This document shows, piece by piece, positions 1-64,000 of a stretch of 64,000 nucleotides of DNA. Source of the DNA: Coprococcus phoceensis (GTDB taxonomy: Bacteria > Bacillota > Clostridia > Lachnospirales > Lachnospiraceae); assembly GCF_900104635.1 (NCBI RefSeq), contig NZ_FNWC01000007.1, forward strand, positions 1,835,421 through 1,899,420, in the 5' to 3' direction. How positions within the stretch are numbered: the stretch's first letter is position 1; every line of letters begins with the position of its first letter. The notes beneath the pieces are model-generated. The model was not told the origin of the DNA, made no database searches, and was given only the letters and a program-made list of their open reading frames with translations. The translations under genes were made by a program, and so were the position numbers.

Positions 1-20
1 GCAAATCGCTTAATGTTTTT

Positions 21-54
21 ATTATAGCACAATGCTTTTTCAAATTAAAGCATT
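21..54 (-). promoter_or_regulatory. Extended -10 promoter pointing out of the left edge, behind a hairpin
   Basis: The minus strand carries TGCTATAAT (complement of 21-29), an extended -10 box, so a gene beyond the left edge is probably transcribed leftwards. No good -35 is seen. An 8-bp perfect inverted repeat (AATGCTTT at 31-38, AAAGCATT at 47-54) lies just upstream of the -10 and could be an operator. Positions 1-116 hold no gene, only this promoter and the polC terminator. Confidence 0.4.
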
Positions 55-80
55 AATTTATTGCATCGCAAAATTCAAAA

Positions 81-111
81 AAAGATGCAAATCCTCACGA
101 CCTGCATCTTT
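81..111 (-). terminator. Intrinsic terminator of polC
   Basis: AAAGATGCA at 81-89 pairs with TGCATCTTT at 103-111. Read on the minus strand, the stem is followed by a U-rich tract, and it begins 6 bases after the polC stop. Confidence 0.8.
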
Positions 112-116
112 CTCTA

Positions 117-3100
117 TTATGAAAAATCAAACAATGACAATTGATTCGTCTCCGGCAAATCTCCAAACATCCCTAAATCCGCCATGAAATCAATGACGGT
201 CTTACTTACTTTCGTCCGCTGCCTGAAGTCATCTTTTGACAGATATGGACCGTCTGCTGCAGCCATCTCAACCGCATCCGCCGCTTTGTCTCCCATACCC
301 TCAATGCTTGAAAGTGGCGGCATAAGTTTTCCATCGATAATCTGAAATTTCGTTGCCTTTGCTCGATAGATATCAAGTGGCAGGAACTCAAATCCTCTTG
401 CATACATTTCCTGCACGATTTTCATATCCTTCAATGTATCCTGCTCCTTTTTGCTCAGAGAATCACTGCGGCGTTTGTAATCGTTCATATAGAACTCCAG
501 CTTTTCTTTTCCCTGACACATCAGCTCATAAGAAAATGCGCTGGCGCGGATACTGAAATATGCCGCATAGTAGGCAAGTGGATAGTAAACTTTGCAGTAG
601 GCAATGCGAAATGCCATCATGACATAAGCGGCCGCATGCGCTTTCGGGAACATGTACTTAATCTTTTCACATGACCAGATATACCAGTCCGGGATTCCAT
701 GCTCAATCATGTCCTTTTTAAACTCCGGCCAGTCTTTACACTTCCCTTTTGCCACAAGACCTTTACGGACACGCTCCATAATCGTAAACGACTCCTCACT
801 GTCCATTCCTTTGTTGATCAGATACGTCATAATATCATCACGGGTACAGATTGCGGTGGAAATCGTCGCCTTACCGCTTTTGATCAATTCCTGCGCATTG
901 TTGAGCCATACGTCCGTTCCATGCGACAGACCGGAAATACGAATCAAATCTGAAAGTGTCTTTGGTTTCGTATCCACCACCATCTGAATAACAAAGTCTG
1001 TTCCAAACTCCGGAATTCCGAGACACCCCACCGGACATCCACCGATATCATCCGGCGTAATCCCAAGAGAGCTTGTATCCTGAAACAGTTTCATCACACC
1101 CTGATCGTCAAGCGGAATGTCTGTTGCCTTAAACGGTTTTCCCGTGAGTTGTTCCACCAACTCTTCCAGCATCTTGATGATCGTCGGATCATCATGGCCG
1201 AGAATATCAAGTTTCAGCAGGTTGTGGTCGATGGAGTGATAATCAAAATGCGTTGTGATAATATCTGTTGTCATATCATTTGCCGGATGCTGCACAGGTG
1301 TAAAAGAGTTGATATCCTGACCAAGTGGGAGAACGATAATTCCTCCCGGATGCTGTCCGGTACTTCTTCGGATTCCGGTACATCCCTGTAAAATACGCTC
1401 GATCTCGCATTTTCGTTTTCCCTGTCCGTGTTCCTCATAATAATTTTTCACAAATCCATATGCCGTCTTATCTGCCAGTGTACCGATCGTTCCCGCACGG
1501 TACGTCTGACCTTCCCCGAAAATAACCTCCGTATATTTGTGAGCATTACTCTGATAATCTCCGGAGAAGTTCAAGTCAATATCAGGTTCTTTATTTCCCT
1601 TGAATCCAAGGAAGGTCTCAAACGGAATATCGAACCCATCTTTAACAAGCGGTTTCCCACAGTTCGGACAAAGCTTATCCGGCATATCGTAACCACAGCC
1701 CCCCGCATAAGCGCGGACTTCCTCAGACTCAAAATCACTGTAAAAACAATTCGGACAATAATAGTGAGGACTCAACGGATTTACTTCCGTAATTCCTGCC
1801 ATCGTCGCAGCAAACGACGAACCAACTGAACCACGTGATCCTACGAGGTAACCGTCCTCAACGGATTTCCATACCAGTTTCTGCGCGATGATATACATCA
1901 CGGCAAATCCATTGGAAATAATCGAGTTCAACTCTCTCTCCAGACGCTCCACTACAATCTCCGGCAGGGGATCGCCATACATGCTGTGCGCTTTGCTGTA
2001 ACAGATATCCCTTAACATCTGATCCGAATCCTCAATGACCGGCGGACATTTATCCGGACGAACCGGAGAAATCTTTTCAATCATATCTGAGATCTTCACC
2101 GTATTTTCAATGACCACCTCATGCGCCTTTTTCGATCCAAGATATGCGAATTCTTCCATCATCTCCTCTGTTGTGCGAAGATAAAGCGGCGGCTGGCTGT
2201 CAGCATCGCCGAATCCTTTTCCGGTCATGATGATTCTTCGATAAACCTCATCTTCCGCATCTAAGAAATGCACATCACAGGTTGCCACAACCGGTTTGTG
2301 AAACTCCTCCCCCAATTTTACAATTTTGCGGTTAATATCTTTTAAGTCTTCATCGCTTCGAATCTGGCTGTATTTCGGGCTGTCCACCATAAACTGGTTA
2401 TTGCCGAGCGGCTGGATTTCCAGATAATCATAAAACTCTACCAATCTTGCAATTGTTTCATCCGACTTGTTATTGAGTACCGCCTGATAAAGTTCTCCCG
2501 CCTCACAGGCGCTTCCGATCAGCAAACCTTCCCGATAGCGGTTGAACTCACTTTTGGGAATACGCGGTCGTCTTGCATAATATGTCAAATGCGACAATGA
2601 AATCAATCGGTATAGGTTTACCCTTCCCACATCATTTTTCGCTAAAATGATTGCATGATACGTCGGCATCTTTTTCACCGCATCCGGATTCGTCGCACCA
2701 AATGCATTCACTCCTTTTAATGTCGTGATTTCCCGCTCTTTTAACATCTCGACAAATTTCACAAAAATCTCTGCGGTCGCCCCGGCATCGTCCACAGCAC
2801 GATGATGATTCTCAAGTGAAATGTTCAATGCTTTCGCCACGATATTCAATTTATATTTGGACAGCGTTGGAAGAAGCACTCTCGCAAGTGCAACCGTATC
2901 CACCGACACAAATTCCTGCTCAATATTCAAATTTTTACAGTTCTGCTCAATAAATCCGACATCAAACCCTGCATTGTGCGCCACAAGAGAGGCGTCTCCG
3001 ACAAATTCCAAAAACTGCGGCAGAATGACATCGATCTTCGAGGCATCCATCACCATAGAGTCATCGATACTTGTAAGCTGCGTGATCTCGAACGGAATCG

Positions 3101-4595
3101 GAACTTCCGGATTTACAAATGTACTGTACTTATCCGTAATCTTTCCATTCTCCACCTTCACCGCGCCAATCTCAATGATGTGATCTTCCACAGCACTGAA
3201 TCCGGTCGTCTCGATATCAAACACCACATATGTATCATCGAGTGTCTGATTTCCTGCATGCACTGCGATATCTGTCAGATCATCTACCAGATATGCTTCC
3301 ACCCCGTAAATCACTTTGAACGGATCATCTTTATCAAGTCCTTCGATAAAATGATTTGCATCCGGGAATGCCTGCACAACACCGTGATCCGTGATTGCAA
3401 TCGCAGGATGTCCCCAGTCGTGTGCTCGTTTTACAATCTTATTCACATCAGAGACACCATCCATATCACTCATCTTCGTGTGGCAGTGAAGTTCCACCCT
3501 TTTCTCTGCACTTGTATCCTTTTTGGTCGTTCGAAAATCCGGAATTTTTTTTATTCCGGCAACAGAACCAATCGTCAGTTCACTGTCGAATTTGTCGATG
3601 GTTGTGACACCTTTGATTTTCAAAAACGCTCCCGCTTTCACCTCTCCAAGCAACTCCGGAAGCTGATCATTTCGCACAAACAGTTTTACCATGATCGTAT
3701 CTGTAAAATCGGTCACTGCAAACATGACAATGGTCTTTTCGTTTCGAATCTCACGTGTATCAAAGCTTGTCACCTGTCCGCGGAATGTGATCTCTCCCAT
3801 CTCTCCGACCACCTGTGACAGTTCAATCGTCTCATCCTCAAAATCACGTCCATAGATTAGATTCGGATCGTCCGATCTCTTAAGCGGGCGATAAAACTCT
3901 TTCTTCTTTGGCATCTCTTTTGCCGGAGCTTTTGCAGATGTTTTCGCTGTCTCCTTGTGTTCTTTCTTTTCTTGTTTTACCTCTTCCTTCGTTTCTTTTG
4001 TCTCAAGTTTTGCTGCATTCTCTTCCACAATCGCATTGATCGCCTGCTGAAGCATACGGGCATTGTGCTCCTGCATCTTGCTTGTCTTTGCCTGCTGATA
4101 TTCCACATGAATTTGAATCGGAACATGGCACCGTTCCTCGAACACTTCATTCAACAAACCTACAATCGAGTCCTGCTTTCCCTGCGCCACAATTGTGTCA
4201 TCCAGCTTAAGATACAGATGGTTTTCGTTTTCAAAATGATACTTCGCATTCAGGAACATATTGTGCTCGACAACACTTCGTTCTTTCAATTCCAGCAAAA
4301 TACTTTCCCTGTACTCATTCATCAGATTTTCCGGTGTATACTGACCGGACAACTGATAATCCTCATAAATCCTGATCCGAATCCGGTTTCGCCCAAATAA
4401 CTGTTCTTTAATCATTGTTTCCATCTTATAAATCCAGCTCTTCGCAAGCAGATGCGTACTGAATAAATGGACGTGCAGGTAGTCTCTGTCTGAATTTGTC
4501 GTAACTTTCGTCACTTCCACATTTTCAAACAGTACTTTACAATCACTATTTACTTTTAAAGTCGGAAACACATCAAAGAATTGCTTTGTCATCAT
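117..4595 (-). CDS. polC: DNA polymerase III alpha subunit, PolC type
   Basis: Replicative polymerase of low-GC Gram-positives with built-in proofreading. The 1492-residue length fits the family. Domain order visible: N-terminal domain, a charged Lys/Glu-rich linker near 195-235, an OB-fold near 265-350, a PHP domain starting with HCH near 369 and interrupted, as in all PolC, by an epsilon-like exonuclease (DIETTG near 460, NHHRAVDDA near 597), then zinc-ribbon CPNC pairs near 947-980 and the polymerase catalytic PDIDLNF near 1004. The C-terminus carries QLSLF, a beta-clamp binding motif. It lies 12 bases downstream of ispG, so the two are likely cotranscribed. Two adjacent ATGs follow a GGAG ribosome site; either may be the start. 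Nothing looks disrupted. Confidence 0.97.
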   Translation of the reverse strand: MMTKQFFDVFPTLKVNSDCKVLFENVEVTKVTTNSDRDYLHVHLFSTHLLAKSWIYKMETMIKEQLFGRNRIRIRIYEDYQLSGQYTPENLMNEYRESILLELKERSVVEHNMFLNAKYHFENENHLYLKLDDTIVAQGKQDSIVGLLNEVFEERCHVPIQIHVEYQQAKTSKMQEHNARMLQQAINAIVEENAAKLETKETKEEVKQEKKEHKETAKTSAKAPAKEMPKKKEFYRPLKRSDDPNLIYGRDFEDETIELSQVVGEMGEITFRGQVTSFDTREIRNEKTIVMFAVTDFTDTIMVKLFVRNDQLPELLGEVKAGAFLKIKGVTTIDKFDSELTIGSVAGIKKIPDFRTTKKDTSAEKRVELHCHTKMSDMDGVSDVNKIVKRAHDWGHPAIAITDHGVVQAFPDANHFIEGLDKDDPFKVIYGVEAYLVDDLTDIAVHAGNQTLDDTYVVFDIETTGFSAVEDHIIEIGAVKVENGKITDKYSTFVNPEVPIPFEITQLTSIDDSMVMDASKIDVILPQFLEFVGDASLVAHNAGFDVGFIEQNCKNLNIEQEFVSVDTVALARVLLPTLSKYKLNIVAKALNISLENHHRAVDDAGATAEIFVKFVEMLKEREITTLKGVNAFGATNPDAVKKMPTYHAIILAKNDVGRVNLYRLISLSHLTYYARRPRIPKSEFNRYREGLLIGSACEAGELYQAVLNNKSDETIARLVEFYDYLEIQPLGNNQFMVDSPKYSQIRSDEDLKDINRKIVKLGEEFHKPVVATCDVHFLDAEDEVYRRIIMTGKGFGDADSQPPLYLRTTEEMMEEFAYLGSKKAHEVVIENTVKISDMIEKISPVRPDKCPPVIEDSDQMLRDICYSKAHSMYGDPLPEIVVERLERELNSIISNGFAVMYIIAQKLVWKSVEDGYLVGSRGSVGSSFAATMAGITEVNPLSPHYYCPNCFYSDFESEEVRAYAGGCGYDMPDKLCPNCGKPLVKDGFDIPFETFLGFKGNKEPDIDLNFSGDYQSNAHKYTEVIFGEGQTYRAGTIGTLADKTAYGFVKNYYEEHGQGKRKCEIERILQGCTGIRRSTGQHPGGIIVLPLGQDINSFTPVQHPANDMTTDIITTHFDYHSIDHNLLKLDILGHDDPTIIKMLEELVEQLTGKPFKATDIPLDDQGVMKLFQDTSSLGITPDDIGGCPVGCLGIPEFGTDFVIQMVVDTKPKTLSDLIRISGLSHGTDVWLNNAQELIKSGKATISTAICTRDDIMTYLINKGMDSEESFTIMERVRKGLVAKGKCKDWPEFKKDMIEHGIPDWYIWSCEKIKYMFPKAHAAAYVMMAFRIAYCKVYYPLAYYAAYFSIRASAFSYELMCQGKEKLEFYMNDYKRRSDSLSKKEQDTLKDMKIVQEMYARGFEFLPLDIYRAKATKFQIIDGKLMPPLSSIEGMGDKAADAVEMAAADGPYLSKDDFRQRTKVSKTVIDFMADLGMFGDLPETNQLSLFDFS

Positions 4596-4607
4596 ATTTC
4601 TCCATCT

Positions 4608-5663
4608 CTATTTTTCCCAGTTTAATAATTCATTCCGAAGAGTATCTAAAAGTTCCTCTTCCTTTACTTTTTTCACAATTTCACCTTTCTTGATCAAAAG
4701 TCCTTCCCCGATTCCACCGGCGATTCCGATATCTGCCTCTTTTGCTTCTCCCGGTCCGTTCACAACGCATCCCATCACCGCTACCTTGATGTCAAGCGGG
4801 ATATCTGCGACCATATTCTCCACCTGATTCGCAAGTCCGATAAGGTCAATCTTTGTTCTTCCGCAAGTCGGGCAGGACACTACTTCTATTCCACCTTTGC
4901 GAAGCCCCAGTGTCTTTAAGATGAGTTTTGCTGATTTGATCTCTTCGAGCGGATCTCCTGTCAGAGATACGCGGATCGTATCTCCAATTCTTTCATACAG
5001 GATAATGCCAAGCCCGACTGAGGATTTGATATTTCCAGATAAAATTGTTCCGGATTCCGTAATTCCAACATGAAGCGGATATGGGCACTGCTCTGCAATC
5101 AATTCATGTGCTTTTACACACATCATCACATCAGAAGATTTGATACTGACCACTAAATTGTCATACCCCATCTCCTCGATCATACGCACCTTATCCAACG
5201 CACTCTCCACAATGCCCTCGGCCGTCACACCACCGTATTTTTCCACGAGATGTTTCTCCAATGATCCACTGTTCACCCCCACACGGATAGGCACATTGTA
5301 TTCTTTTGCTTTTTCCACAACCTCACGCACTCTCGACACATCTCCGATATTTCCCGGATTAATACGGATCTTATCTGCTCCATGTTCGATTGCTGCGATT
5401 GCCAAACGATAATCAAAATGAATATCTGCAACAAGCGGAATATGAATTCTTTTTTTTATCTCTGTGAGTGCTTCCGCCGCCTCCATCGTAGGCACAGCGC
5501 AGCGGATAATGTCGCATCCTGCTGCCTCCAATGCCAATATCTGGGCAACTGTCGCCTCCACATCCTCTGTCTTTGTATTTGTCATAGACTGAATGGCAAT
5601 CGGATTTCCTCCGCCAATCTTGCAATTCCCAATCTGAACTACCTTTGTCTCTTCTCGTCTCAT
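4608..5663 (-). CDS. ispG: 4-hydroxy-3-methylbut-2-enyl diphosphate synthase (flavodoxin type)
   Basis: Penultimate enzyme of the MEP isoprenoid pathway: it reductively converts MEcPP to HMBPP using a 4Fe-4S cluster. The start is set at the ATG with AAAGGAG just upstream (MRREETKVVQ), giving 351 residues, normal for the bacterial two-domain form; ten further in-frame upstream codons lack a ribosome site. Cluster ligands are visible as CPTC near residue 270 and the Cys of GCVVNGPGE near 300. The N-terminal TIM barrel begins with GNPIAIQSMTNT. It sits directly upstream of polC, a pairing common in Lachnospiraceae (from memory). No clear own promoter is seen; two hairpins separate it from the gene upstream. 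Confidence 0.95.
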   Translation of the reverse strand: MRREETKVVQIGNCKIGGGNPIAIQSMTNTKTEDVEATVAQILALEAAGCDIIRCAVPTMEAAEALTEIKKRIHIPLVADIHFDYRLAIAAIEHGADKIRINPGNIGDVSRVREVVEKAKEYNVPIRVGVNSGSLEKHLVEKYGGVTAEGIVESALDKVRMIEEMGYDNLVVSIKSSDVMMCVKAHELIAEQCPYPLHVGITESGTILSGNIKSSVGLGIILYERIGDTIRVSLTGDPLEEIKSAKLILKTLGLRKGGIEVVSCPTCGRTKIDLIGLANQVENMVADIPLDIKVAVMGCVVNGPGEAKEADIGIAGGIGEGLLIKKGEIVKKVKEEELLDTLRNELLNWEK

Positions 5664-5683
5664 ATTTTCTCCTTTCATACTCA

Positions 5684-5703
5684 GGGAGAACATAAACTCT
5701 CCC
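5684..5703 (-). other. Hairpin in the ispG leader
   Basis: GGGAGA (5684-5689) and TCTCCC (5698-5703) form a 6-bp stem with an 8-base loop 20 bases upstream of the ispG start codon. It has no U-tract, so it is more likely an mRNA stability or translation element than a terminator. Confidence 0.4.
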
Positions 5704-5713
5704 CAATTCCACT

Positions 5714-5753
5714 AATAAGCAAAGAGTCTGACATGTCAGACTCTTTGCTTATT
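5714..5753. terminator. 40-bp perfect palindrome between ispG and the upstream gene
   Basis: A perfect 20+20 palindrome, AATAAGC...GCTTATT, lies 17 bases past the stop of the minus-strand gene at 5771. The flanking A and T tracts are short, so termination may be leaky and let ispG and polC be read from upstream. Confidence 0.6.
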
Positions 5754-5770
5754 CTTGCCTCTATCTTCTG

Positions 5771-6232
5771 CTACTGTCTTGTAAATACAAGCTGATCCCC
5801 ATATTCACGCTCTGCAAGTACCAGCACATTCTGTTCAATGCTATAATCAAACGTAGATAAAATCTCGCCAAGCGATGCTTTCAAACCTTCTGCAGTCACC
5901 TGACCATCCGATTTGTCCGCCGCCTTCTGCAGAGCTGCCTCATCTACCTTGATCGTAATCGTCTTTGCATCTTTGTCAAGCACATAATCCATCTTTACTT
6001 TTATGCCTGTTCCTTCATCGGCAGAATCTAAATTTACGGTCAAATCATTATTTCCCTGAAAAATCAGCGTCATGCTGTTCTCTTCTGATTCCCATCTCCC
6101 GTCTAATGGATTGCCCGTAAAAAGTCTTGTAATAAAAAAGACAACAACCAATACAATAACTACGGATGCGATGCCTGTCACAAAACGCCACATTTTACTT
6201 CTTTTTTCTTCATCGTTTTTTGCTATCATCAT
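5771..6232 (-). CDS. Membrane-anchored protein of unknown function
   Basis: About 153 residues; family not recognised. There is a short charged cytoplasmic N-terminus (NDEEKRSKMW), one strong membrane segment (about residues 18-36), then an extracellular domain opening with LDGRWESEENSMTLIF and rich in predicted beta strands, a pattern reminiscent of small lipocalin-like exported domains. The start is chosen at MMIAKNDEEK because AGGGG lies about ten bases upstream; two earlier in-frame codons (a TTG and an ATG) overlap that ribosome site. It has a consensus promoter of its own and is divergent from the XRE regulator, which could control it. Confidence 0.6.
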   Translation of the reverse strand: MMIAKNDEEKRSKMWRFVTGIASVVIVLVVVFFITRLFTGNPLDGRWESEENSMTLIFQGNNDLTVNLDSADEGTGIKVKMDYVLDKDAKTITIKVDEAALQKAADKSDGQVTAEGLKASLGEILSTFDYSIEQNVLVLAEREYGDQLVFTRQ

Positions 6233-6267
6233 GTCTATCATTCCCCTCAACTTTATTGCATACCTAA

Positions 6268-6296
6268 ATTATACGGAGTTTGTGTTTTTATGTCAA
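6268..6296 (-). promoter_or_regulatory. Perfect consensus sigma-70 promoter for the gene ending at 5771
   Basis: On the minus strand TTGACA (complement of 6291-6296), a 17-base spacer and TATAAT (complement of 6268-6273) match the consensus at all twelve positions. The start codon lies about 35 bases downstream of the -10. Confidence 0.85.
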
Positions 6297-6380
6297 CGCC
6301 CTATTTTTTGTTCCGTTTTTTAACTGTTTTCCTTTGTCTTGTTGAGAATCAGCACTTTTTCACTTTTTACAGAATAGTAC

Positions 6381-6389
6381 TGATAAAAT
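6381..6389 (+). promoter_or_regulatory. Extended -10 for the XRE regulator
   Basis: TGATAAAAT fits an extended -10 (TGnTAWAAT), 28 bases before the start codon; the -35 is poor. An AGTACT palindrome at 6376-6381 abuts it and could be an autoregulatory site. Weak evidence. Confidence 0.35.
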
Positions 6390-6417
6390 AGAAAAACAAA
6401 GACAAGGAGGACGATAT

Positions 6418-6777
6418 ATGAATTTCGGGAATAACTTAAAAGACTTGCGCGAAACACGGAATGTTACCCAAGGTCAGCTGGCTGAATACTTACAAGTATC
6501 TCGTCCTACTATTGCAGGTTATGAAACAAAAAGTCGTCAACCTGATTTTGAAAAACTAGAGAAACTTGCAAATTACTTTCATGTATCCATCGACTATCTG
6601 GTCTCCGGCTCAGAGACCACGAGCACAGATATCCCTCTAAAAAAAGAGCCGAACGAAAAATCACTGGATCGTGATGTGGCTATGGCTTATCAGAAACTAT
6701 CACTCGAATCCAAACAGGATGTCCTAAAATATATCGAATTGCTTCAGTTGCGTGATGATGTTCAAAATGTAGAATAA
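6418..6777 (+). CDS. XRE-family helix-turn-helix transcriptional regulator
   Basis: A 119-residue DNA-binding protein. Residues 6-60 form a Cro/C1-type HTH (LKDLRETRNVTQGQLAEYL, then VSRPTIAGYETKSRQPDF), ending in YFHVSIDYLVSG. The remainder is a linker and a helical tail (AYQKLSLESKQDVLKYIELL) seen in many Firmicutes XRE proteins and probably used for dimerisation. AAGGAGG precedes the ATG. The last codons and the stop are part of the 22-bp terminator stem shared with the convergent xylosidase gene. The likely target is its own divergent region; this is inferred from position only. Confidence 0.88.
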   Translation: MNFGNNLKDLRETRNVTQGQLAEYLQVSRPTIAGYETKSRQPDFEKLEKLANYFHVSIDYLVSGSETTSTDIPLKKEPNEKSLDRDVAMAYQKLSLESKQDVLKYIELLQLRDDVQNVE

Positions 6778-6812
6778 GGAATGTGCGAAAGCACATTCCT
6801 TATTCTACATTT
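6765..6812. terminator. Shared bidirectional terminator overlapping both convergent stops
   Basis: A perfect 22-bp stem (6765-6786 with 6791-6812) closed by a GAAA tetraloop. It contains the stop codon of the XRE gene on the plus strand and that of the GH43 gene on the minus strand, with A/T tracts on both sides. Confidence 0.9.
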
Positions 6813-8446
6813 CTGCTCTCATCTGCAAGATATTCAAAAAAATCAAAATCTGCATAATGCTTATGCAATACCCTGTCAGCACAAGTCATTCCGACGAATG
6901 TCCCTGTAAATTCCCCATATTTGCAATACTCATCCGAATATTTTGTCGTGTCAAAAACCCTGCCTATTCGCTCATACTGTTCTCCATCATAGCTCCACTC
7001 AAACCAAGATTCTCTTCCCTGTACATAGAGCCGCAAGTAAATCGGTCTGTCTTCCACCGGAATCCTGGTGTTTAAAAATTCTGTCTTTTCTCCATTTTCC
7101 AGTTGAATAATAGAAAGCGCACTCTGTCCAAGTGTCTCACTGTAATATTTTCTCAGATTTACATAGTTCATATTGTCATAATACATGATCAGTCCGGCGC
7201 TATGCTGATGAATCTCTGGAGTAAATTCCATCTTGGTCGTTACCCTCGCATACACACTTGTCAACTTTCTTGCCAAGATACTTACTTTATTCAGAGACGT
7301 GCGCGATTCCTGTCCCCTGATTCTCACATACCCTTTCCGTGCCGTCACATCTGCAAAACGCTGCGGCATAATGCGCGGGGCATAATAAAAATTGCCCAAT
7401 TCTTCTCCATCAAAATCATCAAACGCAGGAATTGCCGGAAGTTCTTGCTCAGGCAGTGTGCTCTCTTCCACCTCAATCTTGGCAAGATTGGTTCCATCTG
7501 CCATGCGAAGCCATCCATCTTTCGTCCATTTCATTTTCTGGATTGCAGTCTCACGTCCAAGTGTACAGCGAAGTTCCGGCACAAACGGTCTCGCACAAAG
7601 ATGTACCAGATACACTTCCCCTGTCGGCAATTCCACATAACTTCCATGCCCTGATTTTTGCAAAACAGAATCCGGATTGAAATATTTTGGCTTTAAATGA
7701 TCCGGGTCTTTTCTCTCATTGGATTCTCCCGGCACACTTGTCACAATCGGGTTCATCGGATCTTTTTCATACGGTCCCCATACATTTTTAGCACGTCCCA
7801 TCGTCACACAGTGATTATACCCCGTACCGCCCTCGGCACACATAATATAATAGTATTCTCCTCTCTTTGTCAGATGCGGCGCCTCAATACATCCCCTGTC
7901 TGTTCCGCCTCGCCAAAGTGGTTTTGGATATCCAACAATCTCTTCTTTTTCTGGATCATACTCAACAATACAGATAAATCCTGGTTTTTCATACCCTTCT
8001 CTTGTCTCCCATTCCAAAGAGACAATATATTTCTTTCCGTCATCATCATGCAGGATTGAAGCATCAAATCCTGATGAATGCAGATATACAGGCTTGCTCC
8101 ACGGTCCTTTGATGTCTTTTGATTTCACCAAAAAATTATCTACATCAAAGTATCTCGCATTCATAGAATTCATCACACCGTATACAACATAGAACATATC
8201 TTCCTCTTCACAATAAGTCAGACACGGCGCCCATATTCCTTTTGCACTCGGCAATTTTTTCAAGTCAACCGCCTCATCATCAGTCAAAATATGTGTATAT
8301 AATTCCCAGTGTTTCAAATCTTTTGAATGATAAACCGGAATTCCCGGGAACCATTCAAACGTAGACACTGCCAGATAGTAATCATCCCCTTTTCTGCAAA
8401 TACATGGATCGGGATTGAATCCCGGAAGTATCGGATTTAAAATCAT
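6800..8446 (-). CDS. GH43 beta-xylosidase (XynB-like), intracellular
   Basis: An exo-acting glycosidase that releases xylose from the non-reducing end of xylo-oligosaccharides, possibly also arabinose. The start is at MILNPILPG, preceded by AGGGGG, giving 548 residues, the usual length for xylosidases with the C-terminal beta-sandwich (GH43_C2 type). The GH43 triad is visible: Asp13 in FNPDP (general base), Asp128 in GFDAS (pKa modulator) and Glu188 in GCIEAPH (acid). There is no signal peptide, so it acts in the cytoplasm on imported oligosaccharides. It is the last gene of the GPH symporter-GH5-GH43 operon and ends in the shared terminator. Xylosidase rather than arabinofuranosidase is inferred from family resemblance and the neighbouring kinase. 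Confidence 0.9.
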   Translation of the reverse strand: MILNPILPGFNPDPCICRKGDDYYLAVSTFEWFPGIPVYHSKDLKHWELYTHILTDDEAVDLKKLPSAKGIWAPCLTYCEEEDMFYVVYGVMNSMNARYFDVDNFLVKSKDIKGPWSKPVYLHSSGFDASILHDDDGKKYIVSLEWETREGYEKPGFICIVEYDPEKEEIVGYPKPLWRGGTDRGCIEAPHLTKRGEYYYIMCAEGGTGYNHCVTMGRAKNVWGPYEKDPMNPIVTSVPGESNERKDPDHLKPKYFNPDSVLQKSGHGSYVELPTGEVYLVHLCARPFVPELRCTLGRETAIQKMKWTKDGWLRMADGTNLAKIEVEESTLPEQELPAIPAFDDFDGEELGNFYYAPRIMPQRFADVTARKGYVRIRGQESRTSLNKVSILARKLTSVYARVTTKMEFTPEIHQHSAGLIMYYDNMNYVNLRKYYSETLGQSALSIIQLENGEKTEFLNTRIPVEDRPIYLRLYVQGRESWFEWSYDGEQYERIGRVFDTTKYSDEYCKYGEFTGTFVGMTCADRVLHKHYADFDFFEYLADESRNVE

Positions 8447-8466
8447 AGTTTTTTCCCCCTTTTTTG

Positions 8467-9642
8467 TTAATTCTTCTTTTGCGTCGGAAACCATTTAAAA
8501 TCGACACACCGCCCTAAATCCCAGCTATCCCAGCCAAGCCATCCGTTTTCATTTACCGTGTCCGTCAAAAGCTTATAACTCCAGTAAAAGTATCCGCTTC
8601 CCTTTTGCCATGCCTGAAGCTGTGCATCAGCGACAGCCCGATAGATTTCGTTCTTTTCATCTAAAGTCAATCGTTCCTCTTTTGCACCGTCCACGCCGTT
8701 TAACACACTCTGACCGCCTTTTGTGTCACATCCGCATGCAAGAGAATTGAACAGACACCACTCTCCACAGATAACCGGGAAATATTTCTCCATCTCCTCA
8801 ATTTCTTTTTCATAATGTTCTTTCACAAAGCATGTGTATCCTTCTATCGTCTGTTCGCATCCAGCTGCCTCTGCCATCATCAGATACTGATGTGTATCCA
8901 GCACAACATCTACATATTTTTCTTCCCGCATAAAATCTTTCCACGCTGTAAGCACAAATCCGTCGTGAATGACAACATATTTTTCTTTTGGCATATATTT
9001 TCGTATGCGGTCATACGCTTCCTGATAAAATATCCTTAAAAACGCAAGTGTATTCGGTCCGGAGCCGGCCGCCATCTCCTTGTCGACTGCCGGATAACGG
9101 TTTGGGACATCAAACAGCTCCCACACACTTTCTGTGATTGGTTCATTCAGCACTTCAATACCCCACAGCCCCTTTCTTTTGCCGTAACGCTTTGCCAGCC
9201 GTTCAAGCACTGTCAGCACAAATTCTACTTCTTCCGGATTTTTAGACCATTTGCACACTCCGCAAATACCTCCGTTGTCAAAGCCATTTTGTCCCTCCGG
9301 TGCAGTGTGCAGATCTATCAATATCTGCAATCCATACTTTTCTGCCCAGTTAAATGCCTTATCCAGTTCTTCTACGCACCCGATAAACGGTTCTCTGTCT
9401 CCAAATATAAAGTATGGCACCGGAATTCGCACAGCCTCCATTCCCATTGCTTTGATTGCCACAAAATCACGCTCCGAAATATATTCTGCACGATGCACCT
9501 TGATTCGTGCCTCATATACCTCTTTTGAGAGTTGTCTTGGAAGGTAATACTCATCCTCTGCTGTTGTTCCTGCAAACAGCGCCGGACTCATCCATTTCTC
9601 CAGCACAAGCCAGTTTCCTAAATTTACACCTTTGATATACAT
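8467..9642 (-). CDS. GH5-family glycoside hydrolase (exo-1,3-glucanase-like)
   Basis: A TIM-barrel retaining glycosidase of 391 residues with no signal peptide. It opens with KGVNLGNWLVLEKWM, typical of the fungal-type exo-1,3-glucanase branch of GH5. The acid/base is Glu167 in EVLNEP, the nucleophile Glu294 in VICGEW, and DTHQY near 249 lies in the active site. The start is taken at the second ATG, seven bases from AGGAGG; the first ATG abuts the ribosome site. It lies between a GPH sugar symporter and a GH43 xylosidase, so its substrate is probably a short beta-linked oligosaccharide related to xylan or mixed glucan. The exact specificity cannot be read from sequence. Confidence 0.8.
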   Translation of the reverse strand: MYIKGVNLGNWLVLEKWMSPALFAGTTAEDEYYLPRQLSKEVYEARIKVHRAEYISERDFVAIKAMGMEAVRIPVPYFIFGDREPFIGCVEELDKAFNWAEKYGLQILIDLHTAPEGQNGFDNGGICGVCKWSKNPEEVEFVLTVLERLAKRYGKRKGLWGIEVLNEPITESVWELFDVPNRYPAVDKEMAAGSGPNTLAFLRIFYQEAYDRIRKYMPKEKYVVIHDGFVLTAWKDFMREEKYVDVVLDTHQYLMMAEAAGCEQTIEGYTCFVKEHYEKEIEEMEKYFPVICGEWCLFNSLACGCDTKGGQSVLNGVDGAKEERLTLDEKNEIYRAVADAQLQAWQKGSGYFYWSYKLLTDTVNENGWLGWDSWDLGRCVDFKWFPTQKKN

Positions 9643-9653
9643 TTCCATTCCTC

Positions 9654-11012
9654 CTATTTTTCCGCGCGTTTTTTCAAGTCCGCAATAATTCCGTCAAATT
9701 CCCTGTCTAAGTGATAAAATTTCATGATAATCAGCCCCAGTATATAGACAACAATCGGAATCCACACAAAGCAGATTTCAATGGAAAACAGCGCTGATGC
9801 AGACTGTACCGCTTTTTCTCCCGCATAGCCTCCGACTTCCAGGATCAATCCAAGCAACGCCGAACCAACACCATTTCCAATCTTATATCCAAAACTACAT
9901 GCACTGTTCACAAGCCCTTCTGTTCGGTATCCTGTCTTCCACTCGCCATAATCAATCGTGTCAGATACCATCGCCCACATGGTTGCTCCTCCACATGCAT
10001 TTCCAATACCACGGATCACACTGGAGACGATGATAATCGCAAGCGAGCCGCCTGAAAAATTCAGCACGAGCATCCCGATAATGTCAAACACAAGGCCGAT
10101 TGCAAATACATTTCTCTTTCCAAACCGTTTTACAAGCATCGCGATAAAGAACATTCCGCAAATTTGTACAATATTGAAAATTCCGTTGATTGTCCCAACC
10201 AGATTTTTGTCCCCTAAAATATCTTTCGCATAGTAAACCGTAGAACCTCCATTTACAGAATACATAAGGAAAAATAATGCAAGCATTCCAGTCATCATCA
10301 TCCAGTATTTGTTCTTGAACAACGCCTTTACGCCTTCTTTAAACGGAACCTCATCCACAGCTGACTCCGCAGCTCCCACACGCTCTTTTGTTCCAAAGAA
10401 CGTAAATAAAAATGCTATGATCGCAATCACACCGAACACACAGAATGTTTTTGTCCATGCTGACGCATTATTTCCAAAATATTCTACAAGCCGTAATGTA
10501 AATGTGTTGATCAGCAACGTTCCTGCTGTTGCAAGCAGATTTCGGAAAATACTCAACACTGACCGTTCATACGGATCCTGTGTCATCAGCGCATTGAGCG
10601 CAGAGTACGGAACATTGATCGCAGTGTAAATAATCGTTGACACAAGATTATACGTGATAAATACATAAACCAGTTTTGGTGTAGATGTCCACGATGTCGG
10701 CACAGAAAACAGCAATACTCCAGATATCGCAAACGGAATACACATACGCAGTATCCAGGATCTCGCCTTCCCAAACCGGGATTTTGTCCGGTCTACAACG
10801 ACACCCATGATGATATCACTGATACCATCAAAAATTCTTGACACCATCATAATCGTTCCCACTGCCAATGCATTTACTCCTGCATAATCGGTATAATAAA
10901 ATACAAGAAATGCTGACATTGCCGTATAGATGATATTGCATCCAAAATCTCCACATCCATAGGAAAAACGTTCGACGATTTTTCCCATACTTAACTTTGC
11001 CTTCTTATTCAT
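9654..11012 (-). CDS. GPH-family sugar:cation symporter (XynP/MelB-like)
   Basis: A 12-helix major-facilitator transporter of the glycoside-pentoside-hexuronide family that brings oligosaccharides in with Na+ or H+. GPH features: FSYGCGDFGCNIIY near the start, a DGISDIIMGVVVDRTKSRFG loop between helices 2 and 3, and WAMVSDTIDYGEWKTGYR in the C-terminal half. It is 452 residues from the ATG at MNKKAKLSMG, which has AGGTGAGG upstream; an in-frame GTG five codons earlier is less likely. As first gene of the operon with GH5 and GH43 it probably imports xylo- or gluco-oligosaccharides for intracellular hydrolysis. The divergent AraC gene is the likely regulator. Confidence 0.88.
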   Translation of the reverse strand: MNKKAKLSMGKIVERFSYGCGDFGCNIIYTAMSAFLVFYYTDYAGVNALAVGTIMMVSRIFDGISDIIMGVVVDRTKSRFGKARSWILRMCIPFAISGVLLFSVPTSWTSTPKLVYVFITYNLVSTIIYTAINVPYSALNALMTQDPYERSVLSIFRNLLATAGTLLINTFTLRLVEYFGNNASAWTKTFCVFGVIAIIAFLFTFFGTKERVGAAESAVDEVPFKEGVKALFKNKYWMMMTGMLALFFLMYSVNGGSTVYYAKDILGDKNLVGTINGIFNIVQICGMFFIAMLVKRFGKRNVFAIGLVFDIIGMLVLNFSGGSLAIIIVSSVIRGIGNACGGATMWAMVSDTIDYGEWKTGYRTEGLVNSACSFGYKIGNGVGSALLGLILEVGGYAGEKAVQSASALFSIEICFVWIPIVVYILGLIIMKFYHLDREFDGIIADLKKRAEK

Positions 11013-11078
11013 CTTTTGATTCCTCACCTTTCTTCTTTTCAGGTATATTTTTACTTTTTAAAAACATTATTTTTGAAT

Positions 11079-11088
11079 CAAACGTTTG
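11079..11088. promoter_or_regulatory. Palindrome CAAACGTTTG in the symporter leader
   Basis: A perfect 10-bp palindrome about 40 bases downstream of the minus-strand -10, a position where a bound repressor would block the symporter operon. It resembles half of a LacI-type operator but does not match the 14-bp cre consensus. No LacI-type gene lies in the window. Confidence 0.35.
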
Positions 11089-11128
11089 TGCACATCTGTT
11101 TTTCTTCATTTTTTCTACCTTCTATGCT

Positions 11129-11157
11129 TATATAGTATCACATTTCTCCCTTGTTCA
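11129..11157 (-). promoter_or_regulatory. Promoter candidate for the symporter-GH5-GH43 operon
   Basis: On the minus strand TGAACA (complement of 11152-11157), 17 bases, then TATATA (complement of 11129-11134). Each box matches 4 of 6, consistent with a promoter needing an activator such as the divergent AraC protein. Confidence 0.45.
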
Positions 11158-11185
11158 GTAGGTCTTAAAAAATCTAAAAAAGCGG

Positions 11186-11214
11186 TCGATATTCTCTTTT
11201 TTATATTGTATAAT
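11186..11214 (+). promoter_or_regulatory. Promoter candidate for the AraC regulator
   Basis: TCGATA (11186-11191), a 17-base spacer and TATAAT (11209-11214) lie 30 bases before the start codon. The -10 is perfect and the -35 weak. Confidence 0.55.
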
Positions 11215-11243
11215 GAGATAAATAAGAAAGAGGTGCATATGAC

Positions 11244-12125
11244 ATGAAGGATAACAATTTGGAAAACACTCAGAAAATTTCACATTTATACGAGATTATC
11301 GACGTCCCGCAGGCAACCGGTGTAATGTTCCGCACTTCCGTGGACGAGGGAAGCTACATCCCGACGCACTGGCACCGTGCTGTCGAGATCATCTATCTTC
11401 TTGAAGGAAAATTGGAAGTAACAATCGAATCTCAGACATTTTTGATGCAGGCCGACGATTGTACACTTATCAATGCAAATATTATGCATTCGACAAAGTG
11501 CACACAGCCCAACACTGCTATTTTGTTGCAGATTCCGGTAGAATTTATGGAAATCTACATTTCAAATATTCAACAGTTATTTTTCCTATTGGATGAAAAC
11601 AGCTCTGATCTGGTGCGTCAGACAAAAATGGCACGGTTTAAAGAGACTCTGACACAGATGCAGATTGCAAATGACATCCGGCCAGAGGGATTTATTCTGC
11701 GTTTTAACAGTCTGCTGTTTGAGTTGCTGTTCCAGCTGTTACACAATTTCAGCATCCAGCTTTTTCCATCAGATCTCAGTCAGAAGAACAAAGACCGTGA
11801 CCGGCTGGATTTGATCTTAAACTATGTGTCCAAGCACTATGCTCAACCGATCTCACTGAAAGAAATCGCGTGTATAGCCTGTTTACAGACCGGGTATTTT
11901 TGCCGATTTTTCAAAAAACATATGGGAATTACTTTCTTAGAATATCAAAATGAGCTGCGCCTTTCTCACATTTACCGTGACCTGATCACAACAGACGACG
12001 CGATTCATTTGATTTTAGAACGACACGGATTTACAAATTATAAATTATTCCGCAGAATGTTTCACGAACATTTTGGAGATACGCCGCTGCGGATTCGTAA
12101 CAAGCACAAATCGCAGCAAAATTAA
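11244..12125 (+). CDS. AraC-family regulator of the xylo-oligosaccharide genes
   Basis: A 293-residue regulator with an N-terminal cupin sugar-sensing domain (THWHRAVEIIYLLEGKLEVT near 34-55) and a C-terminal double HTH: the first helix pair around ISLKEIACIACLQTGYFCRF (near 210-230), the second around LILERHGFTNYKLFRRMF. AraC members of this layout usually activate sugar operons when ligand binds the cupin. It is divergent from the GPH-GH5-GH43 operon with about 230 bases between starts. The ATG at 11244 follows AGAGGTG; an ATG six bases earlier is closed at once by a stop. The inducer is probably xylose or a xylo-oligosaccharide, by context only. Confidence 0.88.
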   Translation: MKDNNLENTQKISHLYEIIDVPQATGVMFRTSVDEGSYIPTHWHRAVEIIYLLEGKLEVTIESQTFLMQADDCTLINANIMHSTKCTQPNTAILLQIPVEFMEIYISNIQQLFFLLDENSSDLVRQTKMARFKETLTQMQIANDIRPEGFILRFNSLLFELLFQLLHNFSIQLFPSDLSQKNKDRDRLDLILNYVSKHYAQPISLKEIACIACLQTGYFCRFFKKHMGITFLEYQNELRLSHIYRDLITTDDAIHLILERHGFTNYKLFRRMFHEHFGDTPLRIRNKHKSQQN

Positions 12126-12142
12126 CCTTTTAAAGCAGCAAA

Positions 12143-12171
12143 AGAAGAGCTTTTTTCAGCTCTTCTCTTTT
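12143..12171. terminator. Terminator between the convergent AraC and xylB genes
   Basis: AGAAGAGCT (12143-12151) pairs with AGCTCTTCT (12158-12166), followed by a T tract on the plus strand; the complement also has U-rich sequence, so it probably serves both genes. Confidence 0.75.
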
Positions 12172-12173
12172 TC

Positions 12174-13646
12174 CTATTTCGCTAATTCCTGAAATAATCC
12201 TTTCATTGCCGGATAAATTTTTCTAAAATTCTGATAGCGCTCTTCATATTTTGCGACAAGCTCCTGAGACGGTTCCACTGTATCAACTACTTTGACCAAT
12301 TTTTCTGTCGCTGCCTCTACGCTTTCATACGCTCCACAGCCGACTGCCGCAAGTATTGCCGCTCCATATCCTGGTCCTTCCTCGCTTTCAATAACATCCA
12401 CTTTCAGATTCATTACATTTGCAATAATCTTTTTCCAAAGTGGGCTCTTTGCCCCGCCTCCGCAAATTTTTGTACGTTCAATCTGAATTCCAAGGCTTCT
12501 CGCCACCTCTAATGAGTCGCGAAGTCCAAATGCCACACCTTCTAAAACAGCCTGTGTCATCTCTTCACGTGTCGTGTCCATTGTCATTCCTACAAATGCA
12601 GCCCTCGCCAGCGGATCATTATGCGGTGAACGTTCTCCCATCAGATATGGTAGATAGAACACCTGATTTTCACCTAATTTTGTAATATTTTCCTGCTCTT
12701 TTTCATATTCTTTTGTCTGCAGAATCTCATCCATCCACCACTTATTGCAGGATGCTGCACTGAGCATGCAGCCCATCAAATGATAATAGCCATCTGCGTG
12801 GTCAAACGAATGTAAAGCATTATTTTCATCTACTCCAAACTGTTTACTGGAAATAAAAATTGTTCCGGATGTGCCAAGTGAAAGATTACATCTTCCATCT
12901 CCAACTGTTCCTGTTCCGACAGCCGCAGCAGCATTATCCCCTGCTCCCGCAATAACTTTTACTGTCTTAGAAAGTCCTAACTCTTCTGCAATTTCTTGCT
13001 TTAAACTTCCGACCACCTCATAGCTTTCGAACAGTTTTGGAAGCTGCTCCTCTCTGATTCCGCAGATGTCTATCATTTCTTGTGACCAACATTTATTTTG
13101 GACATCTAACAGTAACATGCCGGAAGCATCTGAATAATCCGTACAAAATGTTCCAGATAATTTGTATGCCAAATAATCTTTCGGAAGCATAATTTTATTT
13201 ATTTTTGCAAATAGTTCCGGCTCATTTTCCTTCATCCAAAGAATCTTCGGCGCTGTAAATCCTGCAAACGCAATGTTCGCTGTGTATTTCGAAAGCGTTT
13301 CCTTCCCAATCACCGTATTCAGGTAATCTGTCTCTTTTGTTGTTCTCCCGTCATTCCATAGAATCGCCGGACGAATGACCTCATCCTCATCATCAAGCAC
13401 CACAAGCCCATGCATCTGTCCACCAAAGCTGATTCCCTGCACCTGACTTTTGTCACAGTCCTTTGTCAATTCCCTGATTCCTTCCATTGACTTTTCAAAC
13501 CAGTCTTTTGGGTTTTGTTCCGACCATCCTGGATTCGGAAACGAAAGCGGATACTCCTTTGATACGATGTTTTTTATCTTTCCATTTTCATCCATTAAAA
13601 GCAATTTTACTGCTGAAGTTCCTAAATCTACACCTATGTATAACAT
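12174..13646 (-). CDS. xylB: Xylulokinase (FGGY family)
   Basis: Phosphorylates D-xylulose to xylulose 5-phosphate for the pentose phosphate pathway. The 490-residue FGGY kinase has the N-terminal ATPase signature GVDLGTSAVKLLLMD, a hinge at PGWSEQNPKDW, GISFGGQMHGLV (substrate contacts in XylB), the catalytic-region Asp in ILWNDGRTT, and C-terminal GGGAKSPLWKKI with GPGYGAAILA. The MHGLV segment and overall match favour xylulokinase over other ketose kinases. GAGGAG precedes the ATG. It lies downstream of a FucI-type isomerase on the same strand, separated by a strong palindrome at 13701-13743 that may reduce its expression. Confidence 0.9.
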   Translation of the reverse strand: MLYIGVDLGTSAVKLLLMDENGKIKNIVSKEYPLSFPNPGWSEQNPKDWFEKSMEGIRELTKDCDKSQVQGISFGGQMHGLVVLDDEDEVIRPAILWNDGRTTKETDYLNTVIGKETLSKYTANIAFAGFTAPKILWMKENEPELFAKINKIMLPKDYLAYKLSGTFCTDYSDASGMLLLDVQNKCWSQEMIDICGIREEQLPKLFESYEVVGSLKQEIAEELGLSKTVKVIAGAGDNAAAAVGTGTVGDGRCNLSLGTSGTIFISSKQFGVDENNALHSFDHADGYYHLMGCMLSAASCNKWWMDEILQTKEYEKEQENITKLGENQVFYLPYLMGERSPHNDPLARAAFVGMTMDTTREEMTQAVLEGVAFGLRDSLEVARSLGIQIERTKICGGGAKSPLWKKIIANVMNLKVDVIESEEGPGYGAAILAAVGCGAYESVEAATEKLVKVVDTVEPSQELVAKYEERYQNFRKIYPAMKGLFQELAK

Positions 13647-13700
13647 ACACTTACTCCTCTATATATTGTGTTTTATTCAAAAAGGGACAGGGCATTTTTC

Positions 13701-13743
13701 AATTGGGGACGTAGTAAAATTCAATTTTACTACGTCCCCAATT
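13701..13743. repeat. REP-like perfect palindrome with GGGGACGTAG arms
   Basis: Two perfect 21-base arms (13701-13721 and 13723-13743) around a single C. The arm core GGGGACGTAGTAAAATT and the nearby GGGACAG at 13684-13690 resemble the palindromes scattered through Clostridia genomes and associated with Y1-type REP transposases (recalled from the literature). It sits three bases past the isomerase stop, so as RNA it makes a very stable hairpin between that gene and xylB. Confidence 0.6.
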
Positions 13744-13745
13744 CA

Positions 13746-15230
13746 TTAGCGCCACGGATTTTCTGTTGGATAACGAACCTCTTTCGGCTGATTATATCCG
13801 ATCTCATCCACTGGCACTCCAATGTATTTAAACACTTCAAACAATGCCTTTCCAAAGTTTCCAAATGCAACTGCTCCGTGATGTGGGAAATTCTTTTCAA
13901 TCAATACATGGCGGTAAAATCTTCCCATCTCAGGAATTGCAAAAATACCGATTGCACCGAAGGAACGTGTTGCCACCGGAAGCACTTCTCCCTGTGCAAT
14001 ATAAGCACGTAGTTTGTTGTCAGATGTGCTCTGCAATCTGAAGAATGTAATATCTCCAGGCATGATATCTCCTTCCAATGTTCCCTGTGTCACTTCTTCC
14101 GGAAGTGCTCTTGCCATAATAAGCTGATGTTTCATCTCGCAGAATGACAATTTAGATGCCGCTGTATTTCCGCAGTGGAATCCCATAAATGTATCTTTCT
14201 GTGTATAATTGAATTTTCCTTCAATATCTTCTTTATATAAATCTGTCGGAACATTATTGTTGATATCAAGTAATGTCACTGTGTCTTCACTTACAACCGT
14301 TCCGATAAATTCACTCAGCGCTCCATAAATATCCACTTCGCAGGATACCGGAATTCCCTGTGCTGTCAGACGGCTATTGACATAACATGGCACAAATCCA
14401 AACTGTGTCTGGAATGCCGGCCAGCATTTTCCGGCGATTGCCACATATTCTCTATAGCCTCGGTGTTCTTCCACCCAATCTTTCAATGTCAATTCATACT
14501 GTGCTAATTTTGCAAGAATCTCAGGCTTTTTGTTTCCTGCTCCTAATTCTTCTTCCATCTCTTTTACAATTGCCGGAATTCTTTCGTCTCCTGCATGTTT
14601 ATGGAATGCTTCAAACAAATCCAGCTCTGAGTTTTCCTCAATCTCAACACCTAAATTGTAAAGTTGTTGAATTGGTGCATTACAAGCAAGGAAGTTCAAT
14701 GGACGTGGTCCAAAGCTGATAATTTTTAAGCTGTTTAGTCCAATGATTGCTTTTGCGATCGGACGGAATTCGTAAATCATATCCGCACACTCTTCGGCTG
14801 TTTCAACCGGATATTCCGGAATATATGCTTTTACGTTGCGAAGCTTTAAGTTATAGCTTGCATTTAACATACCGCAATACGCATCTCCACGCCCTTGAAT
14901 CAGATTGTCTCCTGTCTCCTCCGCTGCTGCGATAAACATTTTTGGTCCGTCAAAATGTTTTGCAAGCAATGTTTCTGCAATCTCTGGTCCAAAGTTTCCA
15001 AGATATACAACTAACGCATTACATCCTGCTTTTTTGATATCTTCTAATGCCTGTACCATATGAATTTCACTTTCTACAATACAAATCGGACATTCATAAA
15101 TTTCTGCATCTCCATATTTTTCTGTATAAGCTTTCATAAGAGCTGCTCTTCTGTTTACTGATAAACTTTCTGGAAAACAGTCTCTGCTGACTGCCACCAC
15201 ACCGATTTTTAATTTTGGCATATTGTTCAT
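13746..15230 (-). CDS. L-fucose/D-arabinose isomerase-like protein (FucI superfamily)
   Basis: An aldose-ketose isomerase superfamily member (COG2407-like), 494 residues. The three metal ligands of FucI are recognisable: Glu near 297 in CEVDIYG, Asp near 321 in LLDINNN, and His near 450 in FPHHGAVAFGNFG. The N-terminal Rossmann-like domain begins KIGVVAVSRDCFPESL. GGAGG precedes the ATG. It is preceded by a DUF4867 gene 18 bases away and followed by xylB. Since no xylA is present and the neighbours are a xylosidase island and a xylulokinase, it may interconvert xylose and xylulose or another pentose pair. That is inference; family members act on fucose, arabinose and other sugars. Confidence 0.8.
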   Translation of the reverse strand: MNNMPKLKIGVVAVSRDCFPESLSVNRRAALMKAYTEKYGDAEIYECPICIVESEIHMVQALEDIKKAGCNALVVYLGNFGPEIAETLLAKHFDGPKMFIAAAEETGDNLIQGRGDAYCGMLNASYNLKLRNVKAYIPEYPVETAEECADMIYEFRPIAKAIIGLNSLKIISFGPRPLNFLACNAPIQQLYNLGVEIEENSELDLFEAFHKHAGDERIPAIVKEMEEELGAGNKKPEILAKLAQYELTLKDWVEEHRGYREYVAIAGKCWPAFQTQFGFVPCYVNSRLTAQGIPVSCEVDIYGALSEFIGTVVSEDTVTLLDINNNVPTDLYKEDIEGKFNYTQKDTFMGFHCGNTAASKLSFCEMKHQLIMARALPEEVTQGTLEGDIMPGDITFFRLQSTSDNKLRAYIAQGEVLPVATRSFGAIGIFAIPEMGRFYRHVLIEKNFPHHGAVAFGNFGKALFEVFKYIGVPVDEIGYNQPKEVRYPTENPWR

Positions 15231-15248
15231 GATTCTTCCTCCATTTTC

Positions 15249-15866
15249 TTATGACAATGTAATATTTTCACCTTTTAATCCGTTAAATGCACCTGCAATT
15301 TTTGCCTCTTCATGTGCGATCAGCCACTTGTTCTTCGCAGTCATCAGGCGATCTTCGCCTTTTTCTTTCAATGCAAATGTAATCTCTGTGTTTGTATCTT
15401 TCGGAAGTACAACTACACATCGAAAACCTTTTTCTCCTACGCTGCACGGCGCATAGTGAAGCGTCGTCGCATATACTTCAATCGCAGTCCCTGCCGGAAC
15501 AAGAAAAGCTTCTACTAAAGAAGTATCGTAAGTGTCATCTTCTTTGATGTCCTGCTGAGCACCCAGCAGTAAAATCAAATCCGTAACCGCCACATTTACC
15601 TCAGAACTTCTATGATATTCCAGTGCATTTAATGTATGGTTGTGACCGTTGCAATATCCGATTTGGATCGGGAGTCCCCCATACATACTATTTTGAAAAT
15701 CTCTCGCCACACTAAGTACTTCCAGTTCCTCTACAGACGGCACATAAATGACATCTTCCGGAAGAGGTGTATGCTCCATCTCTCTGATAAGTTCTGCACA
15801 ATCATACTGAGCAAGCACTTTTCCATATTTCTTAAAAGCTTCATCTGTTATCTTCTGAATTTTCAT
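15249..15866 (-). CDS. DUF4867 family protein, cupin-like
   Basis: A 205-residue cytoplasmic protein of the DUF4867 family. The sequence has a cupin-like layout: EYHRSSEVNVAVTDLILLLG near the middle and FLVPAGTAIEVYATTLHYAPC further on, the latter resembling ureidoglycolate-lyase or sugar-isomerase cupins. It is the first gene before the FucI-type isomerase (18 bases apart) and is probably cotranscribed with it; a role as mutarotase, lyase or accessory isomerase is possible but not shown. GGAGGAAG precedes the ATG. Confidence 0.75.
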   Translation of the reverse strand: MKIQKITDEAFKKYGKVLAQYDCAELIREMEHTPLPEDVIYVPSVEELEVLSVARDFQNSMYGGLPIQIGYCNGHNHTLNALEYHRSSEVNVAVTDLILLLGAQQDIKEDDTYDTSLVEAFLVPAGTAIEVYATTLHYAPCSVGEKGFRCVVVLPKDTNTEITFALKEKGEDRLMTAKNKWLIAHEEAKIAGAFNGLKGENITLS

Positions 15867-15901
15867 CCCGCTTCCTCCTGAATTGCTTTATTTCTACTTG
15901 C

Positions 15902-15953
15902 ATTTTAGCACCGTTTTTTTGTCGCTTCTTCCAAAAACTTATCCATGTGATGG
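15902..15953 (-). promoter_or_regulatory. Extended -10 and upstream dyad for the DUF4867-isomerase-xylB transcript
   Basis: Minus-strand TGCTAAAAT (complement of 15902-15910) is an extended -10, 36 bases before the start codon. About 33 bases further upstream is the dyad CCATgtgATGG (15943-15953), a candidate activator site. No good -35 is seen. No clear terminator separates this from the sortase gene upstream. Confidence 0.4.
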
Positions 15954-15996
15954 CAATTTCTTGTCATTTTTCAAAAATAGAATCTAACAATCTTGC

Positions 15997-16674
15997 TTAA
16001 TTTACTCTCTTACAATATACGAGATATCGTTTTGCATTCGATCCGTATGGATGACATGTCAAAAGAGTAACCATATCTTCTCCTTGACGAATCAATAATT
16101 TGTCTGTCTGCGACGGCTCAATAATTTCGATATCAGAAACCTCATATTTCAACACTTCTCGAAAATTTTCAATTACTACCGGATCTCCCACCTGAAGCTT
16201 TTGAATATTCCGGAACATTGCCGTCTTTCGAAATCCCCGATGGGCGGCAATCACACAATTTGTATTCTCGCCTCCTACCGGATACGAAGTTTCCGCCAAA
16301 TGAGCCGCCCCCATAGACATATTCTTTTCGCTGGCGCCAAGATAAATTGGCAGCTCCACATTCAGTTTATCAATTTTCACGAATCCAACGACACCGTCCT
16401 CAATTCCATAACTACTCAAATCAATTGTGTTCTGCTCATACAAAAAAGGATCTCGCACTCCGGTTCGTCTGGATGCATACAAAGCTTCATTTCTCTTTAC
16501 CAGCTCATGATACAACTCTTCTACTTTTATTTTCGAATTTCGTTTTTCTTTCTCAAATTCTTCCTTTTTCTCTTTTGCTTCCTGTCGAAAAAGAAAATCT
16601 GTAAGCTTTGGATACTGGGAAATCAAAATTCCTGCCACAATTAAAATAACACCTAGAATATAAGCCTTTTTCAT
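15997..16674 (-). CDS. Class C sortase (pilus-specific), second copy
   Basis: A membrane transpeptidase of 225 residues that joins pilin subunits. It has an N-terminal membrane anchor (residues 5-22), a coiled Lys/Glu-rich stretch, the class C lid motif DPF in VRDPFLYEQN near residue 76, the catalytic His in AAHRG, the catalytic Cys in TLLTCHPYG near 209, and the Arg in KRYLVYC. There is no C-terminal membrane helix, unlike the preceding sortase. Its start overlaps the end of the other sortase gene by 4 bases, implying translational coupling. It is the last gene of the tip-backbone-sortase-sortase pilus operon. Confidence 0.9.
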   Translation of the reverse strand: MKKAYILGVILIVAGILISQYPKLTDFLFRQEAKEKKEEFEKEKRNSKIKVEELYHELVKRNEALYASRRTGVRDPFLYEQNTIDLSSYGIEDGVVGFVKIDKLNVELPIYLGASEKNMSMGAAHLAETSYPVGGENTNCVIAAHRGFRKTAMFRNIQKLQVGDPVVIENFREVLKYEVSDIEIIEPSQTDKLLIRQGEDMVTLLTCHPYGSNAKRYLVYCKRVN

Positions 16675-17570
16675 AATTTCCTTTTTCTCCTTCTCTTTTT
16701 TCCGTACTTACGATACCGAAGAATTGTCATCGTAATTTTACCAGTCCCAAATACACCTATTACAATCGACACGCCGATAATGTAGTACCGCCACGGCATC
16801 AATTTTCGAATCAACGATGGAGTCTGCTCTTTTTCTTCTTTTTTTACATACTCAGTACGCTCTCCTGTGACCAAAAGTCTATGTGTATTTACCCCGTACG
16901 GAGTGCATGTCACAAGCGTCACAAGATCCTCACCATCTGGGGTGATTGTCAGATTCTGCAATTCTTCCGGCTCCACTGTCTTAATCTCTTTCACTTTATA
17001 GGCATGTGTTTCATCTAGTATATGAATGTAAATTTCATCCCCAAGTTTCATCTCATCCAGCCTGGTAAACAGTTCCGCTCTCGGAAGTCCTCTATGTCCT
17101 GTCAAAACCGTTCTTCGATTCTTGCCTCCAATTGGAAGTGCCGTCATCTCCAAATGTCCAACTCCTTTTCTCAGAACTTCCTCGCTCGTTCCGTGATATA
17201 CCGGAAGGTTCAGATCAAGCTTGGGAATCTCCAGATAACACATAACACCCTCCTCATCCAAATTCAAAACTTCATCATAATTGTCCGGAACCGCATATCC
17301 GCTCCCAACGATAAACGGGTCATGTACAGGATCTCCGGAAAGATTTTCATTATAGATTTTTGCCTCTTCCCACTCCGCTTCAATCTCTTCCTTTGAAGTA
17401 TCTTCCACATTTGCCTTATAGATATCGATCACTTTATTTTGACTGAGTTCTGCAAAAAAATTGCTGATAAACGGATACAAAAAGATTCCCACACCAAGAA
17501 GGATAGATAAAATTGCAACTCCCCATATAATTACTCCGCTTCCCCTTTTTTCCGTATTTTCTGTCTTCAT
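16671..17570 (-). CDS. Class C sortase (pilus polymerase), first copy
   Basis: A 299-residue pilus sortase with membrane segments at both ends (about 14-34 and 262-282), the full class C layout, and a basic C-terminal tail. The lid carries DPF in DPVHDPFIVGS, the catalytic His is in TGHRG, the Cys in TLVTCTPYG, and the Arg in THRLLV. It should cut the threonine-glycine bond of the ITGG-type sorting signals and link subunits through a pilin lysine. It lies 70 bases downstream of the backbone gene, with a hairpin between; AAAGGATG precedes the ATG. The division of labour between the two sortases cannot be told from sequence. Confidence 0.92.
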   Translation of the reverse strand: MKTENTEKRGSGVIIWGVAILSILLGVGIFLYPFISNFFAELSQNKVIDIYKANVEDTSKEEIEAEWEEAKIYNENLSGDPVHDPFIVGSGYAVPDNYDEVLNLDEEGVMCYLEIPKLDLNLPVYHGTSEEVLRKGVGHLEMTALPIGGKNRRTVLTGHRGLPRAELFTRLDEMKLGDEIYIHILDETHAYKVKEIKTVEPEELQNLTITPDGEDLVTLVTCTPYGVNTHRLLVTGERTEYVKKEEKEQTPSLIRKLMPWRYYIIGVSIVIGVFGTGKITMTILRYRKYGKKRRRKRKL

Positions 17571-17585
17571 CTATCATCCTTTCCA

Positions 17586-17637
17586 GAAATGACAAAATCC
17601 GGAGCAGAACGTATCGCTCCACCCCGGTATTCATTTC
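17586..17637 (-). other. Intercistronic nested hairpin between backbone pilin and sortase genes
   Basis: An outer stem GAAATGA/TCATTTC (17586-17592 with 17631-17637) encloses GGAGC/GCTCC. It begins four bases past the pilin stop and has no U-tract, so it could protect the abundant pilin mRNA or damp expression of the sortase genes. Confidence 0.45.
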
Positions 17638-17640
17638 TAT

Positions 17641-19347
17641 CTATGCACGTCTTCTTCTCTGATAACCTGTAATCAGCATAATACCGCCTGCTACAAGAAC
17701 AATACCTACGATTGAGAAGATAACAGTTCCCATACCACCTGTGATTGGCATGATTGGAGGTTTTCTGTTGACTACAGTTTTGTAAACAATATTTGTTACA
17801 TTTCCATCAAAATCTCCTGCATCATCAACTTTTCCATCTTCATCATCATCTTTGATCACAACTTTAATCAACTCGTCCAACAATTCATATCCATCCGGAG
17901 CTTTTGTCTCTTTCAGATAGTATGTTTCTGTTGCCAAACCTTCTAAATCTAATTTTCCTTCACTGTCAACTACTAAAGTTGTTGTTGTATTTGTATCTTC
18001 CTCTTTTGCCAAATGATACTTTCCATCTGACATTTTCACAAACGTCATTTCTGTCTTTTGATCATCTCTTAATAACTGGAATTCCGCACCTGCTAATGGT
18101 GTTTTTCCATCTTCTTCTACCTTTGTCACATCAATTGCATAAGTATATACTTTTTCTTTATCTTCGGATGGTGTATAAGAATCCCAATCATATGGATCAT
18201 TATTCTGTCCTACGTACGCCTTGTTTTCCAACGGATCTGCATCTTCCGGATATCCTGGATCTCCCGGACGTAAAATCGCATTTTCATTGATTGTACCTTG
18301 GTATGTCACCTCGATGGCTTTCAGTGCAAATGTGCTTCCATTTTTTTCATATGTTGCATATTTTCCCATTAAAGCATCATAATCGAAGTCTAAAATAAAA
18401 TCTGCTAATTCTTGTCCTTCTGCTGCTTCCAGATTTCCTTTCACTCCATCTTTTCCATTGTCTTTTGCATCATAATATAATTCAAAAGCTTCTACATCTT
18501 CTTCTGATGTACCAATTTGTTTTTTATCTCCATTCTCATAAACAGCATTTACAGTAAGATTGTTTTCCTTATATGTATGTCCAAATGTAATACCAATCGG
18601 AAGGTAGTCTCCAATACGGAAAATTTTTGCTGTCGCATCTTCCGGATAATATGGAACAGGTACATTTACCGTATAATTCACTTTTTGACCAATCTCTACG
18701 GTGTGATCATCAACTTCTTTTTCAATCGCTGCCGGACTTCCTTTAATTGTCACTTCTGCATCATATGCGAACCATTCTTTTTTGGTTTCATCATAGACTG
18801 GTACAATATTAGCTGTAGCTGGTGCATATTCATAAGTACTATGTTCTCCACTTTCATCTGGAGTTGTCAAAATCAAATATTGACCCATTTCCATACCGTC
18901 AAATATTAACGTAGGTTTTTGTCCTCTCATTGTTGCAGAGGCAGCCTTATTTAACTTAATTTCTCCACTTATGATTGCATCTTCAAGTTTTCTCATAAGA
19001 TTACTCAGCTCAGCGCCTGTCACTTCTTCAAAAGATTTTGGAACTTCATTGTTATTTTCCACATAACTTTCAAATCCTTTTTGACTGGTCAACCAACTTG
19101 CTACTCCATCTGCCCATACATAAGTAGGATTGATTGGTTGTTGATTGTCATAATCAAATTTTACATCCACGATTTTATAGACATTCACATTCGCTCCTGC
19201 ATCCGTCTCTTTTCCATTTACTGTAATCGTATGTTTCTCATTCTTTTCAATGCTTGCTTGAACCGGCACCCCCATTGAAATTGTAAGTACCAACGCAATA
19301 CAGGCTGCCACTATTTTTGATAATAATTTCATCCCTTTGTTTCTCAT
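17641..19347 (-). CDS. Backbone pilin with Cna-B type domains and sortase signal
   Basis: Major subunit of a sortase-polymerised pilus, 568 residues. It has a signal peptide (residues 1-32, ending VPVQAS), an N-terminal domain, a middle domain opening AIEKEVDDHTVEIGQKV near 207, a C-terminal Cna-B domain with the E-box YYLKETKAPDGYE near 476-488, and a cell-wall sorting signal MPITGG near 533, a membrane helix and QRRRR. The E-box glutamate normally promotes an internal Lys-Asn isopeptide bond. YYPED near 233 may be near the pilin-motif lysine region, but I cannot fix the acceptor lysine. AAGGGAG precedes the ATG. It is the second gene of the operon, 38 bases after the tip gene. Confidence 0.92.
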   Translation of the reverse strand: MRNKGMKLLSKIVAACIALVLTISMGVPVQASIEKNEKHTITVNGKETDAGANVNVYKIVDVKFDYDNQQPINPTYVWADGVASWLTSQKGFESYVENNNEVPKSFEEVTGAELSNLMRKLEDAIISGEIKLNKAASATMRGQKPTLIFDGMEMGQYLILTTPDESGEHSTYEYAPATANIVPVYDETKKEWFAYDAEVTIKGSPAAIEKEVDDHTVEIGQKVNYTVNVPVPYYPEDATAKIFRIGDYLPIGITFGHTYKENNLTVNAVYENGDKKQIGTSEEDVEAFELYYDAKDNGKDGVKGNLEAAEGQELADFILDFDYDALMGKYATYEKNGSTFALKAIEVTYQGTINENAILRPGDPGYPEDADPLENKAYVGQNNDPYDWDSYTPSEDKEKVYTYAIDVTKVEEDGKTPLAGAEFQLLRDDQKTEMTFVKMSDGKYHLAKEEDTNTTTTLVVDSEGKLDLEGLATETYYLKETKAPDGYELLDELIKVVIKDDDEDGKVDDAGDFDGNVTNIVYKTVVNRKPPIMPITGGMGTVIFSIVGIVLVAGGIMLITGYQRRRRA

Positions 19348-19385
19348 AAATGTTCTCCCTTTGTTCTTATTTCACACTTAAATTT

Positions 19386-22300
19386 TTATAATTTACCTCG
19401 TTTTCTCTGTAAAACTAAATGCACTGTAATCATCAATCCACTTATTGTGACTGCTGCTCCTAAAATAAGGAAACGATCAATTCCACGTCCCCCTGTAATT
19501 GGTGGATTGATTGGTTTGTAATTTATAATAGAAAATCTATTTTCTGCTTCTTTTATTGCTGTAGGTTTTTCCCCATATTCCCCTGGTATCTCTTTAAAAA
19601 TAACTCTTTTATCTCCTCCTGGAACAACAATCATATTCCATTGACCAACAGATCTCATATACCCTTCTGGTGCTTTTGTCTCTATCAATCGGTAAGTAGC
19701 TTTTGTAAATTTTACGGTTTTGTTTTCATCGTTTACAAAATTCAAATATCCGCTCCATCTATCAGAAGTCGCTTTTCCAATCCATTCCCAGCATTCTTGT
19801 CGTTCCCCATTTTTGATAACTTTATTATGGATTTCATCATTATGCTCTTTGGGATTTACACATTTTAATCGATAAAGTTCAAATGTAGCCCCCTCTAATG
19901 CATGATCTGAATCGTCAATTTTATATAATCTGATTACCTCGGAAGGTGGATTATAATTATTCACTACATCTACAGAGGTCTTTGATTGTGTTCTGATTCC
20001 AATACTCTCCACTTTTTTGGTTGTAACAGGCTCTGCTGTCTGTCCATTTTGTGTAACTTTCATGATTGTGTCATATGTTTTTTCATTTCCAACAATTTCT
20101 TCCACTGAAACAACCTTTCCCGCTGGAAGCCAAAATTCTATATTTTCTTTTGATTTTAAATTAAACTTGAGAATCCCATCTTCAACTGCACAAGCAATTT
20201 GCTCTGTCGCTTTCTCACCGCCGACTGCCGTTTTTTCTCCAATAATTGAAGCAGGTATTTTTTCCTCTTCTGATGGATCTAAATTAATTTGAAAATTAAA
20301 TTCCGTCTCTTCATTGTCTCCTTCAAAAAATTCATCTACAGTCTTTGAAACTGCAATTTTACCTTGTTTGACAACCGTTTTCCCGTTATTCCCAAGAAAT
20401 ACAACAACCGAACCATTCTCTGAAATCTTGTCCTCACCACTTATTTCATATATATCCGAATTTTCTTCAAGCATTGATTTGTAAACATATCCAGTTGTTC
20501 CTGTTGCATTTCCATTAGTGCCTTTGTCTTTCTCACCCAATGTTTCTTGTCGGAAAGTTCCCTGCGGAATAGCCCATCCTGCATTTTCATCTATAGCCGT
20601 CACCAAATTCAATGATGCTTTATCCATCCGAGTAAATTCCTGCATTCCTCCATCCAATTCATAGACTATCTTTTGATAGTAATACTCATTTCCATCATCT
20701 GCATTTGGCTTTTCCCCAGTGTAGAGTTTGTAGTCATTTTCACCGCTCTTAATATAAATCGAAGTATTCTCTGTATAGTAATAATATTCATTCTTTTCCG
20801 ATACAGTAAAGTGAACCGAAGTCTTTGCCTCTGGAACTTCTGCTTTATCTTCCCATGCATTTGAATAAAATGTTCCTGTCTTTGATATATCACCCTTCTC
20901 TAAATATCTATATCCAGAATCTACTTCACTCAAATCATATTCATTGATTCCATCTCTCAGACCCACCTCATAAAAAAGATTTACCGGATACGCTATTGTT
21001 TTCTCAGTATGGCTATCCTCGCCATTTGATGCATTTCTCAACACGTTATATTTCACAAGCGGAATCAAAGATGACGGAACGAAAAATCTCACTGTCTGTA
21101 CATGTGTTGTAAGATTGTTTTCAACTCTTACACCGAGATACATCAACTTTTCACCAGATATTGTTCCAGACGAACTTCCATAATAAAAATAAGACTTATT
21201 TATAAAGGCAGCATTCTCAGGTTTTACTTCCTCATATGCACAAGGTGCCAAATATGTTCCATCTTCTTTCGCATACCAGGCAATATAATTACTGGCATTC
21301 CCACTCGATGCATCATAACAAATTTGCCCTGTATCTTGTGCATTTTTTAAAAGTTTCTCTGCCTCTTCTTCAGTGATAGTTAAGCGCTCTATTAACGATT
21401 TTAGGAATTCTGTCTTTTCTTCTGCAGTGGCATTTCCATCTTTTTTCATTTTTTCTGCAAATGTGCTTCCTGTATGTAGTTTTCCACCATACATTACTCC
21501 TGTTATATCACCTACGCTCATATATTCTCCAAGCGTATCTTCAAATGCAAGATATCCTGAATAATTGGAAGCGCCTTCTTCCGTTGGCAATTCTGCTGAT
21601 TGAATTTTTATCCTCTCTACAAGTTCTTCAAACTTTGCGATTAAGTCGTCCGCACTGCTTGCATTAAAAAACTCATCTACATAATATCGGTCTGTACATT
21701 CTCCTGATTCCGCTTTTTGTAATTGATTATCCACCTTTGGAACATCTATTGATTTTCCAACCGCTTCTAAATGTACTGTTTCTCCCTCCGCTGCCTCTAA
21801 AAATGTATTCCACCAACTGTCTAATTCAACTTCTGTATTCTCCGAAGGATTTAAAACCATGCGGGCATACTTGTTATCATCACCAGTAAGCTGTGCTAAC
21901 AACCCTACTGTATAAAATAATGGGGTCTTAGAATATGATTCCGACAACATTTTTTTTACCCATGCCCCTGTCAGCTGTGTAAGAAACGCCATACGAATAT
22001 CTGTCTCTCTGCCGTATCCTACCGTAGAATCTCCTCGCTCCGCATAATGCACACTTGCCGCTGTCGGTGCACCATCACTCATAAGTGTGATAACAGGAAT
22101 TCTTCCTTCACTATTTCCATTCGAATCAGGAATTAATTTTTGGAAGGCTTCCATCAAACCATTTTGAATATAAGTGTTCCCTTGCACTGCATAAGACAAC
22201 TCTTCATTATACATCGGATTTCCAGCAGAATTTTTAACATTCTTTCCGAGTTCAATCCTGGAACTACCAGGGTAATTTATTACTGAAAAAAATATTCCAT

Positions 22301-22922
22301 CATTAGTTGTATATCTGTCTAACGGCAACGGACAGCTTGCAGTATCTTCTTTGGAATCTTCATCATAGTTAAGTGCACCCGAATACAGAACAACCCCTAC
22401 CCTGTTTTTTTTATTCATATCTAAAATTTCCTGAATTGTACTATTTACCGCCTTTACCAGCATGCTAATTTTTTGGTCATCCTCATTTTCCGCCATACTT
22501 CCAGAAATATCCAATACAAGCATAACATCCACCGGAATTGCCGCCTCTAGTGTAACCGATTTCGTTGAGCTAAGTGCTGACAATCCCACCAAAAAATTAT
22601 CCGTTTCTTTTCTGGATATTGTAGTACTATTGTTATCGCCTTCAATTGACTGCAATGTGATATCTCCATCTACAACCGTCTTATCCGTCCATATCTTACC
22701 GGCATTAGACGTATCCGTCTCACTTCCGAAATACTCCTGCCAACTGTTTATCGTACTCACATCAGCAACTCTTGTAACTGCCTGCTCCGGCTCCTCTTTC
22801 TCCCCTTCCGGTGCCGAGAACAACGTTACTTGAAAAATCATTCCCATCAGCATTGCGACGCAAAGAGCTGCCGCAATCATTCGATGCATCCTATTGGTTT
22901 TCAAACCAAATTTGTTCATCAT
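19386..22922 (-). CDS. Large pilus tip adhesin with vWA domain and sortase signal
   Basis: A 1178-residue surface protein: signal peptide (about 1-37), a von Willebrand A domain with an intact MIDAS (DISGSMAE near 138, and LMSDGAPT further on) interrupted by long insertions as in pilus tip adhesins, beta-rich middle regions, a Cna-B domain near 1030-1130 with the E-box YRLIETKAPEGYM, and the sorting signal PPITGG followed by a membrane helix and QRKRGKL. The MIDAS suggests metal-dependent binding of a host or mucus ligand. It is the first and promoter-proximal gene. Two adjacent ATGs follow AAGGAGGG; the second has the better spacing. Confidence 0.9.
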   Translation of the reverse strand: MMNKFGLKTNRMHRMIAAALCVAMLMGMIFQVTLFSAPEGEKEEPEQAVTRVADVSTINSWQEYFGSETDTSNAGKIWTDKTVVDGDITLQSIEGDNNSTTISRKETDNFLVGLSALSSTKSVTLEAAIPVDVMLVLDISGSMAENEDDQKISMLVKAVNSTIQEILDMNKKNRVGVVLYSGALNYDEDSKEDTASCPLPLDRYTTNDGIFFSVINYPGSSRIELGKNVKNSAGNPMYNEELSYAVQGNTYIQNGLMEAFQKLIPDSNGNSEGRIPVITLMSDGAPTAASVHYAERGDSTVGYGRETDIRMAFLTQLTGAWVKKMLSESYSKTPLFYTVGLLAQLTGDDNKYARMVLNPSENTEVELDSWWNTFLEAAEGETVHLEAVGKSIDVPKVDNQLQKAESGECTDRYYVDEFFNASSADDLIAKFEELVERIKIQSAELPTEEGASNYSGYLAFEDTLGEYMSVGDITGVMYGGKLHTGSTFAEKMKKDGNATAEEKTEFLKSLIERLTITEEEAEKLLKNAQDTGQICYDASSGNASNYIAWYAKEDGTYLAPCAYEEVKPENAAFINKSYFYYGSSSGTISGEKLMYLGVRVENNLTTHVQTVRFFVPSSLIPLVKYNVLRNASNGEDSHTEKTIAYPVNLFYEVGLRDGINEYDLSEVDSGYRYLEKGDISKTGTFYSNAWEDKAEVPEAKTSVHFTVSEKNEYYYYTENTSIYIKSGENDYKLYTGEKPNADDGNEYYYQKIVYELDGGMQEFTRMDKASLNLVTAIDENAGWAIPQGTFRQETLGEKDKGTNGNATGTTGYVYKSMLEENSDIYEISGEDKISENGSVVVFLGNNGKTVVKQGKIAVSKTVDEFFEGDNEETEFNFQINLDPSEEEKIPASIIGEKTAVGGEKATEQIACAVEDGILKFNLKSKENIEFWLPAGKVVSVEEIVGNEKTYDTIMKVTQNGQTAEPVTTKKVESIGIRTQSKTSVDVVNNYNPPSEVIRLYKIDDSDHALEGATFELYRLKCVNPKEHNDEIHNKVIKNGERQECWEWIGKATSDRWSGYLNFVNDENKTVKFTKATYRLIETKAPEGYMRSVGQWNMIVVPGGDKRVIFKEIPGEYGEKPTAIKEAENRFSIINYKPINPPITGGRGIDRFLILGAAVTISGLMITVHLVLQRKRGKL

Positions 22923-23046
22923 TTCCCTCCTTTCTTTCTAGAATATCCAATAAAAACTGCAACGAAGTCATTGGAATGTATCTTATTTCTACTGAAGATG
23001 CTTTTGAGAGATTCTTATAAAATACATCAACTATTTCTTTTTACAC

Positions 23047-23086
23047 AAAAAAACAGCAGACCTCTCAACAAAGATAGGTTCTGCCG
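23047..23086 (-). terminator. Intrinsic terminator in the pilus operon leader
   Basis: Minus-strand CGGCAGAACC (complement of 23077-23086) pairs with GGTCTGCTG (complement of 23054-23062) with one bulged A, followed by seven U (23047-23053). It lies about 125 bases upstream of the tip gene on the same strand. Confidence 0.8.
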
Positions 23087-23179
23087 CCTCCATAGGAGCA
23101 GGATCGTATACCATCCTGCTAACTGGGAAATATCCGCCTATGAGGCATCGTACCCACTATGTTTAAATTTATATGCATT
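23047..23179 (-). ncRNA. Unclassified structured leader RNA upstream of the pilus operon
   Basis: About 130 bases, from the predicted start near 23179 to the terminator U-tract. Stem P1: GCCUCAUAGG (complement of 23137-23146) with CCUAUGGAGGC (complement of 23086-23096), one bulged G. Inside P1 is hairpin P2, an 8-bp perfect stem (23097-23104 with 23113-23120) whose loop holds the self-complementary GUAUAC. Then comes the terminator. An alternative fold is possible: GUGGG with CCCA around a GCCU-CAU-AGGC hairpin, which would break P1. That suggests a switchable attenuator or riboswitch, or a small RNA. It does not match the c-di-GMP-I, c-di-GMP-II, T-box, SAM or cobalamin motifs I know. Confidence 0.6.
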
Positions 23180-23185
23180 TTCTCA

Positions 23186-23214
23186 ATTTTAATAAAGCAA
23201 TATTAAGTTATCAA
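23186..23214 (-). promoter_or_regulatory. Proximal promoter of the pilus leader RNA
   Basis: Minus-strand TTGATA (complement of 23209-23214), 17 bases, TAAAAT (complement of 23186-23191); 5 of 6 matches in each box. Transcription would start near 23179. Confidence 0.7.
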
Positions 23215-23246
23215 TCCAAAAAATTATACGCCTTCGTTACGGTAGT

Positions 23247-23275
23247 ATTTTATCCTACTTTATAGCATATTGCAA
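23247..23275 (-). promoter_or_regulatory. Distal promoter of the pilus leader RNA
   Basis: Minus-strand TTGCAA (complement of 23270-23275), 17 bases, TAAAAT (complement of 23247-23252). It lies about 60 bases upstream of the proximal promoter and close to the divergent RHH gene. Confidence 0.5.
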
Positions 23276-23287
23276 CATAAAATTGCA

Positions 23288-23306
23288 TATAATGATATAT
23301 TATCAT
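23288..23306 (+). promoter_or_regulatory. -10 box and RHH-type operator for the small regulator
   Basis: TATAAT at 23288-23293 overlaps the inverted repeat ATGATA-TAT-TATCAT (23292-23306), which ends about 15 bases before the start codon. The position at the transcription start fits autorepression by the ribbon-helix-helix protein it precedes. The -35 is poor. Confidence 0.45.
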
Positions 23307-23321
23307 AAAAAAGGAAATGTT

Positions 23322-23474
23322 ATGAAGCCATTAAAAAACAAAGTAAGTATCACACTAGATGAGACTGTAATTGAAAAAATCAAAGACTTGGCAGAAGAGG
23401 ACGACCGGAATTTCAGTCAATATGTTAATATGGTTTTAAAGGACTGGATAAAGCGTCATGAACAATATCTCTAG
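23322..23474 (+). CDS. Small ribbon-helix-helix (CopG-like) DNA-binding protein
   Basis: A 50-residue protein with the RHH layout: a beta strand KVSITLDETV (residues 7-16), helix 1 IEKIKDLAEEDDR, a turn with NFSQ, and helix 2 YVNMVLKDWIKRHEQ. Such proteins bind DNA as dimers through the strand and often act as antitoxins or repressors. No toxin gene is adjacent. The start is set at the ATG after AAGGAAA; thirteen further upstream in-frame codons overlap the operator and lack a ribosome site. It is divergent from the pilus leader promoters, so a role in pilus control is possible but unproven. Confidence 0.75.
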   Translation: MKPLKNKVSITLDETVIEKIKDLAEEDDRNFSQYVNMVLKDWIKRHEQYL

Positions 23475-23522
23475 TCAAGTCCCAATGTTCTTCTTTCTTA
23501 CAAGAAAGACTTTTCTATGACG

Positions 23523-23571
23523 AAAATGGAGCAGCCGACACTCCTCAAAGTGTCCTCTGCTCCATTTTTTT
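23523..23571. terminator. Terminator between the convergent RHH and c-di-GMP genes
   Basis: AATGGAGCAG...GACACT pairs with AGTGTC...CTGCTCCATT, followed by seven T on the plus strand. It overlaps the stop of the c-di-GMP gene on the other strand and has T-rich sequence that way too. Confidence 0.85.
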
Positions 23572-26542
23572 ACACTTCCTCATTCACTACCTGAATCAGT
23601 TTCACTATGTTATCTCGTATCTTTGGCGGCACATATTGTGGTTTTGAAAACAAATATCCCTGAAGATAATCTACCCTTAACCTGATAACCTGTTTCAGTT
23701 CTTCAATTGTTTCGATTCCCTCGGCAATCACTTTCATCTCACGCTCGTGCGCATAGCCCACAATATTTTCCACGATTTTGCATTTATCCGGATTACTGTC
23801 AATATTTCGAATAATGTCCATGTCGATTTTAATAAACTTCGGCGAGATGGATAACAACATTTTCTCGCTGTTATATCCGCTTCCATAGTCGTCCAAAGCC
23901 AGCTCTGCATGCCATTTTTTCATAAGCTTTGCTTTTTGATTTTGATGATTTTCATCAACACATTCTCCCTCTGTGACTTCCAACACTACATTTCCCAGAT
24001 ATTCAGCATATTTTTCCTCTAACTCCTTCACCTTTTTGTCACTTAAGATTTGATTGGCAATAGAGTTGATAAATATTTTTGAATGTTTATCAATCAAATT
24101 ATTATTTACGTGGGTCGCAAACGTATCAAGCGCAAGTTCCCACGTAAGTTCTTCTATCGCATTCAGACAGTTTTCTTCTTTGGCAACTTTTAAAATGTCC
24201 AGCGGAGACTTTAGTGATGGCGTAAATGATCTCATCAAAGACTCATACGCAAAGACGGATCCATCTTTACTGCTTATGATTGGCTGGAAATAAAACTGCA
24301 GTGTTTTATTTGTGATAATCGTCTTCAATTCATCTTTCACTTCTCTTTTGAACGAATCTCTCAGATACTCATCCCGATCAAAATCTGTCATATCCCCTTT
24401 ACTGCTATGCTTGATCTTATACATTGCATAGTCCGCAAAATGCTGCAGTTTTTCGAATGACTCACTGTCTTTTGGATACCAAGCCAGTCCTCCCGACACT
24501 TCCATCTGGAAAGATTTTTCTCCAATCGGAATTGTTGTCTTTCGAATTGCTGATTTTAAATGTGCAATCAACTCTGTAATCACCGCTTCATTCTCATACC
24601 CATAGAAGAATATATAGAATTCATCCCCTGAAATACGAGAAATAACCGTGTTTTCAGGGCTGTTGCGGACAAATATCTCTGCTGCTTTTGCAATATAGTT
24701 ATCTCCGTTTTCATGACCGTAATTGTCATTTATATATTTCAAATTATCTAAATCGAGCATCAATAATGCTGCTGTTTTCAGCTCAGCTCTATGGTTTTCA
24801 AACAAGTCATTCATAATCCTAATGAATGCACCGCGATTTAAAAGCCCTGTCAATGTATCGTGGTCACGTTCATATTCAATTACCTGTTTTTCAATCACAG
24901 TATTTGTCACATCTTCAATGATTCCGGTATAAATGTTCCCCTTCTCCAACAAGCGAAGATTCACATACACCACATTATTTTTATCCGGAATCTGAAACAA
25001 GTACTGTTTCTGACTATAGTCGGAAGACACAATATATTGCTTATATGGATCAAATGCTTTTTTAAACTGCTCTAGTGTCAGAGAGGCGGCATTGATTTCA
25101 TCATTGAGGAAAATCTCGAAAAAATTATCTGATAAAAACAGTTCCTGAGTATCGTCATTATATTCAAACCCAGCCAGCTTTACACTTGCCATCTGAAGCA
25201 AATTTGTAAACTTAGAGGAAGTATCTCTCACATTTTGATTCAATTTTTCCATCGTGCGCGCGAAGCGGTCAATTTCCGCAATATTTGTCCTCTTGAATCG
25301 AATCTCATCTTTTACATTTGCCCGGTCAACCTCTTCTGTCAGCTTTTTAATCGGTCTTGAAATGATATAGCTAAAGATAAGGCTTCCAACAATTCCCACT
25401 GCTACTGTCAGAACAATTGCAAAAAGCAAAATAGATTTTATCTTGCCAGTAAACGCAAACAGCGATTCTGTATCCGCAATCCCCACCAGCATCCACTGCT
25501 GGTTGCCATATGGCGTATTATCATTATAAATATTGAGGCGCTGCCTTGACGTGTATAATTTTCTGCCCTCACTGCATACATAATAGTCATTATCCAACTT
25601 AGTGAGATTCACTTTCGAGGTGTTCTTTTCACATGCACTTCCACTCACAGCAAATCCTTCCATCGACAGCTCACCATCTTGGTTGAGCGCAATCATATAA
25701 CAGCTGTTTTCATCATCTAACAACTCTGTGCTTGGCAAAATCTTACTTAAATAGTCTAATGTGATATCGATTCCCACAACTCCATAGACAACTCCTTTGG
25801 CATTGATCAGCGGAAGAGAATATGTAATCGCATCGTATTTAGTTCCATTCAGTCTGTACTTTCCGCCCCAATATCCCATCTCCTCAGCACTGTACTCTCC
25901 ATTACTTTTGAGTGCCTGCTGATATGGTGTATAGAAAAAATCATAATACGTGACATTTTCTTTTTGGAATTCAAAACGAGGACGCCACGCAGAGTCCGTC
26001 GCAATATTTAGCGATTTCACCACTTCCGCCGGCGCACGCTCGATTAATATATCGCCATTTTCACTTGAGCTCTTAGACATCGGATCAAAATCTCTTAAAT
26101 ATACTCCCGGTTTATCTTCAATCCCATCATCTAAATTATGGTTATTTAGAACGATATAGGCTCCCGTCACACGCTGTGAGCACATCGTCGAAATCAGCTG
26201 GTCTACTGCTTTTAGAATAAGTGGTTCCGCAGAGTCCGAACTTTCGTCCAGTGTTTCAAATTCAATACTTCCCTCTCTGTCCAGTTCTTCCGCAATCTTA
26301 TTAATATTGTCAGCTAGTTTTGACAGGTTCGACCAGTTGTTCACCATTTCGTTTTGCAGAGAGGCACTTCGGTTAATTACTTTTTGATCCACAATATCTT
26401 TTGCATTCTGATTTAGTTTTTCATAGATTCCGCCCACTCGGAGACTTTCTGATAAAATTGCTGTCTCAGCCAAAATAAGCATACACATCCCAAGCAGCAA
26501 ATAGGAGAAAATAGACTTGTTTTTTCTAAACTTTCGAAACAT
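23570..26542 (-). CDS. Membrane c-di-GMP signalling protein: Cache-HAMP-GGDEF-EAL
   Basis: A 990-residue sensor: membrane helix near 14-34, a large extracellular double-Cache domain to about 370, a second helix near 375-395, HAMP, a PAS-like linker, a GGDEF domain (about 550-720) and an EAL domain (about 740-985). The cyclase signature is SGDEF with the metal Asp in MLDLDNLKY; no RxxD inhibitory site is seen. The phosphodiesterase residues appear complete: ESL for EAL, NSIANQ, EVTEG, LDDYG, KIDMD, AEGIE, QGYLF. Both activities may work, and net direction cannot be read. The start at MFRKFRKNKS follows AAAGGAGG. It lies 31 bases downstream of a solute-binding lipoprotein and directly before the pilus region. 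Confidence 0.92.
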   Translation of the reverse strand: MFRKFRKNKSIFSYLLLGMCMLILAETAILSESLRVGGIYEKLNQNAKDIVDQKVINRSASLQNEMVNNWSNLSKLADNINKIAEELDREGSIEFETLDESSDSAEPLILKAVDQLISTMCSQRVTGAYIVLNNHNLDDGIEDKPGVYLRDFDPMSKSSSENGDILIERAPAEVVKSLNIATDSAWRPRFEFQKENVTYYDFFYTPYQQALKSNGEYSAEEMGYWGGKYRLNGTKYDAITYSLPLINAKGVVYGVVGIDITLDYLSKILPSTELLDDENSCYMIALNQDGELSMEGFAVSGSACEKNTSKVNLTKLDNDYYVCSEGRKLYTSRQRLNIYNDNTPYGNQQWMLVGIADTESLFAFTGKIKSILLFAIVLTVAVGIVGSLIFSYIISRPIKKLTEEVDRANVKDEIRFKRTNIAEIDRFARTMEKLNQNVRDTSSKFTNLLQMASVKLAGFEYNDDTQELFLSDNFFEIFLNDEINAASLTLEQFKKAFDPYKQYIVSSDYSQKQYLFQIPDKNNVVYVNLRLLEKGNIYTGIIEDVTNTVIEKQVIEYERDHDTLTGLLNRGAFIRIMNDLFENHRAELKTAALLMLDLDNLKYINDNYGHENGDNYIAKAAEIFVRNSPENTVISRISGDEFYIFFYGYENEAVITELIAHLKSAIRKTTIPIGEKSFQMEVSGGLAWYPKDSESFEKLQHFADYAMYKIKHSSKGDMTDFDRDEYLRDSFKREVKDELKTIITNKTLQFYFQPIISSKDGSVFAYESLMRSFTPSLKSPLDILKVAKEENCLNAIEELTWELALDTFATHVNNNLIDKHSKIFINSIANQILSDKKVKELEEKYAEYLGNVVLEVTEGECVDENHQNQKAKLMKKWHAELALDDYGSGYNSEKMLLSISPKFIKIDMDIIRNIDSNPDKCKIVENIVGYAHEREMKVIAEGIETIEELKQVIRLRVDYLQGYLFSKPQYVPPKIRDNIVKLIQVVNEEV

Positions 26543-26573
26543 AATTCCTCCTTTACTGCTGCACCAGCAATTC

Positions 26574-27986
26574 CTACTGAGTTTTTGTATCTTCATACCA
26601 TTTGTGGAAATAATCGTCATTGTCAAATTGGCTGACTGCTTGCTGAAGCGTCATCCCACTTTCCAGATTCTGTTCCACAATCTCTCTGTCCTGTTTTGCC
26701 AGATCTCGCATTCCCTTTTCCAAAAACACTCTGGCAGTTGTTCCATTTTTAAACGGAATCGATGTGTACATCTGATTATCCCCAATCATTTCAAAGCTGG
26801 TACGCAGAACTTTTTTTACCGATTGCTCCACTTTCGTCACTTCTGTCACTTTATCAAGATTATTCGCAGATTTTGTGACTGGCAAATAACCGCTGGCCGT
26901 CGAGAATGCGATATTCTGTTCATCGCTTGTGAACCACTTTAAGAACTCGGCGCATGCCCGCTGTTCCTTTTCACTGCTTTTTAACACCAGCATTCCGGCT
27001 CCCTGCTGTATCTGATAGTCTTTTCCGCCTTGAAATTTGGGACATTCCAGCACTTTCAACTCAATCGGGTAGCTTTCTTCGTCATTTAATATCACCCGAT
27101 CAGGAAAATATGTAACACTGGAAGACGAAGAGACACATGCAAGAATATTCCCCACTTTTATATCGTCACTTCGGAATTTTCCGGATGAATCAAAGTATCC
27201 GCTAATATAGGGTACATAATAATTGTCCCACAGTTTTCTCACCACATCTTCCTCAAAATGAAGTACAATTTTATTATTCTCTTTACTAAACATATCAGTT
27301 GACAATTGTCGATATCCTGCCAGCATATAATTTGCAAATGCATCCCTTCCAAAGAACGCTTTCCCATCATTTTGTTCCTCAGTCAAACTGTCTGTCCACT
27401 CGTAATATTTTTTTGCAGTTTCTGTAATGCCCTCTATCGTACTCAATTCTTCTGTTGTCACACCGACTGAAGAGGAAAATTTCTCCCAATCCGTCTTATT
27501 TAACATTAGTAATTCTACCGACTTCGCCACCGGAAAAATCTTTAGTGAGTCTTCTCCCGAAAAATTTCCCTCTGTAATATATCCCTCTACATATTTGCTC
27601 AGTTCCTCTTCTGTAAAATAAGGTTTCAGATCAACTGCATATCCCAATTGATCGACTTCATACGCTGCATCCCCATAGGCTGCAAACATATTCGGCATCT
27701 GATCCGCCCCTGCTTTTCCCTGAATCGCATCTAATACATTTGCTTCCAATTCACTGATGGTTCCCTGCCCGGATCCCTCAACGACAATCCCCTTTTCTTT
27801 TCCAACTGTCTTGTTGAATTCTCTAACCAGCCTGTTGAATTCATCTTGCTGTGCTCCATTATAATAATGCCAGACCTCAATCGTGACCGGATCGTCTTTG
27901 TTAAGCAAATCCTGTTCTTTCTCTTTGCACCCTGTCACTATCAGCATCGCTGACAGTACTAAAAATGCTAACTTTGTTCTCTTCAT
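26574..27986 (-). CDS. Extracellular solute-binding lipoprotein (family 1), orphan
   Basis: A 470-residue lipoprotein: signal peptide with lipobox LIVTGC (Cys near 19), then an extracellular-solute-binding fold of the sugar ABC type (EVWHYYNGAQQDEFNRLV near the N-terminus, and EFLKWFTSDEQNIAFSTASG in the C-terminal half). No ABC permease or ATPase gene is adjacent, so it may present ligand to the Cache domain of the c-di-GMP protein encoded next, or share a distant permease. GGAGAAGGG precedes the ATG at MKRTKLAF. The AraC gene is 33 bases upstream, and the three genes look like one transcription unit. Confidence 0.85.
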   Translation of the reverse strand: MKRTKLAFLVLSAMLIVTGCKEKEQDLLNKDDPVTIEVWHYYNGAQQDEFNRLVREFNKTVGKEKGIVVEGSGQGTISELEANVLDAIQGKAGADQMPNMFAAYGDAAYEVDQLGYAVDLKPYFTEEELSKYVEGYITEGNFSGEDSLKIFPVAKSVELLMLNKTDWEKFSSSVGVTTEELSTIEGITETAKKYYEWTDSLTEEQNDGKAFFGRDAFANYMLAGYRQLSTDMFSKENNKIVLHFEEDVVRKLWDNYYVPYISGYFDSSGKFRSDDIKVGNILACVSSSSSVTYFPDRVILNDEESYPIELKVLECPKFQGGKDYQIQQGAGMLVLKSSEKEQRACAEFLKWFTSDEQNIAFSTASGYLPVTKSANNLDKVTEVTKVEQSVKKVLRTSFEMIGDNQMYTSIPFKNGTTARVFLEKGMRDLAKQDREIVEQNLESGMTLQQAVSQFDNDDYFHKWYEDTKTQ

Positions 27987-28019
27987 ATCCCTTCTCCTCA
28001 TATAATAATATTCGATTGA

Positions 28020-28853
28020 TCATCGTATATTCTTTCGATATTCACTTGGCAGCATTCCATATTTCTTCTGAAACTCTTTTGCAAATGCCTTTTGATTCGA
28101 AAATCCATGTTTTGCCGCAATCTCACTGATTGTCTTGTCCGTTTTGACAAGCTCCTGATAAGCATACTCTACACGCACACTTTGTAAATACGCTTTATAA
28201 TTGATCTTTGCATACTTCTGAAACATTTTTGATAAATACGTCGGCGAATACCCAAATATCTCTGCAATATACTCCAACGATAATTCTTTTTGATAATTAT
28301 CTCGGATATAGGAAGTAATCGATGAAAGCCGATTCAACTTCCTGTGATTTTTCACCATATCCTCACTCACTTCATTAATGCGATACTGTGTGATCATGAG
28401 GTACATAAGCATGTAGAACTGACTTTGTACTTGAAACTCATATCCGCATGCTCTCTTGACGTAATTCTCATACATATTCTGAATTAATTCCATCATCTGA
28501 CTGTCGTCCACACCAGGTTCATGGGAAAACAATACAAATCGTTCCTCAGAATAGTAATTTTCAAACGTTGCCATTGGAATCTGCAGTACTATCGTCAGAT
28601 TCGGTTTCGGTGAAAAAACAGAGTGAACCTCATTCGAGTTCGCGATAATAAATTCTCCCGCTTTGAGCGGCACTTTTTTCTCATCTAAAATAAATGTAAG
28701 ACTCCCTTCAAACACGGCAAAAATTTCAATTGAACGATGCCAGTGTCTGTCCCTCACATAATTTCCTTCTTTGCCCTCAAACACAAACAATTTGAATGGC
28801 AGATCTTCATTTGGTACGACAAGCTCATGTTTATACGCTGTCTCTTTTTCCAT
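28020..28853 (-). CDS. AraC-family transcriptional regulator
   Basis: A 277-residue regulator with an N-terminal cupin (RDRHWHRSIEIFAVFEGSLT near 34-53) and a C-terminal AraC double HTH: LSLEYIAEIFGYSPTYLSKM near 195, then ISEIAAKHGFSNQKAFAKEF near 243. The layout is the same as in the AraC regulator of the xylan island, so a carbohydrate ligand is likely. It stands upstream of the solute-binding protein and the c-di-GMP gene on the same strand and probably regulates them. AGGTGAG precedes the ATG. No separate promoter is evident between it and the repair gene 22 bases upstream. Confidence 0.87.
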   Translation of the reverse strand: MEKETAYKHELVVPNEDLPFKLFVFEGKEGNYVRDRHWHRSIEIFAVFEGSLTFILDEKKVPLKAGEFIIANSNEVHSVFSPKPNLTIVLQIPMATFENYYSEERFVLFSHEPGVDDSQMMELIQNMYENYVKRACGYEFQVQSQFYMLMYLMITQYRINEVSEDMVKNHRKLNRLSSITSYIRDNYQKELSLEYIAEIFGYSPTYLSKMFQKYAKINYKAYLQSVRVEYAYQELVKTDKTISEIAAKHGFSNQKAFAKEFQKKYGMLPSEYRKNIR

Positions 28854-28875
28854 ATTTTCTCACCTTCCCCCTTTC

Positions 28876-29559
28876 CTACTTTCTTTTCATACTGCGAATC
28901 ATCTGTTTCGTCTCTTTTGATATCTTTAAAGATTCGGTAATCTTTTGCAGCGCTTTATTGTATGTAAAATCATCCAGGTTGTTTTTCTTCAAATATGCCA
29001 TCGTCTCATCGGGAAGCTTAATATAATAAATAGAAACTGCCCATGCGACTGCCATTTTTACATAATAGTCTTCATTCCGTATCTGGTCAAGCAGAGCGAG
29101 GCCTTCTTTTACATGCTCTCGATCAGTATAATAATCGAGCAGCATGACAACACCAAACCGAATATAATACGGTCTTGCATCTTTCAGATACGGTACGATA
29201 AATTCCCACATCTCCTGCGGATATTGTTTCGGCAGCTTCAGTCCCGCACAAAAACTGTCACATACCGCCCAATTATCAATCTTTGGGAGAAACTGTTCCA
29301 CTTGAATAAGTATCTCTGAAAGTTCTGCTTTTATATATCCGATTACCAGTCCCTGCAGCATAATCTCTTCAAAGCTGTCATCTTTTGCCTCTTCCAAATA
29401 AGTTCGCCAATCTGTTTTTGCAAGCTCTTTTGCAAGTTTTCGAAGCTTTGGGATTCTCACTCCAAGCATATTTTCTTTCGGAACATTCGGTGTCAATTTT
29501 GCCATAAACGCACGAAAGTCTGGCTCTGCCAGACTTTCTAATCTCATTCGGATATTCAT
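28876..29559 (-). CDS. AlkD-type DNA alkylation repair protein (HEAT-like)
   Basis: A 227-residue helical-repeat protein of the DNA alkylation repair family, which removes alkylated bases without base flipping. Motifs: MLGVRIPKLRKLAKELAK, EIMLQGLVIGYIK, DNWAVCDSF with the Trp and Asp typical of the catalytic groove, and IRFGVVMLLDYY. The start ATG lies one base after the DUF368 stop (TAAG then ATG), with GGTGAG overlapping that stop, so translation is probably coupled. Fifteen upstream in-frame codons lie within the DUF368 gene and are not used. Some members of this family have roles outside repair. Confidence 0.85.
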   Translation of the reverse strand: MNIRMRLESLAEPDFRAFMAKLTPNVPKENMLGVRIPKLRKLAKELAKTDWRTYLEEAKDDSFEEIMLQGLVIGYIKAELSEILIQVEQFLPKIDNWAVCDSFCAGLKLPKQYPQEMWEFIVPYLKDARPYYIRFGVVMLLDYYTDREHVKEGLALLDQIRNEDYYVKMAVAWAVSIYYIKLPDETMAYLKKNNLDDFTYNKALQKITESLKISKETKQMIRSMKRK

Positions 29560-29560
29560 C

Positions 29561-30409
29561 TTACTCACCGCCAAGCTTGCTTGCCGCAAACCATCCTGCC
29601 GCAAATGTAACTACGCTTATCACAATTATAATCACAGAAACACCGCTCCAGTCTGTCTTTAACAGAATTGCAATTGGAGATGCAAGAATCAGACCGATGA
29701 TCGCATAATATGCATGAATCTCTGCCTTCGAGAAAATAAACTCAATGATTTTCGCAATCAGGAATATTCCTATTACTACACCAATTCCAAACGGTGCAAG
29801 AATACCGACACCTGTTAAAAGTCCATTCATGTCAAATGCCATAAGTGCATCAATAAAATTATTAATTGCTTTCAAAATCGTATCATAATATCCAAGCAGC
29901 ATCAGCATCATGGAACCACTGACTCCCGGTACTACCATCGTCGCTGCTGCAATGACACCGACTCCAAACAGCTTCACTACATTAATTACATTGAAACTTA
30001 CATCTGCTGCATTCCCACTTGTCTCTCCCATCACTGCCATCAAGATTACAATTCCAAAAAATGCCAAAAACGGAATGATCTTTCCGACTGTCACCGCATG
30101 TCCCTTCACTTTTTTAAAGATAAACGGAAGACTTCCTGCAATCAGACCGCAAAACGCAAAATTCGTCGGAATCGGATATGTCTCCAGCAGGAACTCAAAC
30201 AATCTTGACAATGCGACAATCGCAATTCCCGCTCCGATAAAAATTGGGATTAAAAGTTTCATACTTTCCTTGAATTCTTTTTTCAGATGTGTAATGGCAT
30301 GGATCAGCCGGTCGTAAAGTCCCATGGCAACCATCATCGTCCCACCGCTCACACCAGGAATAATGTTAGCAATCCCCACTACCATTCCCTGTAATACTTG
30401 CTTTAACAT
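29561..30409 (-). CDS. DUF368 membrane protein, undecaprenyl-phosphate translocase family (PopT-like)
   Basis: A 282-residue polytopic membrane protein with about eight helices. Two internal repeats carry the family hallmark: PGVSGGTMMVAMGLYDRLI near residue 19 and VPGVSGSMMLMLLGYYD near 160. DUF368 proteins were recently shown to flip the carrier lipid undecaprenyl phosphate back across the membrane for reuse in wall synthesis (established for other species; inferred here). It overlaps the end of hisC by 7 bases and couples to the AlkD-type gene downstream. Confidence 0.88.
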   Translation of the reverse strand: MLKQVLQGMVVGIANIIPGVSGGTMMVAMGLYDRLIHAITHLKKEFKESMKLLIPIFIGAGIAIVALSRLFEFLLETYPIPTNFAFCGLIAGSLPFIFKKVKGHAVTVGKIIPFLAFFGIVILMAVMGETSGNAADVSFNVINVVKLFGVGVIAAATMVVPGVSGSMMLMLLGYYDTILKAINNFIDALMAFDMNGLLTGVGILAPFGIGVVIGIFLIAKIIEFIFSKAEIHAYYAIIGLILASPIAILLKTDWSGVSVIIIVISVVTFAAGWFAASKLGGE

Positions 30410-31479
30410 GTTTTAATCTCCTTACGCTCTTCTATGTATGTTTTCAGAAACGAAATCAACATTTCCATCTCTTGTCTTGTTCCAATCGAAATCCTTAAAT
30501 AATCTTTGATTCTGGAACCTCCTAAAAATCTAACATAGATGTCCTCTTTTTTCAAGGCTTCAAACAATTCTTTTGCGTCGAATTCAGGATGCTTTGCAAA
30601 GATAAAGTTAGATCTGGAATCCGGAAATACAAATCCAAGCGCAGAAAGTTCCTTTTTTGACCACTCTCTAGTCTCTATGATCTTTGCTGTCTGCTCTTCA
30701 AAGTATATTCTGTCTTTCACTGCCTCCACGCCACAGACCAGCGACGTCTGATTCATCGTATAAGAATTGAAAGAATATTTCGCATCATTGAGATATTTGA
30801 TCAAGGTCGGATTGCTGATGGCATAACCAATACGCATTCCTGCCATAGAACGAGCTTTCGAAAATGTCTGCACGACAATCAGATTGTCATATCGGTCAAT
30901 CAGCTCCATCGCCGATTTCCCCGCAAAATCAATATACGCCTCATCCACAATCACGATCACATCCTGATTGTGCTGCAGAATATCCTCCACAAAATCCAAC
31001 TCTTCATAGATTGAAGTCGGAGCATTCGGATTCGGGAAAATAACACCGCCATTTTCTTTGTAGTAATCTTCTTTTACAATACGGAACTGTGAATCAACCT
31101 GTGGACACTCATATGGAATCCGGTAAAGCTCTGCCCACACTTTGTAAAAAGAATAGGTAATATCCGGAAACAAAATTGGTTTTTGGGAATTGAAAAATGT
31201 GAGAAAACACATTGCCAGCACATCATCCGAGCCAACCCCCACAAATACCTGTTCATCCTTCACACCATAATATTCCGCCAATGTATGTACGAGTTCTCCT
31301 GCCGTTGGATCCGGATAACGGCGCATCAGGTCTGTATCCATATTCTGAAGCGCCGTGCGCACTCCCGGCGCCGGCGGATACGGATTTTCATTTGTATTCA
31401 ATTTGATCACATTTCCCTGTGGCTGTTCTCCCGGAACATACGGCTCTACTTTTCTGATATTGTTTTCAAATACTCTCAT
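30403..31479 (-). CDS. hisC: Histidinol-phosphate aminotransferase
   Basis: A PLP enzyme that transfers an amino group from glutamate to imidazole-acetol phosphate in histidine synthesis; 358 residues, normal length. Typical HisC residues: LNTNENPYPP near 27, VGVGSDDVL (cofactor binding), FPNPNAPTS, VDEAYIDFAG, the Schiff-base lysine in TFSKARSMAGMRIGY, and FLGGSRIKDYLRISIG with the carboxylate-binding Arg. No other his gene is nearby, so it may also act on other aromatic or imidazole substrates. It lies 15 bases after another aminotransferase gene. Confidence 0.88.
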   Translation of the reverse strand: MRVFENNIRKVEPYVPGEQPQGNVIKLNTNENPYPPAPGVRTALQNMDTDLMRRYPDPTAGELVHTLAEYYGVKDEQVFVGVGSDDVLAMCFLTFFNSQKPILFPDITYSFYKVWAELYRIPYECPQVDSQFRIVKEDYYKENGGVIFPNPNAPTSIYEELDFVEDILQHNQDVIVIVDEAYIDFAGKSAMELIDRYDNLIVVQTFSKARSMAGMRIGYAISNPTLIKYLNDAKYSFNSYTMNQTSLVCGVEAVKDRIYFEEQTAKIIETREWSKKELSALGFVFPDSRSNFIFAKHPEFDAKELFEALKKEDIYVRFLGGSRIKDYLRISIGTRQEMEMLISFLKTYIEERKEIKTC

Positions 31480-31494
31480 CTTTTTATCCTTCCT

Positions 31495-32682
31495 TTAGAA
31501 GTACTCTTTTGCAAGTTCTTTAAATTTCGGCAGTGAATTTACAATGGTCTCATGCGATACGCAATATGCGATACGCACATATCCAGGACATGCAAAAGAA
31601 CTTCCCGGAACGATCAGTATATTATATTTTTTCGCCGCCTGACAGAACGCCTTCTCATCTGCCATCGGTGATTTCACAAACAGATAAAAAGCTCCTTCCG
31701 GCTTAATGCATTCAAATCCAAGCTCTGACAAACCGTTGTAAAGTGTCTCTCTGTTTCTGTCATAGTAAGAAATATCTGTCTTTTCATTCAAACATTTTTT
31801 TACGACCTTCTGCTGCAAAGTCGGTGCGTTGACAAACCCTAAAATACGTGTTGCCACACTCGCTGCTGAAATCAAGTCTTCACTGTCTGCCACCTCATCC
31901 GGAATCACAAGATATCCAATTCGTTCGCCCGGCAGCGAAAGCGATTTGCTATAAGAATAACCGACGATTGTATTGTTATAGTATTTTGTCAGATATGGTA
32001 CCTCCACACCATCATATGCCAGTTCACGATACGGTTCATCGGAAATCAGATAGATATCTGTTCCAAATTCTTTTTGTTTTGTTTCCATGATAGCAGCCAG
32101 CTTTTGAATCGTCTCCTCTGAATACACAACTCCGGTCGGATTATTCGGTGTATTTACGATAACCGCCTTCGTCTTTGCCGTAATCTTCTGCTCAAACTCA
32201 TCAAGTTTCGGCTGGAAATTTTCTGTATTAGGAGAAACCTCGACAAGCACACCATCAAAATTTGCTGTGTAACTTCTGTATTCTCCAAAATATGGTGCAA
32301 ACGCGATCACTTCGTCTCCCGGATTCAGCAAAATCTTCAACGCTACATTAAGTCCACCTGCCGCTCCAACTGTCATGACAATGTTATTTCCGGAAAATGC
32401 TGTCTCAAACCGCTCATTTAATGAATCTGCCACTGCCTGTCTCACATCTGCATAGCCTGCATTGCTGTTCGTATAGCCGTGAAGCGCCACCGGATCTTCT
32501 TCATTCAAAATCTCAATCATTGCCTGTTTTACAGCCTCCGGAGCCGGGACATTCGGGTTCCCAAGACTAAAATCAAACACATTCTCCGCTCCATAAATCT
32601 GTGCCAGACGATTCCCCTCCTCGAACATCGCACGGATTGCGGAGCTGTTTGCCACCATATTTTTCATCTTTTCTGCTATCAT
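31495..32682 (-). CDS. Class I/II pyridoxal phosphate aminotransferase
   Basis: A 395-residue fold-type I aminotransferase, close to aspartate or aromatic transaminases. Features: FDFSLGNPNVPAPEAV near 37, VGAAGGLNVALK, NTPNNPTGVVYSEE (the conserved Asn), SDEPYREL, the PLP lysine in SYSKSLSLPGERIGY, and VRIAYCVS with the terminal Arg. The exact amino acid cannot be told. It is followed by hisC and preceded by the DUF2156 gene, all closely spaced. Confidence 0.88.
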   Translation of the reverse strand: MIAEKMKNMVANSSAIRAMFEEGNRLAQIYGAENVFDFSLGNPNVPAPEAVKQAMIEILNEEDPVALHGYTNSNAGYADVRQAVADSLNERFETAFSGNNIVMTVGAAGGLNVALKILLNPGDEVIAFAPYFGEYRSYTANFDGVLVEVSPNTENFQPKLDEFEQKITAKTKAVIVNTPNNPTGVVYSEETIQKLAAIMETKQKEFGTDIYLISDEPYRELAYDGVEVPYLTKYYNNTIVGYSYSKSLSLPGERIGYLVIPDEVADSEDLISAASVATRILGFVNAPTLQQKVVKKCLNEKTDISYYDRNRETLYNGLSELGFECIKPEGAFYLFVKSPMADEKAFCQAAKKYNILIVPGSSFACPGYVRIAYCVSHETIVNSLPKFKELAKEYF

Positions 32683-32696
32683 CGTATCGTTCTCCT

Positions 32697-33602
32697 TTAT
32701 GATTCTGATTTTTTTGTAACAACGCCTTTTTCTACAAGGAATACCGGGCGGTAAGACAATTTCGCCTTGCGAAGTCCCTCAGCTCCTGTATCTTCCTCGC
32801 GGTTCACATATTTGTAATTCATACATTCATGCTCTACAAATTGCTGATTGATCATTGGATACGCTCCCTGCACATCCGCAAATGCCTTCTCAATATGAAC
32901 CACAAACGTATCTTCACTGATCGGCTCTCCCATGGTAAATGCCACAATCTCTCCATTTACCCGAAGAAGTCCTCCTTTCAATTCCAGTTCTTCAAACAAA
33001 CGCAGCGAATTGAGTGTCACGCACATCTCTGCATTCTTTTCCACATCTTCCTCACATCCGCTTTCATTTCTCCACTTCAACGCCATCTGGAAACATTCTT
33101 CTACATTCTCCTTTGTGATCGGCTCATAACACCAGTCATCAAATGTCGCCTTAAATTTGTTGATATGATTTCGTTTCGCATGAAGTTTTTTGCCGGACAA
33201 TGTCGCAAGTTTTTCCGATTCATACACATAATCAGCAATATCTCTGTTGTACTCAATCTGGTACTGTCCCGGATACCACTCCTCCAGTTGTCTGAAGTTA
33301 TCCTCCGTTACATTATATAACACAAATGGCGCCTCTTTTTTTGCACTATATTCCATCAAAAATTCAAGCACCCGTTTCACATCCTCCGCGGCTCCTACCG
33401 GATAGGCAAACGCCAGACCGTGATCCTCTGATTTGAATACAATCGTATGTTCTATCTCTGCAAATGTCACTTTATAGTGTCTTGACCATAAAAATACATT
33501 GACAAATGTTCTCTCACAGCTGCGGCTCGGATATTTCCGAAAATAGGACTCTATAAGTTCGCGGTCTTCTATTTCCGGTCGTTTAAACTGAATTTCTTCC
33601 AT
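32697..33602 (-). CDS. DUF2156 protein (phosphatidylglycerol lysyltransferase C-terminal-like)
   Basis: A 301-residue soluble protein with a tandem GNAT-like fold related to the catalytic domain of MprF but lacking the membrane flippase part. Features: KRPEIEDRELIESYFRKYP near the N-terminus, GKKLHAKRNHINKFK near 147, and GAYPMINQQFVEHECMNYKY with NREEDTGAEGLRKAKLSYRP at the C-terminus, all typical of the stand-alone clostridial form. Possible roles are tRNA-dependent aminoacyl transfer or peptide modification; the substrate is unknown. It has an extended -10 promoter of its own and starts the run into the aminotransferases. Confidence 0.8.
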   Translation of the reverse strand: MEEIQFKRPEIEDRELIESYFRKYPSRSCERTFVNVFLWSRHYKVTFAEIEHTIVFKSEDHGLAFAYPVGAAEDVKRVLEFLMEYSAKKEAPFVLYNVTEDNFRQLEEWYPGQYQIEYNRDIADYVYESEKLATLSGKKLHAKRNHINKFKATFDDWCYEPITKENVEECFQMALKWRNESGCEEDVEKNAEMCVTLNSLRLFEELELKGGLLRVNGEIVAFTMGEPISEDTFVVHIEKAFADVQGAYPMINQQFVEHECMNYKYVNREEDTGAEGLRKAKLSYRPVFLVEKGVVTKKSES

Positions 33603-33642
33603 AAAATTACCCTTCTCCTTTGCTATTTTTTCATACTTTAAA

Positions 33643-33651
33643 AGTATACCA
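33643..33651 (-). promoter_or_regulatory. Extended -10 promoter before the DUF2156 gene
   Basis: Minus-strand TGGTATACT (complement of 33643-33651), about 41 bases upstream of the start codon. The -35 is not convincing. Confidence 0.5.
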
Positions 33652-33705
33652 TATTTTTCCCACTTTTTTAGTCGGACTTGAAAAAATTTACATTTCTTTT
33701 ATATA

Positions 33706-35442
33706 CTAAGAACGGAACTGCATTTTGTAAAGTGATTCATATACACCTTTTTTTGACATCAATTCTTCATGTGTTCCTTCTTCTTCAATTCCATTTTCTG
33801 TCAGCACAAGAATCCGCTTTGCATTGCGAATTGTTGACAGACGGTGTGCAATCACAAACGTCGTCCGGTCTTTTGCAAGTTCTTCTAACGACTTTTGTAC
33901 TACCTGTTCACTCTCATTGTCAAGCGCCGATGTCGCCTCATCAAAAATAAGAATCGGTGGATTCTTCAAGAACACACGGGCAATCGAAAGTCTCTGTTTC
34001 TGCCCTCCTGACAATTTCACTCCGCGCTGTCCGATATCGGTATCATATCCTTCCGGAAAACTCATGATAAATTCATGTGCATTTGCCCGCTTTGCCGCGC
34101 GAATAACTTCCTCGTCTGTCGCATTTGGATTGCCATAGCGGATATTGTCCATGATCGTTCCTGCAAACAGATACACATCCTGCTGTACAATTCCGATATT
34201 GTTTCGCAAATCCGCCAATTTTATATGCCTGATATCCATTCCATCAATCTGAATGCTTCCCTCAGACACATCATAAAATCTCGGTATCAAACTGCAAAGC
34301 GTTGTCTTGCCGACTCCTGACGGTCCCACTAATGCCATATAATCTCCCGCATCTACTTTTAACTGAATATTATTTAATACTTTCTCTGCACTTTCTTCAT
34401 AGTAGAAAGAAACGTTTTCAAATGTAATATCTCCCTTTAGATGATCTACAGCTATCGCATCCTTTTCATCTTTGATATCCGGTGCAATTGCCATAATTTC
34501 CTGAAATCGCTCAAATCCAGAATATCCATTTTGGAACATCTCTGTAAAGTTCATCAGTTTTTTTACAGGTTCTACGAAATTATTGATATACAGCAAAAAT
34601 GTAACCAAATCTGTCACGATGATCGTACCCGATGTCAAAAAGCTTACTCCAGCCAAAAGCACTGCAACAGTCACAAGCGTTGTCAATGCACTTAATCCCG
34701 AATTATATCCTGCCATATACCGGTAGCTTACTTTTTTTGCATTCACAAAATTCTTATTTCCCTGATTGAATTTCTTCATCTCAATCTCTTCGTTTGCAAA
34801 CGACTTTACCACACGGATACCGGAAAGACTGTCCTCAATCTGGCTGTTGATATCCGCGATTTTCTCGCGGTTGCGCTTAAATGCACGTTTCATCTTTCGA
34901 TTATAGTACCATGCAAACAGAGCCATCACCGGCACGAACACAAACGCAACAATTGTAAGCGGTGCATTGATATTGATCAAAATCACAAATGCACCGACCA
35001 GTTTTATGATCGAGATGACCACGTCCTCCGGCCCATGATGCAAAAGCTCCGTAATATCAAATAAATCACTCGTAATACGCGACAATAATGCCCCAACCTT
35101 CTGATTGTCATAAAAAGCAAATGTCAGTTTCTGATAATGCCCAAAGATGTCACTGCGCATATCTGCTTCCATATAAGCCCCCATAATATGCCCATAATAT
35201 GCAATAAAATAATTGCAGCCAAACTCGACGATAACGAGTCCGATCATCACCGCACCTAATACGAGAATTGTCTGCATCGCTTTATGGTGATTAAAATAAA
35301 CCACCTCATTCGTGATATAGCGCACGATCAGCGGAATCACTAACGTGATAACTGCTCCCAAAATTGCAAAAAACATATCACTGTAAAACAAAACCCGATA
35401 CGGTTTATAATATGAAAATAATTTTTTTAATTTTTCTCTCAT
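33706..35442 (-). CDS. ABC multidrug/lipid exporter, fused permease-ATPase half-transporter
   Basis: A 578-residue MsbA/LmrA-type half transporter. Six membrane helices occupy about residues 15-310. The nucleotide-binding domain has Walker A GPSGVGKTT, Q-loop IVQQDVYLF, signature LSGGQKQRL, Walker B ILIFDEATSALD and the H-loop in VIAHRLST. The start at MREKLKKLFSYY follows AAGGAGGAG; the open frame continues 36 codons upstream without a ribosome site. It works as a dimer. It is downstream of prfA, behind a terminator, so it is probably transcribed separately. The substrate cannot be inferred. Confidence 0.92.
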   Translation of the reverse strand: MREKLKKLFSYYKPYRVLFYSDMFFAILGAVITLVIPLIVRYITNEVVYFNHHKAMQTILVLGAVMIGLVIVEFGCNYFIAYYGHIMGAYMEADMRSDIFGHYQKLTFAFYDNQKVGALLSRITSDLFDITELLHHGPEDVVISIIKLVGAFVILININAPLTIVAFVFVPVMALFAWYYNRKMKRAFKRNREKIADINSQIEDSLSGIRVVKSFANEEIEMKKFNQGNKNFVNAKKVSYRYMAGYNSGLSALTTLVTVAVLLAGVSFLTSGTIIVTDLVTFLLYINNFVEPVKKLMNFTEMFQNGYSGFERFQEIMAIAPDIKDEKDAIAVDHLKGDITFENVSFYYEESAEKVLNNIQLKVDAGDYMALVGPSGVGKTTLCSLIPRFYDVSEGSIQIDGMDIRHIKLADLRNNIGIVQQDVYLFAGTIMDNIRYGNPNATDEEVIRAAKRANAHEFIMSFPEGYDTDIGQRGVKLSGGQKQRLSIARVFLKNPPILIFDEATSALDNESEQVVQKSLEELAKDRTTFVIAHRLSTIRNAKRILVLTENGIEEEGTHEELMSKKGVYESLYKMQFRS

Positions 35443-35549
35443 CAGATGTTTCTCCTCCTTCTTCTCAAATATCATACTATAGGAAGAAAAAAAGTGCAAT
35501 CCTGCTCGATATAAATGAATTCTACGAGGCAGAACAAAAATATCAATCA

Positions 35550-35596
35550 AAAAAATAGAAATCAGCTCTTCTTACATTCTTAAGCCAATTTCTATT
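35550..35596 (-). terminator. A/U-rich terminator after prfA
   Basis: Minus-strand AATAGAAAT (complement of 35588-35596) pairs with ATTTCTATT (complement of 35554-35562) across a 25-base loop, followed by a run of U. It starts 12 bases past the prfA stop. Confidence 0.55.
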
Positions 35597-35608
35597 TCTT
35601 TTTATAAT

Positions 35609-36679
35609 CTATTCATTCATATTCGCCAGTTTCGCTGCCTGGTCTGCCGCAATCAGGCTATCTATGATCTCGTCCAGATCTCCATTCATAATATTATCAA
35701 TCTTATACAACGTCAATTTGATACGGTGTTCTGTCACACGTCCCTGTGGGAAGTTGTATGTTCTGATCTTTTCAGAACGATCTCCTGTACCAATCTGGCT
35801 TCTTCTTGCTTCCGCCTCTGCTGACTGCTGTTTTTCCAACTCTAACTCATACAGCTTTGAACGAAGTAAACGGAACGCTTTTTCCTTGTTCTGTAACTGT
35901 GATTTTTCTGTCTGGCTGTAAATTACAATTCCTGTCGGGTAGTGAGTCAGACGAACCGCTGAGTCAGTTGTATTGACACACTGTCCACCATTTCCGGACG
36001 CACGCATAACATCGATACGGATATCTTTTTCATCAATGACAACATCCACTTCTTCCGCCTCCGGCATGACTGCCACAGTGATTGTAGAAGTGTGGATACG
36101 TCCGCCGGATTCTGTCTCCGGAACACGCTGCACACGATGTACACCACTTTCATATTTCATTCGTGAATATACACCTTGACCACTTACCATAAATACAACT
36201 TCTTTGAATCCTCCGATCCCATTTTCACTAAATGAAATCATCTCGGTCTTCCAATGCCTGCTCTCCGCATAATGCACATACATACGGTACACTTCTGCCG
36301 CAAACAATGCAGATTCATCTCCACCTGCACCCGCGCGGATCTCGACCATAATGTTCTTATCATCGTTCGGGTCTTTTGGAAGAAGTAAAATCTTCAATTC
36401 ATGCTCCAGCTCTTCCACACGCTTTTTAGAAGAAGAAAGCTCCTCTTTTGCAAGCTCGCGCATCTCTTCGTCAGACTCCATCTCCAACATCTCTTCACTG
36501 TCTGTGATTGCCTGCTTCGCACTCTTATATTCATTGTATGCTTCTACAATCGGAGCAAGATCTGATTGCTCTTTCATCAATTTTCTGAAACGATTCTGAT
36601 CGTTTGCCACATCCGGTTCCTGCAGTTCACTCATAAGCTCTTCAAAACGAATAAGCAAATCATCTAATTTATCAAACAT
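35609..36679 (-). CDS. prfA: Peptide chain release factor 1
   Basis: Recognises UAA and UAG and triggers peptide release. 356 residues from the second ATG (MFDKLDDLL), seven bases after GGAGG; the first ATG abuts the ribosome site. The stop-recognition tripeptide PET lies in RVPETESGG, as expected for RF1 rather than RF2, and the catalytic GGQ is in GNGGQCVN. It forms a cluster with prmC, which methylates the GGQ glutamine, as in many Clostridia. Confidence 0.96.
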
Positions 36680-36703
36680 GTCCATTCCTCCATATTCTCA
36701 TCC

Positions 36704-36718
36704 GCCCGCATGGCGGGC
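36704..36718 (-). other. Short GC-rich hairpin between prmC and prfA
   Basis: GCCCGC (36704-36709) and GCGGGC (36713-36718) form a perfect 6-bp stem with a 3-base loop, 25 bases before the prfA start. It has no U-tract, so it may tune stability or translation rather than terminate. Confidence 0.4.
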
Positions 36719-36734
36719 AACATTTTCTTCTATA

Positions 36735-37598
36735 CTATATACCTTTTTCTATGTGTTCACCTTCTGCAATATTGTACACGCCAAAGACAACCCGGTCAAG
36801 TCCTGCGAGGTCCTTTTTCACCATCACATCCTCAAATCCGGCTTTTTCCATCAGACATTTTACATCCTGCCCCTGATCATGTCCAATCTCAAAATACAAC
36901 ATTCCACCTTTTTTCAGATACATCGGACTTTGTTCTATCAATTTTCTATAAAAATAAAGTCCATCCTCTTTTCCGTCAAGAGCAAGAATCGGATCGTGGC
37001 ATCTCACCTCTTCTTTTAATTCTTCAATCACCGCTGTTCTGATATATGGTGGATTTGACACAATCACATCATACTTATCCACAATATTTTCAAATAAATC
37101 GCTTTTTATCAACAGTGGTTCCACCTGATGTTTCTCGGCATTTTTTTTTGCTGTCTTCAGAGCTTCGTCTGAAATATCTGCTCCCACTCCCTGCGCGATC
37201 TTTCCTAATTTCATCAGACTGATCAGTATACAACCGGAACCGGTACACATATCCAGCACTTTCATCTGTGGCTGAACATAAGACAGCACACATTCCACCA
37301 ACGTCTCCGTGTCTTGCCTTGGAACAAGGACATGTTCATTGACCGCAAATTCCAATCCCATAAATTCCTGAACACCTGTGATATGCTGAAGTGGAATATG
37401 CTGCGCCCTCTGCTCCAGATAGGCTTTATATAAAGAGCCCTGCTCATCCGTGATCTTCTCATCCGGCTTCAAAAAATATGCTGTTCTGTCAAGCCCTGTG
37501 ACAAATTCAAGCAGATACCATGCATCAACAGAACACTCTTCAATCCCAGCTGCGTTTAATCGCTCCCGGCCATATTCATACGCTTCTTTCAATGTCAT
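36735..37598 (-). CDS. prmC: Release factor glutamine methyltransferase
   Basis: Methylates the GGQ glutamine of RF1 and RF2 with S-adenosylmethionine. 287 residues: a helical N-terminal domain with the substrate-contact segment VPRQDTETLVE, a Rossmann SAM domain with VLDMCTGSGCI near 114, and the active-site NPPYI near 181. Its ATG overlaps the stop of the DUF1385 gene (4-base overlap), so translation is coupled. prfA, its substrate gene, is the next gene downstream. Confidence 0.94.
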   Translation of the reverse strand: MTLKEAYEYGRERLNAAGIEECSVDAWYLLEFVTGLDRTAYFLKPDEKITDEQGSLYKAYLEQRAQHIPLQHITGVQEFMGLEFAVNEHVLVPRQDTETLVECVLSYVQPQMKVLDMCTGSGCILISLMKLGKIAQGVGADISDEALKTAKKNAEKHQVEPLLIKSDLFENIVDKYDVIVSNPPYIRTAVIEELKEEVRCHDPILALDGKEDGLYFYRKLIEQSPMYLKKGGMLYFEIGHDQGQDVKCLMEKAGFEDVMVKKDLAGLDRVVFGVYNIAEGEHIEKGI

Positions 37599-38527
37599 CT
37601 TACATCCGCTCCAAAATTTTCTCTCAGATATTCTTTCCAGTCAAATACTTCCTCCACTGCCTTGATTGCCACTTCGATCATATCGTCTTCCGGCTCTTTT
37701 GTCGTCAGATTCTGAAGCGCCAGTCCCGGTTTACTCAAAAGCTCTACGACTGGATTGTCGCTGTTTCCCGCCAAACGAATCATCTCATAAGAAATTCCTG
37801 CAATCAGTGGAATCAGCGCAATACGGAGCACAACTCTTAGCACCGGAGATTCTACGGTAATAAAAAAACATACAATGATGCTGACAAACAACACAAAAAA
37901 CAGAAAGCTTGTTCCACAACGTTTGTGCTGCTTCGAACTTTTTCTTACATTCTCCACATTCAACTCTAATCCGTGCTCAATGCAATTGATACATTTATGC
38001 TCTGCACCGTGGTACATAAAAACCCTCTGTATATCCTTCATCCGAGAAATGAGCAAGATATAGCCGATAAAAATAGCAATTCTGATCAAACCTTCTATGA
38101 CAGACTTTATAAATCTGGAGGAAATAACTTTGTCAAACAAACCGGAAATAAAATATGGCAGCACCATAAATATTCCCATCGCCAGCACAATCGAAACTGC
38201 CACGGTAATTCCCATAAGCACATTTTCCTTTTTCTCCTGTTTCTTTGCTTCTTCCTCCGTCAAGACACGTGACGTCTCCTCCTCTTCATAAAAGCTGGCT
38301 GAATAAGTAAGCGTCTTCATACCTAATACCATGGAATCTATAAAATTAAAAATTCCTCTGATAAACGGAATCTTAGTGAGCTTTTCCCACTTTATAAAAC
38401 TCCTATATTCGTCTTTTTTGACTTCAATCTCTTTGTCAGGCTTTCGCACTGCAACCGCATAGTCCTTGCCGTTTTTCATCATAATTCCTTCGAGTACAGC
38501 CTGACCGCCTATGTTTGATGATTTCAT
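37595..38527 (-). CDS. DUF1385 family membrane protein
   Basis: A 310-residue DUF1385 protein of unknown function. Hallmarks: the N-terminal SSNIGGQAVLEGIMMKNGK with a basic stretch, three or four central membrane helices, and the conserved YHGAEHKCINCIE near 180 and KRCGTSFLFFV near 205, whose His and Cys residues look like a metal site. The start at MKSSNIGG follows AGGCAGGA. The gene stands between rpmE and prmC, a constant arrangement in Clostridia, suggesting a link to translation or metal supply; no function is assigned. Confidence 0.88.
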   Translation of the reverse strand: MKSSNIGGQAVLEGIMMKNGKDYAVAVRKPDKEIEVKKDEYRSFIKWEKLTKIPFIRGIFNFIDSMVLGMKTLTYSASFYEEEETSRVLTEEEAKKQEKKENVLMGITVAVSIVLAMGIFMVLPYFISGLFDKVISSRFIKSVIEGLIRIAIFIGYILLISRMKDIQRVFMYHGAEHKCINCIEHGLELNVENVRKSSKQHKRCGTSFLFFVLFVSIIVCFFITVESPVLRVVLRIALIPLIAGISYEMIRLAGNSDNPVVELLSKPGLALQNLTTKEPEDDMIEVAIKAVEEVFDWKEYLRENFGADVR

Positions 38528-38556
38528 AGTTCCTGCCTTTCCATAAAGAAACAAAA

Positions 38557-38582
38557 GGGTTGAGATGCATTGACCTCAACCC
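38557..38582 (-). terminator. Terminator after rpmE
   Basis: GGGTTGAG and CTCAACCC (38557-38564 with 38575-38582) form an 8-bp stem followed on the minus strand by TTTTG. It probably ends most rpmE transcripts while letting some continue into DUF1385-prmC-prfA. Confidence 0.75.
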
Positions 38583-38598
38583 GTTCATTTGGATTCTC

Positions 38599-38802
38599 TT
38601 ATTCCTGAATTCCGTATTTTTTGTTAAACTTATCAACACGACCACGAGCCTGAGCAGCTTTTTGTTGTCCTGTGTAGAATGGATGACATTTTGAACAAAT
38701 TTCTACGTGGATATCTTCTTTTGTAGATCCTGTTACAAATGTGTTCCCACAGTTACATGTTACTGTTGCTTGATGGTATTCTGGATGTATTCCTTCTCTC
38801 AT
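38599..38802 (-). CDS. rpmE: 50S ribosomal protein L31 (zinc-binding type)
   Basis: 67-residue large-subunit protein. [11 protein letters not shown] is the standard opening. The zinc ligands are present (CNCG near 16, CSKCHP near 36), marking the C+ form, and [18 protein letters not shown] is the usual C-terminus. AGAGGTG precedes the ATG. It has its own promoter and a leader hairpin, and is followed by a terminator. Confidence 0.97.
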
Positions 38803-38837
38803 GATTTTCACCTCTTTAATAATTTTATTTGTGCGTA

Positions 38838-38873
38838 GGCCATCGTCTGTCAAGTACATCTCAAACGATGCCC
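38838..38873 (-). promoter_or_regulatory. Leader hairpin of rpmE (candidate L31 autoregulatory leader)
   Basis: Minus strand: GGGCATCGTTTG (complement of 38862-38873) pairs with CAGACGATGGCC (complement of 38838-38849), 12 positions with one mismatch and one wobble, around a 12-base loop. It lies in the 5' UTR about 36 bases before the start. Leaders upstream of rpmE are described in several phyla as binding L31; whether this one belongs is a guess. Confidence 0.5.
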
Positions 38874-38905
38874 GCGATGATTTCTACTTTCTAAACAGCT
38901 TTGTC

Positions 38906-38934
38906 ATTGTACCACAGATGCCAGTTCTTTGCAA
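38906..38934 (-). promoter_or_regulatory. Promoter of rpmE
   Basis: Minus-strand TTGCAA (complement of 38929-38934), a 17-base spacer and TACAAT (complement of 38906-38911), giving a leader of about 100 bases. Confidence 0.7.
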
Positions 38935-38951
38935 GTTTTTCTATAAATTTT

Positions 38952-40277
38952 TTATAAAAACTTCGTCTTTTTTACCATTTGAACAAATTCTTCGTTGTTC
39001 TTTGTACGTGCAAACATGTTCAAAATGTTGTCTACTGCCTCATCCGGCTTCATTCCATTCAACGCTTTTCGCATTGTATAAACCGCCTCCTGCTCCTCCG
39101 AAGACAGCAGAAGATCCTCACGTCTTGTCCCTGATTTTGGAATATCAATCGCAGGGAATACTCGTTTTTCCTGTAATTTACGATCTAATACAAGTTCCAT
39201 GTTACCGGTTCCTTTAAATTCTTCATAGATGACATCATCCATCTTACTTCCGGTATCTACAAGCGCTGTGGCAAGAATGGTAAGGCTTCCGCCTTCTCTC
39301 ATATTTCTCGCCGCACCAAAGATTCGTTTTGGCATATGAAGCGCAGCCGGATCAAGACCTCCCGACAATGTTCTTCCACTCGGTGGAACAGTAAGGTTAT
39401 ATGCCCTTGCAAGTCTTGTAATACTGTCTAACAGAATCATGACATCTTTTTTATGCTCTACCAGGCGTTTTGCACGCTCGATCACCATCTCTGATACACG
39501 TCTGTGATGTTCCGGCAGCTCGTCAAATGTAGAATAGATCACTTCTACATTCTCTCCTGTGATTGCTTCTTTTATGTCTGTTACTTCTTCCGGACGCTCA
39601 TCAATCAGAAGAATCAGCAAATGCATCTCCGGATTATTTTTCAAAACAGACTGTGCCACCTGCTTTAACAGCGTTGTCTTACCCGCTTTCGGCGGAGACA
39701 CGATCATACCACGTTGTCCTTTTCCTATTGGCGACAACAGGTCTACAATCCTCATCGCCGTACTGCTCTGTCCGTTCTCAAGACGCAGTCTTTCATTCGG
39801 GAAAATCGGTGTCATATCTTCAAAATTCGCTCTTTTTGTCGCCTCACTCGGAGAAACTCCATTAATCTTTGTAAGATACAAAAGGGCGCTGAATTTTTCT
39901 GCCTGTGTCTTAATCCTTGTATTTCCGGAGATAATATCTCCAGTCTTCAAGCCAAATCTGCGGATTTGAGACGGGGAAACATACACATCATTCTCTCCCG
40001 GAAGATAATTATCGCTTCGAATAAATCCATATCCATCCGGGAGTACCTCTATAATTCCGTGCGCCACCATGCCGCTGTCAAGCTGCTCAATATCTGCCAC
40101 ACCGGCTTTTTCATTCTTAATCTCCTCTTTTACTTCTTTTGCTTTATCTTTTTCGTCCTGTTCCAGCATCAGTTCTATCAGCTCTGATTTCTTCATAGTG
40201 CTGACACCTTTTAATTTTCTTGCTTTCGCAATATCTCTTAATGCTGCTAGTGACAGAGATTCATACTTTTCTCTCAT
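38952..40277 (-). CDS. rho: Transcription termination factor Rho
   Basis: Hexameric RNA helicase that ends transcription, 441 residues. N-terminal SAP-like helices ([19 protein letters not shown]), a charged linker, the cold-shock RNA-binding domain with [20 protein letters not shown] near 94-113, Walker A PPKAGKTT near 195, the DERPEEV segment, and the R-loop/Q-loop region near [14 protein letters not shown]. It is monocistronic by the look of the flanks, although rpmE follows at 150 bases. Confidence 0.97.
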
Positions 40278-40357
40278 ACTTACATCCTTTCTCTATTCAA
40301 ATACCATACTGTGGGATTTCACTGTCTGAATTGACTACATTGAATTTTCTGATTCCT

Positions 40358-40363
40358 ATTATA
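40358..40363 (-). promoter_or_regulatory. -10 box for rho
   Basis: Minus-strand TATAAT (complement of 40358-40363), preceded directly by TG; the -35 is weak (TTTATC at 17 bases). The start codon is about 80 bases downstream. Confidence 0.45.
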
Positions 40364-40404
40364 CACTACTTTTCTCAGAAGATAAAGTATTTTTTTCATC
40401 TCAG

Positions 40405-40433
40405 TTGATTTGAGTTCCGCACAATGGTATGAT
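40405..40433 (+). promoter_or_regulatory. Promoter of the malic enzyme gene
   Basis: TTGATT (40405-40410), 17 bases, TATGAT (40428-40433), 46 bases before the start codon. Confidence 0.5.
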
Positions 40434-40478
40434 AATGTACGAAACAAAAACTAAAATGTAATAAAAGGGTGTGGAAAA

Positions 40479-41627
40479 ATGACAACAAACGAAAAAGCCT
40501 TACAAATGCACGAACAGTGGAACGGTAAACTAGAGACAACCGCCAAGGCGCATGTAAACTCCAGAGAAGATCTTGCAATCGCATATACACCTGGCGTTGC
40601 CGAGCCATGTAAAGTCATCGCAAAAGAACAAGAGGCAGTCTATAAATATACTATGAAAGCTAATACTGTAGCCGTTATCTCTGACGGAAGTGCAGTTCTC
40701 GGTCTCGGAAATATCGGGGCATATGCAGCGCTTCCTGTCATGGAAGGAAAAGCAGTTCTTTTCAAAGAGTTCGGTCAGATCAATGCAGTTCCAATCTGTC
40801 TTGACACACAGGATACAGAAGAGATCATCAAAACTATCGTAAATATTGCCCCGGCATTTGGAGGAATCAATTTGGAAGATATTTCTGCTCCACGTTGTTT
40901 TGAAATTGAAGAACGATTAAAAGAATTGTTGGATATTCCGGTATTTCACGACGACCAGCACGGAACTGCCATTGTAGTGCTCGCCGGAATCATCAACGCA
41001 TTAAAAGTGACAGGAAAGCAAAAAGACTCATGCAAAGTAATCGTAAACGGTGCCGGTTCCGCTGGAATTGCCATCACAAAACTACTTTTGACTTATGGCT
41101 TTTCTCACATTACTATGTGTGATATCAATGGAATTCTTTCCAAAAATTCGCCGAATTTAAACTACATGCAGAAATACATGACCGAAGTGACCAATTTGGA
41201 AGAAAAAGAAGGAACACTTGCCGATGCTCTCTGTGGCGCAGATATTTTCATCGGTGTCTCCGCGCCAAACATCGTGACGGAAGATATGGTTGCTTCCATG
41301 AATAAGGATGCCATCCTTTTTGCCATGGCAAATCCTGTCCCTGAGATCATGCCTGACCTTGCAAAAAAGGCTGGTGCAAAGGTTGTCGGAACAGGACGCT
41401 CTGATTTTCCAAATCAGGTAAACAATGTCGTTGCTTTTCCTGGAATCTTCCGCGGCGCTTTGGAAGGACGCGCCACACAGATTACAGAAGAGATGAAACT
41501 TGCGGCTGCCCATGCCATCGCCGGACTTGTAGCTGAGGAAGATTTAAGCGATACCAATATTCTTCCGGAAGCGTTTGATCCACGCGTTGCAGATGCAGTA
41601 AGCGCTGCAGTAAAGGCTTTGATCTAA
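40479..41627 (+). CDS. Malic enzyme, NAD(P)-dependent, short bacterial form
   Basis: Decarboxylates malate to pyruvate while reducing NAD(P). 382 residues, the short form without the phosphotransacetylase tail. Features: YTPGVAEPCKVI near 35, SDGSAVLGLGNIGAYAALPV near 69, the metal-binding FHDDQHGTAIV near 154 and the nucleotide fold VNGAGSAGIAI near 188. Cofactor preference is uncertain. Its stop overlaps the ATG of the radical SAM gene by one base. Confidence 0.94.
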   Translation: MTTNEKALQMHEQWNGKLETTAKAHVNSREDLAIAYTPGVAEPCKVIAKEQEAVYKYTMKANTVAVISDGSAVLGLGNIGAYAALPVMEGKAVLFKEFGQINAVPICLDTQDTEEIIKTIVNIAPAFGGINLEDISAPRCFEIEERLKELLDIPVFHDDQHGTAIVVLAGIINALKVTGKQKDSCKVIVNGAGSAGIAITKLLLTYGFSHITMCDINGILSKNSPNLNYMQKYMTEVTNLEEKEGTLADALCGADIFIGVSAPNIVTEDMVASMNKDAILFAMANPVPEIMPDLAKKAGAKVVGTGRSDFPNQVNNVVAFPGIFRGALEGRATQITEEMKLAAAHAIAGLVAEEDLSDTNILPEAFDPRVADAVSAAVKALI

Positions 41628-42559
41628 TGGAGCGCTGGGGTGACAAGCGATATTATTCGCTTGACTATTATGTCAAACAGACCTTTCACGAAAAGCTTTA
41701 TAAAATTGCACTGGATGGAGGTATGACTTGCCCGAATCGGGATGGAACACTCGGAAACACCGGCTGTATTTTTTGCAGCGCCGGAGGATCCGGGGACTTT
41801 GCCGGTGATCGGAACGTCTCCATTAAAGAACAAATTTCAGACGGAAAAAGCCTTGTCCAGCGCAAACACACCGGCTCTTCCTATATTGCCTATTTTCAGG
41901 CATATACGAATACCTATGCCCCCGTCTCCTACTTGGAACAGATTTTTATGGAGGCACTTCAGGAACCGGATGTAAAAGTCCTGTCCATTGCAACAAGACC
42001 GGACTGCCTGTCGGACGATATTTTAGATTTGCTGAATCGTCTGAATCAGATCAAACCGGTCTGGATTGAGCTTGGACTACAGACAATACACGAAAAAAGC
42101 GCCGAGTTTATCCGACGAGGATATCCTCTTTCTATGTTTGAGCGGGCAGTCACTCAATTGCATCATATCGGAATTCCGGTCATCGTTCATACCATCTTGT
42201 GTCTCCCCAATGAGACTAAACAGATGATGCTTGATACGATTTCTTATCTCAACAGGCTTCCGATTCAAGGCATAAAATTACAACTGTTGCACATTTTAAA
42301 ACATACAGACCTTGCCAAGTCCTATGAGCAGTCTCCATTTTGGCTTCCTTCTTTGGAGGAATATCTGGAATTACTTGGGGTTCTGATCTCCCACCTTCGT
42401 CCGGATATTGTAGTCCACCGACTCACAGGAGACGGTCCAAAGAATTTACTGATCGCGCCCAAATGGACTGCGAACAAGCGTCTTGTGCTGAACAGTATTC
42501 AAAAATATTTTAAGGATACTGATATTTGGCAGGGGAAAGATTATCTTTCTCATGCTTAG
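41627..42559 (+). CDS. Radical SAM protein, TIGR01212/YhcC family
   Basis: A 310-residue radical S-adenosylmethionine protein. The 4Fe-4S ligands are the three Cys in CPNRDGTLGNTGCIFC (C-x11-C-x2-C near 33-48), the spacing of the YhcC group and not the usual CxxxCxxC. RYYSLDYYVKQTFHEKLYKI opens the protein, and WIELGLQTIHEKSAEFIRRG lies mid-barrel. It starts within the stop of the malic enzyme (TAATG). The substrate is not established with certainty; related Elp3-like proteins modify tRNA. DUF4364 follows 12 bases on. Confidence 0.88.
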   Translation: MERWGDKRYYSLDYYVKQTFHEKLYKIALDGGMTCPNRDGTLGNTGCIFCSAGGSGDFAGDRNVSIKEQISDGKSLVQRKHTGSSYIAYFQAYTNTYAPVSYLEQIFMEALQEPDVKVLSIATRPDCLSDDILDLLNRLNQIKPVWIELGLQTIHEKSAEFIRRGYPLSMFERAVTQLHHIGIPVIVHTILCLPNETKQMMLDTISYLNRLPIQGIKLQLLHILKHTDLAKSYEQSPFWLPSLEEYLELLGVLISHLRPDIVVHRLTGDGPKNLLIAPKWTANKRLVLNSIQKYFKDTDIWQGKDYLSHA

Positions 42560-42571
42560 AAAGGAGCAGTT

Positions 42572-43084
42572 ATGTCAGAACCATTTACACTTTATAAATT
42601 GATTGTTTTATATATGTTGGAAAAATTGGATTTTCCGCTTACCAACGGACAAATTTCGGAATTTATTCTTGATAAGGGTTACACTACCTACTTCACCTTA
42701 CAGCAGGCTCTCTCCGAGATGGTAGAATCCAATCTGATCCGCGAAGAATTTGTTCACAATCGCACACTTTATCATCTCACAGAGGAGGGACTTGAGACCA
42801 TACAATATTTCAAGACAAACATCTCTTCCGCCATCCGTGAAGATGTCGATGCCTTTATCGAAGAAAAACGATATGAACTCAAAGATGAAGTATCTGTCAA
42901 AGCAGACTATTATAAAAATATGAGCCATGAATTTTCTGTAAGATGCCAGATTATTGAAAACGCTTCACCGCTCATTGATTTGACTCTCACTGTCCCTACT
43001 GAAGAAGAAGCGATTGCTGTCACTAATAACTGGAATAAAAATCATCAGGAAGTCTATGCGCTCATTATGCAGCATCTTTTATAA
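42572..43084 (+). CDS. DUF4364 family protein, winged-helix-like
   Basis: A 170-residue protein of the DUF4364 family. The N-terminal 75 residues read like a winged helix (KLIVLYMLEKLDFPLTNGQI, then TTYFTLQQALSEMVESNLI, HLTEEGLETIQYF), followed by an alpha/beta domain ending NNWNKNHQEVYALIMQHLL. The family is presumed transcriptional, with unknown targets. AAAGGAG precedes the ATG. The gene ends before a strong terminator, after which comes an ABC pair with a dyad operator that it could bind; that is speculative. Confidence 0.8.
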   Translation: MSEPFTLYKLIVLYMLEKLDFPLTNGQISEFILDKGYTTYFTLQQALSEMVESNLIREEFVHNRTLYHLTEEGLETIQYFKTNISSAIREDVDAFIEEKRYELKDEVSVKADYYKNMSHEFSVRCQIIENASPLIDLTLTVPTEEEAIAVTNNWNKNHQEVYALIMQHLL

Positions 43085-43097
43085 AATATTACACATT

Positions 43098-43127
43098 AAG
43101 AATGTGCCCATGCACATTCTTTTTTTA
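43098..43127 (+). terminator. Terminator after the DUF4364 gene
   Basis: AAGAATGTGC (43098-43107) pairs with GCACATTCTT (43112-43121), followed by an unbroken T run. Confidence 0.9.
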
Positions 43128-43135
43128 TTTTTCTC

Positions 43136-43164
43136 TTGACAAATAAAACTTTTAAGAATATTAT
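43136..43164 (+). promoter_or_regulatory. Promoter of the BcrAB-type ABC pair
   Basis: TTGACA (43136-43141), a 17-base spacer and TATTAT (43159-43164), a strong promoter 43 bases before the start codon. Confidence 0.8.
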
Positions 43165-43165
43165 T

Positions 43166-43183
43166 GTATTAACTCAATAATAC
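43166..43183. promoter_or_regulatory. Inverted repeat at the ABC transporter transcription start
   Basis: GTATTA-actcaa-TAATAC begins one base after the -10 and covers the expected start point, where a repressor would block the promoter. GntR- or TetR-like proteins bind such dyads; none is encoded beside it. Confidence 0.5.
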
Positions 43184-43206
43184 GTTAGTACAAGAGGAGG
43201 ATTCTT

Positions 43207-43935
43207 ATGAATGCTGTATTGAAAACATCACAATTAACGAAAACATATAGTAGCAAGCAGGTTGTAAAAGAATTGTCTATGACCATTCAGCAAGGAGATA
43301 TTTACGGCTTTATCGGGAAAAATGGCGCCGGAAAAACAACTTTGATCCGTATGATCGCCGGACTTGCCACTCCATCTTCCGGTTCCATTGAATTATTTGG
43401 AAGCAGTGACCTTGTAAAAGAACGTGCAAAGATCGGCACGGTAATTGAGTCTCCGGCACTCTTCCCAAATATGACTGCCCGTGAAAATCTCATCATACAG
43501 TGCCGCATCGCAAATGTAAAAGATCTGCGTGTAGTGGACGAGACACTGGAACTTGTAGGACTTTCCAATACCGGAAAGAAAAAGGCAAAGAATTTTTCTC
43601 TTGGTATGCGCCAAAGACTTGCCATTGCAATTGCACTGATCGGAGATCCTGAATTTCTGATTCTGGATGAGCCGACCAACGGGCTGGATCCAGAAGGGAT
43701 CAAAGAGATTCGTGACCTAATCTTACATCTGAATCAGAAAAAGCATATTACGGTATTGATTTCCAGCCATATCCTAAGCGAGCTATCCAAATTTGCCACC
43801 CGCTATGGCATTATACATAATGGCTCTCTTATCGAGGAATTTACAGAAGAAGAACTATGGAAACGTTGTATTTCTGAAAATGGTCAGGAATTTGGACTGG
43901 AAGAATATTTCTTAAAAGTGATTGGAGGAAAATAA
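43207..43935 (+). CDS. ABC transporter ATP-binding protein (BcrA/bacitracin-resistance type)
   Basis: A 242-residue ATPase: Walker A GKNGAGKTT near 39, Q-loop near IESPALFPNMTARENL, signature FSLGMRQRL near 131, Walker B FLILDEPTNGLDPEG near 152, H-loop SSHILSEL. The family resembles lantibiotic-immunity and bacitracin transporters. AGGAGG precedes the ATG. The permease starts two bases after the stop, so the two form one transporter. The substrate is unknown; antimicrobial-peptide export or resistance is the usual role. Confidence 0.92.
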   Translation: MNAVLKTSQLTKTYSSKQVVKELSMTIQQGDIYGFIGKNGAGKTTLIRMIAGLATPSSGSIELFGSSDLVKERAKIGTVIESPALFPNMTARENLIIQCRIANVKDLRVVDETLELVGLSNTGKKKAKNFSLGMRQRLAIAIALIGDPEFLILDEPTNGLDPEGIKEIRDLILHLNQKKHITVLISSHILSELSKFATRYGIIHNGSLIEEFTEEELWKRCISENGQEFGLEEYFLKVIGGK

Positions 43936-43937
43936 TT

Positions 43938-44783
43938 ATGAAGAGTTTGATAAGAAGTGATTTTTACAAATTAAGAAAAGCGAAATCTTTCTGGGTATGC
44001 ATGATTCTCGCTGTCGCACTCGCTGTATTCAGTGTATTGATCATGGATTTTTCTGTAAAACTGATGGATAAAGTACCGCAGCAGGCAGCTCAGGAAGAGG
44101 CAGCACTGGAAGAAAGCGGATTGAATATATCTACCGACGGTATCCCGATGAGCTCTGCGGATCTAAATGCTTCCAACATGCTCCTCATGCAGTTTGCCGG
44201 AACAACAACCATTTTGATCTCCATCTTTGTGTCACTGTTTGTCGGTGGAGAATTTTCACACGGAACGATCAAAAATCTTGCTTCCAAAAATCATACCCGC
44301 ACCCAGATTTATCTTTCCAAGATAATCGTTTCTGTCATCGCCGCAATCGTCATGACTCTCCTTTACGCCGTTGTAGCTACAGGTCTTGGCACAGCTCTCT
44401 GGGGCTTTGGCAAAGTTGACAGTTCGTTTGTCGCTAACGCTTGCAAAGGTATCGGGATTGAATTTCTTTTGGTAAGCGCATTCACTGCCGTGTTTGTCAT
44501 GTTCAGCATGTTGATCCGTCAAAGTGGAGGTGCGATTGCCGCCAATATCTTCTTTTTGGAATTTATCTCTCTCATCGTCATGTTCGGAGAGATGATCATT
44601 AACAAGATTTTCGATACGTCTATCACGCTCTCGAATTATCTGATTGACACAAACATGACACAGATTGCCACTTCCGATATTACCGGAAAACTGGCCGCAA
44701 GAAGTATCTGCGTAGCTTTCGGATTTTTTATCGTTGCCACAGCGATTGGACTGATTTCTTTCCGAAAACGAGATATCAAATAA
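43938..44783 (+). CDS. ABC-2 type permease, partner of the preceding ATPase
   Basis: A 281-residue membrane protein with six predicted helices (about 20-40, 88-108, 126-150, 170-195, 205-225 and 255-275) and a long extracellular loop between the first two, as in BcrB and lantibiotic-immunity permeases. SLFVGGEFSHGTIKNLASKN near 102 is the conserved ABC-2 permease segment (G-E-F/Y-x-x-G-T-x-K). It completes the transporter with the upstream ATPase and ends at a bidirectional terminator. Confidence 0.9.
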   Translation: MKSLIRSDFYKLRKAKSFWVCMILAVALAVFSVLIMDFSVKLMDKVPQQAAQEEAALEESGLNISTDGIPMSSADLNASNMLLMQFAGTTTILISIFVSLFVGGEFSHGTIKNLASKNHTRTQIYLSKIIVSVIAAIVMTLLYAVVATGLGTALWGFGKVDSSFVANACKGIGIEFLLVSAFTAVFVMFSMLIRQSGGAIAANIFFLEFISLIVMFGEMIINKIFDTSITLSNYLIDTNMTQIATSDITGKLAARSICVAFGFFIVATAIGLISFRKRDIK

Positions 44784-44784
44784 C

Positions 44785-44828
44785 AAAACAGGAACAGAAG
44801 GCTTTGAAAACCTCCTGTTCCTGTTTTT
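44785..44828. terminator. Bidirectional terminator between the ABC permease and rarA
   Basis: AAAACAGGAACAG (44785-44797) pairs with CTGTTCCTGTTTT (44815-44827), with T and A tracts on both sides; it serves both convergent genes. Confidence 0.9.
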
Positions 44829-46158
44829 ATGAATCCTGTCTGCGGCTCTTAAGTCTGTCCAAACGTTCTTTCATATTCTTTTCATATCCAATCTCTGTCG
44901 GGAAATAGAACTTCGCATCTTTAATCTCATCCGGCAGATACTGCTGCTCCACATAGTGCTCCGGATAATCATGTGCATATTTATACCCTATCCCGTGTCC
45001 CAATTTTGCGGCTCCTTTGTAATGCGAATCCTGAAGATGAGCCGGGACAGTTGTCTTATAATTTCTCACATTTTCAAGTGCGGCATCCACCGCAAGATAT
45101 GCCGCATTGCTCTTTGGTGCCGATGCGATGTAGGTGACTGCCTGCGCAAGTACAATACGCGCTTCCGGCATACCAAGCCTCTCTACTGCCTGTGCCGCCG
45201 AAACTGCTACCGTCAATGCATTCGGGTCTGCATTCCCCACATCTTCCGACGCAGAAATCATAATTCGTCGGGCAATGAATTTGATATCTTCCCCCGCATA
45301 GAGCATTTTTGCAAGATAGTATACCGCCGCATCCGGATCAGACCCACGCAGACTTTTGATAAAAGCAGAAATAGTATCGTAGTGGTTATCTCCAGTCTTA
45401 TCATATCGAACAACTCTCTTCTGAATACATTCCTGAGCCACGTCTAACGTAATATGAATCTTTCCATCTTCTTTGCTTCTCTCTGTCGTCAAAATGCCAA
45501 GCTCTATTGCATTCAACGCATTTCTTGCATCTCCCCCTGCAATGTCAGCCAAAAACTCCAACGCATCGTCATCGATATCAGCTCTGTAACTTCCCATACC
45601 TTTTATTTCGTCATATACAGCTCTTTTTAAAAGCACTTTGATATCTTCCTTCGTCAGCGCCCTCAATTCAAAGACGCTGGATCTGGAAATCAACGCACTA
45701 TTCACTTCAAAATACGGATTTTCTGTCGTCGCACCAATTAAAATAAGCGTTCCATCTTCTACAAACGGCAATAGATAGTCCTGCTGTCCTTTGTTAAATC
45801 GATGGATCTCGTCGACAAACAGAATGGTCTTCTGTCCATACATGCCAAGATTGTCTTTCGCCTTACGGACAACCTCCTCCATATCTTTTTTCCCTGCAAC
45901 TGTTGCATTGATCTGTGTAAATTGTGCACTCGTTGTGTTCGCAATAACCTTTGCGAGTGTCGTCTTTCCTGTTCCAGGAGGTCCATAAAAAATAATCGAA
46001 CTCAGCTTGTCCGCTTTGATCGCCCGATATAAAAGCTTATCCTGCCCGATGATATGCTGCTGTCCAACCACTTCTTCCAGCGTTTTCGGGCGCATTCTGG
46101 AAGCAAGCGGAGACTCTTTTTGCGCTGCATTTTCACGCATATAATCAAATAAATCCAT
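44827..46158 (-). CDS. rarA: Replication-associated recombination protein A (MgsA/WRNIP1 family AAA+ ATPase)
   Basis: A 443-residue AAA+ ATPase acting at stalled forks. PLASRMRPKTLEEVVGQQHI opens the protein; Walker A is GPPGTGKTT near 53, Walker B FVDEIHRF near 104, sensor 1 GATTENP and sensor 2 GGDARNALN. The C-terminal MgsA domain includes KSLRGSDPDAAVYYLAKML and GHGIGYKYAHDYP. Length is normal. It follows tcdA by 13 bases on the same strand. Confidence 0.95.
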   Translation of the reverse strand: MDLFDYMRENAAQKESPLASRMRPKTLEEVVGQQHIIGQDKLLYRAIKADKLSSIIFYGPPGTGKTTLAKVIANTTSAQFTQINATVAGKKDMEEVVRKAKDNLGMYGQKTILFVDEIHRFNKGQQDYLLPFVEDGTLILIGATTENPYFEVNSALISRSSVFELRALTKEDIKVLLKRAVYDEIKGMGSYRADIDDDALEFLADIAGGDARNALNAIELGILTTERSKEDGKIHITLDVAQECIQKRVVRYDKTGDNHYDTISAFIKSLRGSDPDAAVYYLAKMLYAGEDIKFIARRIMISASEDVGNADPNALTVAVSAAQAVERLGMPEARIVLAQAVTYIASAPKSNAAYLAVDAALENVRNYKTTVPAHLQDSHYKGAAKLGHGIGYKYAHDYPEHYVEQQYLPDEIKDAKFYFPTEIGYEKNMKERLDRLKSRRQDS

Positions 46159-46171
46159 TTTCTCAACTCCT

Positions 46172-46891
46172 CTATTCTACTCCCGCAAGCGTCCGAATCA
46201 CTTCTCCCGCAATGAGAAGTCCCGCAACCGGCGGCACAAATGAAATACTTCCCGGCAGTGCCCGCCGTTTGCCCATATTTTCTCCGGTTGATTTTCCAGA
46301 TGTATCCACCGGTTTTTCTTTCGAGTACAACACCTTCAAATGTTTGATCCCTCTTTCTTTGAGCTCTTTTCGCATCACCTTGCACAGAGGGCATACTGAT
46401 GTCTTTGAAATATCAGTAATCTCAAACAGCTCCGGATGCAGTTTATTTCCTGTTCCCATACAGCTGATGATCGGGATATCCTGCTGCTTTGCATATTCCA
46501 CAAGCGCCAGTTTTGCGGTAACTGTGTCAATCGCATCTATAATGTAATCCACTTTCCGATCAAAAATCTCATGCAGATTTTCCGGCAGTATAAATTTTTC
46601 ATGTGTGATGACCTCAATTTCAGATGAAATGTCCCATATACGATCTTTCATCAATTTTGTCTTATACTGCCCTATTGTACTGTGATACGCGATAGACTGG
46701 CGGTTAATGTTGGTCAGTGTCACTTTATCATTGTCCACTAAGATCAGTCTCCCAACTCCGCTTCTCGCCAGCGCCTCAATGCAGTGCGATCCGACTCCTC
46801 CCACTCCAAGCACCATAACAGTTGCATCTTTCAGTCTTTGTAAGCCCTCTTTTTCGACAAGTAATTCTGTTCTGGAATATTCATGTATCAT
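46172..46891 (-). CDS. tcdA: tRNA threonylcarbamoyladenosine dehydratase (TcdA/CsdL family)
   Basis: An E1-like (ThiF superfamily) enzyme that cyclises t6A at tRNA position 37 to ct6A using ATP. 239 residues: GVGGVGSHCIEALARSGVG near 31, VDNDKVTLTNINRQ near 53, DAIDTVTAKLALV near 119 with the conserved Asp, and VCPLCK near 166. RSELLVEKEGL-like RTELLVEKEGLQ opens it. Cofactor and partner are inferred from the family. It is grouped with rarA downstream and a deacetylase upstream. Confidence 0.9.
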   Translation of the reverse strand: MIHEYSRTELLVEKEGLQRLKDATVMVLGVGGVGSHCIEALARSGVGRLILVDNDKVTLTNINRQSIAYHSTIGQYKTKLMKDRIWDISSEIEVITHEKFILPENLHEIFDRKVDYIIDAIDTVTAKLALVEYAKQQDIPIISCMGTGNKLHPELFEITDISKTSVCPLCKVMRKELKERGIKHLKVLYSKEKPVDTSGKSTGENMGKRRALPGSISFVPPVAGLLIAGEVIRTLAGVE

Positions 46892-46909
46892 AAACTAAAA
46901 TCCTCTTTT

Positions 46910-47581
46910 CTAATCTAATAGTAGTTCGTCGGCAGTGACAAATTCAAATCCTTCTTTTTGCAGGATATCGATAATACGAAGCGCTGCCTGAACCGAACTT
47001 TGATAGCAGTCATGCAATAAGATAATATCATTTTCTTTCGCCTCCGTCACTACCTTATTCACAATTTCATCTACATTTTCGGTTGTCCAATCAAGCGGAT
47101 CAATCGACCACATCACAGGAAGTACATTCATCTCCTGCTCCAGTTTTTTCTTCCACGCCCCAAACGGCGGACGTACATATTCGATTTCCTTTCCGAGCAT
47201 CTCTTTCAGTACAGTATTGGTCTTTTCAATTTCTTCTCTCGCCTTTTTGTCCCCTATTTTCGTGATTTCCACATGATTATAGGTATGATTTCCTACCAGA
47301 TGTCCCTCATTACTTTCTCGTTTTACAATATCCGGATAGGAGACAGCGCTTTTTCCGATCACAAAGAATGTCGCCTTTACCCCTCGGTCTTTCAGTCCGT
47401 CCAAAAGCTCTTCTGTATAGACACTCGGTCCATCATCAAATGTGATTGCAATTTTCGGTTTCTCACTCACTTCCACTGCCGCATCTACAGGCTTTGTCTT
47501 GTTCCAATACCCTGCTATTCCCAGCAGACATACTGCGTATAGCATGGAAAATGCAAATGCTGCTTTTTTATACCGCATCAT
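46910..47581 (-). CDS. Polysaccharide deacetylase (NodB domain), membrane-anchored
   Basis: A carbohydrate esterase 4 enzyme of 223 residues that removes N-acetyl groups from peptidoglycan or a related polymer outside the cell. An N-terminal membrane anchor covers about residues 7-24. NodB motifs: ITFDDGPS (motif 1, with the base and metal Asp), HTYNH (metal His pair), RPPFGAW (motif 3) and LLHDCYQ near the end. The short length means a single catalytic domain. Modification of the wall for lysozyme resistance or sporulation is possible; not decidable here. Confidence 0.88.
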   Translation of the reverse strand: MMRYKKAAFAFSMLYAVCLLGIAGYWNKTKPVDAAVEVSEKPKIAITFDDGPSVYTEELLDGLKDRGVKATFFVIGKSAVSYPDIVKRESNEGHLVGNHTYNHVEITKIGDKKAREEIEKTNTVLKEMLGKEIEYVRPPFGAWKKKLEQEMNVLPVMWSIDPLDWTTENVDEIVNKVVTEAKENDIILLHDCYQSSVQAALRIIDILQKEGFEFVTADELLLD

Positions 47582-47643
47582 TTTTCTGATTCCTTTTGTT
47601 TCCTCAACACTATGTATATGTTTGACAGAGCATATATATTTTC

Positions 47644-47686
47644 AAAAAAAGAAGAAGGAGTTTCCCTTCTAAAACTTTCCTTCTTA
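47644..47686 (-). terminator. Terminator overlapping the end of the flavin reductase gene
   Basis: On the minus strand AAGAAGGA-AGTTT pairs with AAACT-CCTTCTT, followed by a run of seven U. The stop codon lies in the first arm. Confidence 0.7.
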
Positions 47687-48265
47687 CTTTTTACGTTTCT
47701 TTTTCTTTTTTACACTGTAGCCAAAAGTTCCTATTGTTTTTCCTAACCCGAGATATTCTCCATGTGAGTATGCCAAAAGTCCAGTTTCATTCAGACAGAA
47801 CTTTCCTGTCTCATTCATATACTCTTCGCTTACCTGAACCGCCATGACTTTGGCGATAAACATATGATGGCTTCCGAGTTCTTTGATCTCTTCCACCTTA
47901 CATTCTATATTTACCGGACACTCCTCGATAATCGGCGCATACTGAAGTTCTTTTGCCTTTCCCCTCGTCAAGTGCATCTCTTTCCATTTATCCACATCTC
48001 TGCCGGAACGCACGCCACAGTAATCCGTCGCTTTTGCCAATTCCTCTGTAGTAAGATTGACAACAAACTCTCCGGATTCTTTGATCATGGAATACGAATA
48101 ACGTTCCGGGCGCACTGATATATATAGCATTGCCGGATTCGTACAGATTGTTCCTGTCCAGGCAATCGTCAGGATATTCGTCTGCCCTTCCGCATTTCCG
48201 GCACTCACCATGACTGCCGGAAGCGGGTAAATCATATTCCCCGGCTTCCAACTCTGTTTTCCCAT
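47684..48265 (-). CDS. Flavin reductase-like FMN-binding protein
   Basis: A 193-residue flavin-reductase-domain protein: VMVSAGNAEGQTNILTIAWT near 18, PAMLYISVRPERYSY near 46, SGEFVVNLTTEELAKATDYCG near 68, and ECKVEEIKELGSHHMFIAKV near 122, the FMN-binding split-barrel pattern. Substrate and partner are unknown. The protein ends with a run of basic residues (VKKKKKRKK), unusual for the family and possibly the result of read-through into the A-rich terminator arm. It follows the pyrophosphatase gene by ten bases, so the two are cotranscribed. Confidence 0.85.
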   Translation of the reverse strand: MGKQSWKPGNMIYPLPAVMVSAGNAEGQTNILTIAWTGTICTNPAMLYISVRPERYSYSMIKESGEFVVNLTTEELAKATDYCGVRSGRDVDKWKEMHLTRGKAKELQYAPIIEECPVNIECKVEEIKELGSHHMFIAKVMAVQVSEEYMNETGKFCLNETGLLAYSHGEYLGLGKTIGTFGYSVKKKKKRKK

Positions 48266-48275
48266 CTGTATCCTC

Positions 48276-49925
48276 CTACTGCTGCAGCGAGATTACAAAA
48301 GCTGGTATCAATTGTTTTTTACGAGACACAACACCTTTTAACATAATCTCTTCTATATCATCAGACAGATCAAACGCCTCCAGCACCTGCTCTCTTGCGC
48401 CGTTTCCACAGCACAACAGCTCTGTTGATTCCTGAATAATATTAGTCAGCATGAAAAACACCATATCTACCTGCTGTGCCTGTCTTGCCTTTTCCATATA
48501 CGGCAAAAGCTTTGATTTAATCTCCTGTAATTCATCACGGCTCATCGAATTAATCTGTCCTACTCCGAATGTAACATCGCCGACTGTAAATTTCTTAAAG
48601 TCCTGAAAGCAGATTTCCTCTGCCGTCTTTCCTTTCAGATTACTTCCTGCCTGGAACATATCCTGTGCCAGTTCCTCAATATTGATCTTCGCAAGTTCTG
48701 CCAGCTCTTCTGCCGCTATACGGTCGATTCCTGTACAGGTCGGTGAGCGAAACATCAATGTATCTGAAATAATTGCAGAACACAACAGACCAGCAATCGT
48801 CTCATTGATCTTAATCTGGTTTTCCCTATACATCTGGTAAACGATAGTCGCCGTACATCCCACCGGCTGATTTCTAAAATAAACCGGTCCGACAGTCTCA
48901 AGGCTTCCCAATCTGTGGTGATCAATAATCTCCAAAATCTCTGCCTCTTCAATTCCGTCTACTGCCTGCGACTTCTCGTTGTGGTCAACTAAAATGACCC
49001 TCTTTTTACTTGCCTCCAACAGACGACGTCTGGAAATCAGACCATATACATCTCCTTTTCTGTCTATGACAGGAAAATCCCGATATCTCTTTTTCGCCAT
49101 CTCTTCTTTTACCATCTCCACATAATCTAATGTGTTAAACGATGTCAGATTTTCTGTGCTCATAAAATATTTTACAGGAATACTTTGGTTGATCAGCCTT
49201 GCCACTGTGAAGGTATCATGTGGCGTTGTGATCACAACGATACTTCTCTCCTCTGCCAGTTTCTTAATTGTCTTTGACACCTGTGCCCCCTGGCATACAA
49301 TAAGACAGCTTGCATCCATCTCAATTGCACAGAGCTGTGATTCATATCGGTTTCCTAAGATAACCAGATCGTCTTTTTCAATAAAGCTCTCCATCATATC
49401 CGGACTGGAGGCAGCAATTACTACCTTCCCTTTTACAAAATATGCATGCGGATTGCCAATCACAATCTCACCGTCGAGCGTATTGATAATATTCTGATAC
49501 TGTGTTCTTGCTGTCGCAAGAATCTTACTGTCATATACATCCATATAGGAAGTCGCGATATCCCCTGTTGTGATCACGCCTTCCAACTTATGATCTCTTG
49601 CCACGGGCAATGTATGCACATTTTCTTCTTTCATCATCGCCCAAGCCTCTTTGATCGAGGTGCTGCTCTTAATTCCTTCAATTCTCTTGATATCCATATC
49701 TTTTACTTGAAGGTGTACATTTGCAAGCAATCTTGGAGCCTCTACGCCAAAATGCCTCAACACAAACTGTGTCTCTTCATTGATCTGCCCGGCTCTTCTT
49801 GCCGTGTACTCATTGTTTGAAATCTGATTTTTCAAATTCGCATAGGCAATCGCAGAACAGATAGAATCGGTATCCGGATTTTTATGTCCTACTACATATA
49901 CTCTCTTTGATTTCTTATTTTCCAT
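48276..49925 (-). CDS. ppaC: Manganese-dependent inorganic pyrophosphatase with CBS and DRTGG domains
   Basis: A family II (DHH) pyrophosphatase with a regulatory insert, 549 residues. The catalytic DHH domain opens VVGHKNPDTDSICSA near 12, is interrupted by a CBS-DRTGG-CBS module (about 70-310; HTLPVARDHKLEGVITTGDI and FPVIDRKGDVYGLISRRRL are CBS cores), then resumes with VDHNEKSQAVDG and EIIDHHRLG. The DHHA2 domain ends with SRKKQLIPAF. In clostridial homologues the CBS/DRTGG part binds AMP, ADP or diadenosine polyphosphates and tunes activity (established for the family). Confidence 0.92.
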   Translation of the reverse strand: MENKKSKRVYVVGHKNPDTDSICSAIAYANLKNQISNNEYTARRAGQINEETQFVLRHFGVEAPRLLANVHLQVKDMDIKRIEGIKSSTSIKEAWAMMKEENVHTLPVARDHKLEGVITTGDIATSYMDVYDSKILATARTQYQNIINTLDGEIVIGNPHAYFVKGKVVIAASSPDMMESFIEKDDLVILGNRYESQLCAIEMDASCLIVCQGAQVSKTIKKLAEERSIVVITTPHDTFTVARLINQSIPVKYFMSTENLTSFNTLDYVEMVKEEMAKKRYRDFPVIDRKGDVYGLISRRRLLEASKKRVILVDHNEKSQAVDGIEEAEILEIIDHHRLGSLETVGPVYFRNQPVGCTATIVYQMYRENQIKINETIAGLLCSAIISDTLMFRSPTCTGIDRIAAEELAELAKINIEELAQDMFQAGSNLKGKTAEEICFQDFKKFTVGDVTFGVGQINSMSRDELQEIKSKLLPYMEKARQAQQVDMVFFMLTNIIQESTELLCCGNGAREQVLEAFDLSDDIEEIMLKGVVSRKKQLIPAFVISLQQ

Positions 49926-49996
49926 TTACTTCACTTCCTTTTGCTCTTTTAGGTTGCCATTTTTTTTTGCATTTGTCAAATAATTTCTGACATTTC

Positions 49997-50026
49997 TTGT
50001 TCTTCTTTCTAAAAATATGTTATACT
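49997..50026 (+). promoter_or_regulatory. Promoter of the S1-domain gene
   Basis: TTGTTC (49997-50002), an 18-base spacer and TATACT (50021-50026), 38 bases before the start codon. Confidence 0.55.
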
Positions 50027-50063
50027 AAGAACAGTATAAAATAAAAACGAAGAGGTGTGACAA

Positions 50064-50732
50064 ATGAGTGAAGAACAATTACAGACAGAAACAATGGCAG
50101 ATTACGAGGAACATTTTGACGATGCAAATCCATGGAACCGTGTAACAGAATACATGGAACAGGGAACTGTCCTTCCGGTAAAAGTAGAAGGAATTGTAAA
50201 CGGTGGTGCAATCGCCATGGTAGAAGGTCTTCGTGGATTTATTCCTGCCTCTAAATTATCTTTATCATATATCGAAGATTTGGAAGACTACTTATTAAAA
50301 GATATTGAGGTTCAGGTAATTGATGTCGATCAGGCGAACAACCGTCTTGTTTTATCTGCACGGGAACTTCTGAAAGAAAAAGAGCGTAAAGAAAAAGAAA
50401 AATTACTTGCATCTGTCGAGGTTGGCTCTGTTTTGACCGGAACCGTAGAGACGCTCCAGACATACGGCGCTTTCATCCGTCTGGAAAATGGATTATCCGG
50501 ACTTGTGCATGTTTCTCAGATCTGTGAAAAACGTATCAAGACGCCTGCTGACGTTCTAAAGACAGGTGAGGAAGTCAATGTCAAAGTAATCGGCATCAAA
50601 GATGGAAAGATCAGCTTGAGCATCAAAGCGCTTATCGAGCCGGAAGAAGAAGTCGTAGAAGAAGTAGAGATTCCAAAATCCGAAGAGATTGGTACAAGTC
50701 TCGGCGACTTATTCAAAAATATTCAACTATAG
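50064..50732 (+). CDS. S1 RNA-binding domain protein (two S1 domains)
   Basis: A 222-residue protein with two S1/OB domains: residues about 33-104 (KVEGIVNGGAIAMVEGLRGF, then QVIDVDQANNRLVLSAREL) and about 119-188 (GTVETLQTYGAFIRLENGLS, VKVIGIKDGKISLSIKALI), separated by a Lys/Glu helix and followed by an acidic tail. It is a short relative of ribosomal protein S1, common in Clostridia, and probably binds mRNA in translation or decay. GAGGTG precedes the ATG. It is divergent from the pyrophosphatase gene. Confidence 0.88.
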   Translation: MSEEQLQTETMADYEEHFDDANPWNRVTEYMEQGTVLPVKVEGIVNGGAIAMVEGLRGFIPASKLSLSYIEDLEDYLLKDIEVQVIDVDQANNRLVLSARELLKEKERKEKEKLLASVEVGSVLTGTVETLQTYGAFIRLENGLSGLVHVSQICEKRIKTPADVLKTGEEVNVKVIGIKDGKISLSIKALIEPEEEVVEEVEIPKSEEIGTSLGDLFKNIQL

Positions 50733-50744
50733 TAAAAAAATACT

Positions 50745-50777
50745 GCCACAGTTGTGAGCTCTCCTTACAACTGTGGC
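50745..50777. terminator. Terminator between the S1 gene and the convergent glycosyltransferase gene
   Basis: GCCACAGTTGT (50745-50755) and ACAACTGTGGC (50767-50777) form a perfect 11-bp stem followed by AATTTTT on the plus strand and preceded by A7 for the other direction. Confidence 0.9.
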
Positions 50778-50782
50778 AATTT

Positions 50783-51784
50783 TTATACGGTTGCCAGTCT
50801 TTCATAATATCGATTCAGAATCTCTGCCTGATGTGACACCTCTCTCTCTCTTGCCCGCTCCAATCCATTCAATGTCAGCGTCGGAATCTTTCTTTCCAAA
50901 ATTTCTTCAATCCGCTCTTTGAATTCCTGATTATCTCTTCCCTTATAGACATCTCTATTTTCTTCCAGCCAGTCACTGTAAACCGGAATATCACGAAGCA
51001 ACACCGGAATCTGAGAGGCTAACGCCTCCAGCACGACAATTCCCTCTGTCTCCTCATAAGATGGAAAGAAAAACAGATCGCAGCTGCTATACGCCATCTG
51101 AAGCTCTTCTTTTGGCAGATATCCGGTAAATTTAAGATTTGGCAGCTTTGTGTGAACCGCCTCTCTGATTTTCTTTGGAATTTGGCTATCCGGCGTATAG
51201 CCGAACCAGACAAACTGATATTCCGGCATCTGCTTTGCAAGTTCTACAAAGTCTAAAATTCCTTTTCTCTCAAAATAAAGTCCTACTGACATCACAATCT
51301 TGTCTGTATTTTTAAATCCATACTTATTTCGGAATTTCTCACGAGCCAGTATGTTCTTTTGAAACAACATAGTATCCACACCGTTTGAGATAACCTCAAT
51401 CTGTTTTTTGATACCGTACCCCTCAAGTAATGACTTCGAATAATTTGTCGGGGTTAAAATCAGATCTCCGGTCTGATAGCATTTCATAATCCACTTCTTG
51501 AATAACGGTGCAATCAGATTCGAACCTGTAAAGGAATTTTGAAAATCCTCTTTTGTAGAATGGGCGTGATAAACTACTTTTTTCCCGCATTTTTTCGCTT
51601 TCTTTGCCATAAAATAATCACTCGGAAAAATCGTATTGATATGTACTACATCGTAATCATCTTTTGGGTCTGTCGTCACTTCCACACCGTTTCCCTTAAG
51701 AGATTCTTCTTGCATAACCATGGCTCTCCCCACTCCACTTTTTAAGACGACTTGTCGATTCTTCGCATATAACAGCACTTTCAT
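50783..51784 (-). CDS. GT4 glycosyltransferase, second of a pair
   Basis: A 333-residue GT-B retaining glycosyltransferase. MKVLLYAKNRQ with KSGVGRAMVMQEESL is the usual N-terminus, HINTIFPSDYF and YHAHSTKEDFQNSF are in the acceptor domain, and the donor-binding E-x7-E motif is in EETEGIVVLEAL near 264. The start at 51784 lies 89 bases inside the end of the upstream glycosyltransferase gene, in another frame. The pair resembles the mono- and diglucosyl-diacylglycerol synthases of Firmicutes, where the second adds the second sugar. Lipid and sugar are not shown. Confidence 0.85.
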   Translation of the reverse strand: MKVLLYAKNRQVVLKSGVGRAMVMQEESLKGNGVEVTTDPKDDYDVVHINTIFPSDYFMAKKAKKCGKKVVYHAHSTKEDFQNSFTGSNLIAPLFKKWIMKCYQTGDLILTPTNYSKSLLEGYGIKKQIEVISNGVDTMLFQKNILAREKFRNKYGFKNTDKIVMSVGLYFERKGILDFVELAKQMPEYQFVWFGYTPDSQIPKKIREAVHTKLPNLKFTGYLPKEELQMAYSSCDLFFFPSYEETEGIVVLEALASQIPVLLRDIPVYSDWLEENRDVYKGRDNQEFKERIEEILERKIPTLTLNGLERAREREVSHQAEILNRYYERLATV

Positions 51785-52946
51785 TTTTCTCACACTCTCT
51801 TTCCAATAATACTTTTTCATAACAGCTTTCCACACGCTTTCCAAATCGTTTTGTTCCATACTCTTCTGCGATTTTCCGGCTGTGCTGTCTCGCATTTTCA
51901 AATATTTCTTTTTCATCCAATAGTCTTTCTACGCCGGACACAAACTGTCCGATTGATTCATAAGAATATCCGTTTCCGCCTTCCTCCAGCACTCCGTAAA
52001 GGCAAGGGTCCTTCCTGCACACAAGCGGAAGTCCGCTTGCCATCGCCTCAATATAAGTCAACCCCTGTGTTTCGCTTGTCGACGCACATGTAAAAATGTC
52101 TCCCAATTTATAATAATCGGCTACTTCGTTTGGATTTACCATACCTGCAAACCGAACCGATCTTTCGATACCTAATTCCTTCGCCAGCTGCTCCAGGCTT
52201 CCTCTTGCCGGTCCGCCCCCCACAATCAAAAGAACGACATCCTGTCTTTTTGAAAGCAGTGCTTTCATTCCGCGCAGCAGCTCATCAATCTGTTTTTCAA
52301 ATCCAAGTCTTCCAAGACTTAGCAGAACTGTTTTGTCCTCTGGAATCTGATACTTTTCTTTCAATCTTTTTGTCATCTCCGTCTCTTGTTTTTTAAAAAA
52401 ACGGTCAATCTGTATTCCCGATGGAATGATCTGAATGTTGTTTTCCATTCCGTATTCCAAAAGTGCATATTCTACTTTTTTCGTAGGTGCAATGATGGTA
52501 TCTACATTTCGCAATCTCAATTTAATCCATTTTCCAAGTGCCGCCCGGCTCAATGTCTTTCCAATCGGAACATATTCTGTATACTGTTCATACAATGTGT
52601 GGTAAGTATGAATAAACACAGCGCCTGTCGCTTTCACAATCTTCTTTGCATAGCCAAAACTGAAAAATTCACATTGACTGTGTACCACATCCGGTTTCCA
52701 CCGAATCAGTTCTTCTATATAATCCGCGCACTTGGATACCGGAATTCTAATATCCGGATATATCTTTGCCGGCACAGATTTCATATAGTAGACATTATCT
52801 TTTTGGTAGGACGCATATTGATCAGACACAGTCAGAATTCTCACTTCATGTCCTTGCTTTGTCAATTCTTTCTCCAGATTTTTTACAGAAGTTACCACTC
52901 CGTTAATAGTTGAATCAAATAAATCGCTTGTAATTAGTACTTTCAT
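51696..52946 (-). CDS. GT4 glycosyltransferase, diacylglycerol glucosyltransferase-like
   Basis: A 416-residue GT-B enzyme resembling 1,2-diacylglycerol 3-glucosyltransferase. MKVLITSDLFDSTINGVVTS is a typical start, HSQCEFFSFGYAKKI and HTYHTLYEQYTEYVP match the lipid glucosyltransferase branch, LLSLGRLGFEKQIDELL opens the donor domain, and the E-x7-E motif is in ETQGLTYIEAM near 301. The protein carries about 30 extra C-terminal residues, the part overlapping the next gene, which suggests an old stop was lost by frameshift. GGGGACAG precedes the ATG. It probably makes glycolipid, the anchor for lipoteichoic-type polymers. Confidence 0.87.
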   Translation of the reverse strand: MKVLITSDLFDSTINGVVTSVKNLEKELTKQGHEVRILTVSDQYASYQKDNVYYMKSVPAKIYPDIRIPVSKCADYIEELIRWKPDVVHSQCEFFSFGYAKKIVKATGAVFIHTYHTLYEQYTEYVPIGKTLSRAALGKWIKLRLRNVDTIIAPTKKVEYALLEYGMENNIQIIPSGIQIDRFFKKQETEMTKRLKEKYQIPEDKTVLLSLGRLGFEKQIDELLRGMKALLSKRQDVVLLIVGGGPARGSLEQLAKELGIERSVRFAGMVNPNEVADYYKLGDIFTCASTSETQGLTYIEAMASGLPLVCRKDPCLYGVLEEGGNGYSYESIGQFVSGVERLLDEKEIFENARQHSRKIAEEYGTKRFGKRVESCYEKVLLERECEKNESAVICEESTSRLKKWSGESHGYARRIS

Positions 52947-52977
52947 AATGCTGTCCCCTTTTCTCTTCCTTTGTTAT

Positions 52978-53574
52978 CTATGCTATGAGTTTCCCTAAAA
53001 ATCCGCCTGCGTAAATCAGAGCCATGCTGTATGCTGCGATAGATGCCGGCTTTCCTAATAAAATGATCGCTGAAAATTTCTTCCACGACATCTTTGTCAA
53101 TCCTGCAATCATGCAAAGCACATCATCCGGAGCACACGGGAAAAAAATCGCAAGTGCAAAAAACTTATCAAATTTCTTTCCTTTGTCAAGCCATGTAATA
53201 TACTTGTCATAGGTTTCTTCCTTCACAAAAAATTTCACCAGGCATTGTCCATATCTTCTTGCCAAATAGAAATTGATTCCGGAACCTACCACAATTCCGA
53301 TGTAGTTATAAAGCAGTCCATACCATGGTCCAAATATGACAACACCTACTGCACATGTGATTCCTCCCGGAATAATCGGAACAACCACCTGTACCATCTG
53401 AATTAAGATAAATGTCACCGGCGCCCATATTCCGCCTTTTCGAACCAATTCTTCCATCATGGCCCGATCTGTAAAAATTCCACTCTTTACACCATATATG
53501 ACAAATGCAGCCATTGCCGCAGTACAAAGTACCGTCAAAATATTAATTGCTTTTTTCATTCCCTCTTTCTGCAT
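52978..53574 (-). CDS. TVP38/TMEM64 (DedA superfamily) membrane protein
   Basis: A 198-residue polytopic membrane protein of the VTT/SNARE-associated family. VVPIIPGGITCAVGVVIFGPW near 65 and NYIGIVVGSGINFYLARRYG are the re-entrant loop and following helix of the family, and IFFPCAPDDVLCMIAGLTKMS is its second signature. Members include lipid scramblases and undecaprenyl-phosphate transporters. Being first in the transcript with two lipid glycosyltransferases, a role in moving lipid or glycolipid is plausible but inferred. AGAGGAGGA precedes the ATG. Confidence 0.87.
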   Translation of the reverse strand: MQKEGMKKAINILTVLCTAAMAAFVIYGVKSGIFTDRAMMEELVRKGGIWAPVTFILIQMVQVVVPIIPGGITCAVGVVIFGPWYGLLYNYIGIVVGSGINFYLARRYGQCLVKFFVKEETYDKYITWLDKGKKFDKFFALAIFFPCAPDDVLCMIAGLTKMSWKKFSAIILLGKPASIAAYSMALIYAGGFLGKLIA

Positions 53575-53613
53575 CTTTCCATCCTCCTCTTAGTACTCTT
53601 ATTTTATAAAATT

Positions 53614-53667
53614 AAAGTTTCAAAAAAGGTACATCCATTTTTCGAAAAGGTACAATCTTGAAACTTT
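53614..53667. promoter_or_regulatory. Compound operator candidate upstream of the TVP38-GT4-GT4 operon
   Basis: A perfect 10-bp inverted repeat, AAAGTTTCAA (53614-53623) and TTGAAACTTT (53658-53667), flanks two direct repeats of AAAAGGTACA (53624-53633 and 53645-53654) set exactly 21 bases apart, two helical turns. It lies 40-95 bases before the start codon. Response regulators often bind such paired repeats. Apart from this, 53575-53797 holds nothing I recognise. Confidence 0.5.
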
Positions 53668-53855
53668 CCTTCTTTCTAGTATTAATGTTACCAAATCAAT
53701 TTTAAAATATCATAAGGGCTTTATTAAGACTTCTTAAAGATTTCAGTTCTATTTCTGATGATTTTACAGATTTTCTTAAGAAATTAAAAAAGAGCAAGCT
53801 CTTTTGCCAATGTCATTAAGTTAAGATATTAAAAATGTATTCTCTTATAGATCAA

Positions 53856-53882
53856 GGTATATAGAAAAATGTACCCTGCTCT
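53856..53882 (+). terminator. Read-in terminator at the IS left end
   Basis: GGTATAT pairs with ATGTACC (53856-53862 with 53869-53875, one G-U), followed by CTGCTC and a run of seven T from 53881. It would stop outside transcription from reaching the transposase. Confidence 0.45.
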
Positions 53883-53960
53883 TTTTTTGTGATTAAAAAA
53901 AATGGTTGACAAATACCAAAAAAATTGCGGCGAAGCCCCTTGTTTATAGGAGGTGACGTC

Positions 53961-55261
53961 GTGAATACACACGCTAATGAACTTAAAAATTGTTTACTAA
54001 AGATTATTGATGAAATGGCGCTTTCTTCTGACATCTTTAATCTTTCAGGAAAACCGGCTTTTGTCGTAAAAGTAAATTTAACTTTTCTACGTTGATTCAA
54101 TTTATTCTTTCTTTTGGAAGCAACAGTCTTGGACATGAGATAGGAGAATTTTTTGAATATAGGAAAGGGTTTCCAACTGTGTCAGCATTTGTCCAACAAA
54201 GAAAAAAACTCAGTTACACTGCCTTAGAACATTTGTTTTATCGCTTTAATGAATGTACATTTAAAAAACCTGTCCTTTATAAAAATTATCGTTTACTTGC
54301 AATTGATGGAAGTGATTTTTCACTACCTTACAACTCTCAAGAAGATAATGTTATGGGGGATAATCATTTTTCGACCCTCCATTTGAATGCACTTTTTGAT
54401 GTTTGTAGTAAAAGCTTTTTGGATGTCATTGTTCAAAAGGGATTGCACGAAAACGAAACAGGTGCAGCATGTGAACTTGTGGATCGAATCAGTGAAAAAC
54501 ATCCTGTTATAATCATGGCAGACCGTGGTTATGAGAACTATAATCTTTTCGCTCATATTGAAGAGAGACTTTTTGATTATGTTGTAAGAGTCAGAGATTC
54601 TGATAATTCCTGTATGGTTTCTGGGTTAAATCTTCCTAAAACAGAGGAATATGATATTACAAAACGGGTGGTATTAACCAGACATTTCTCTGGTCCAGCT
54701 GCGATTAACACAGAAAAATATAAGTATCTTTCAAAGAAGTCCCGGTTTGATTATATTGAAAATAGCAAAAGTCCTGATTATGAGATAACAATACGGTTTG
54801 TCAGGTTCCTTTTAGATGACAATACATATGAAGTTATTGCAACGAGCCTTCCAGAAGAAATATTTTCAATGGAAGATTTGAAAGAAATCTATCATCAAAG
54901 ATGGGGAATAGAAACTGGCTTCAGAGAATTGAAATATATTCTTGGATTGTCAGCATTTCATTCTAAACAGGAGAATTCTATTTTACAGGAAATATACGCA
55001 AGATTAGTTATGTACAACTTTAGCATGTTGATTGCTCAACATGTAAAACCAAAAGAAAAAGATCTGAAGTATAAACTACAGATCAATTTCACGCAGGCTG
55101 CCAAAATCTGTTTGAACTTTTTCAGGTACAAAGGAAAGGAGCCTCCTTATGATATTGAAGCCACAATTCAACGATTCTTACTCCCAATAAGACCCAACCG
55201 AAAACGACAGCGAGTTTCTGTCAGTACATGTGTGGTTTCATTCAATTATAGATTAGCATAA
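53961..55261 (+). pseudogene. IS4-family transposase with an N-terminal frameshift
   Basis: A GTG start at 53961 has a strong AGGAGGTG ribosome site and codes for NTHANELKNCLLKIIDEMAL, the normal N-terminal region, but this frame stops at 54093-54095. The rest continues in the -1 frame (open from 54041) as RKSKFNFSTLIQFILSFG and runs 389 codons from 54092 to 55261. The DDE residues are intact: the Asp in AIDGSDFSL, the Asp in MADRGYENY, and the Glu in YHQRWGIETGFRELK. One base lost near 54050-54058 explains the break. No good slippery heptamer is seen, so programmed frameshifting is unlikely. It is probably inactive. Confidence 0.8.
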
Positions 55262-55346
55262 ATCAGAAATAATTCAATCTCTTTTACTCCTCCGATTCCG
55301 AAGGAGCTATTGTGCTATCAAAAAATCAAACGAAATTTTTCTTGTA

Positions 55347-55392
55347 ATACAAAATCAGAGCATATCCGAATTAGATATACTCTGATTTGTAT
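55347..55392. terminator. Terminator after the transposase, inside the IS right end
   Basis: Arms of about 19 bp (ATACAAAATCAGAG with CATATC, against GATATAC with TCTGATTTGTAT) with one bulge and one mismatch, followed by ATTTTTGTTTT. It can act both ways and may replace the chromosomal terminator that the IS disrupted. Confidence 0.75.
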
Positions 55393-55464
55393 ATTTTTGT
55401 TTTGGATTGCCATTTACATCATTTTAACTTAATGATATTGGCTCTTTTGCTCACTCCCTTTTGA

Positions 55465-55695
55465 TTATTCATCAAATCCGACAACAAGGTAAAATCCCCG
55501 TTCGGTCTCTTTGATCTGATTGATGATTCCTTTGTCTGATTTTATTCTCTGATTGCTTCGATAAATTCCAGACATCGCAACCGACGGTTCTACAATATAG
55601 CTGTAAAGACTTCCATTAACTCTCTCAGTCACTTTAATTTCCTGCCCTTCTTCTACCAGACCTTTTCGTTCCATTTTAAACTGCTCTTCTCGCAT
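55465..55695 (-). CDS. Small protein of unknown function, coupled to the SulP transporter gene
   Basis: 76 residues, not recognised. A soluble protein with an N-terminal charged helix (REEQFKMERKGLVEEGQ), then beta-strand-like segments around TERVNGSLYSYIVEP, IYRSNQRIKSDKG and GFYLVVGFDE. It starts two bases after the SulP stop, so it is translated with it and could be an accessory or regulatory subunit. Its terminator was split by the IS element downstream. The ribosome site is weak (AGAAG). Confidence 0.6.
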   Translation of the reverse strand: MREEQFKMERKGLVEEGQEIKVTERVNGSLYSYIVEPSVAMSGIYRSNQRIKSDKGIINQIKETERGFYLVVGFDE

Positions 55696-55697
55696 TT

Positions 55698-57344
55698 TTA
55701 CATCTTCTTTCTACTTTGTTTTTGACACAATTGTTCTGCTCGTCTAAGCGCCGTCTCTATGCTCTCGCAGAAATTCTCACTTCCCACATCCACTACAAAT
55801 CCTGCTTTTTCCATCATTCTACGCGGTTGTTCTGTCACATGGGATAAAATCAAAGTAATATTCTTTCTTTTGCACGAACGATATACTTCTTCCAATTTTC
55901 GTAATGCAGATACGTCCATTGCCGGCACATCACTCATCCTCAATATGACAACCTTCGTATTTTTATCTGCTGATACACTCAAAAATTTGTCTGCTGCTGC
56001 AAAAAACATCGGTCCTTCCAGTTCATACACAAGTGTTCCTTTGGGCACAATGCGAAGTCCTTCTCTTTCCTCTTCTACATATTCCCAACTTCTGACATCT
56101 GCCACATCAGACATTCTTTTCAAAAACAAAATCACCGCCAGCATAAATCCAATTTCAATCGCAACAACCAAGTCAAACACAACTGTCAGCACAAATGTTG
56201 TCACCAGCACAAATATATCGCTTTTCGGCGCTGTTTTCAAAAGAGTCACAAACTCTCTCCAACCACACATATTGTAGGCAACCATAAAAAGAATTGCCGC
56301 AATCGCAGGCATCGGAATCAATGCCGCATAAGGCATCAGCACAATCAGAATTAGTAATAATACTACGGAATGAACCATTCCAGCGATTGGAGTACGCCCT
56401 CCGTTTTTCACGTTTGCTGCTGTTCTTGCAATTGCACCTGTCGCTGGAATTCCTCCGAATATACCAGATGCAATATTTCCTGCTCCCTGAGCAATCAATT
56501 CCACATTTGGATTATGTCTGTCTCCAATCATTCCATCCGATACAACACAAGACAAAAGTGACTCGATCGCCGCCAGTACTGCAATTGTAAATGCATCCGG
56601 AAGTACACTCTCGATCAATTCCAAACTAAATTGGGGCATAGACGGTACCGGAAGTTTATTCGATATCTCATACAGACTTCCGATTGTATTGACCTCCATA
56701 TCCAGCCCTTTCACAAGCACAATTGTTACAATGACAGCAATCAGAGACGGTGGGATTTTTGCGTTGATCTTCGGCCAGACAATCAGGATTGCCAGTGCAA
56801 TCAGTCCAACGCTCAACGCCTGCGCATTGATTGTCCCAATCGTGTCTATGCACTCTTTTAATTTTTCCATCGTCTCAATCGGAGCATGTTTAAATTCCAG
56901 TCCCAAAAAGTCTTTAATCTGCCCAATTACAATCGTCACAGCGATTCCACTTGTAAATCCTGTCACAATCGTATACGGAATAAACTTGATCAATCCTCCA
57001 AGCTTAAAGACTCCCATCAGGATCAAAATCACTCCGGCAAGAATTGTCGCTGCGACAAGACCTGCCATTCCTTTCTGTGCGACAATCCCTGCTACAATCG
57101 TCGCAAATGCTGCTGTCGGACCAGATATCTGCACCCGGCTTCCGCCAAGCATTGCTATAACAAATCCTGCCACAATCGCAGTATAAATTCCCTGTTCCGG
57201 GCTCACGCCGGATGCCAGTGCTAACGCAATCGACAATGGCAATGCAATGATTGCCACGATAATCCCTGCCACAATATCTTTTATAAATTGTTCCTTCGAA
57301 TACTCTTTCCACATCAGGAACAATTTTGGTATTCTCTCTTCCAT
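55698..57344 (-). CDS. SulP/SLC26 family anion transporter with STAS domain
   Basis: A 548-residue transporter for sulfate, bicarbonate or dicarboxylates. About fourteen membrane helices span residues 20-420. Family signatures: IVAIIALPLSIALALASGVSP near 29 (first SulP helix) and SRVQISGPTAAFATIVAGIV near 69. The C-terminal STAS domain covers about 435-545 with VVILRMSDVPAMDVSALRKL. The ion is not predictable; bicarbonate transport is common in BicA-like members. It lies between the CmpB-like gene and the small gene on the same strand, 25 and 2 bases apart. Confidence 0.92.
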   Translation of the reverse strand: MEERIPKLFLMWKEYSKEQFIKDIVAGIIVAIIALPLSIALALASGVSPEQGIYTAIVAGFVIAMLGGSRVQISGPTAAFATIVAGIVAQKGMAGLVAATILAGVILILMGVFKLGGLIKFIPYTIVTGFTSGIAVTIVIGQIKDFLGLEFKHAPIETMEKLKECIDTIGTINAQALSVGLIALAILIVWPKINAKIPPSLIAVIVTIVLVKGLDMEVNTIGSLYEISNKLPVPSMPQFSLELIESVLPDAFTIAVLAAIESLLSCVVSDGMIGDRHNPNVELIAQGAGNIASGIFGGIPATGAIARTAANVKNGGRTPIAGMVHSVVLLLILIVLMPYAALIPMPAIAAILFMVAYNMCGWREFVTLLKTAPKSDIFVLVTTFVLTVVFDLVVAIEIGFMLAVILFLKRMSDVADVRSWEYVEEEREGLRIVPKGTLVYELEGPMFFAAADKFLSVSADKNTKVVILRMSDVPAMDVSALRKLEEVYRSCKRKNITLILSHVTEQPRRMMEKAGFVVDVGSENFCESIETALRRAEQLCQKQSRKKM

Positions 57345-57369
57345 TCCTTATTCTTACCCCACTCACATT

Positions 57370-58206
57370 TTATTTTCGTTTTAAATACTGTTTTAAATCC
57401 TCCATCGCCTCTCGGTACTTTTTAGATTCTATTCTAGGAAACGCCTTCAGTAAACGTCTCGAAACTCGTATTCCTTTTCCACCAACTTCTTTATACTTTT
57501 TCTTCAAATCCGCAATTTTTTCCATTGCCTCATCTGACACATCTTGTATTTTCCCTTTCACTCCGTCAGATGCTTCCTGCACTTTTAATTTCCATTCATC
57601 TCTTCGCTCTAACACTTCTACAACTTCCTGATAAATGTTCTCTCCAAGTTCGTCTGAGATACGATGTAAATCTGTTGCAATCTCTTTCATCTTCTCTAAG
57701 TGCTTGTTCATCTTCAAAATTGTGGAAGCTGTCACATACAAATCGGCAAACATCACAATACCCAGCACAACAATCAAGGTCATTCCTACTGGAAACGGAA
57801 TCCATGACAACACTTTATGAATCAGTGGATGGATAAAATCTACGATCAGAACGCACGCTGCTCCCCAAATCAAAGAAAACAAAAGGCACACATAACCATT
57901 CAGATTCAGAGGCATCTTTGAGTAATCCCACCACTTATTATGAAATATTTTCTCCAAAATAAATCCGGTCACCCATTCCAAAGCAGTCACCATCACTACA
58001 GATGCAATATACAGCAGCACCAGATTTTCCTTGTATGGTGTCAAAAACTGAACAACAATCCCTACACCGATTCCATATATCGGACAGATCGGACCGTTTA
58101 GAAATCCTCTGTTTACAAATTTTCGCTCCTTGCATGCCGCAAATGCAACTTCTGTGCACCATCCTAAAAAACCATATACAAAAAAATATAAGATTAAATA
58201 ATACAA
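57370..58206 (-). CDS. CmpB-type putative ABC transporter permease domain protein
   Basis: A 278-residue membrane protein of the ABC_trans_CmpB family (PF06541-like). The first 160 residues hold five predicted helices with family motifs FFVYGFLGWCTEVAFA near 8, FVNRGFLNGPICPIYGIG near 30, and WWDYSKMPLNLNGYVCL near 92. The C-terminal 110 residues are a charged coiled helix (MNKHLEKMKEIATDLHRISD, then KIADLKKKYKEV). Despite the family name, no ATPase is adjacent, so the transporter role is doubtful. The start is TTG, seven bases after AGGAGG. Confidence 0.8.
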   Translation of the reverse strand: MYYLILYFFVYGFLGWCTEVAFAACKERKFVNRGFLNGPICPIYGIGVGIVVQFLTPYKENLVLLYIASVVMVTALEWVTGFILEKIFHNKWWDYSKMPLNLNGYVCLLFSLIWGAACVLIVDFIHPLIHKVLSWIPFPVGMTLIVVLGIVMFADLYVTASTILKMNKHLEKMKEIATDLHRISDELGENIYQEVVEVLERRDEWKLKVQEASDGVKGKIQDVSDEAMEKIADLKKKYKEVGGKGIRVSRRLLKAFPRIESKKYREAMEDLKQYLKRK

Positions 58207-58253
58207 ACTATTTCCTCCTAATTGTCTGTTATATCTTCTTCATGCTGGCATCA

Positions 58254-58282
58254 ATTGTATAATAAGTCTGGCAATCTTTCAA
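58254..58282 (-). promoter_or_regulatory. Promoter of the CmpB-SulP-small protein operon
   Basis: Minus-strand TTGAAA (complement of 58277-58282), 17 bases, TACAAT (complement of 58254-58259); five of six matches in each. The region 58283-58453 holds nothing I recognise except GTGAC-agcc-GTCAC near 58398-58411. Confidence 0.65.
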
Positions 58283-58453
58283 GTAAAATCCCGAATTATT
58301 TTTTACTTTTATGAACCGTTTATGGTTGCAGTCAGAAATTATTTATGATATGCTTAGTCCCACAAATCAAACATTCTATAACTTCTAATATCTCGTGACA
58401 GCCGTCACAAGAACCCCAATTTGTATTCATATTTTATTTAAAGAAAGATGGTG

Positions 58454-58496
58454 ATGCCTATGAATCTTTATGCCCTTTCCATTGATTCACAGGCAT
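58454..58496 (+). other. Hairpin in the leader of the Rpn-type gene
   Basis: ATGCCTATGAATC (58454-58466) pairs with GATTCACAGGCAT (58484-58496), 13 bp with one wobble, and a 17-base loop, 31 bases before the TTG start. It may limit read-in or translation of the nuclease gene. Confidence 0.5.
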
Positions 58497-58527
58497 AAAT
58501 TTGATAAGATATAAAGGAGGAACACAT

Positions 58528-59433
58528 TTGACAGAACATAAGATAAATAAGAAGTATAAAGACAGGATATTCCGGATGATTTTCCATGAGAAAAAGGAGC
58601 TTTTGGAGCTTTACAACGCAGTCAATAACAGTAATTACACAAATCCCGATGATTTAACTATTACTACCATCGAGGACGTTGTCTACATGGGAATGAAAAA
58701 TGACTTGTCCTTTCTCATCGGGGATGTGATGAATCTGTATGAGCATCAAAGTTCATTCAGTCCAAACCTGCCATTGAGAGGATTATTCTATTTTTCATCC
58801 CTGTACAAAGAGTATATCGAACCGGTAAAGCACCGCCTGTATACAGCATCGCCGCTCCATATTCCCTTTCCAAAGTATGTTGTTTTTTACAACGGAACAA
58901 AGAAAGAACCGGAGCGGCAGGAATTAAAGCTGAGTGATTTGTTTCTTGAAAACAAAGAGGAAACAACTCCATCTTTGGAATGTACAGCAGTTGTACTCAA
59001 TATCAATTTAGGGAAAAACCGAGAGTTAATGGAGAAATGCAGACCATTAAAGGAATACGCAGAGTTTATCAGTATCATCCGAAAATATCTTTCGGAACAG
59101 ATGGACTTTGGAAATGCAGTGAATAAAGCAGTGGATTTCTGTATCCACAATGGGATTCTTGCGGATATACTTCAAAAAAATCGATCGGAGGTCGTGGATA
59201 TGATTTTGACAGAATATGACGAAGAAGAATTTCGGAGAGCATGGAGAGAAGATTTATTGAATGAAGGATTCCGTAAAGGTTTGAACAACGGTTTAAGTAA
59301 AGGAATCAAAGGAACTATTCATGCTTGTATGAAATTTAATGTTCCAAAAGAAGATGTAATGCAAAACCTGATGGAAGAATTTTCACTGTCACAGGAAGAG
59401 GCTGAAAAGTATTTAGAAGAATACTGGAAATAA
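58528..59433 (+). CDS. Rpn-family recombination-promoting nuclease / putative transposase
   Basis: A 301-residue PD-(D/E)xK protein. The N-terminal catalytic region contains KKYKDRIFRMIFHEKKELLE, TIEDVVYMGMKNDLSFLIGD and the core YEHQSSF, where Asp then Glu-x-Gln stand for the nuclease D...ExQ. LRGLFYFSSLYKEYI follows. The C-terminal part has short helical repeats (GFRKGLNNGLSKGIKG). Such proteins cleave DNA and promote recombination; many are multicopy in Clostridia. The start is TTG, with AGGAGG seven bases upstream; nine earlier in-frame codons cover the ribosome site. A terminator follows and no inverted ends are evident, so it is not itself an obvious IS. Confidence 0.8.
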   Translation: MTEHKINKKYKDRIFRMIFHEKKELLELYNAVNNSNYTNPDDLTITTIEDVVYMGMKNDLSFLIGDVMNLYEHQSSFSPNLPLRGLFYFSSLYKEYIEPVKHRLYTASPLHIPFPKYVVFYNGTKKEPERQELKLSDLFLENKEETTPSLECTAVVLNINLGKNRELMEKCRPLKEYAEFISIIRKYLSEQMDFGNAVNKAVDFCIHNGILADILQKNRSEVVDMILTEYDEEEFRRAWREDLLNEGFRKGLNNGLSKGIKGTIHACMKFNVPKEDVMQNLMEEFSLSQEEAEKYLEEYWK

Positions 59434-59451
59434 ATTTCATGCAAAATAGCG

Positions 59452-59498
59452 ATCTCCCATAGAACGCAATGCTTTTAGCATCTCGTTCTACGGGAGAT
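59452..59498. terminator. Bidirectional terminator between the Rpn and MocA-like genes
   Basis: ATCTCCC-ATAGAACG pairs with CGTTCTA-CGGGAGAT with one mismatch; T-rich sequence follows on the plus strand. It overlaps the stop of the MocA-like gene. Confidence 0.75.
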
Positions 59499-60051
59499 TG
59501 TTTTCATCTATATCTTCCAGTTCCTGTTCCTCTTCCACATCATAAAAAAATGTTTCATCCAAATGTTTATTTATGACGCGCTTCCCCCCAATATCTCCGG
59601 CAAGTTCCAATAGCTCTTTTTGATATTCTGCCGTAAAAATACACGGATTTCCAGTTCTGTTCCCATATCTTACACAGGCACAGCTCTTCCCACTTTTTTG
59701 AAATGCTTCCACAAATCTTTCAAGCGTCTCTGCTTTCAGGTACGGCTGATCTGCCACAAGGAAGCACCATGCCTCTTCTTCAGACGCCGCAAGACCAAGC
59801 TGTATCGAGTGCGATATCCCAAGATAACTCTCTGTATTTCGCACTGTCAGATACCCTTCCCTTGACAACGTATCCAAGATCTCATCATATTGGCTCACCA
59901 CAATTTTCTCCGCAAATACCGTCGTATCCAGTTTCGCAACTTCATCGACACTGTACCTGTACATCGGTTTTCCATGAAGTTCATACAATAATTTATTTGA
60001 GCCAAAACGGCGGCTGTCCCCAGCCGCCAGTAAAATCAAACTAATTTTCAT
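59488..60051 (-). CDS. MocA-like molybdenum cofactor cytidylyltransferase
   Basis: A nucleotidyltransferase of 187 residues. The signature LILLAAGDSRRFGSNKLL at the N-terminus is that of the MobA/MocA family, followed by VADQPYLKAETLERFV near 95 with the metal Asp and GNRTGNPCIF near 127. It probably adds CMP to molybdopterin to give the MCD cofactor used by xanthine-dehydrogenase-type enzymes. The start is set inside the end of the Mo subunit gene (11-base overlap), where the MKISLIL sequence begins; the longer frame upstream lacks a ribosome site. Confidence 0.85.
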   Translation of the reverse strand: MKISLILLAAGDSRRFGSNKLLYELHGKPMYRYSVDEVAKLDTTVFAEKIVVSQYDEILDTLSREGYLTVRNTESYLGISHSIQLGLAASEEEAWCFLVADQPYLKAETLERFVEAFQKSGKSCACVRYGNRTGNPCIFTAEYQKELLELAGDIGGKRVINKHLDETFFYDVEEEQELEDIDENNLP

Positions 60052-62323
60052 TGTTTTGCATTCCCATGTATACTTTTTCTGAAGTGATCGGCAGTTCTTT
60101 GATCTGCACTCCGGTCGCATTATATACTGCATGTGCAATTGCCGGTGACGGCGTATTGATCACAACCTCACCGATGGATTTTGCTCCAAACGGACCTGTC
60201 GGCTCATAACTGCTCTCAAATTCAACACGTATATCTCCCACATCCATTCTAGACGGAATCTTATACTGCATAAAAGAATTACTCAGACACTGTCCCTTTT
60301 CATTGTACACAACATTCTCATACAGAGCCATACCGATTCCCTGTGCAATTCCACCTTCTGTCTGTATGCGGGCAAGGTTTGGATTGACTACAGTTCCGCA
60401 GTCTACAACCGCTGCATAATCAATCAACTCTACTTTTCCGGTCTCTTTATCGACTTCTACTTCTGCCATTCCGACCATAAACGGTGGTGGTGACACCGGC
60501 GAAGAATGTGCCCCTGCAGCTACCAGTGCTTCCTCGTTATTTGTCATCACTCTGTTTCCGATTTCTTTTAAAGAAATGGATACATCTTTGGAACGCATGA
60601 ACACTTTTTGTCCGTCAAAATCGACCTCTTCCACGTCGCATTCCAAATACTTTGCTCCCTGCGCCAATATTTTTTCCCGAAGGGAATCACACGCTTTCAC
60701 CACTGCCATTCCGGTCAGATATGTCGTACTTGACGCATACGATCCGGAATCATATGGCGAAATATCTGTGTCCACCCCATGCACGATAAAATCATCTGCC
60801 GAGCAGTCCATACAGTCTGCCGCCATCTGTGCCAAAATGGTATCACACCCGGTTCCCATATCAGATGCTCCAATCATCAACGAATAGAACCCATCATCAT
60901 TTACCTTGATCGATACCGATGCATGATCCACTTTGGAGATTGATGATCCCTGCATTGCCATCGCCACACCGACACCTCTGACTTTTCCATTTCCCATATC
61001 GCGTGCCGGATATTTTTTCTCCCAGTCAATCATCTCTTTCGCACGCAAAAGGCATCTGTCAAGCGCACAGCTGTTTGCAGTCTCACCGTAGTATGCCGGC
61101 ATCACATCACCTTCCCGCACAATATTTTTCAGGCGAAGTTCTACCGGATCCATCTGCATCTTGGCAGCAAGCTCATTGACCGCTGACTCAACCGCAAAAA
61201 TCCCCTGTGTCGCTCCATATCCTCTGTATGCCCCTGACGACATCTTATTCGTATAGACAACATCATATGCAAATCGGAATGCTTCTGCCTGCCCATACAT
61301 CGGAATGGACTTATGCCCTGACAAGCCTACTGTAGTCGGTCCATGTTCTCCAAACGCTCCTGTGTTGGAAAGTGTATACACATCGATTGCACGAATTTTT
61401 CCTTCTTTATTTGCCCCCACTCTTACAGTCACTTCCATCTCATGACGTGGCGAAGATGCAATTTGGGATTCTTCCCTTGTATAGACAATTTTTGCCGGTT
61501 TCCCCGTCTTCATTGTCACAATTGCCGGATACACTTCTGTGATTACTGTCTGTTTTGCTCCGAATCCTCCTCCTATTCTAGGTTTGATCACTCGAATCTG
61601 AGACTTCGGTATATCCAGCGCATTCGCAAGGATACGTCGCACATGGAATGTAATCTGCGTAGAGGATACCACGTTCAGTCTTCCATAAGTATCCATATAT
61701 GTATATGTGCGGAATGTCTCCATCATTGCCTGCTGGTTTGCCTGCGTATGATACGTTCCCTCCACTACATAATCACAGTCTTCCAAAATCTTATCCACAT
61801 CTCCATTTTGTTCCGAACCGGTCGCGCAAAGATTTCTTTTATTATCCGCGCCCACATCGCATAGTGCTTTCCAGTTCTCTTCTGGATGAACAAGAATCTT
61901 GGCATCTTTTGCCTGGTGAAAATCAAGTACAGCCTCCAGCACTTCGTATTTTACTTTTATTAATTTCAGCGCCTTTTCAACTGCCTCTTCCGTCTTTCCT
62001 GCCACAATTGCGACCGCATCGCCCACAAAACGTACTCGTCTGTCCAAAATGAGGCGATCATACGGACTTGGTTCCGGATAGGTCTGACCCGCCATTGTAA
62101 ATCTTTTATCCGGCACATCCTCATAAGTCAGAATACATTCAATTCCCGGCACTTTCATCGCAATGTCTGTGTTGATTTCCTCAATCACTGCATGTGCGTG
62201 TGGGCTTCGAAGAATCTTACAGACAAGACAGTCCTTTGGAGCAATATCATCTGTATAGACTGGCTTTCCTGTTACAAGAGCCATCGCATCTTTTTTCATA
62301 ATTGGTGCATTTACAGACTTCAT
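60041..62323 (-). CDS. Molybdenum hydroxylase, molybdopterin-binding large subunit (XdhA/CoxL-like)
   Basis: A 760-residue catalytic subunit of a xanthine-dehydrogenase-family enzyme. GKPVYTDDI opens the fold, RPRIGGGFGAKQ-type motif PRIGGGFGAKQTVITE near 248 binds the molybdopterin, SSGAYRGYGATQG near 358 is the dehydrogenase loop, GSYASSTTYLTG near 530 binds cofactor, and the catalytic Glu is in FGAKSIGEVV near 724. It may act on purines, but many relatives use other N-heterocycles or aldehydes. Its RBS overlaps the stop of the 2Fe-2S gene. Partner subunits are encoded next. Confidence 0.9.
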   Translation of the reverse strand: MKSVNAPIMKKDAMALVTGKPVYTDDIAPKDCLVCKILRSPHAHAVIEEINTDIAMKVPGIECILTYEDVPDKRFTMAGQTYPEPSPYDRLILDRRVRFVGDAVAIVAGKTEEAVEKALKLIKVKYEVLEAVLDFHQAKDAKILVHPEENWKALCDVGADNKRNLCATGSEQNGDVDKILEDCDYVVEGTYHTQANQQAMMETFRTYTYMDTYGRLNVVSSTQITFHVRRILANALDIPKSQIRVIKPRIGGGFGAKQTVITEVYPAIVTMKTGKPAKIVYTREESQIASSPRHEMEVTVRVGANKEGKIRAIDVYTLSNTGAFGEHGPTTVGLSGHKSIPMYGQAEAFRFAYDVVYTNKMSSGAYRGYGATQGIFAVESAVNELAAKMQMDPVELRLKNIVREGDVMPAYYGETANSCALDRCLLRAKEMIDWEKKYPARDMGNGKVRGVGVAMAMQGSSISKVDHASVSIKVNDDGFYSLMIGASDMGTGCDTILAQMAADCMDCSADDFIVHGVDTDISPYDSGSYASSTTYLTGMAVVKACDSLREKILAQGAKYLECDVEEVDFDGQKVFMRSKDVSISLKEIGNRVMTNNEEALVAAGAHSSPVSPPPFMVGMAEVEVDKETGKVELIDYAAVVDCGTVVNPNLARIQTEGGIAQGIGMALYENVVYNEKGQCLSNSFMQYKIPSRMDVGDIRVEFESSYEPTGPFGAKSIGEVVINTPSPAIAHAVYNATGVQIKELPITSEKVYMGMQNNEN

Positions 62324-62788
62324 CTACTTCTCCTCCTTCTTCATCTTTAAGAATTTCTGAATCGCACGAAGCTGTCCCATATACCCCGTGCATCTGCACA
62401 GATTTCCAGACAGATATTCTTTAATCTCATCAAGACCCGGATTTTCCAGTTCTTTCGACATGGCAATCACATTCATGATAAATCCCGGACTGCAATAGCC
62501 ACACTGCTCTGCCCCTTCATTTGCAAGAAATGCCCCAAACTCTGCCGCTTCCTCCTGCATGCCTTCCATCGTCGTCACCGTTTTTCCATTCGCACGCATC
62601 GCAAGCGTTGAACAGGACAGCATTGGTGTTCCATCCACCAAAACAGTGCAAAGACCACAGTTTGCAGTCTCGCATCCTCTTTTTACACTATAACACCCTT
62701 GTGAACGTACAAAGTCCAAAAGAAGCATATCCGGTGCAATCTCTTCCAGGACTGTCTTTCCATTTAAAACCAATTTTAATTCCGCCAT
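62324..62788 (-). CDS. Molybdenum hydroxylase, 2Fe-2S small subunit
   Basis: A 154-residue electron-transfer subunit with two clusters: a plant-ferredoxin-type site (GCYSVKRGCETANCGLC near 39-55, completed by the Cys of MLSCST) and a second helical-bundle site (QCGYCSPGF near 98 and LCRCTGY near 134). The start at MAELKLVLNG is one base after the stop of the FAD-subunit gene, so translation is coupled. It passes electrons from the Mo site to FAD. AAGGGAG precedes it. Confidence 0.94.
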   Translation of the reverse strand: MAELKLVLNGKTVLEEIAPDMLLLDFVRSQGCYSVKRGCETANCGLCTVLVDGTPMLSCSTLAMRANGKTVTTMEGMQEEAAEFGAFLANEGAEQCGYCSPGFIMNVIAMSKELENPGLDEIKEYLSGNLCRCTGYMGQLRAIQKFLKMKKEEK

Positions 62789-62789
62789 G

Positions 62790-63575
62790 TTATGCTCCCT
62801 TCTCACTGTTTTTTGCCAGTATTTCTTCCACTGCTCTTTTCGTATACACCTCTGCCAAATGTCTTCTGTATACTTCACTTCCACGCATATTAGAAGAAAA
62901 TGTATATCCGGCAATCACCTCTTTGGTAAATATCTCTGCATTTTCAATCTGCGCCTGTCTTACCTGAAGTTTCGCTTTTCCTGATCTTGCCCCGACAGAT
63001 ACATACCACTGATCGTCTTTATTTGCCACCGCACAGGCGATCACCGGGAAATCCGTCGCCGCCTCACGGTGTGACCGATATGCAATCTTTCTGCCATCTT
63101 TTTTTATAATAATGCGCACCAAGATATCATTATCGCGTGGCATCTCCACAAACTCAGATAACGCAATCACACCTGCATGATATAATTCCACATATGTATC
63201 TAATGCCAGAAGACAAGTCAATATATCCGAAAATCCAAATCTTCCAAAAATGCTTCCGCCGACCGTTGCGCCATTGCGGAACTGTGTACCGACAATATGT
63301 CTTGTACAAGCTTTCATCGCGCCTCCAAAATAGCGATTCAATGCTTCGTGTATTTCCAACTGGCGAAGTGTACACATACATCCGATGGAAAACGCATCTT
63401 CCTGTTCCTCAATCTTGTCCAGACCAAGTCCCGACAGATCAATTGCTGTCTGCATATTTCGGTTGCTCATCTTCAGCCAGAGCATTCCTCCGATAATCGC
63501 ATTTGATTTTTTTTGATTCAATTCATATGCCTCTTCAAGGCTTGTTACTTTTATATAATTTTTTGCGTGAAACAA
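62790..63575 (-). CDS. Molybdenum hydroxylase, FAD-binding medium subunit
   Basis: A 261-residue FAD subunit of the CoxM/XdhB family. AIIGGMLWLKM near 27 corresponds to the first FAD-binding loop, and GTQFRNGATVGGSIFGRFG near 96 is the second, typical pyrophosphate-binding loop. The TTG start lies eight bases after AAAGGGG; no ATG fits better. It is on the short side, with a C-terminal region ending RHLAEVYTKRAVEEI. It forms a heterotrimer with the 2Fe-2S and Mo subunits. Confidence 0.9.
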   Translation of the reverse strand: MFHAKNYIKVTSLEEAYELNQKKSNAIIGGMLWLKMSNRNMQTAIDLSGLGLDKIEEQEDAFSIGCMCTLRQLEIHEALNRYFGGAMKACTRHIVGTQFRNGATVGGSIFGRFGFSDILTCLLALDTYVELYHAGVIALSEFVEMPRDNDILVRIIIKKDGRKIAYRSHREAATDFPVIACAVANKDDQWYVSVGARSGKAKLQVRQAQIENAEIFTKEVIAGYTFSSNMRGSEVYRRHLAEVYTKRAVEEILAKNSEKGA

Positions 63576-63637
63576 CGATATTCCCCTTTCTCTTCGTCAT
63601 TTTATGCTTCTTTACCCAATCTGATATTCTATCATAT

Positions 63638-63991
63638 TTAGATGACCTTTTCAAACAGAACCTCTACATATCCTCCACAGATCATTCCGGTACTCGCCGC
63701 CGCTTTCGCTGTCAGATCATAAGCCTCTAAGGCAAACTCTTTCTCTTCTTCGAGCATGATACATGCCTTTTGTAACACGAGATGCTCAATTGCACCTCCA
63801 CCAATCGTCCCTGTCATCGTGCCGTCTGCTGCAACAAGCATTCTCGCACCAACTCCGCGCGGAGCCGAGCCTTTCTTTCCCACGATCGTGGTCATCACCA
63901 TCGGTTGCTTTTTGTTCAAAAGCCACTCTATCATCTCTTTCGGCAAATCTGTATAACCAAGCTTTGATTTTTCCTGTATCATCTCAGCCAT
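63638..63991 (-). CDS. XdhC/CoxI-family maturation protein, single domain, at the window edge
   Basis: 117 residues as seen. MVMTTIVGKKGSAPRGVGARMLV-type text (TTIVGKKGSAPRGVGARM near 35) and TGTIGGGAIEHLVLQKA near 60 mark the XdhC N-terminal domain, which binds molybdopterin and inserts sulfurated cofactor into XdhA-type enzymes. The C-terminal Rossmann domain is absent. The ATG at 63991 has no visible ribosome site because the window ends 9 bases further, and the frame is still open there, so the true start may lie outside. It is 62 bases upstream of the FAD-subunit gene. Confidence 0.75.
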   Translation of the reverse strand: MAEMIQEKSKLGYTDLPKEMIEWLLNKKQPMVMTTIVGKKGSAPRGVGARMLVAADGTMTGTIGGGAIEHLVLQKACIMLEEEKEFALEAYDLTAKAAASTGMICGGYVEVLFEKVI

Positions 63992-64000
63992 GATACTAAC

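Follow-up and report, generated by a model that had tools for sequence, protein, structure and literature searches.

Worn-down ends of transposons are a known route by which bacteria acquire control elements. Naville and Gautheret (2010; PMC2965389) described mobile attenuators, which are terminators derived from insertion sequences (IS) that outlive the decay of the IS and are found upstream of an unrelated cellular gene, and explained their occurrence by terminators situated at the 5' or the 3' end of the IS.

In the current analysis we have examined a leader in front of a sortase-pilus operon in Coprococcus phoceensis, situated in a window of 64,000 nucleotides (the whole stretch of DNA that was analysed). 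By its origin and position the leader appears to fit the mobile attenuators, and judged from the nucleotides it would function as an intrinsic terminator. Like those elements it is of mobile origin and carries a terminator-like hairpin upstream of an unrelated gene, the gene of the IS having decayed. It differs from them in its hairpin, which stems not from the IS's own terminator but from the strand opposite to the coding end of the transposase, and in its U tract, which is absent from the 11 IS ends examined.

Riboswitches for c-di-GMP and other nucleotides resemble this locus in having a structured leader with a terminator near a gene for a c-di-GMP enzyme, whereas the leader of the window matches no Rfam family and has an IS origin. 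With regard to the IS1182 family, the source element has inverted repeat ends (ATAATCTCTCGGAATC) and a transposase that scores below the curated value of the family, and the window retains only pieces of the 3' end of the IS. Searches of the literature found nothing joining riboswitches with sortase-pilus operons in clostridia, nothing on the IS1182 family in Lachnospiraceae and nothing linking CopG-type ribbon-helix-helix regulators to sortase pili.

Organisation of the locus

The pilus operon behind the leader is encoded on the minus strand and comprises a VWA tip adhesin, a pilin of the SpaH/EbpB type and two class C sortases (Table 1). A GGDEF-EAL gene, which within the genus has been identified in the own genome only (1/10), is situated upstream of the operon on the same strand. 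Between a small divergent gene and the tip adhesin the minus strand carries a promoter-like site, the leader, a hairpin and then a tract of seven U (U7).

Table 1. Features of the pilus locus and its leader (positions in the window)
Feature	Position	Strand	Remarks
Class C sortase, second gene	15997..16674	-	
Class C sortase	16671..17570	-	
SpaH/EbpB-type major pilin	17641..19347	-	
VWA-domain pilus tip adhesin	19386..22922	-	ATG at 22922
Intrinsic-terminator-like hairpin and U7	23047..23087	-	Stem 23087-23054, U7 at 23053-23047; 41-nt stretch folds at -16.6 kcal/mol
IS-derived segment, profile positions 220-306	23048..23131	-	Antisense to transposase C-terminus; holds P2 and terminator
Alternative helix	23086..23146	-	GCCUCAUAGG (23146-23137) with CCUAUGGAGGC (23096-23086); core of antiterminator-like fold
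P1	23091..23161	-	CAUAG 23161-23157 with 23095-23091; GUGGG/CCCA part 23156-23153 with 23127-23124
P2 hairpin, 8 bp	23097..23120	-	23120-23113 with 23104-23097; same register as homologous IS hairpin
IS-derived segment, profile positions 74-145	23142..23215	-	Holds promoter-like site and leader start
Promoter-like TTGATA-17-TAAAAT	23186..23214	-	TTGATA 23214-23209, 17 bp, TAAAAT 23191-23186; consensus match only
50-aa ribbon-helix-helix (CopG/DUF6364-like) gene	23322..23474	+	Divergent from pilus operon; candidate pilus regulator

The first-pass annotation had described a structured leader with an intrinsic terminator ahead of the sortase-pilus operon and had taken it for a riboswitch or attenuator of no recognised class, perhaps a nucleotide sensor; the anatomy has been borne out, a new riboswitch class or nucleotide sensor has not, and an attenuator in the wider sense may still apply. 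The IS origin, an alternative fold stronger than the one proposed there and the divergent ribbon-helix-helix gene go beyond that annotation. The promoter sequence is present as described and agrees with the consensus at 10/12 positions, P2 is a stem of 8 bp whose loop GGUAUACG contains GUAUAC, and the terminator stem is followed by the U7 tract, which ends 125 bases upstream of the start codon of the tip adhesin. The promoter match alone is not significant, since four promoter-like sites are found in 22850-23600 against 2.9 +/- 1.5 in shuffles; on the pilus strand the same scan has revealed none downstream of U7 as far as the ATG of the tip gene. A stem of at least 8 bp is also formed by 85/2000 shuffles of the 32-nt stretch of P2. 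The terminator hairpin is unlisted by a simple terminator scan, probably because the scan accepts loops of 3-8 only. The leader of 131 nt folds at -45.9 kcal/mol (z -3.71), and none of 200 shuffles is equally low. One inverted repeat, of 8 nt with arms 86 nt apart, is observed in the region 23175-23330.

No RNA class had been recognised for the leader in the first-pass annotation, and the comparison with Rfam release 15 agrees, as nothing in the window reaches gathering scores and the region 22900-23320 gives at E<=10 only two weak matches, both to eukaryotic families.

Homology of the leader to the 3' ends of insertion sequences

A search with the leader in 397 genomes of the family has revealed one notable match besides itself, of 74% over 72 bases (blastn, E-value 3.6e-5 for its one genome, which is weak over 397 genomes). 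The motif ACCNNATCTTTGTTGAGNGGT, common to the leader and this match, has been identified with up to two mismatches in 43/397 genomes. Sixteen of its loci have been inspected in their context; at 12 of them the similarity extends over a single common element, and the other four are unrelated. On the opposite strand this element corresponds to the 3' end of a transposase gene, which is intact in L064 (495 aa) and broken in L024.

A profile of IS ends has been prepared from 10 of 13 related 3' ends with the window excluded, after dropping L025 and L060, which are truncated, and L080, which is a near-duplicate. This profile identifies two segments of the leader region (nhmmer), 23131-23048 with an E-value of 5.5e-7 (23.5 bits) and 23215-23142 with an E-value of 0.0068 (10.0 bits, bias 12.4). 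The two are collinear, in the same order and on the same strand, with 74 profile positions missing between them. A profile of the full-length IS (8 rows) gives E-values of 1.8e-5 and 0.023 respectively. None of 1000 dinucleotide shuffles scores above 4.6 bits against the 10-end profile, and the reversed window has no match to it at E<=10. The segment 23215-23142 lies outside the discovery match and so confirms the homology more independently, but it is rich in AT and has the bias of 12.4 bits.

A covariance model based on 17 IS ends (the 19 of alignment A2 without L060 and L123, which have internal deletions; the window is not included) finds the leader at 23146-23041 with 41.6 bits (E-value 6.3e-9 in the window and 3.5e-7 in the whole genome). 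The leader is the weakest of five matches of the model in its own genome, which are only IS copies, one decayed IS piece and the leader itself. At the protein level transposase homology of the window is undetected, both in a search of the own genome at E<=1 and by tblastn of the window locus (L132) at E<=0.01; of the transposase sequence the remnant retains no more than a C-terminal piece, in which one base is missing from the alignment with the IS as a gap. Searches for the leader DNA in phages and plasmids gave no match, and two exact leader patterns are absent from the viral contigs.

These comparisons show that the promoter-like site and the leader derive from an IS1182-like element, namely from its 3' end on the strand opposite to the transposase gene. 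The relatives that have been found are insertion sequences and their fragments and not pilus leaders, which argues against a new riboswitch class.

Conservation of the hairpins

The pairing has been compared in the window and in 19 IS ends, 20 sequences in all. The counterpart of P2 in the IS is paired in 94.0% of cells and has both sides changed at 6/12 pairs, the two terminator helices are paired in 97.1% and 93.7% of cells, and a further IS hairpin in only 62.9%. For the structure as a whole, 0/500 shuffles attain the covariation score, 21/500 attain the count of pairs with both sides changed and 48/500 that of further pair types; given the relatedness of the sequences and the mostly coding nature of the region, this covariation is suggestive only.

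In comparison with the commonest IS form, P2 of the window has six pairs unchanged; at one further pair UA is replaced by GC in a compensatory manner, at another an AA mismatch has been healed to GC, and three IS pairs adjoining P2 have been lost. A shift in register of P2 relative to the IS hairpin was considered and rejected. P1 forms in the window as had been described, but its relatives do not preserve it (pairing in 45.0% and 17.5% of cells), so that it is private to the window; the local GCCUC hairpin is paired in 36.8% of cells. Beyond the stem, the next 8 positions contain 3 to 6 T in the 11 IS ends, against the unbroken U7 of the window.

Owing to the gained U7 tract and the -10-like box, the remnant resembles a promoter followed by a 5' leader and an intrinsic terminator, features that are seen in the sequence and that would be active as such.

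The source insertion sequence and its spread

The own genome encodes two intact copies of the IS (1801 bp), one disrupted copy and smaller decayed pieces. The source transposase has no match in Pfam and is similar to the family NF033551 of NCBIfam (IS1182 family) with an E-value of 6.1e-14; the element is referred to as IS1182-like because the score of 51.8 bits falls below the curated cut-off of 270. Another decayed copy in the own genome (L131, G000:C7:1000656-1000929) has N-terminal and C-terminal pieces of the transposase joined, with stops. Within the window, the stretch 53878-53948 of the minus strand matches positions 1661-1725 of the IS profile, near the other end of the element (E-value 1.4e-5, bias 5.1), and agrees with two IS copies at 76-77% over 51-52 bases (blastn); a second IS remnant may be present here. 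By eye alone, ATAATTTTTTGGAT at 23227-23214 resembles the degenerate end of an inverted repeat, which is not claimed.

The covariance model has matches in 21/299 genomes of the family, own genome included. Thirteen model loci, mostly low-scoring and with the window locus among them, have been checked, and transposase pieces are found at 10/13 (tblastn E<=0.01); those without are L132, L151 and L152, the last of which resembles by eye an ordinary terminator. L150 (G239:C9, ~32427-32528) has an IS-derived-looking hairpin followed by U7 (-24.3 kcal/mol) between two genes of the same strand, and its transposase match is weak (E-value 0.007). The end CTGCYGTTTTTTTGTGTA, shared by the window and L150, was considered as a mark of a subfamily and dropped; it is found with at most one mismatch in 28/397 genomes against 9 for the reversed control.

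In the IS 3' ends L049, L052, L059 and L064 the hairpins in the transposase coding end change on both sides between copies, and one L049 copy seems to have two residues altered by changes in the stem that leave the pairing intact; a structural signal of this IS group is possible. A search for known RNA families at four IS loci gave one tRNA only.

Other adhesin loci and the divergent gene

The element had been expected at other pilus loci; it has not been found at 18 related adhesin loci, few of which are true pilus operons, and the sole model match there (L107, E-value 1.5) is at chance level. A pilin is present at L102, L110 and L108, and both sortases at L102 and L108. L102 (Lachnoclostridium sp. 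An181) and L110 are one organism, as 99 contiguous bases of the former are found again in the latter; the pilus operon of L102 lies behind scpB (by eye), without such a leader. The remaining loci are more distant relatives or have short flanks. Because few of the loci are full pilus loci and the closest homologues of the tip protein, P0001 and P0002 (98% and 80%), lie outside the set, the test is thin on true orthologues. Neither a homologous pilus leader nor an aptamer conserved among such leaders has been found in the search of 397 genomes or at the 18 adhesin loci. In genome contigs the tip adhesin gives no match with a single sequence as query and seven loci with an alignment; the search of viral contigs gave none.

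The protein of 50 residues encoded by the divergent gene lies just below the cut-offs of two families, CopG_antitoxin (27.2 bits, cut-off 28) and DUF6364 (26.7 bits, cut-off 27.3). Its homologues number 423 at E<=0.001, and an alignment of 14 shows strongly conserved residues. Among the 120 homologues listed, three share the size of the longest contig exactly with homologues of the tip adhesin: 15324 (P0127 and P0015), 33741 (P0183 and P0008) and 162085 (P0166 and P0029, the ribbon-helix-helix homologue given first in each pair). The gene therefore appears to accompany the pilus operon, including cases with a tip identity of only 42-55%; at L102, L103, L108 and L110 a search for it gave no match. 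An antitoxin role for the protein is possible, and it seems a likelier regulator of the pilus than the leader is.

Probable role of the leader

The leader is, with reasonable probability, a ligand-free intrinsic terminator derived from the IS that lowers or insulates transcription of the pilus genes. As the homology shows, the leader is what erosion has left of the 3' end of an IS1182-like element, with the pilus strand antisense to the transposase end. Two hairpins already present in the IS became P2 and the terminator stem, as the alignment shows, and later changes gave the unbroken U7 and the -10-like box. The terminator would stop most transcripts arriving from upstream while a fraction reads through into the pilus operon, whose expression would thereby be lowered and insulated; regulation proper would more likely lie with the divergent ribbon-helix-helix protein. 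This explanation is favoured by the collinear profile matches, which 0/1000 shuffles equal, by the match of the covariance model built from IS ends alone, by the helices of P2 and terminator common to the 19 IS ends, by the intact, disrupted and decayed IS copies of the own genome, by the U7 tract as against the U-poor IS ends, by the hairpin of L150 and by the published precedent. Against it stand the weak blastn match of the discovery, the lack of a protein-level transposase match in the window, the AT-rich and bias-corrected segment 23215-23142, the promoter count at chance level and an alternative fold that hints at more.

That fold bears on a regulated attenuator exapted from the IS, in which P1, P2 and the terminator (-45.9 kcal/mol) would alternate with it under the control of a protein, an RNA or the speed of transcription; we regard this as unlikely. 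The antiterminator of the first-pass annotation, CUGCUCC with GGAGGCGGCAG, has been discarded, as it costs about 17 kcal/mol (-29.0 against -45.9). The fold built on GCCUCAUAGG and CCUAUGGAGGC reaches -39.5 kcal/mol with the terminator arm blocked and also pairs the 5' end of the leader with the terminator loop. In the prefixes of 100 to 124 nt that were tried, its core helix gives the minimum. Among 500 shuffles of the 5' part, one equals the stability of its blocked state and 13 draw an equally large gain from the terminator arm. However, the terminator fold is ahead by 6.4 kcal/mol, and a very stable blocked state (at most 2/200 shuffles) is common among IS ends (5/8), so that only the gain sets the window apart from most of them (~3% level). 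This gain is ordinary in seven of the 8 IS ends and extreme in L070 (0/200 shuffles), which indicates that such folds arise without a pilus; the comparison of P1 covers IS ends. The alternative fold as modelled may leave room for regulated attenuation and does not show it. It is quite doubtful that the IS end was tuned after exaptation into an on/off attenuator of the pilus, P1 competing with the alternative helix and a trans-acting factor making the switch; if true, the antisense hairpins of a transposon would have become a regulated leader for surface pili.

An inert remnant, whose hairpin is no working control element and where pilus transcription starts elsewhere or is unaffected, would agree with the promoter count and with the decayed IS sequence of the element. 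We consider it improbable, as the scan lists no promoter-like site on the pilus strand in the 125 bases that separate U7 from the tip gene, and the hairpin has kept its pairing through the compensatory change and the healed mismatch and has gained U7. A riboswitch for c-di-GMP or another nucleotide, suggested by the structured leader with its terminator and by the GGDEF-EAL gene upstream on the same strand, is very hard to credit for a sequence that has no Rfam match, derives from an IS with P1 unconserved among the IS ends, is not found at the 18 related adhesin loci and in the own genome matches nothing but IS copies, a single decayed piece of the IS and the leader.

A strong fold together with a terminator and a promoter-like site can thus mimic a riboswitch while being derived from a mobile element, and the profile of IS ends provides a simple check for the screening of riboswitch candidates. 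If the IS-derived terminator is active, the leader would be a concrete case of a transposon remnant that sets the expression of pili in a gut-type bacterium.
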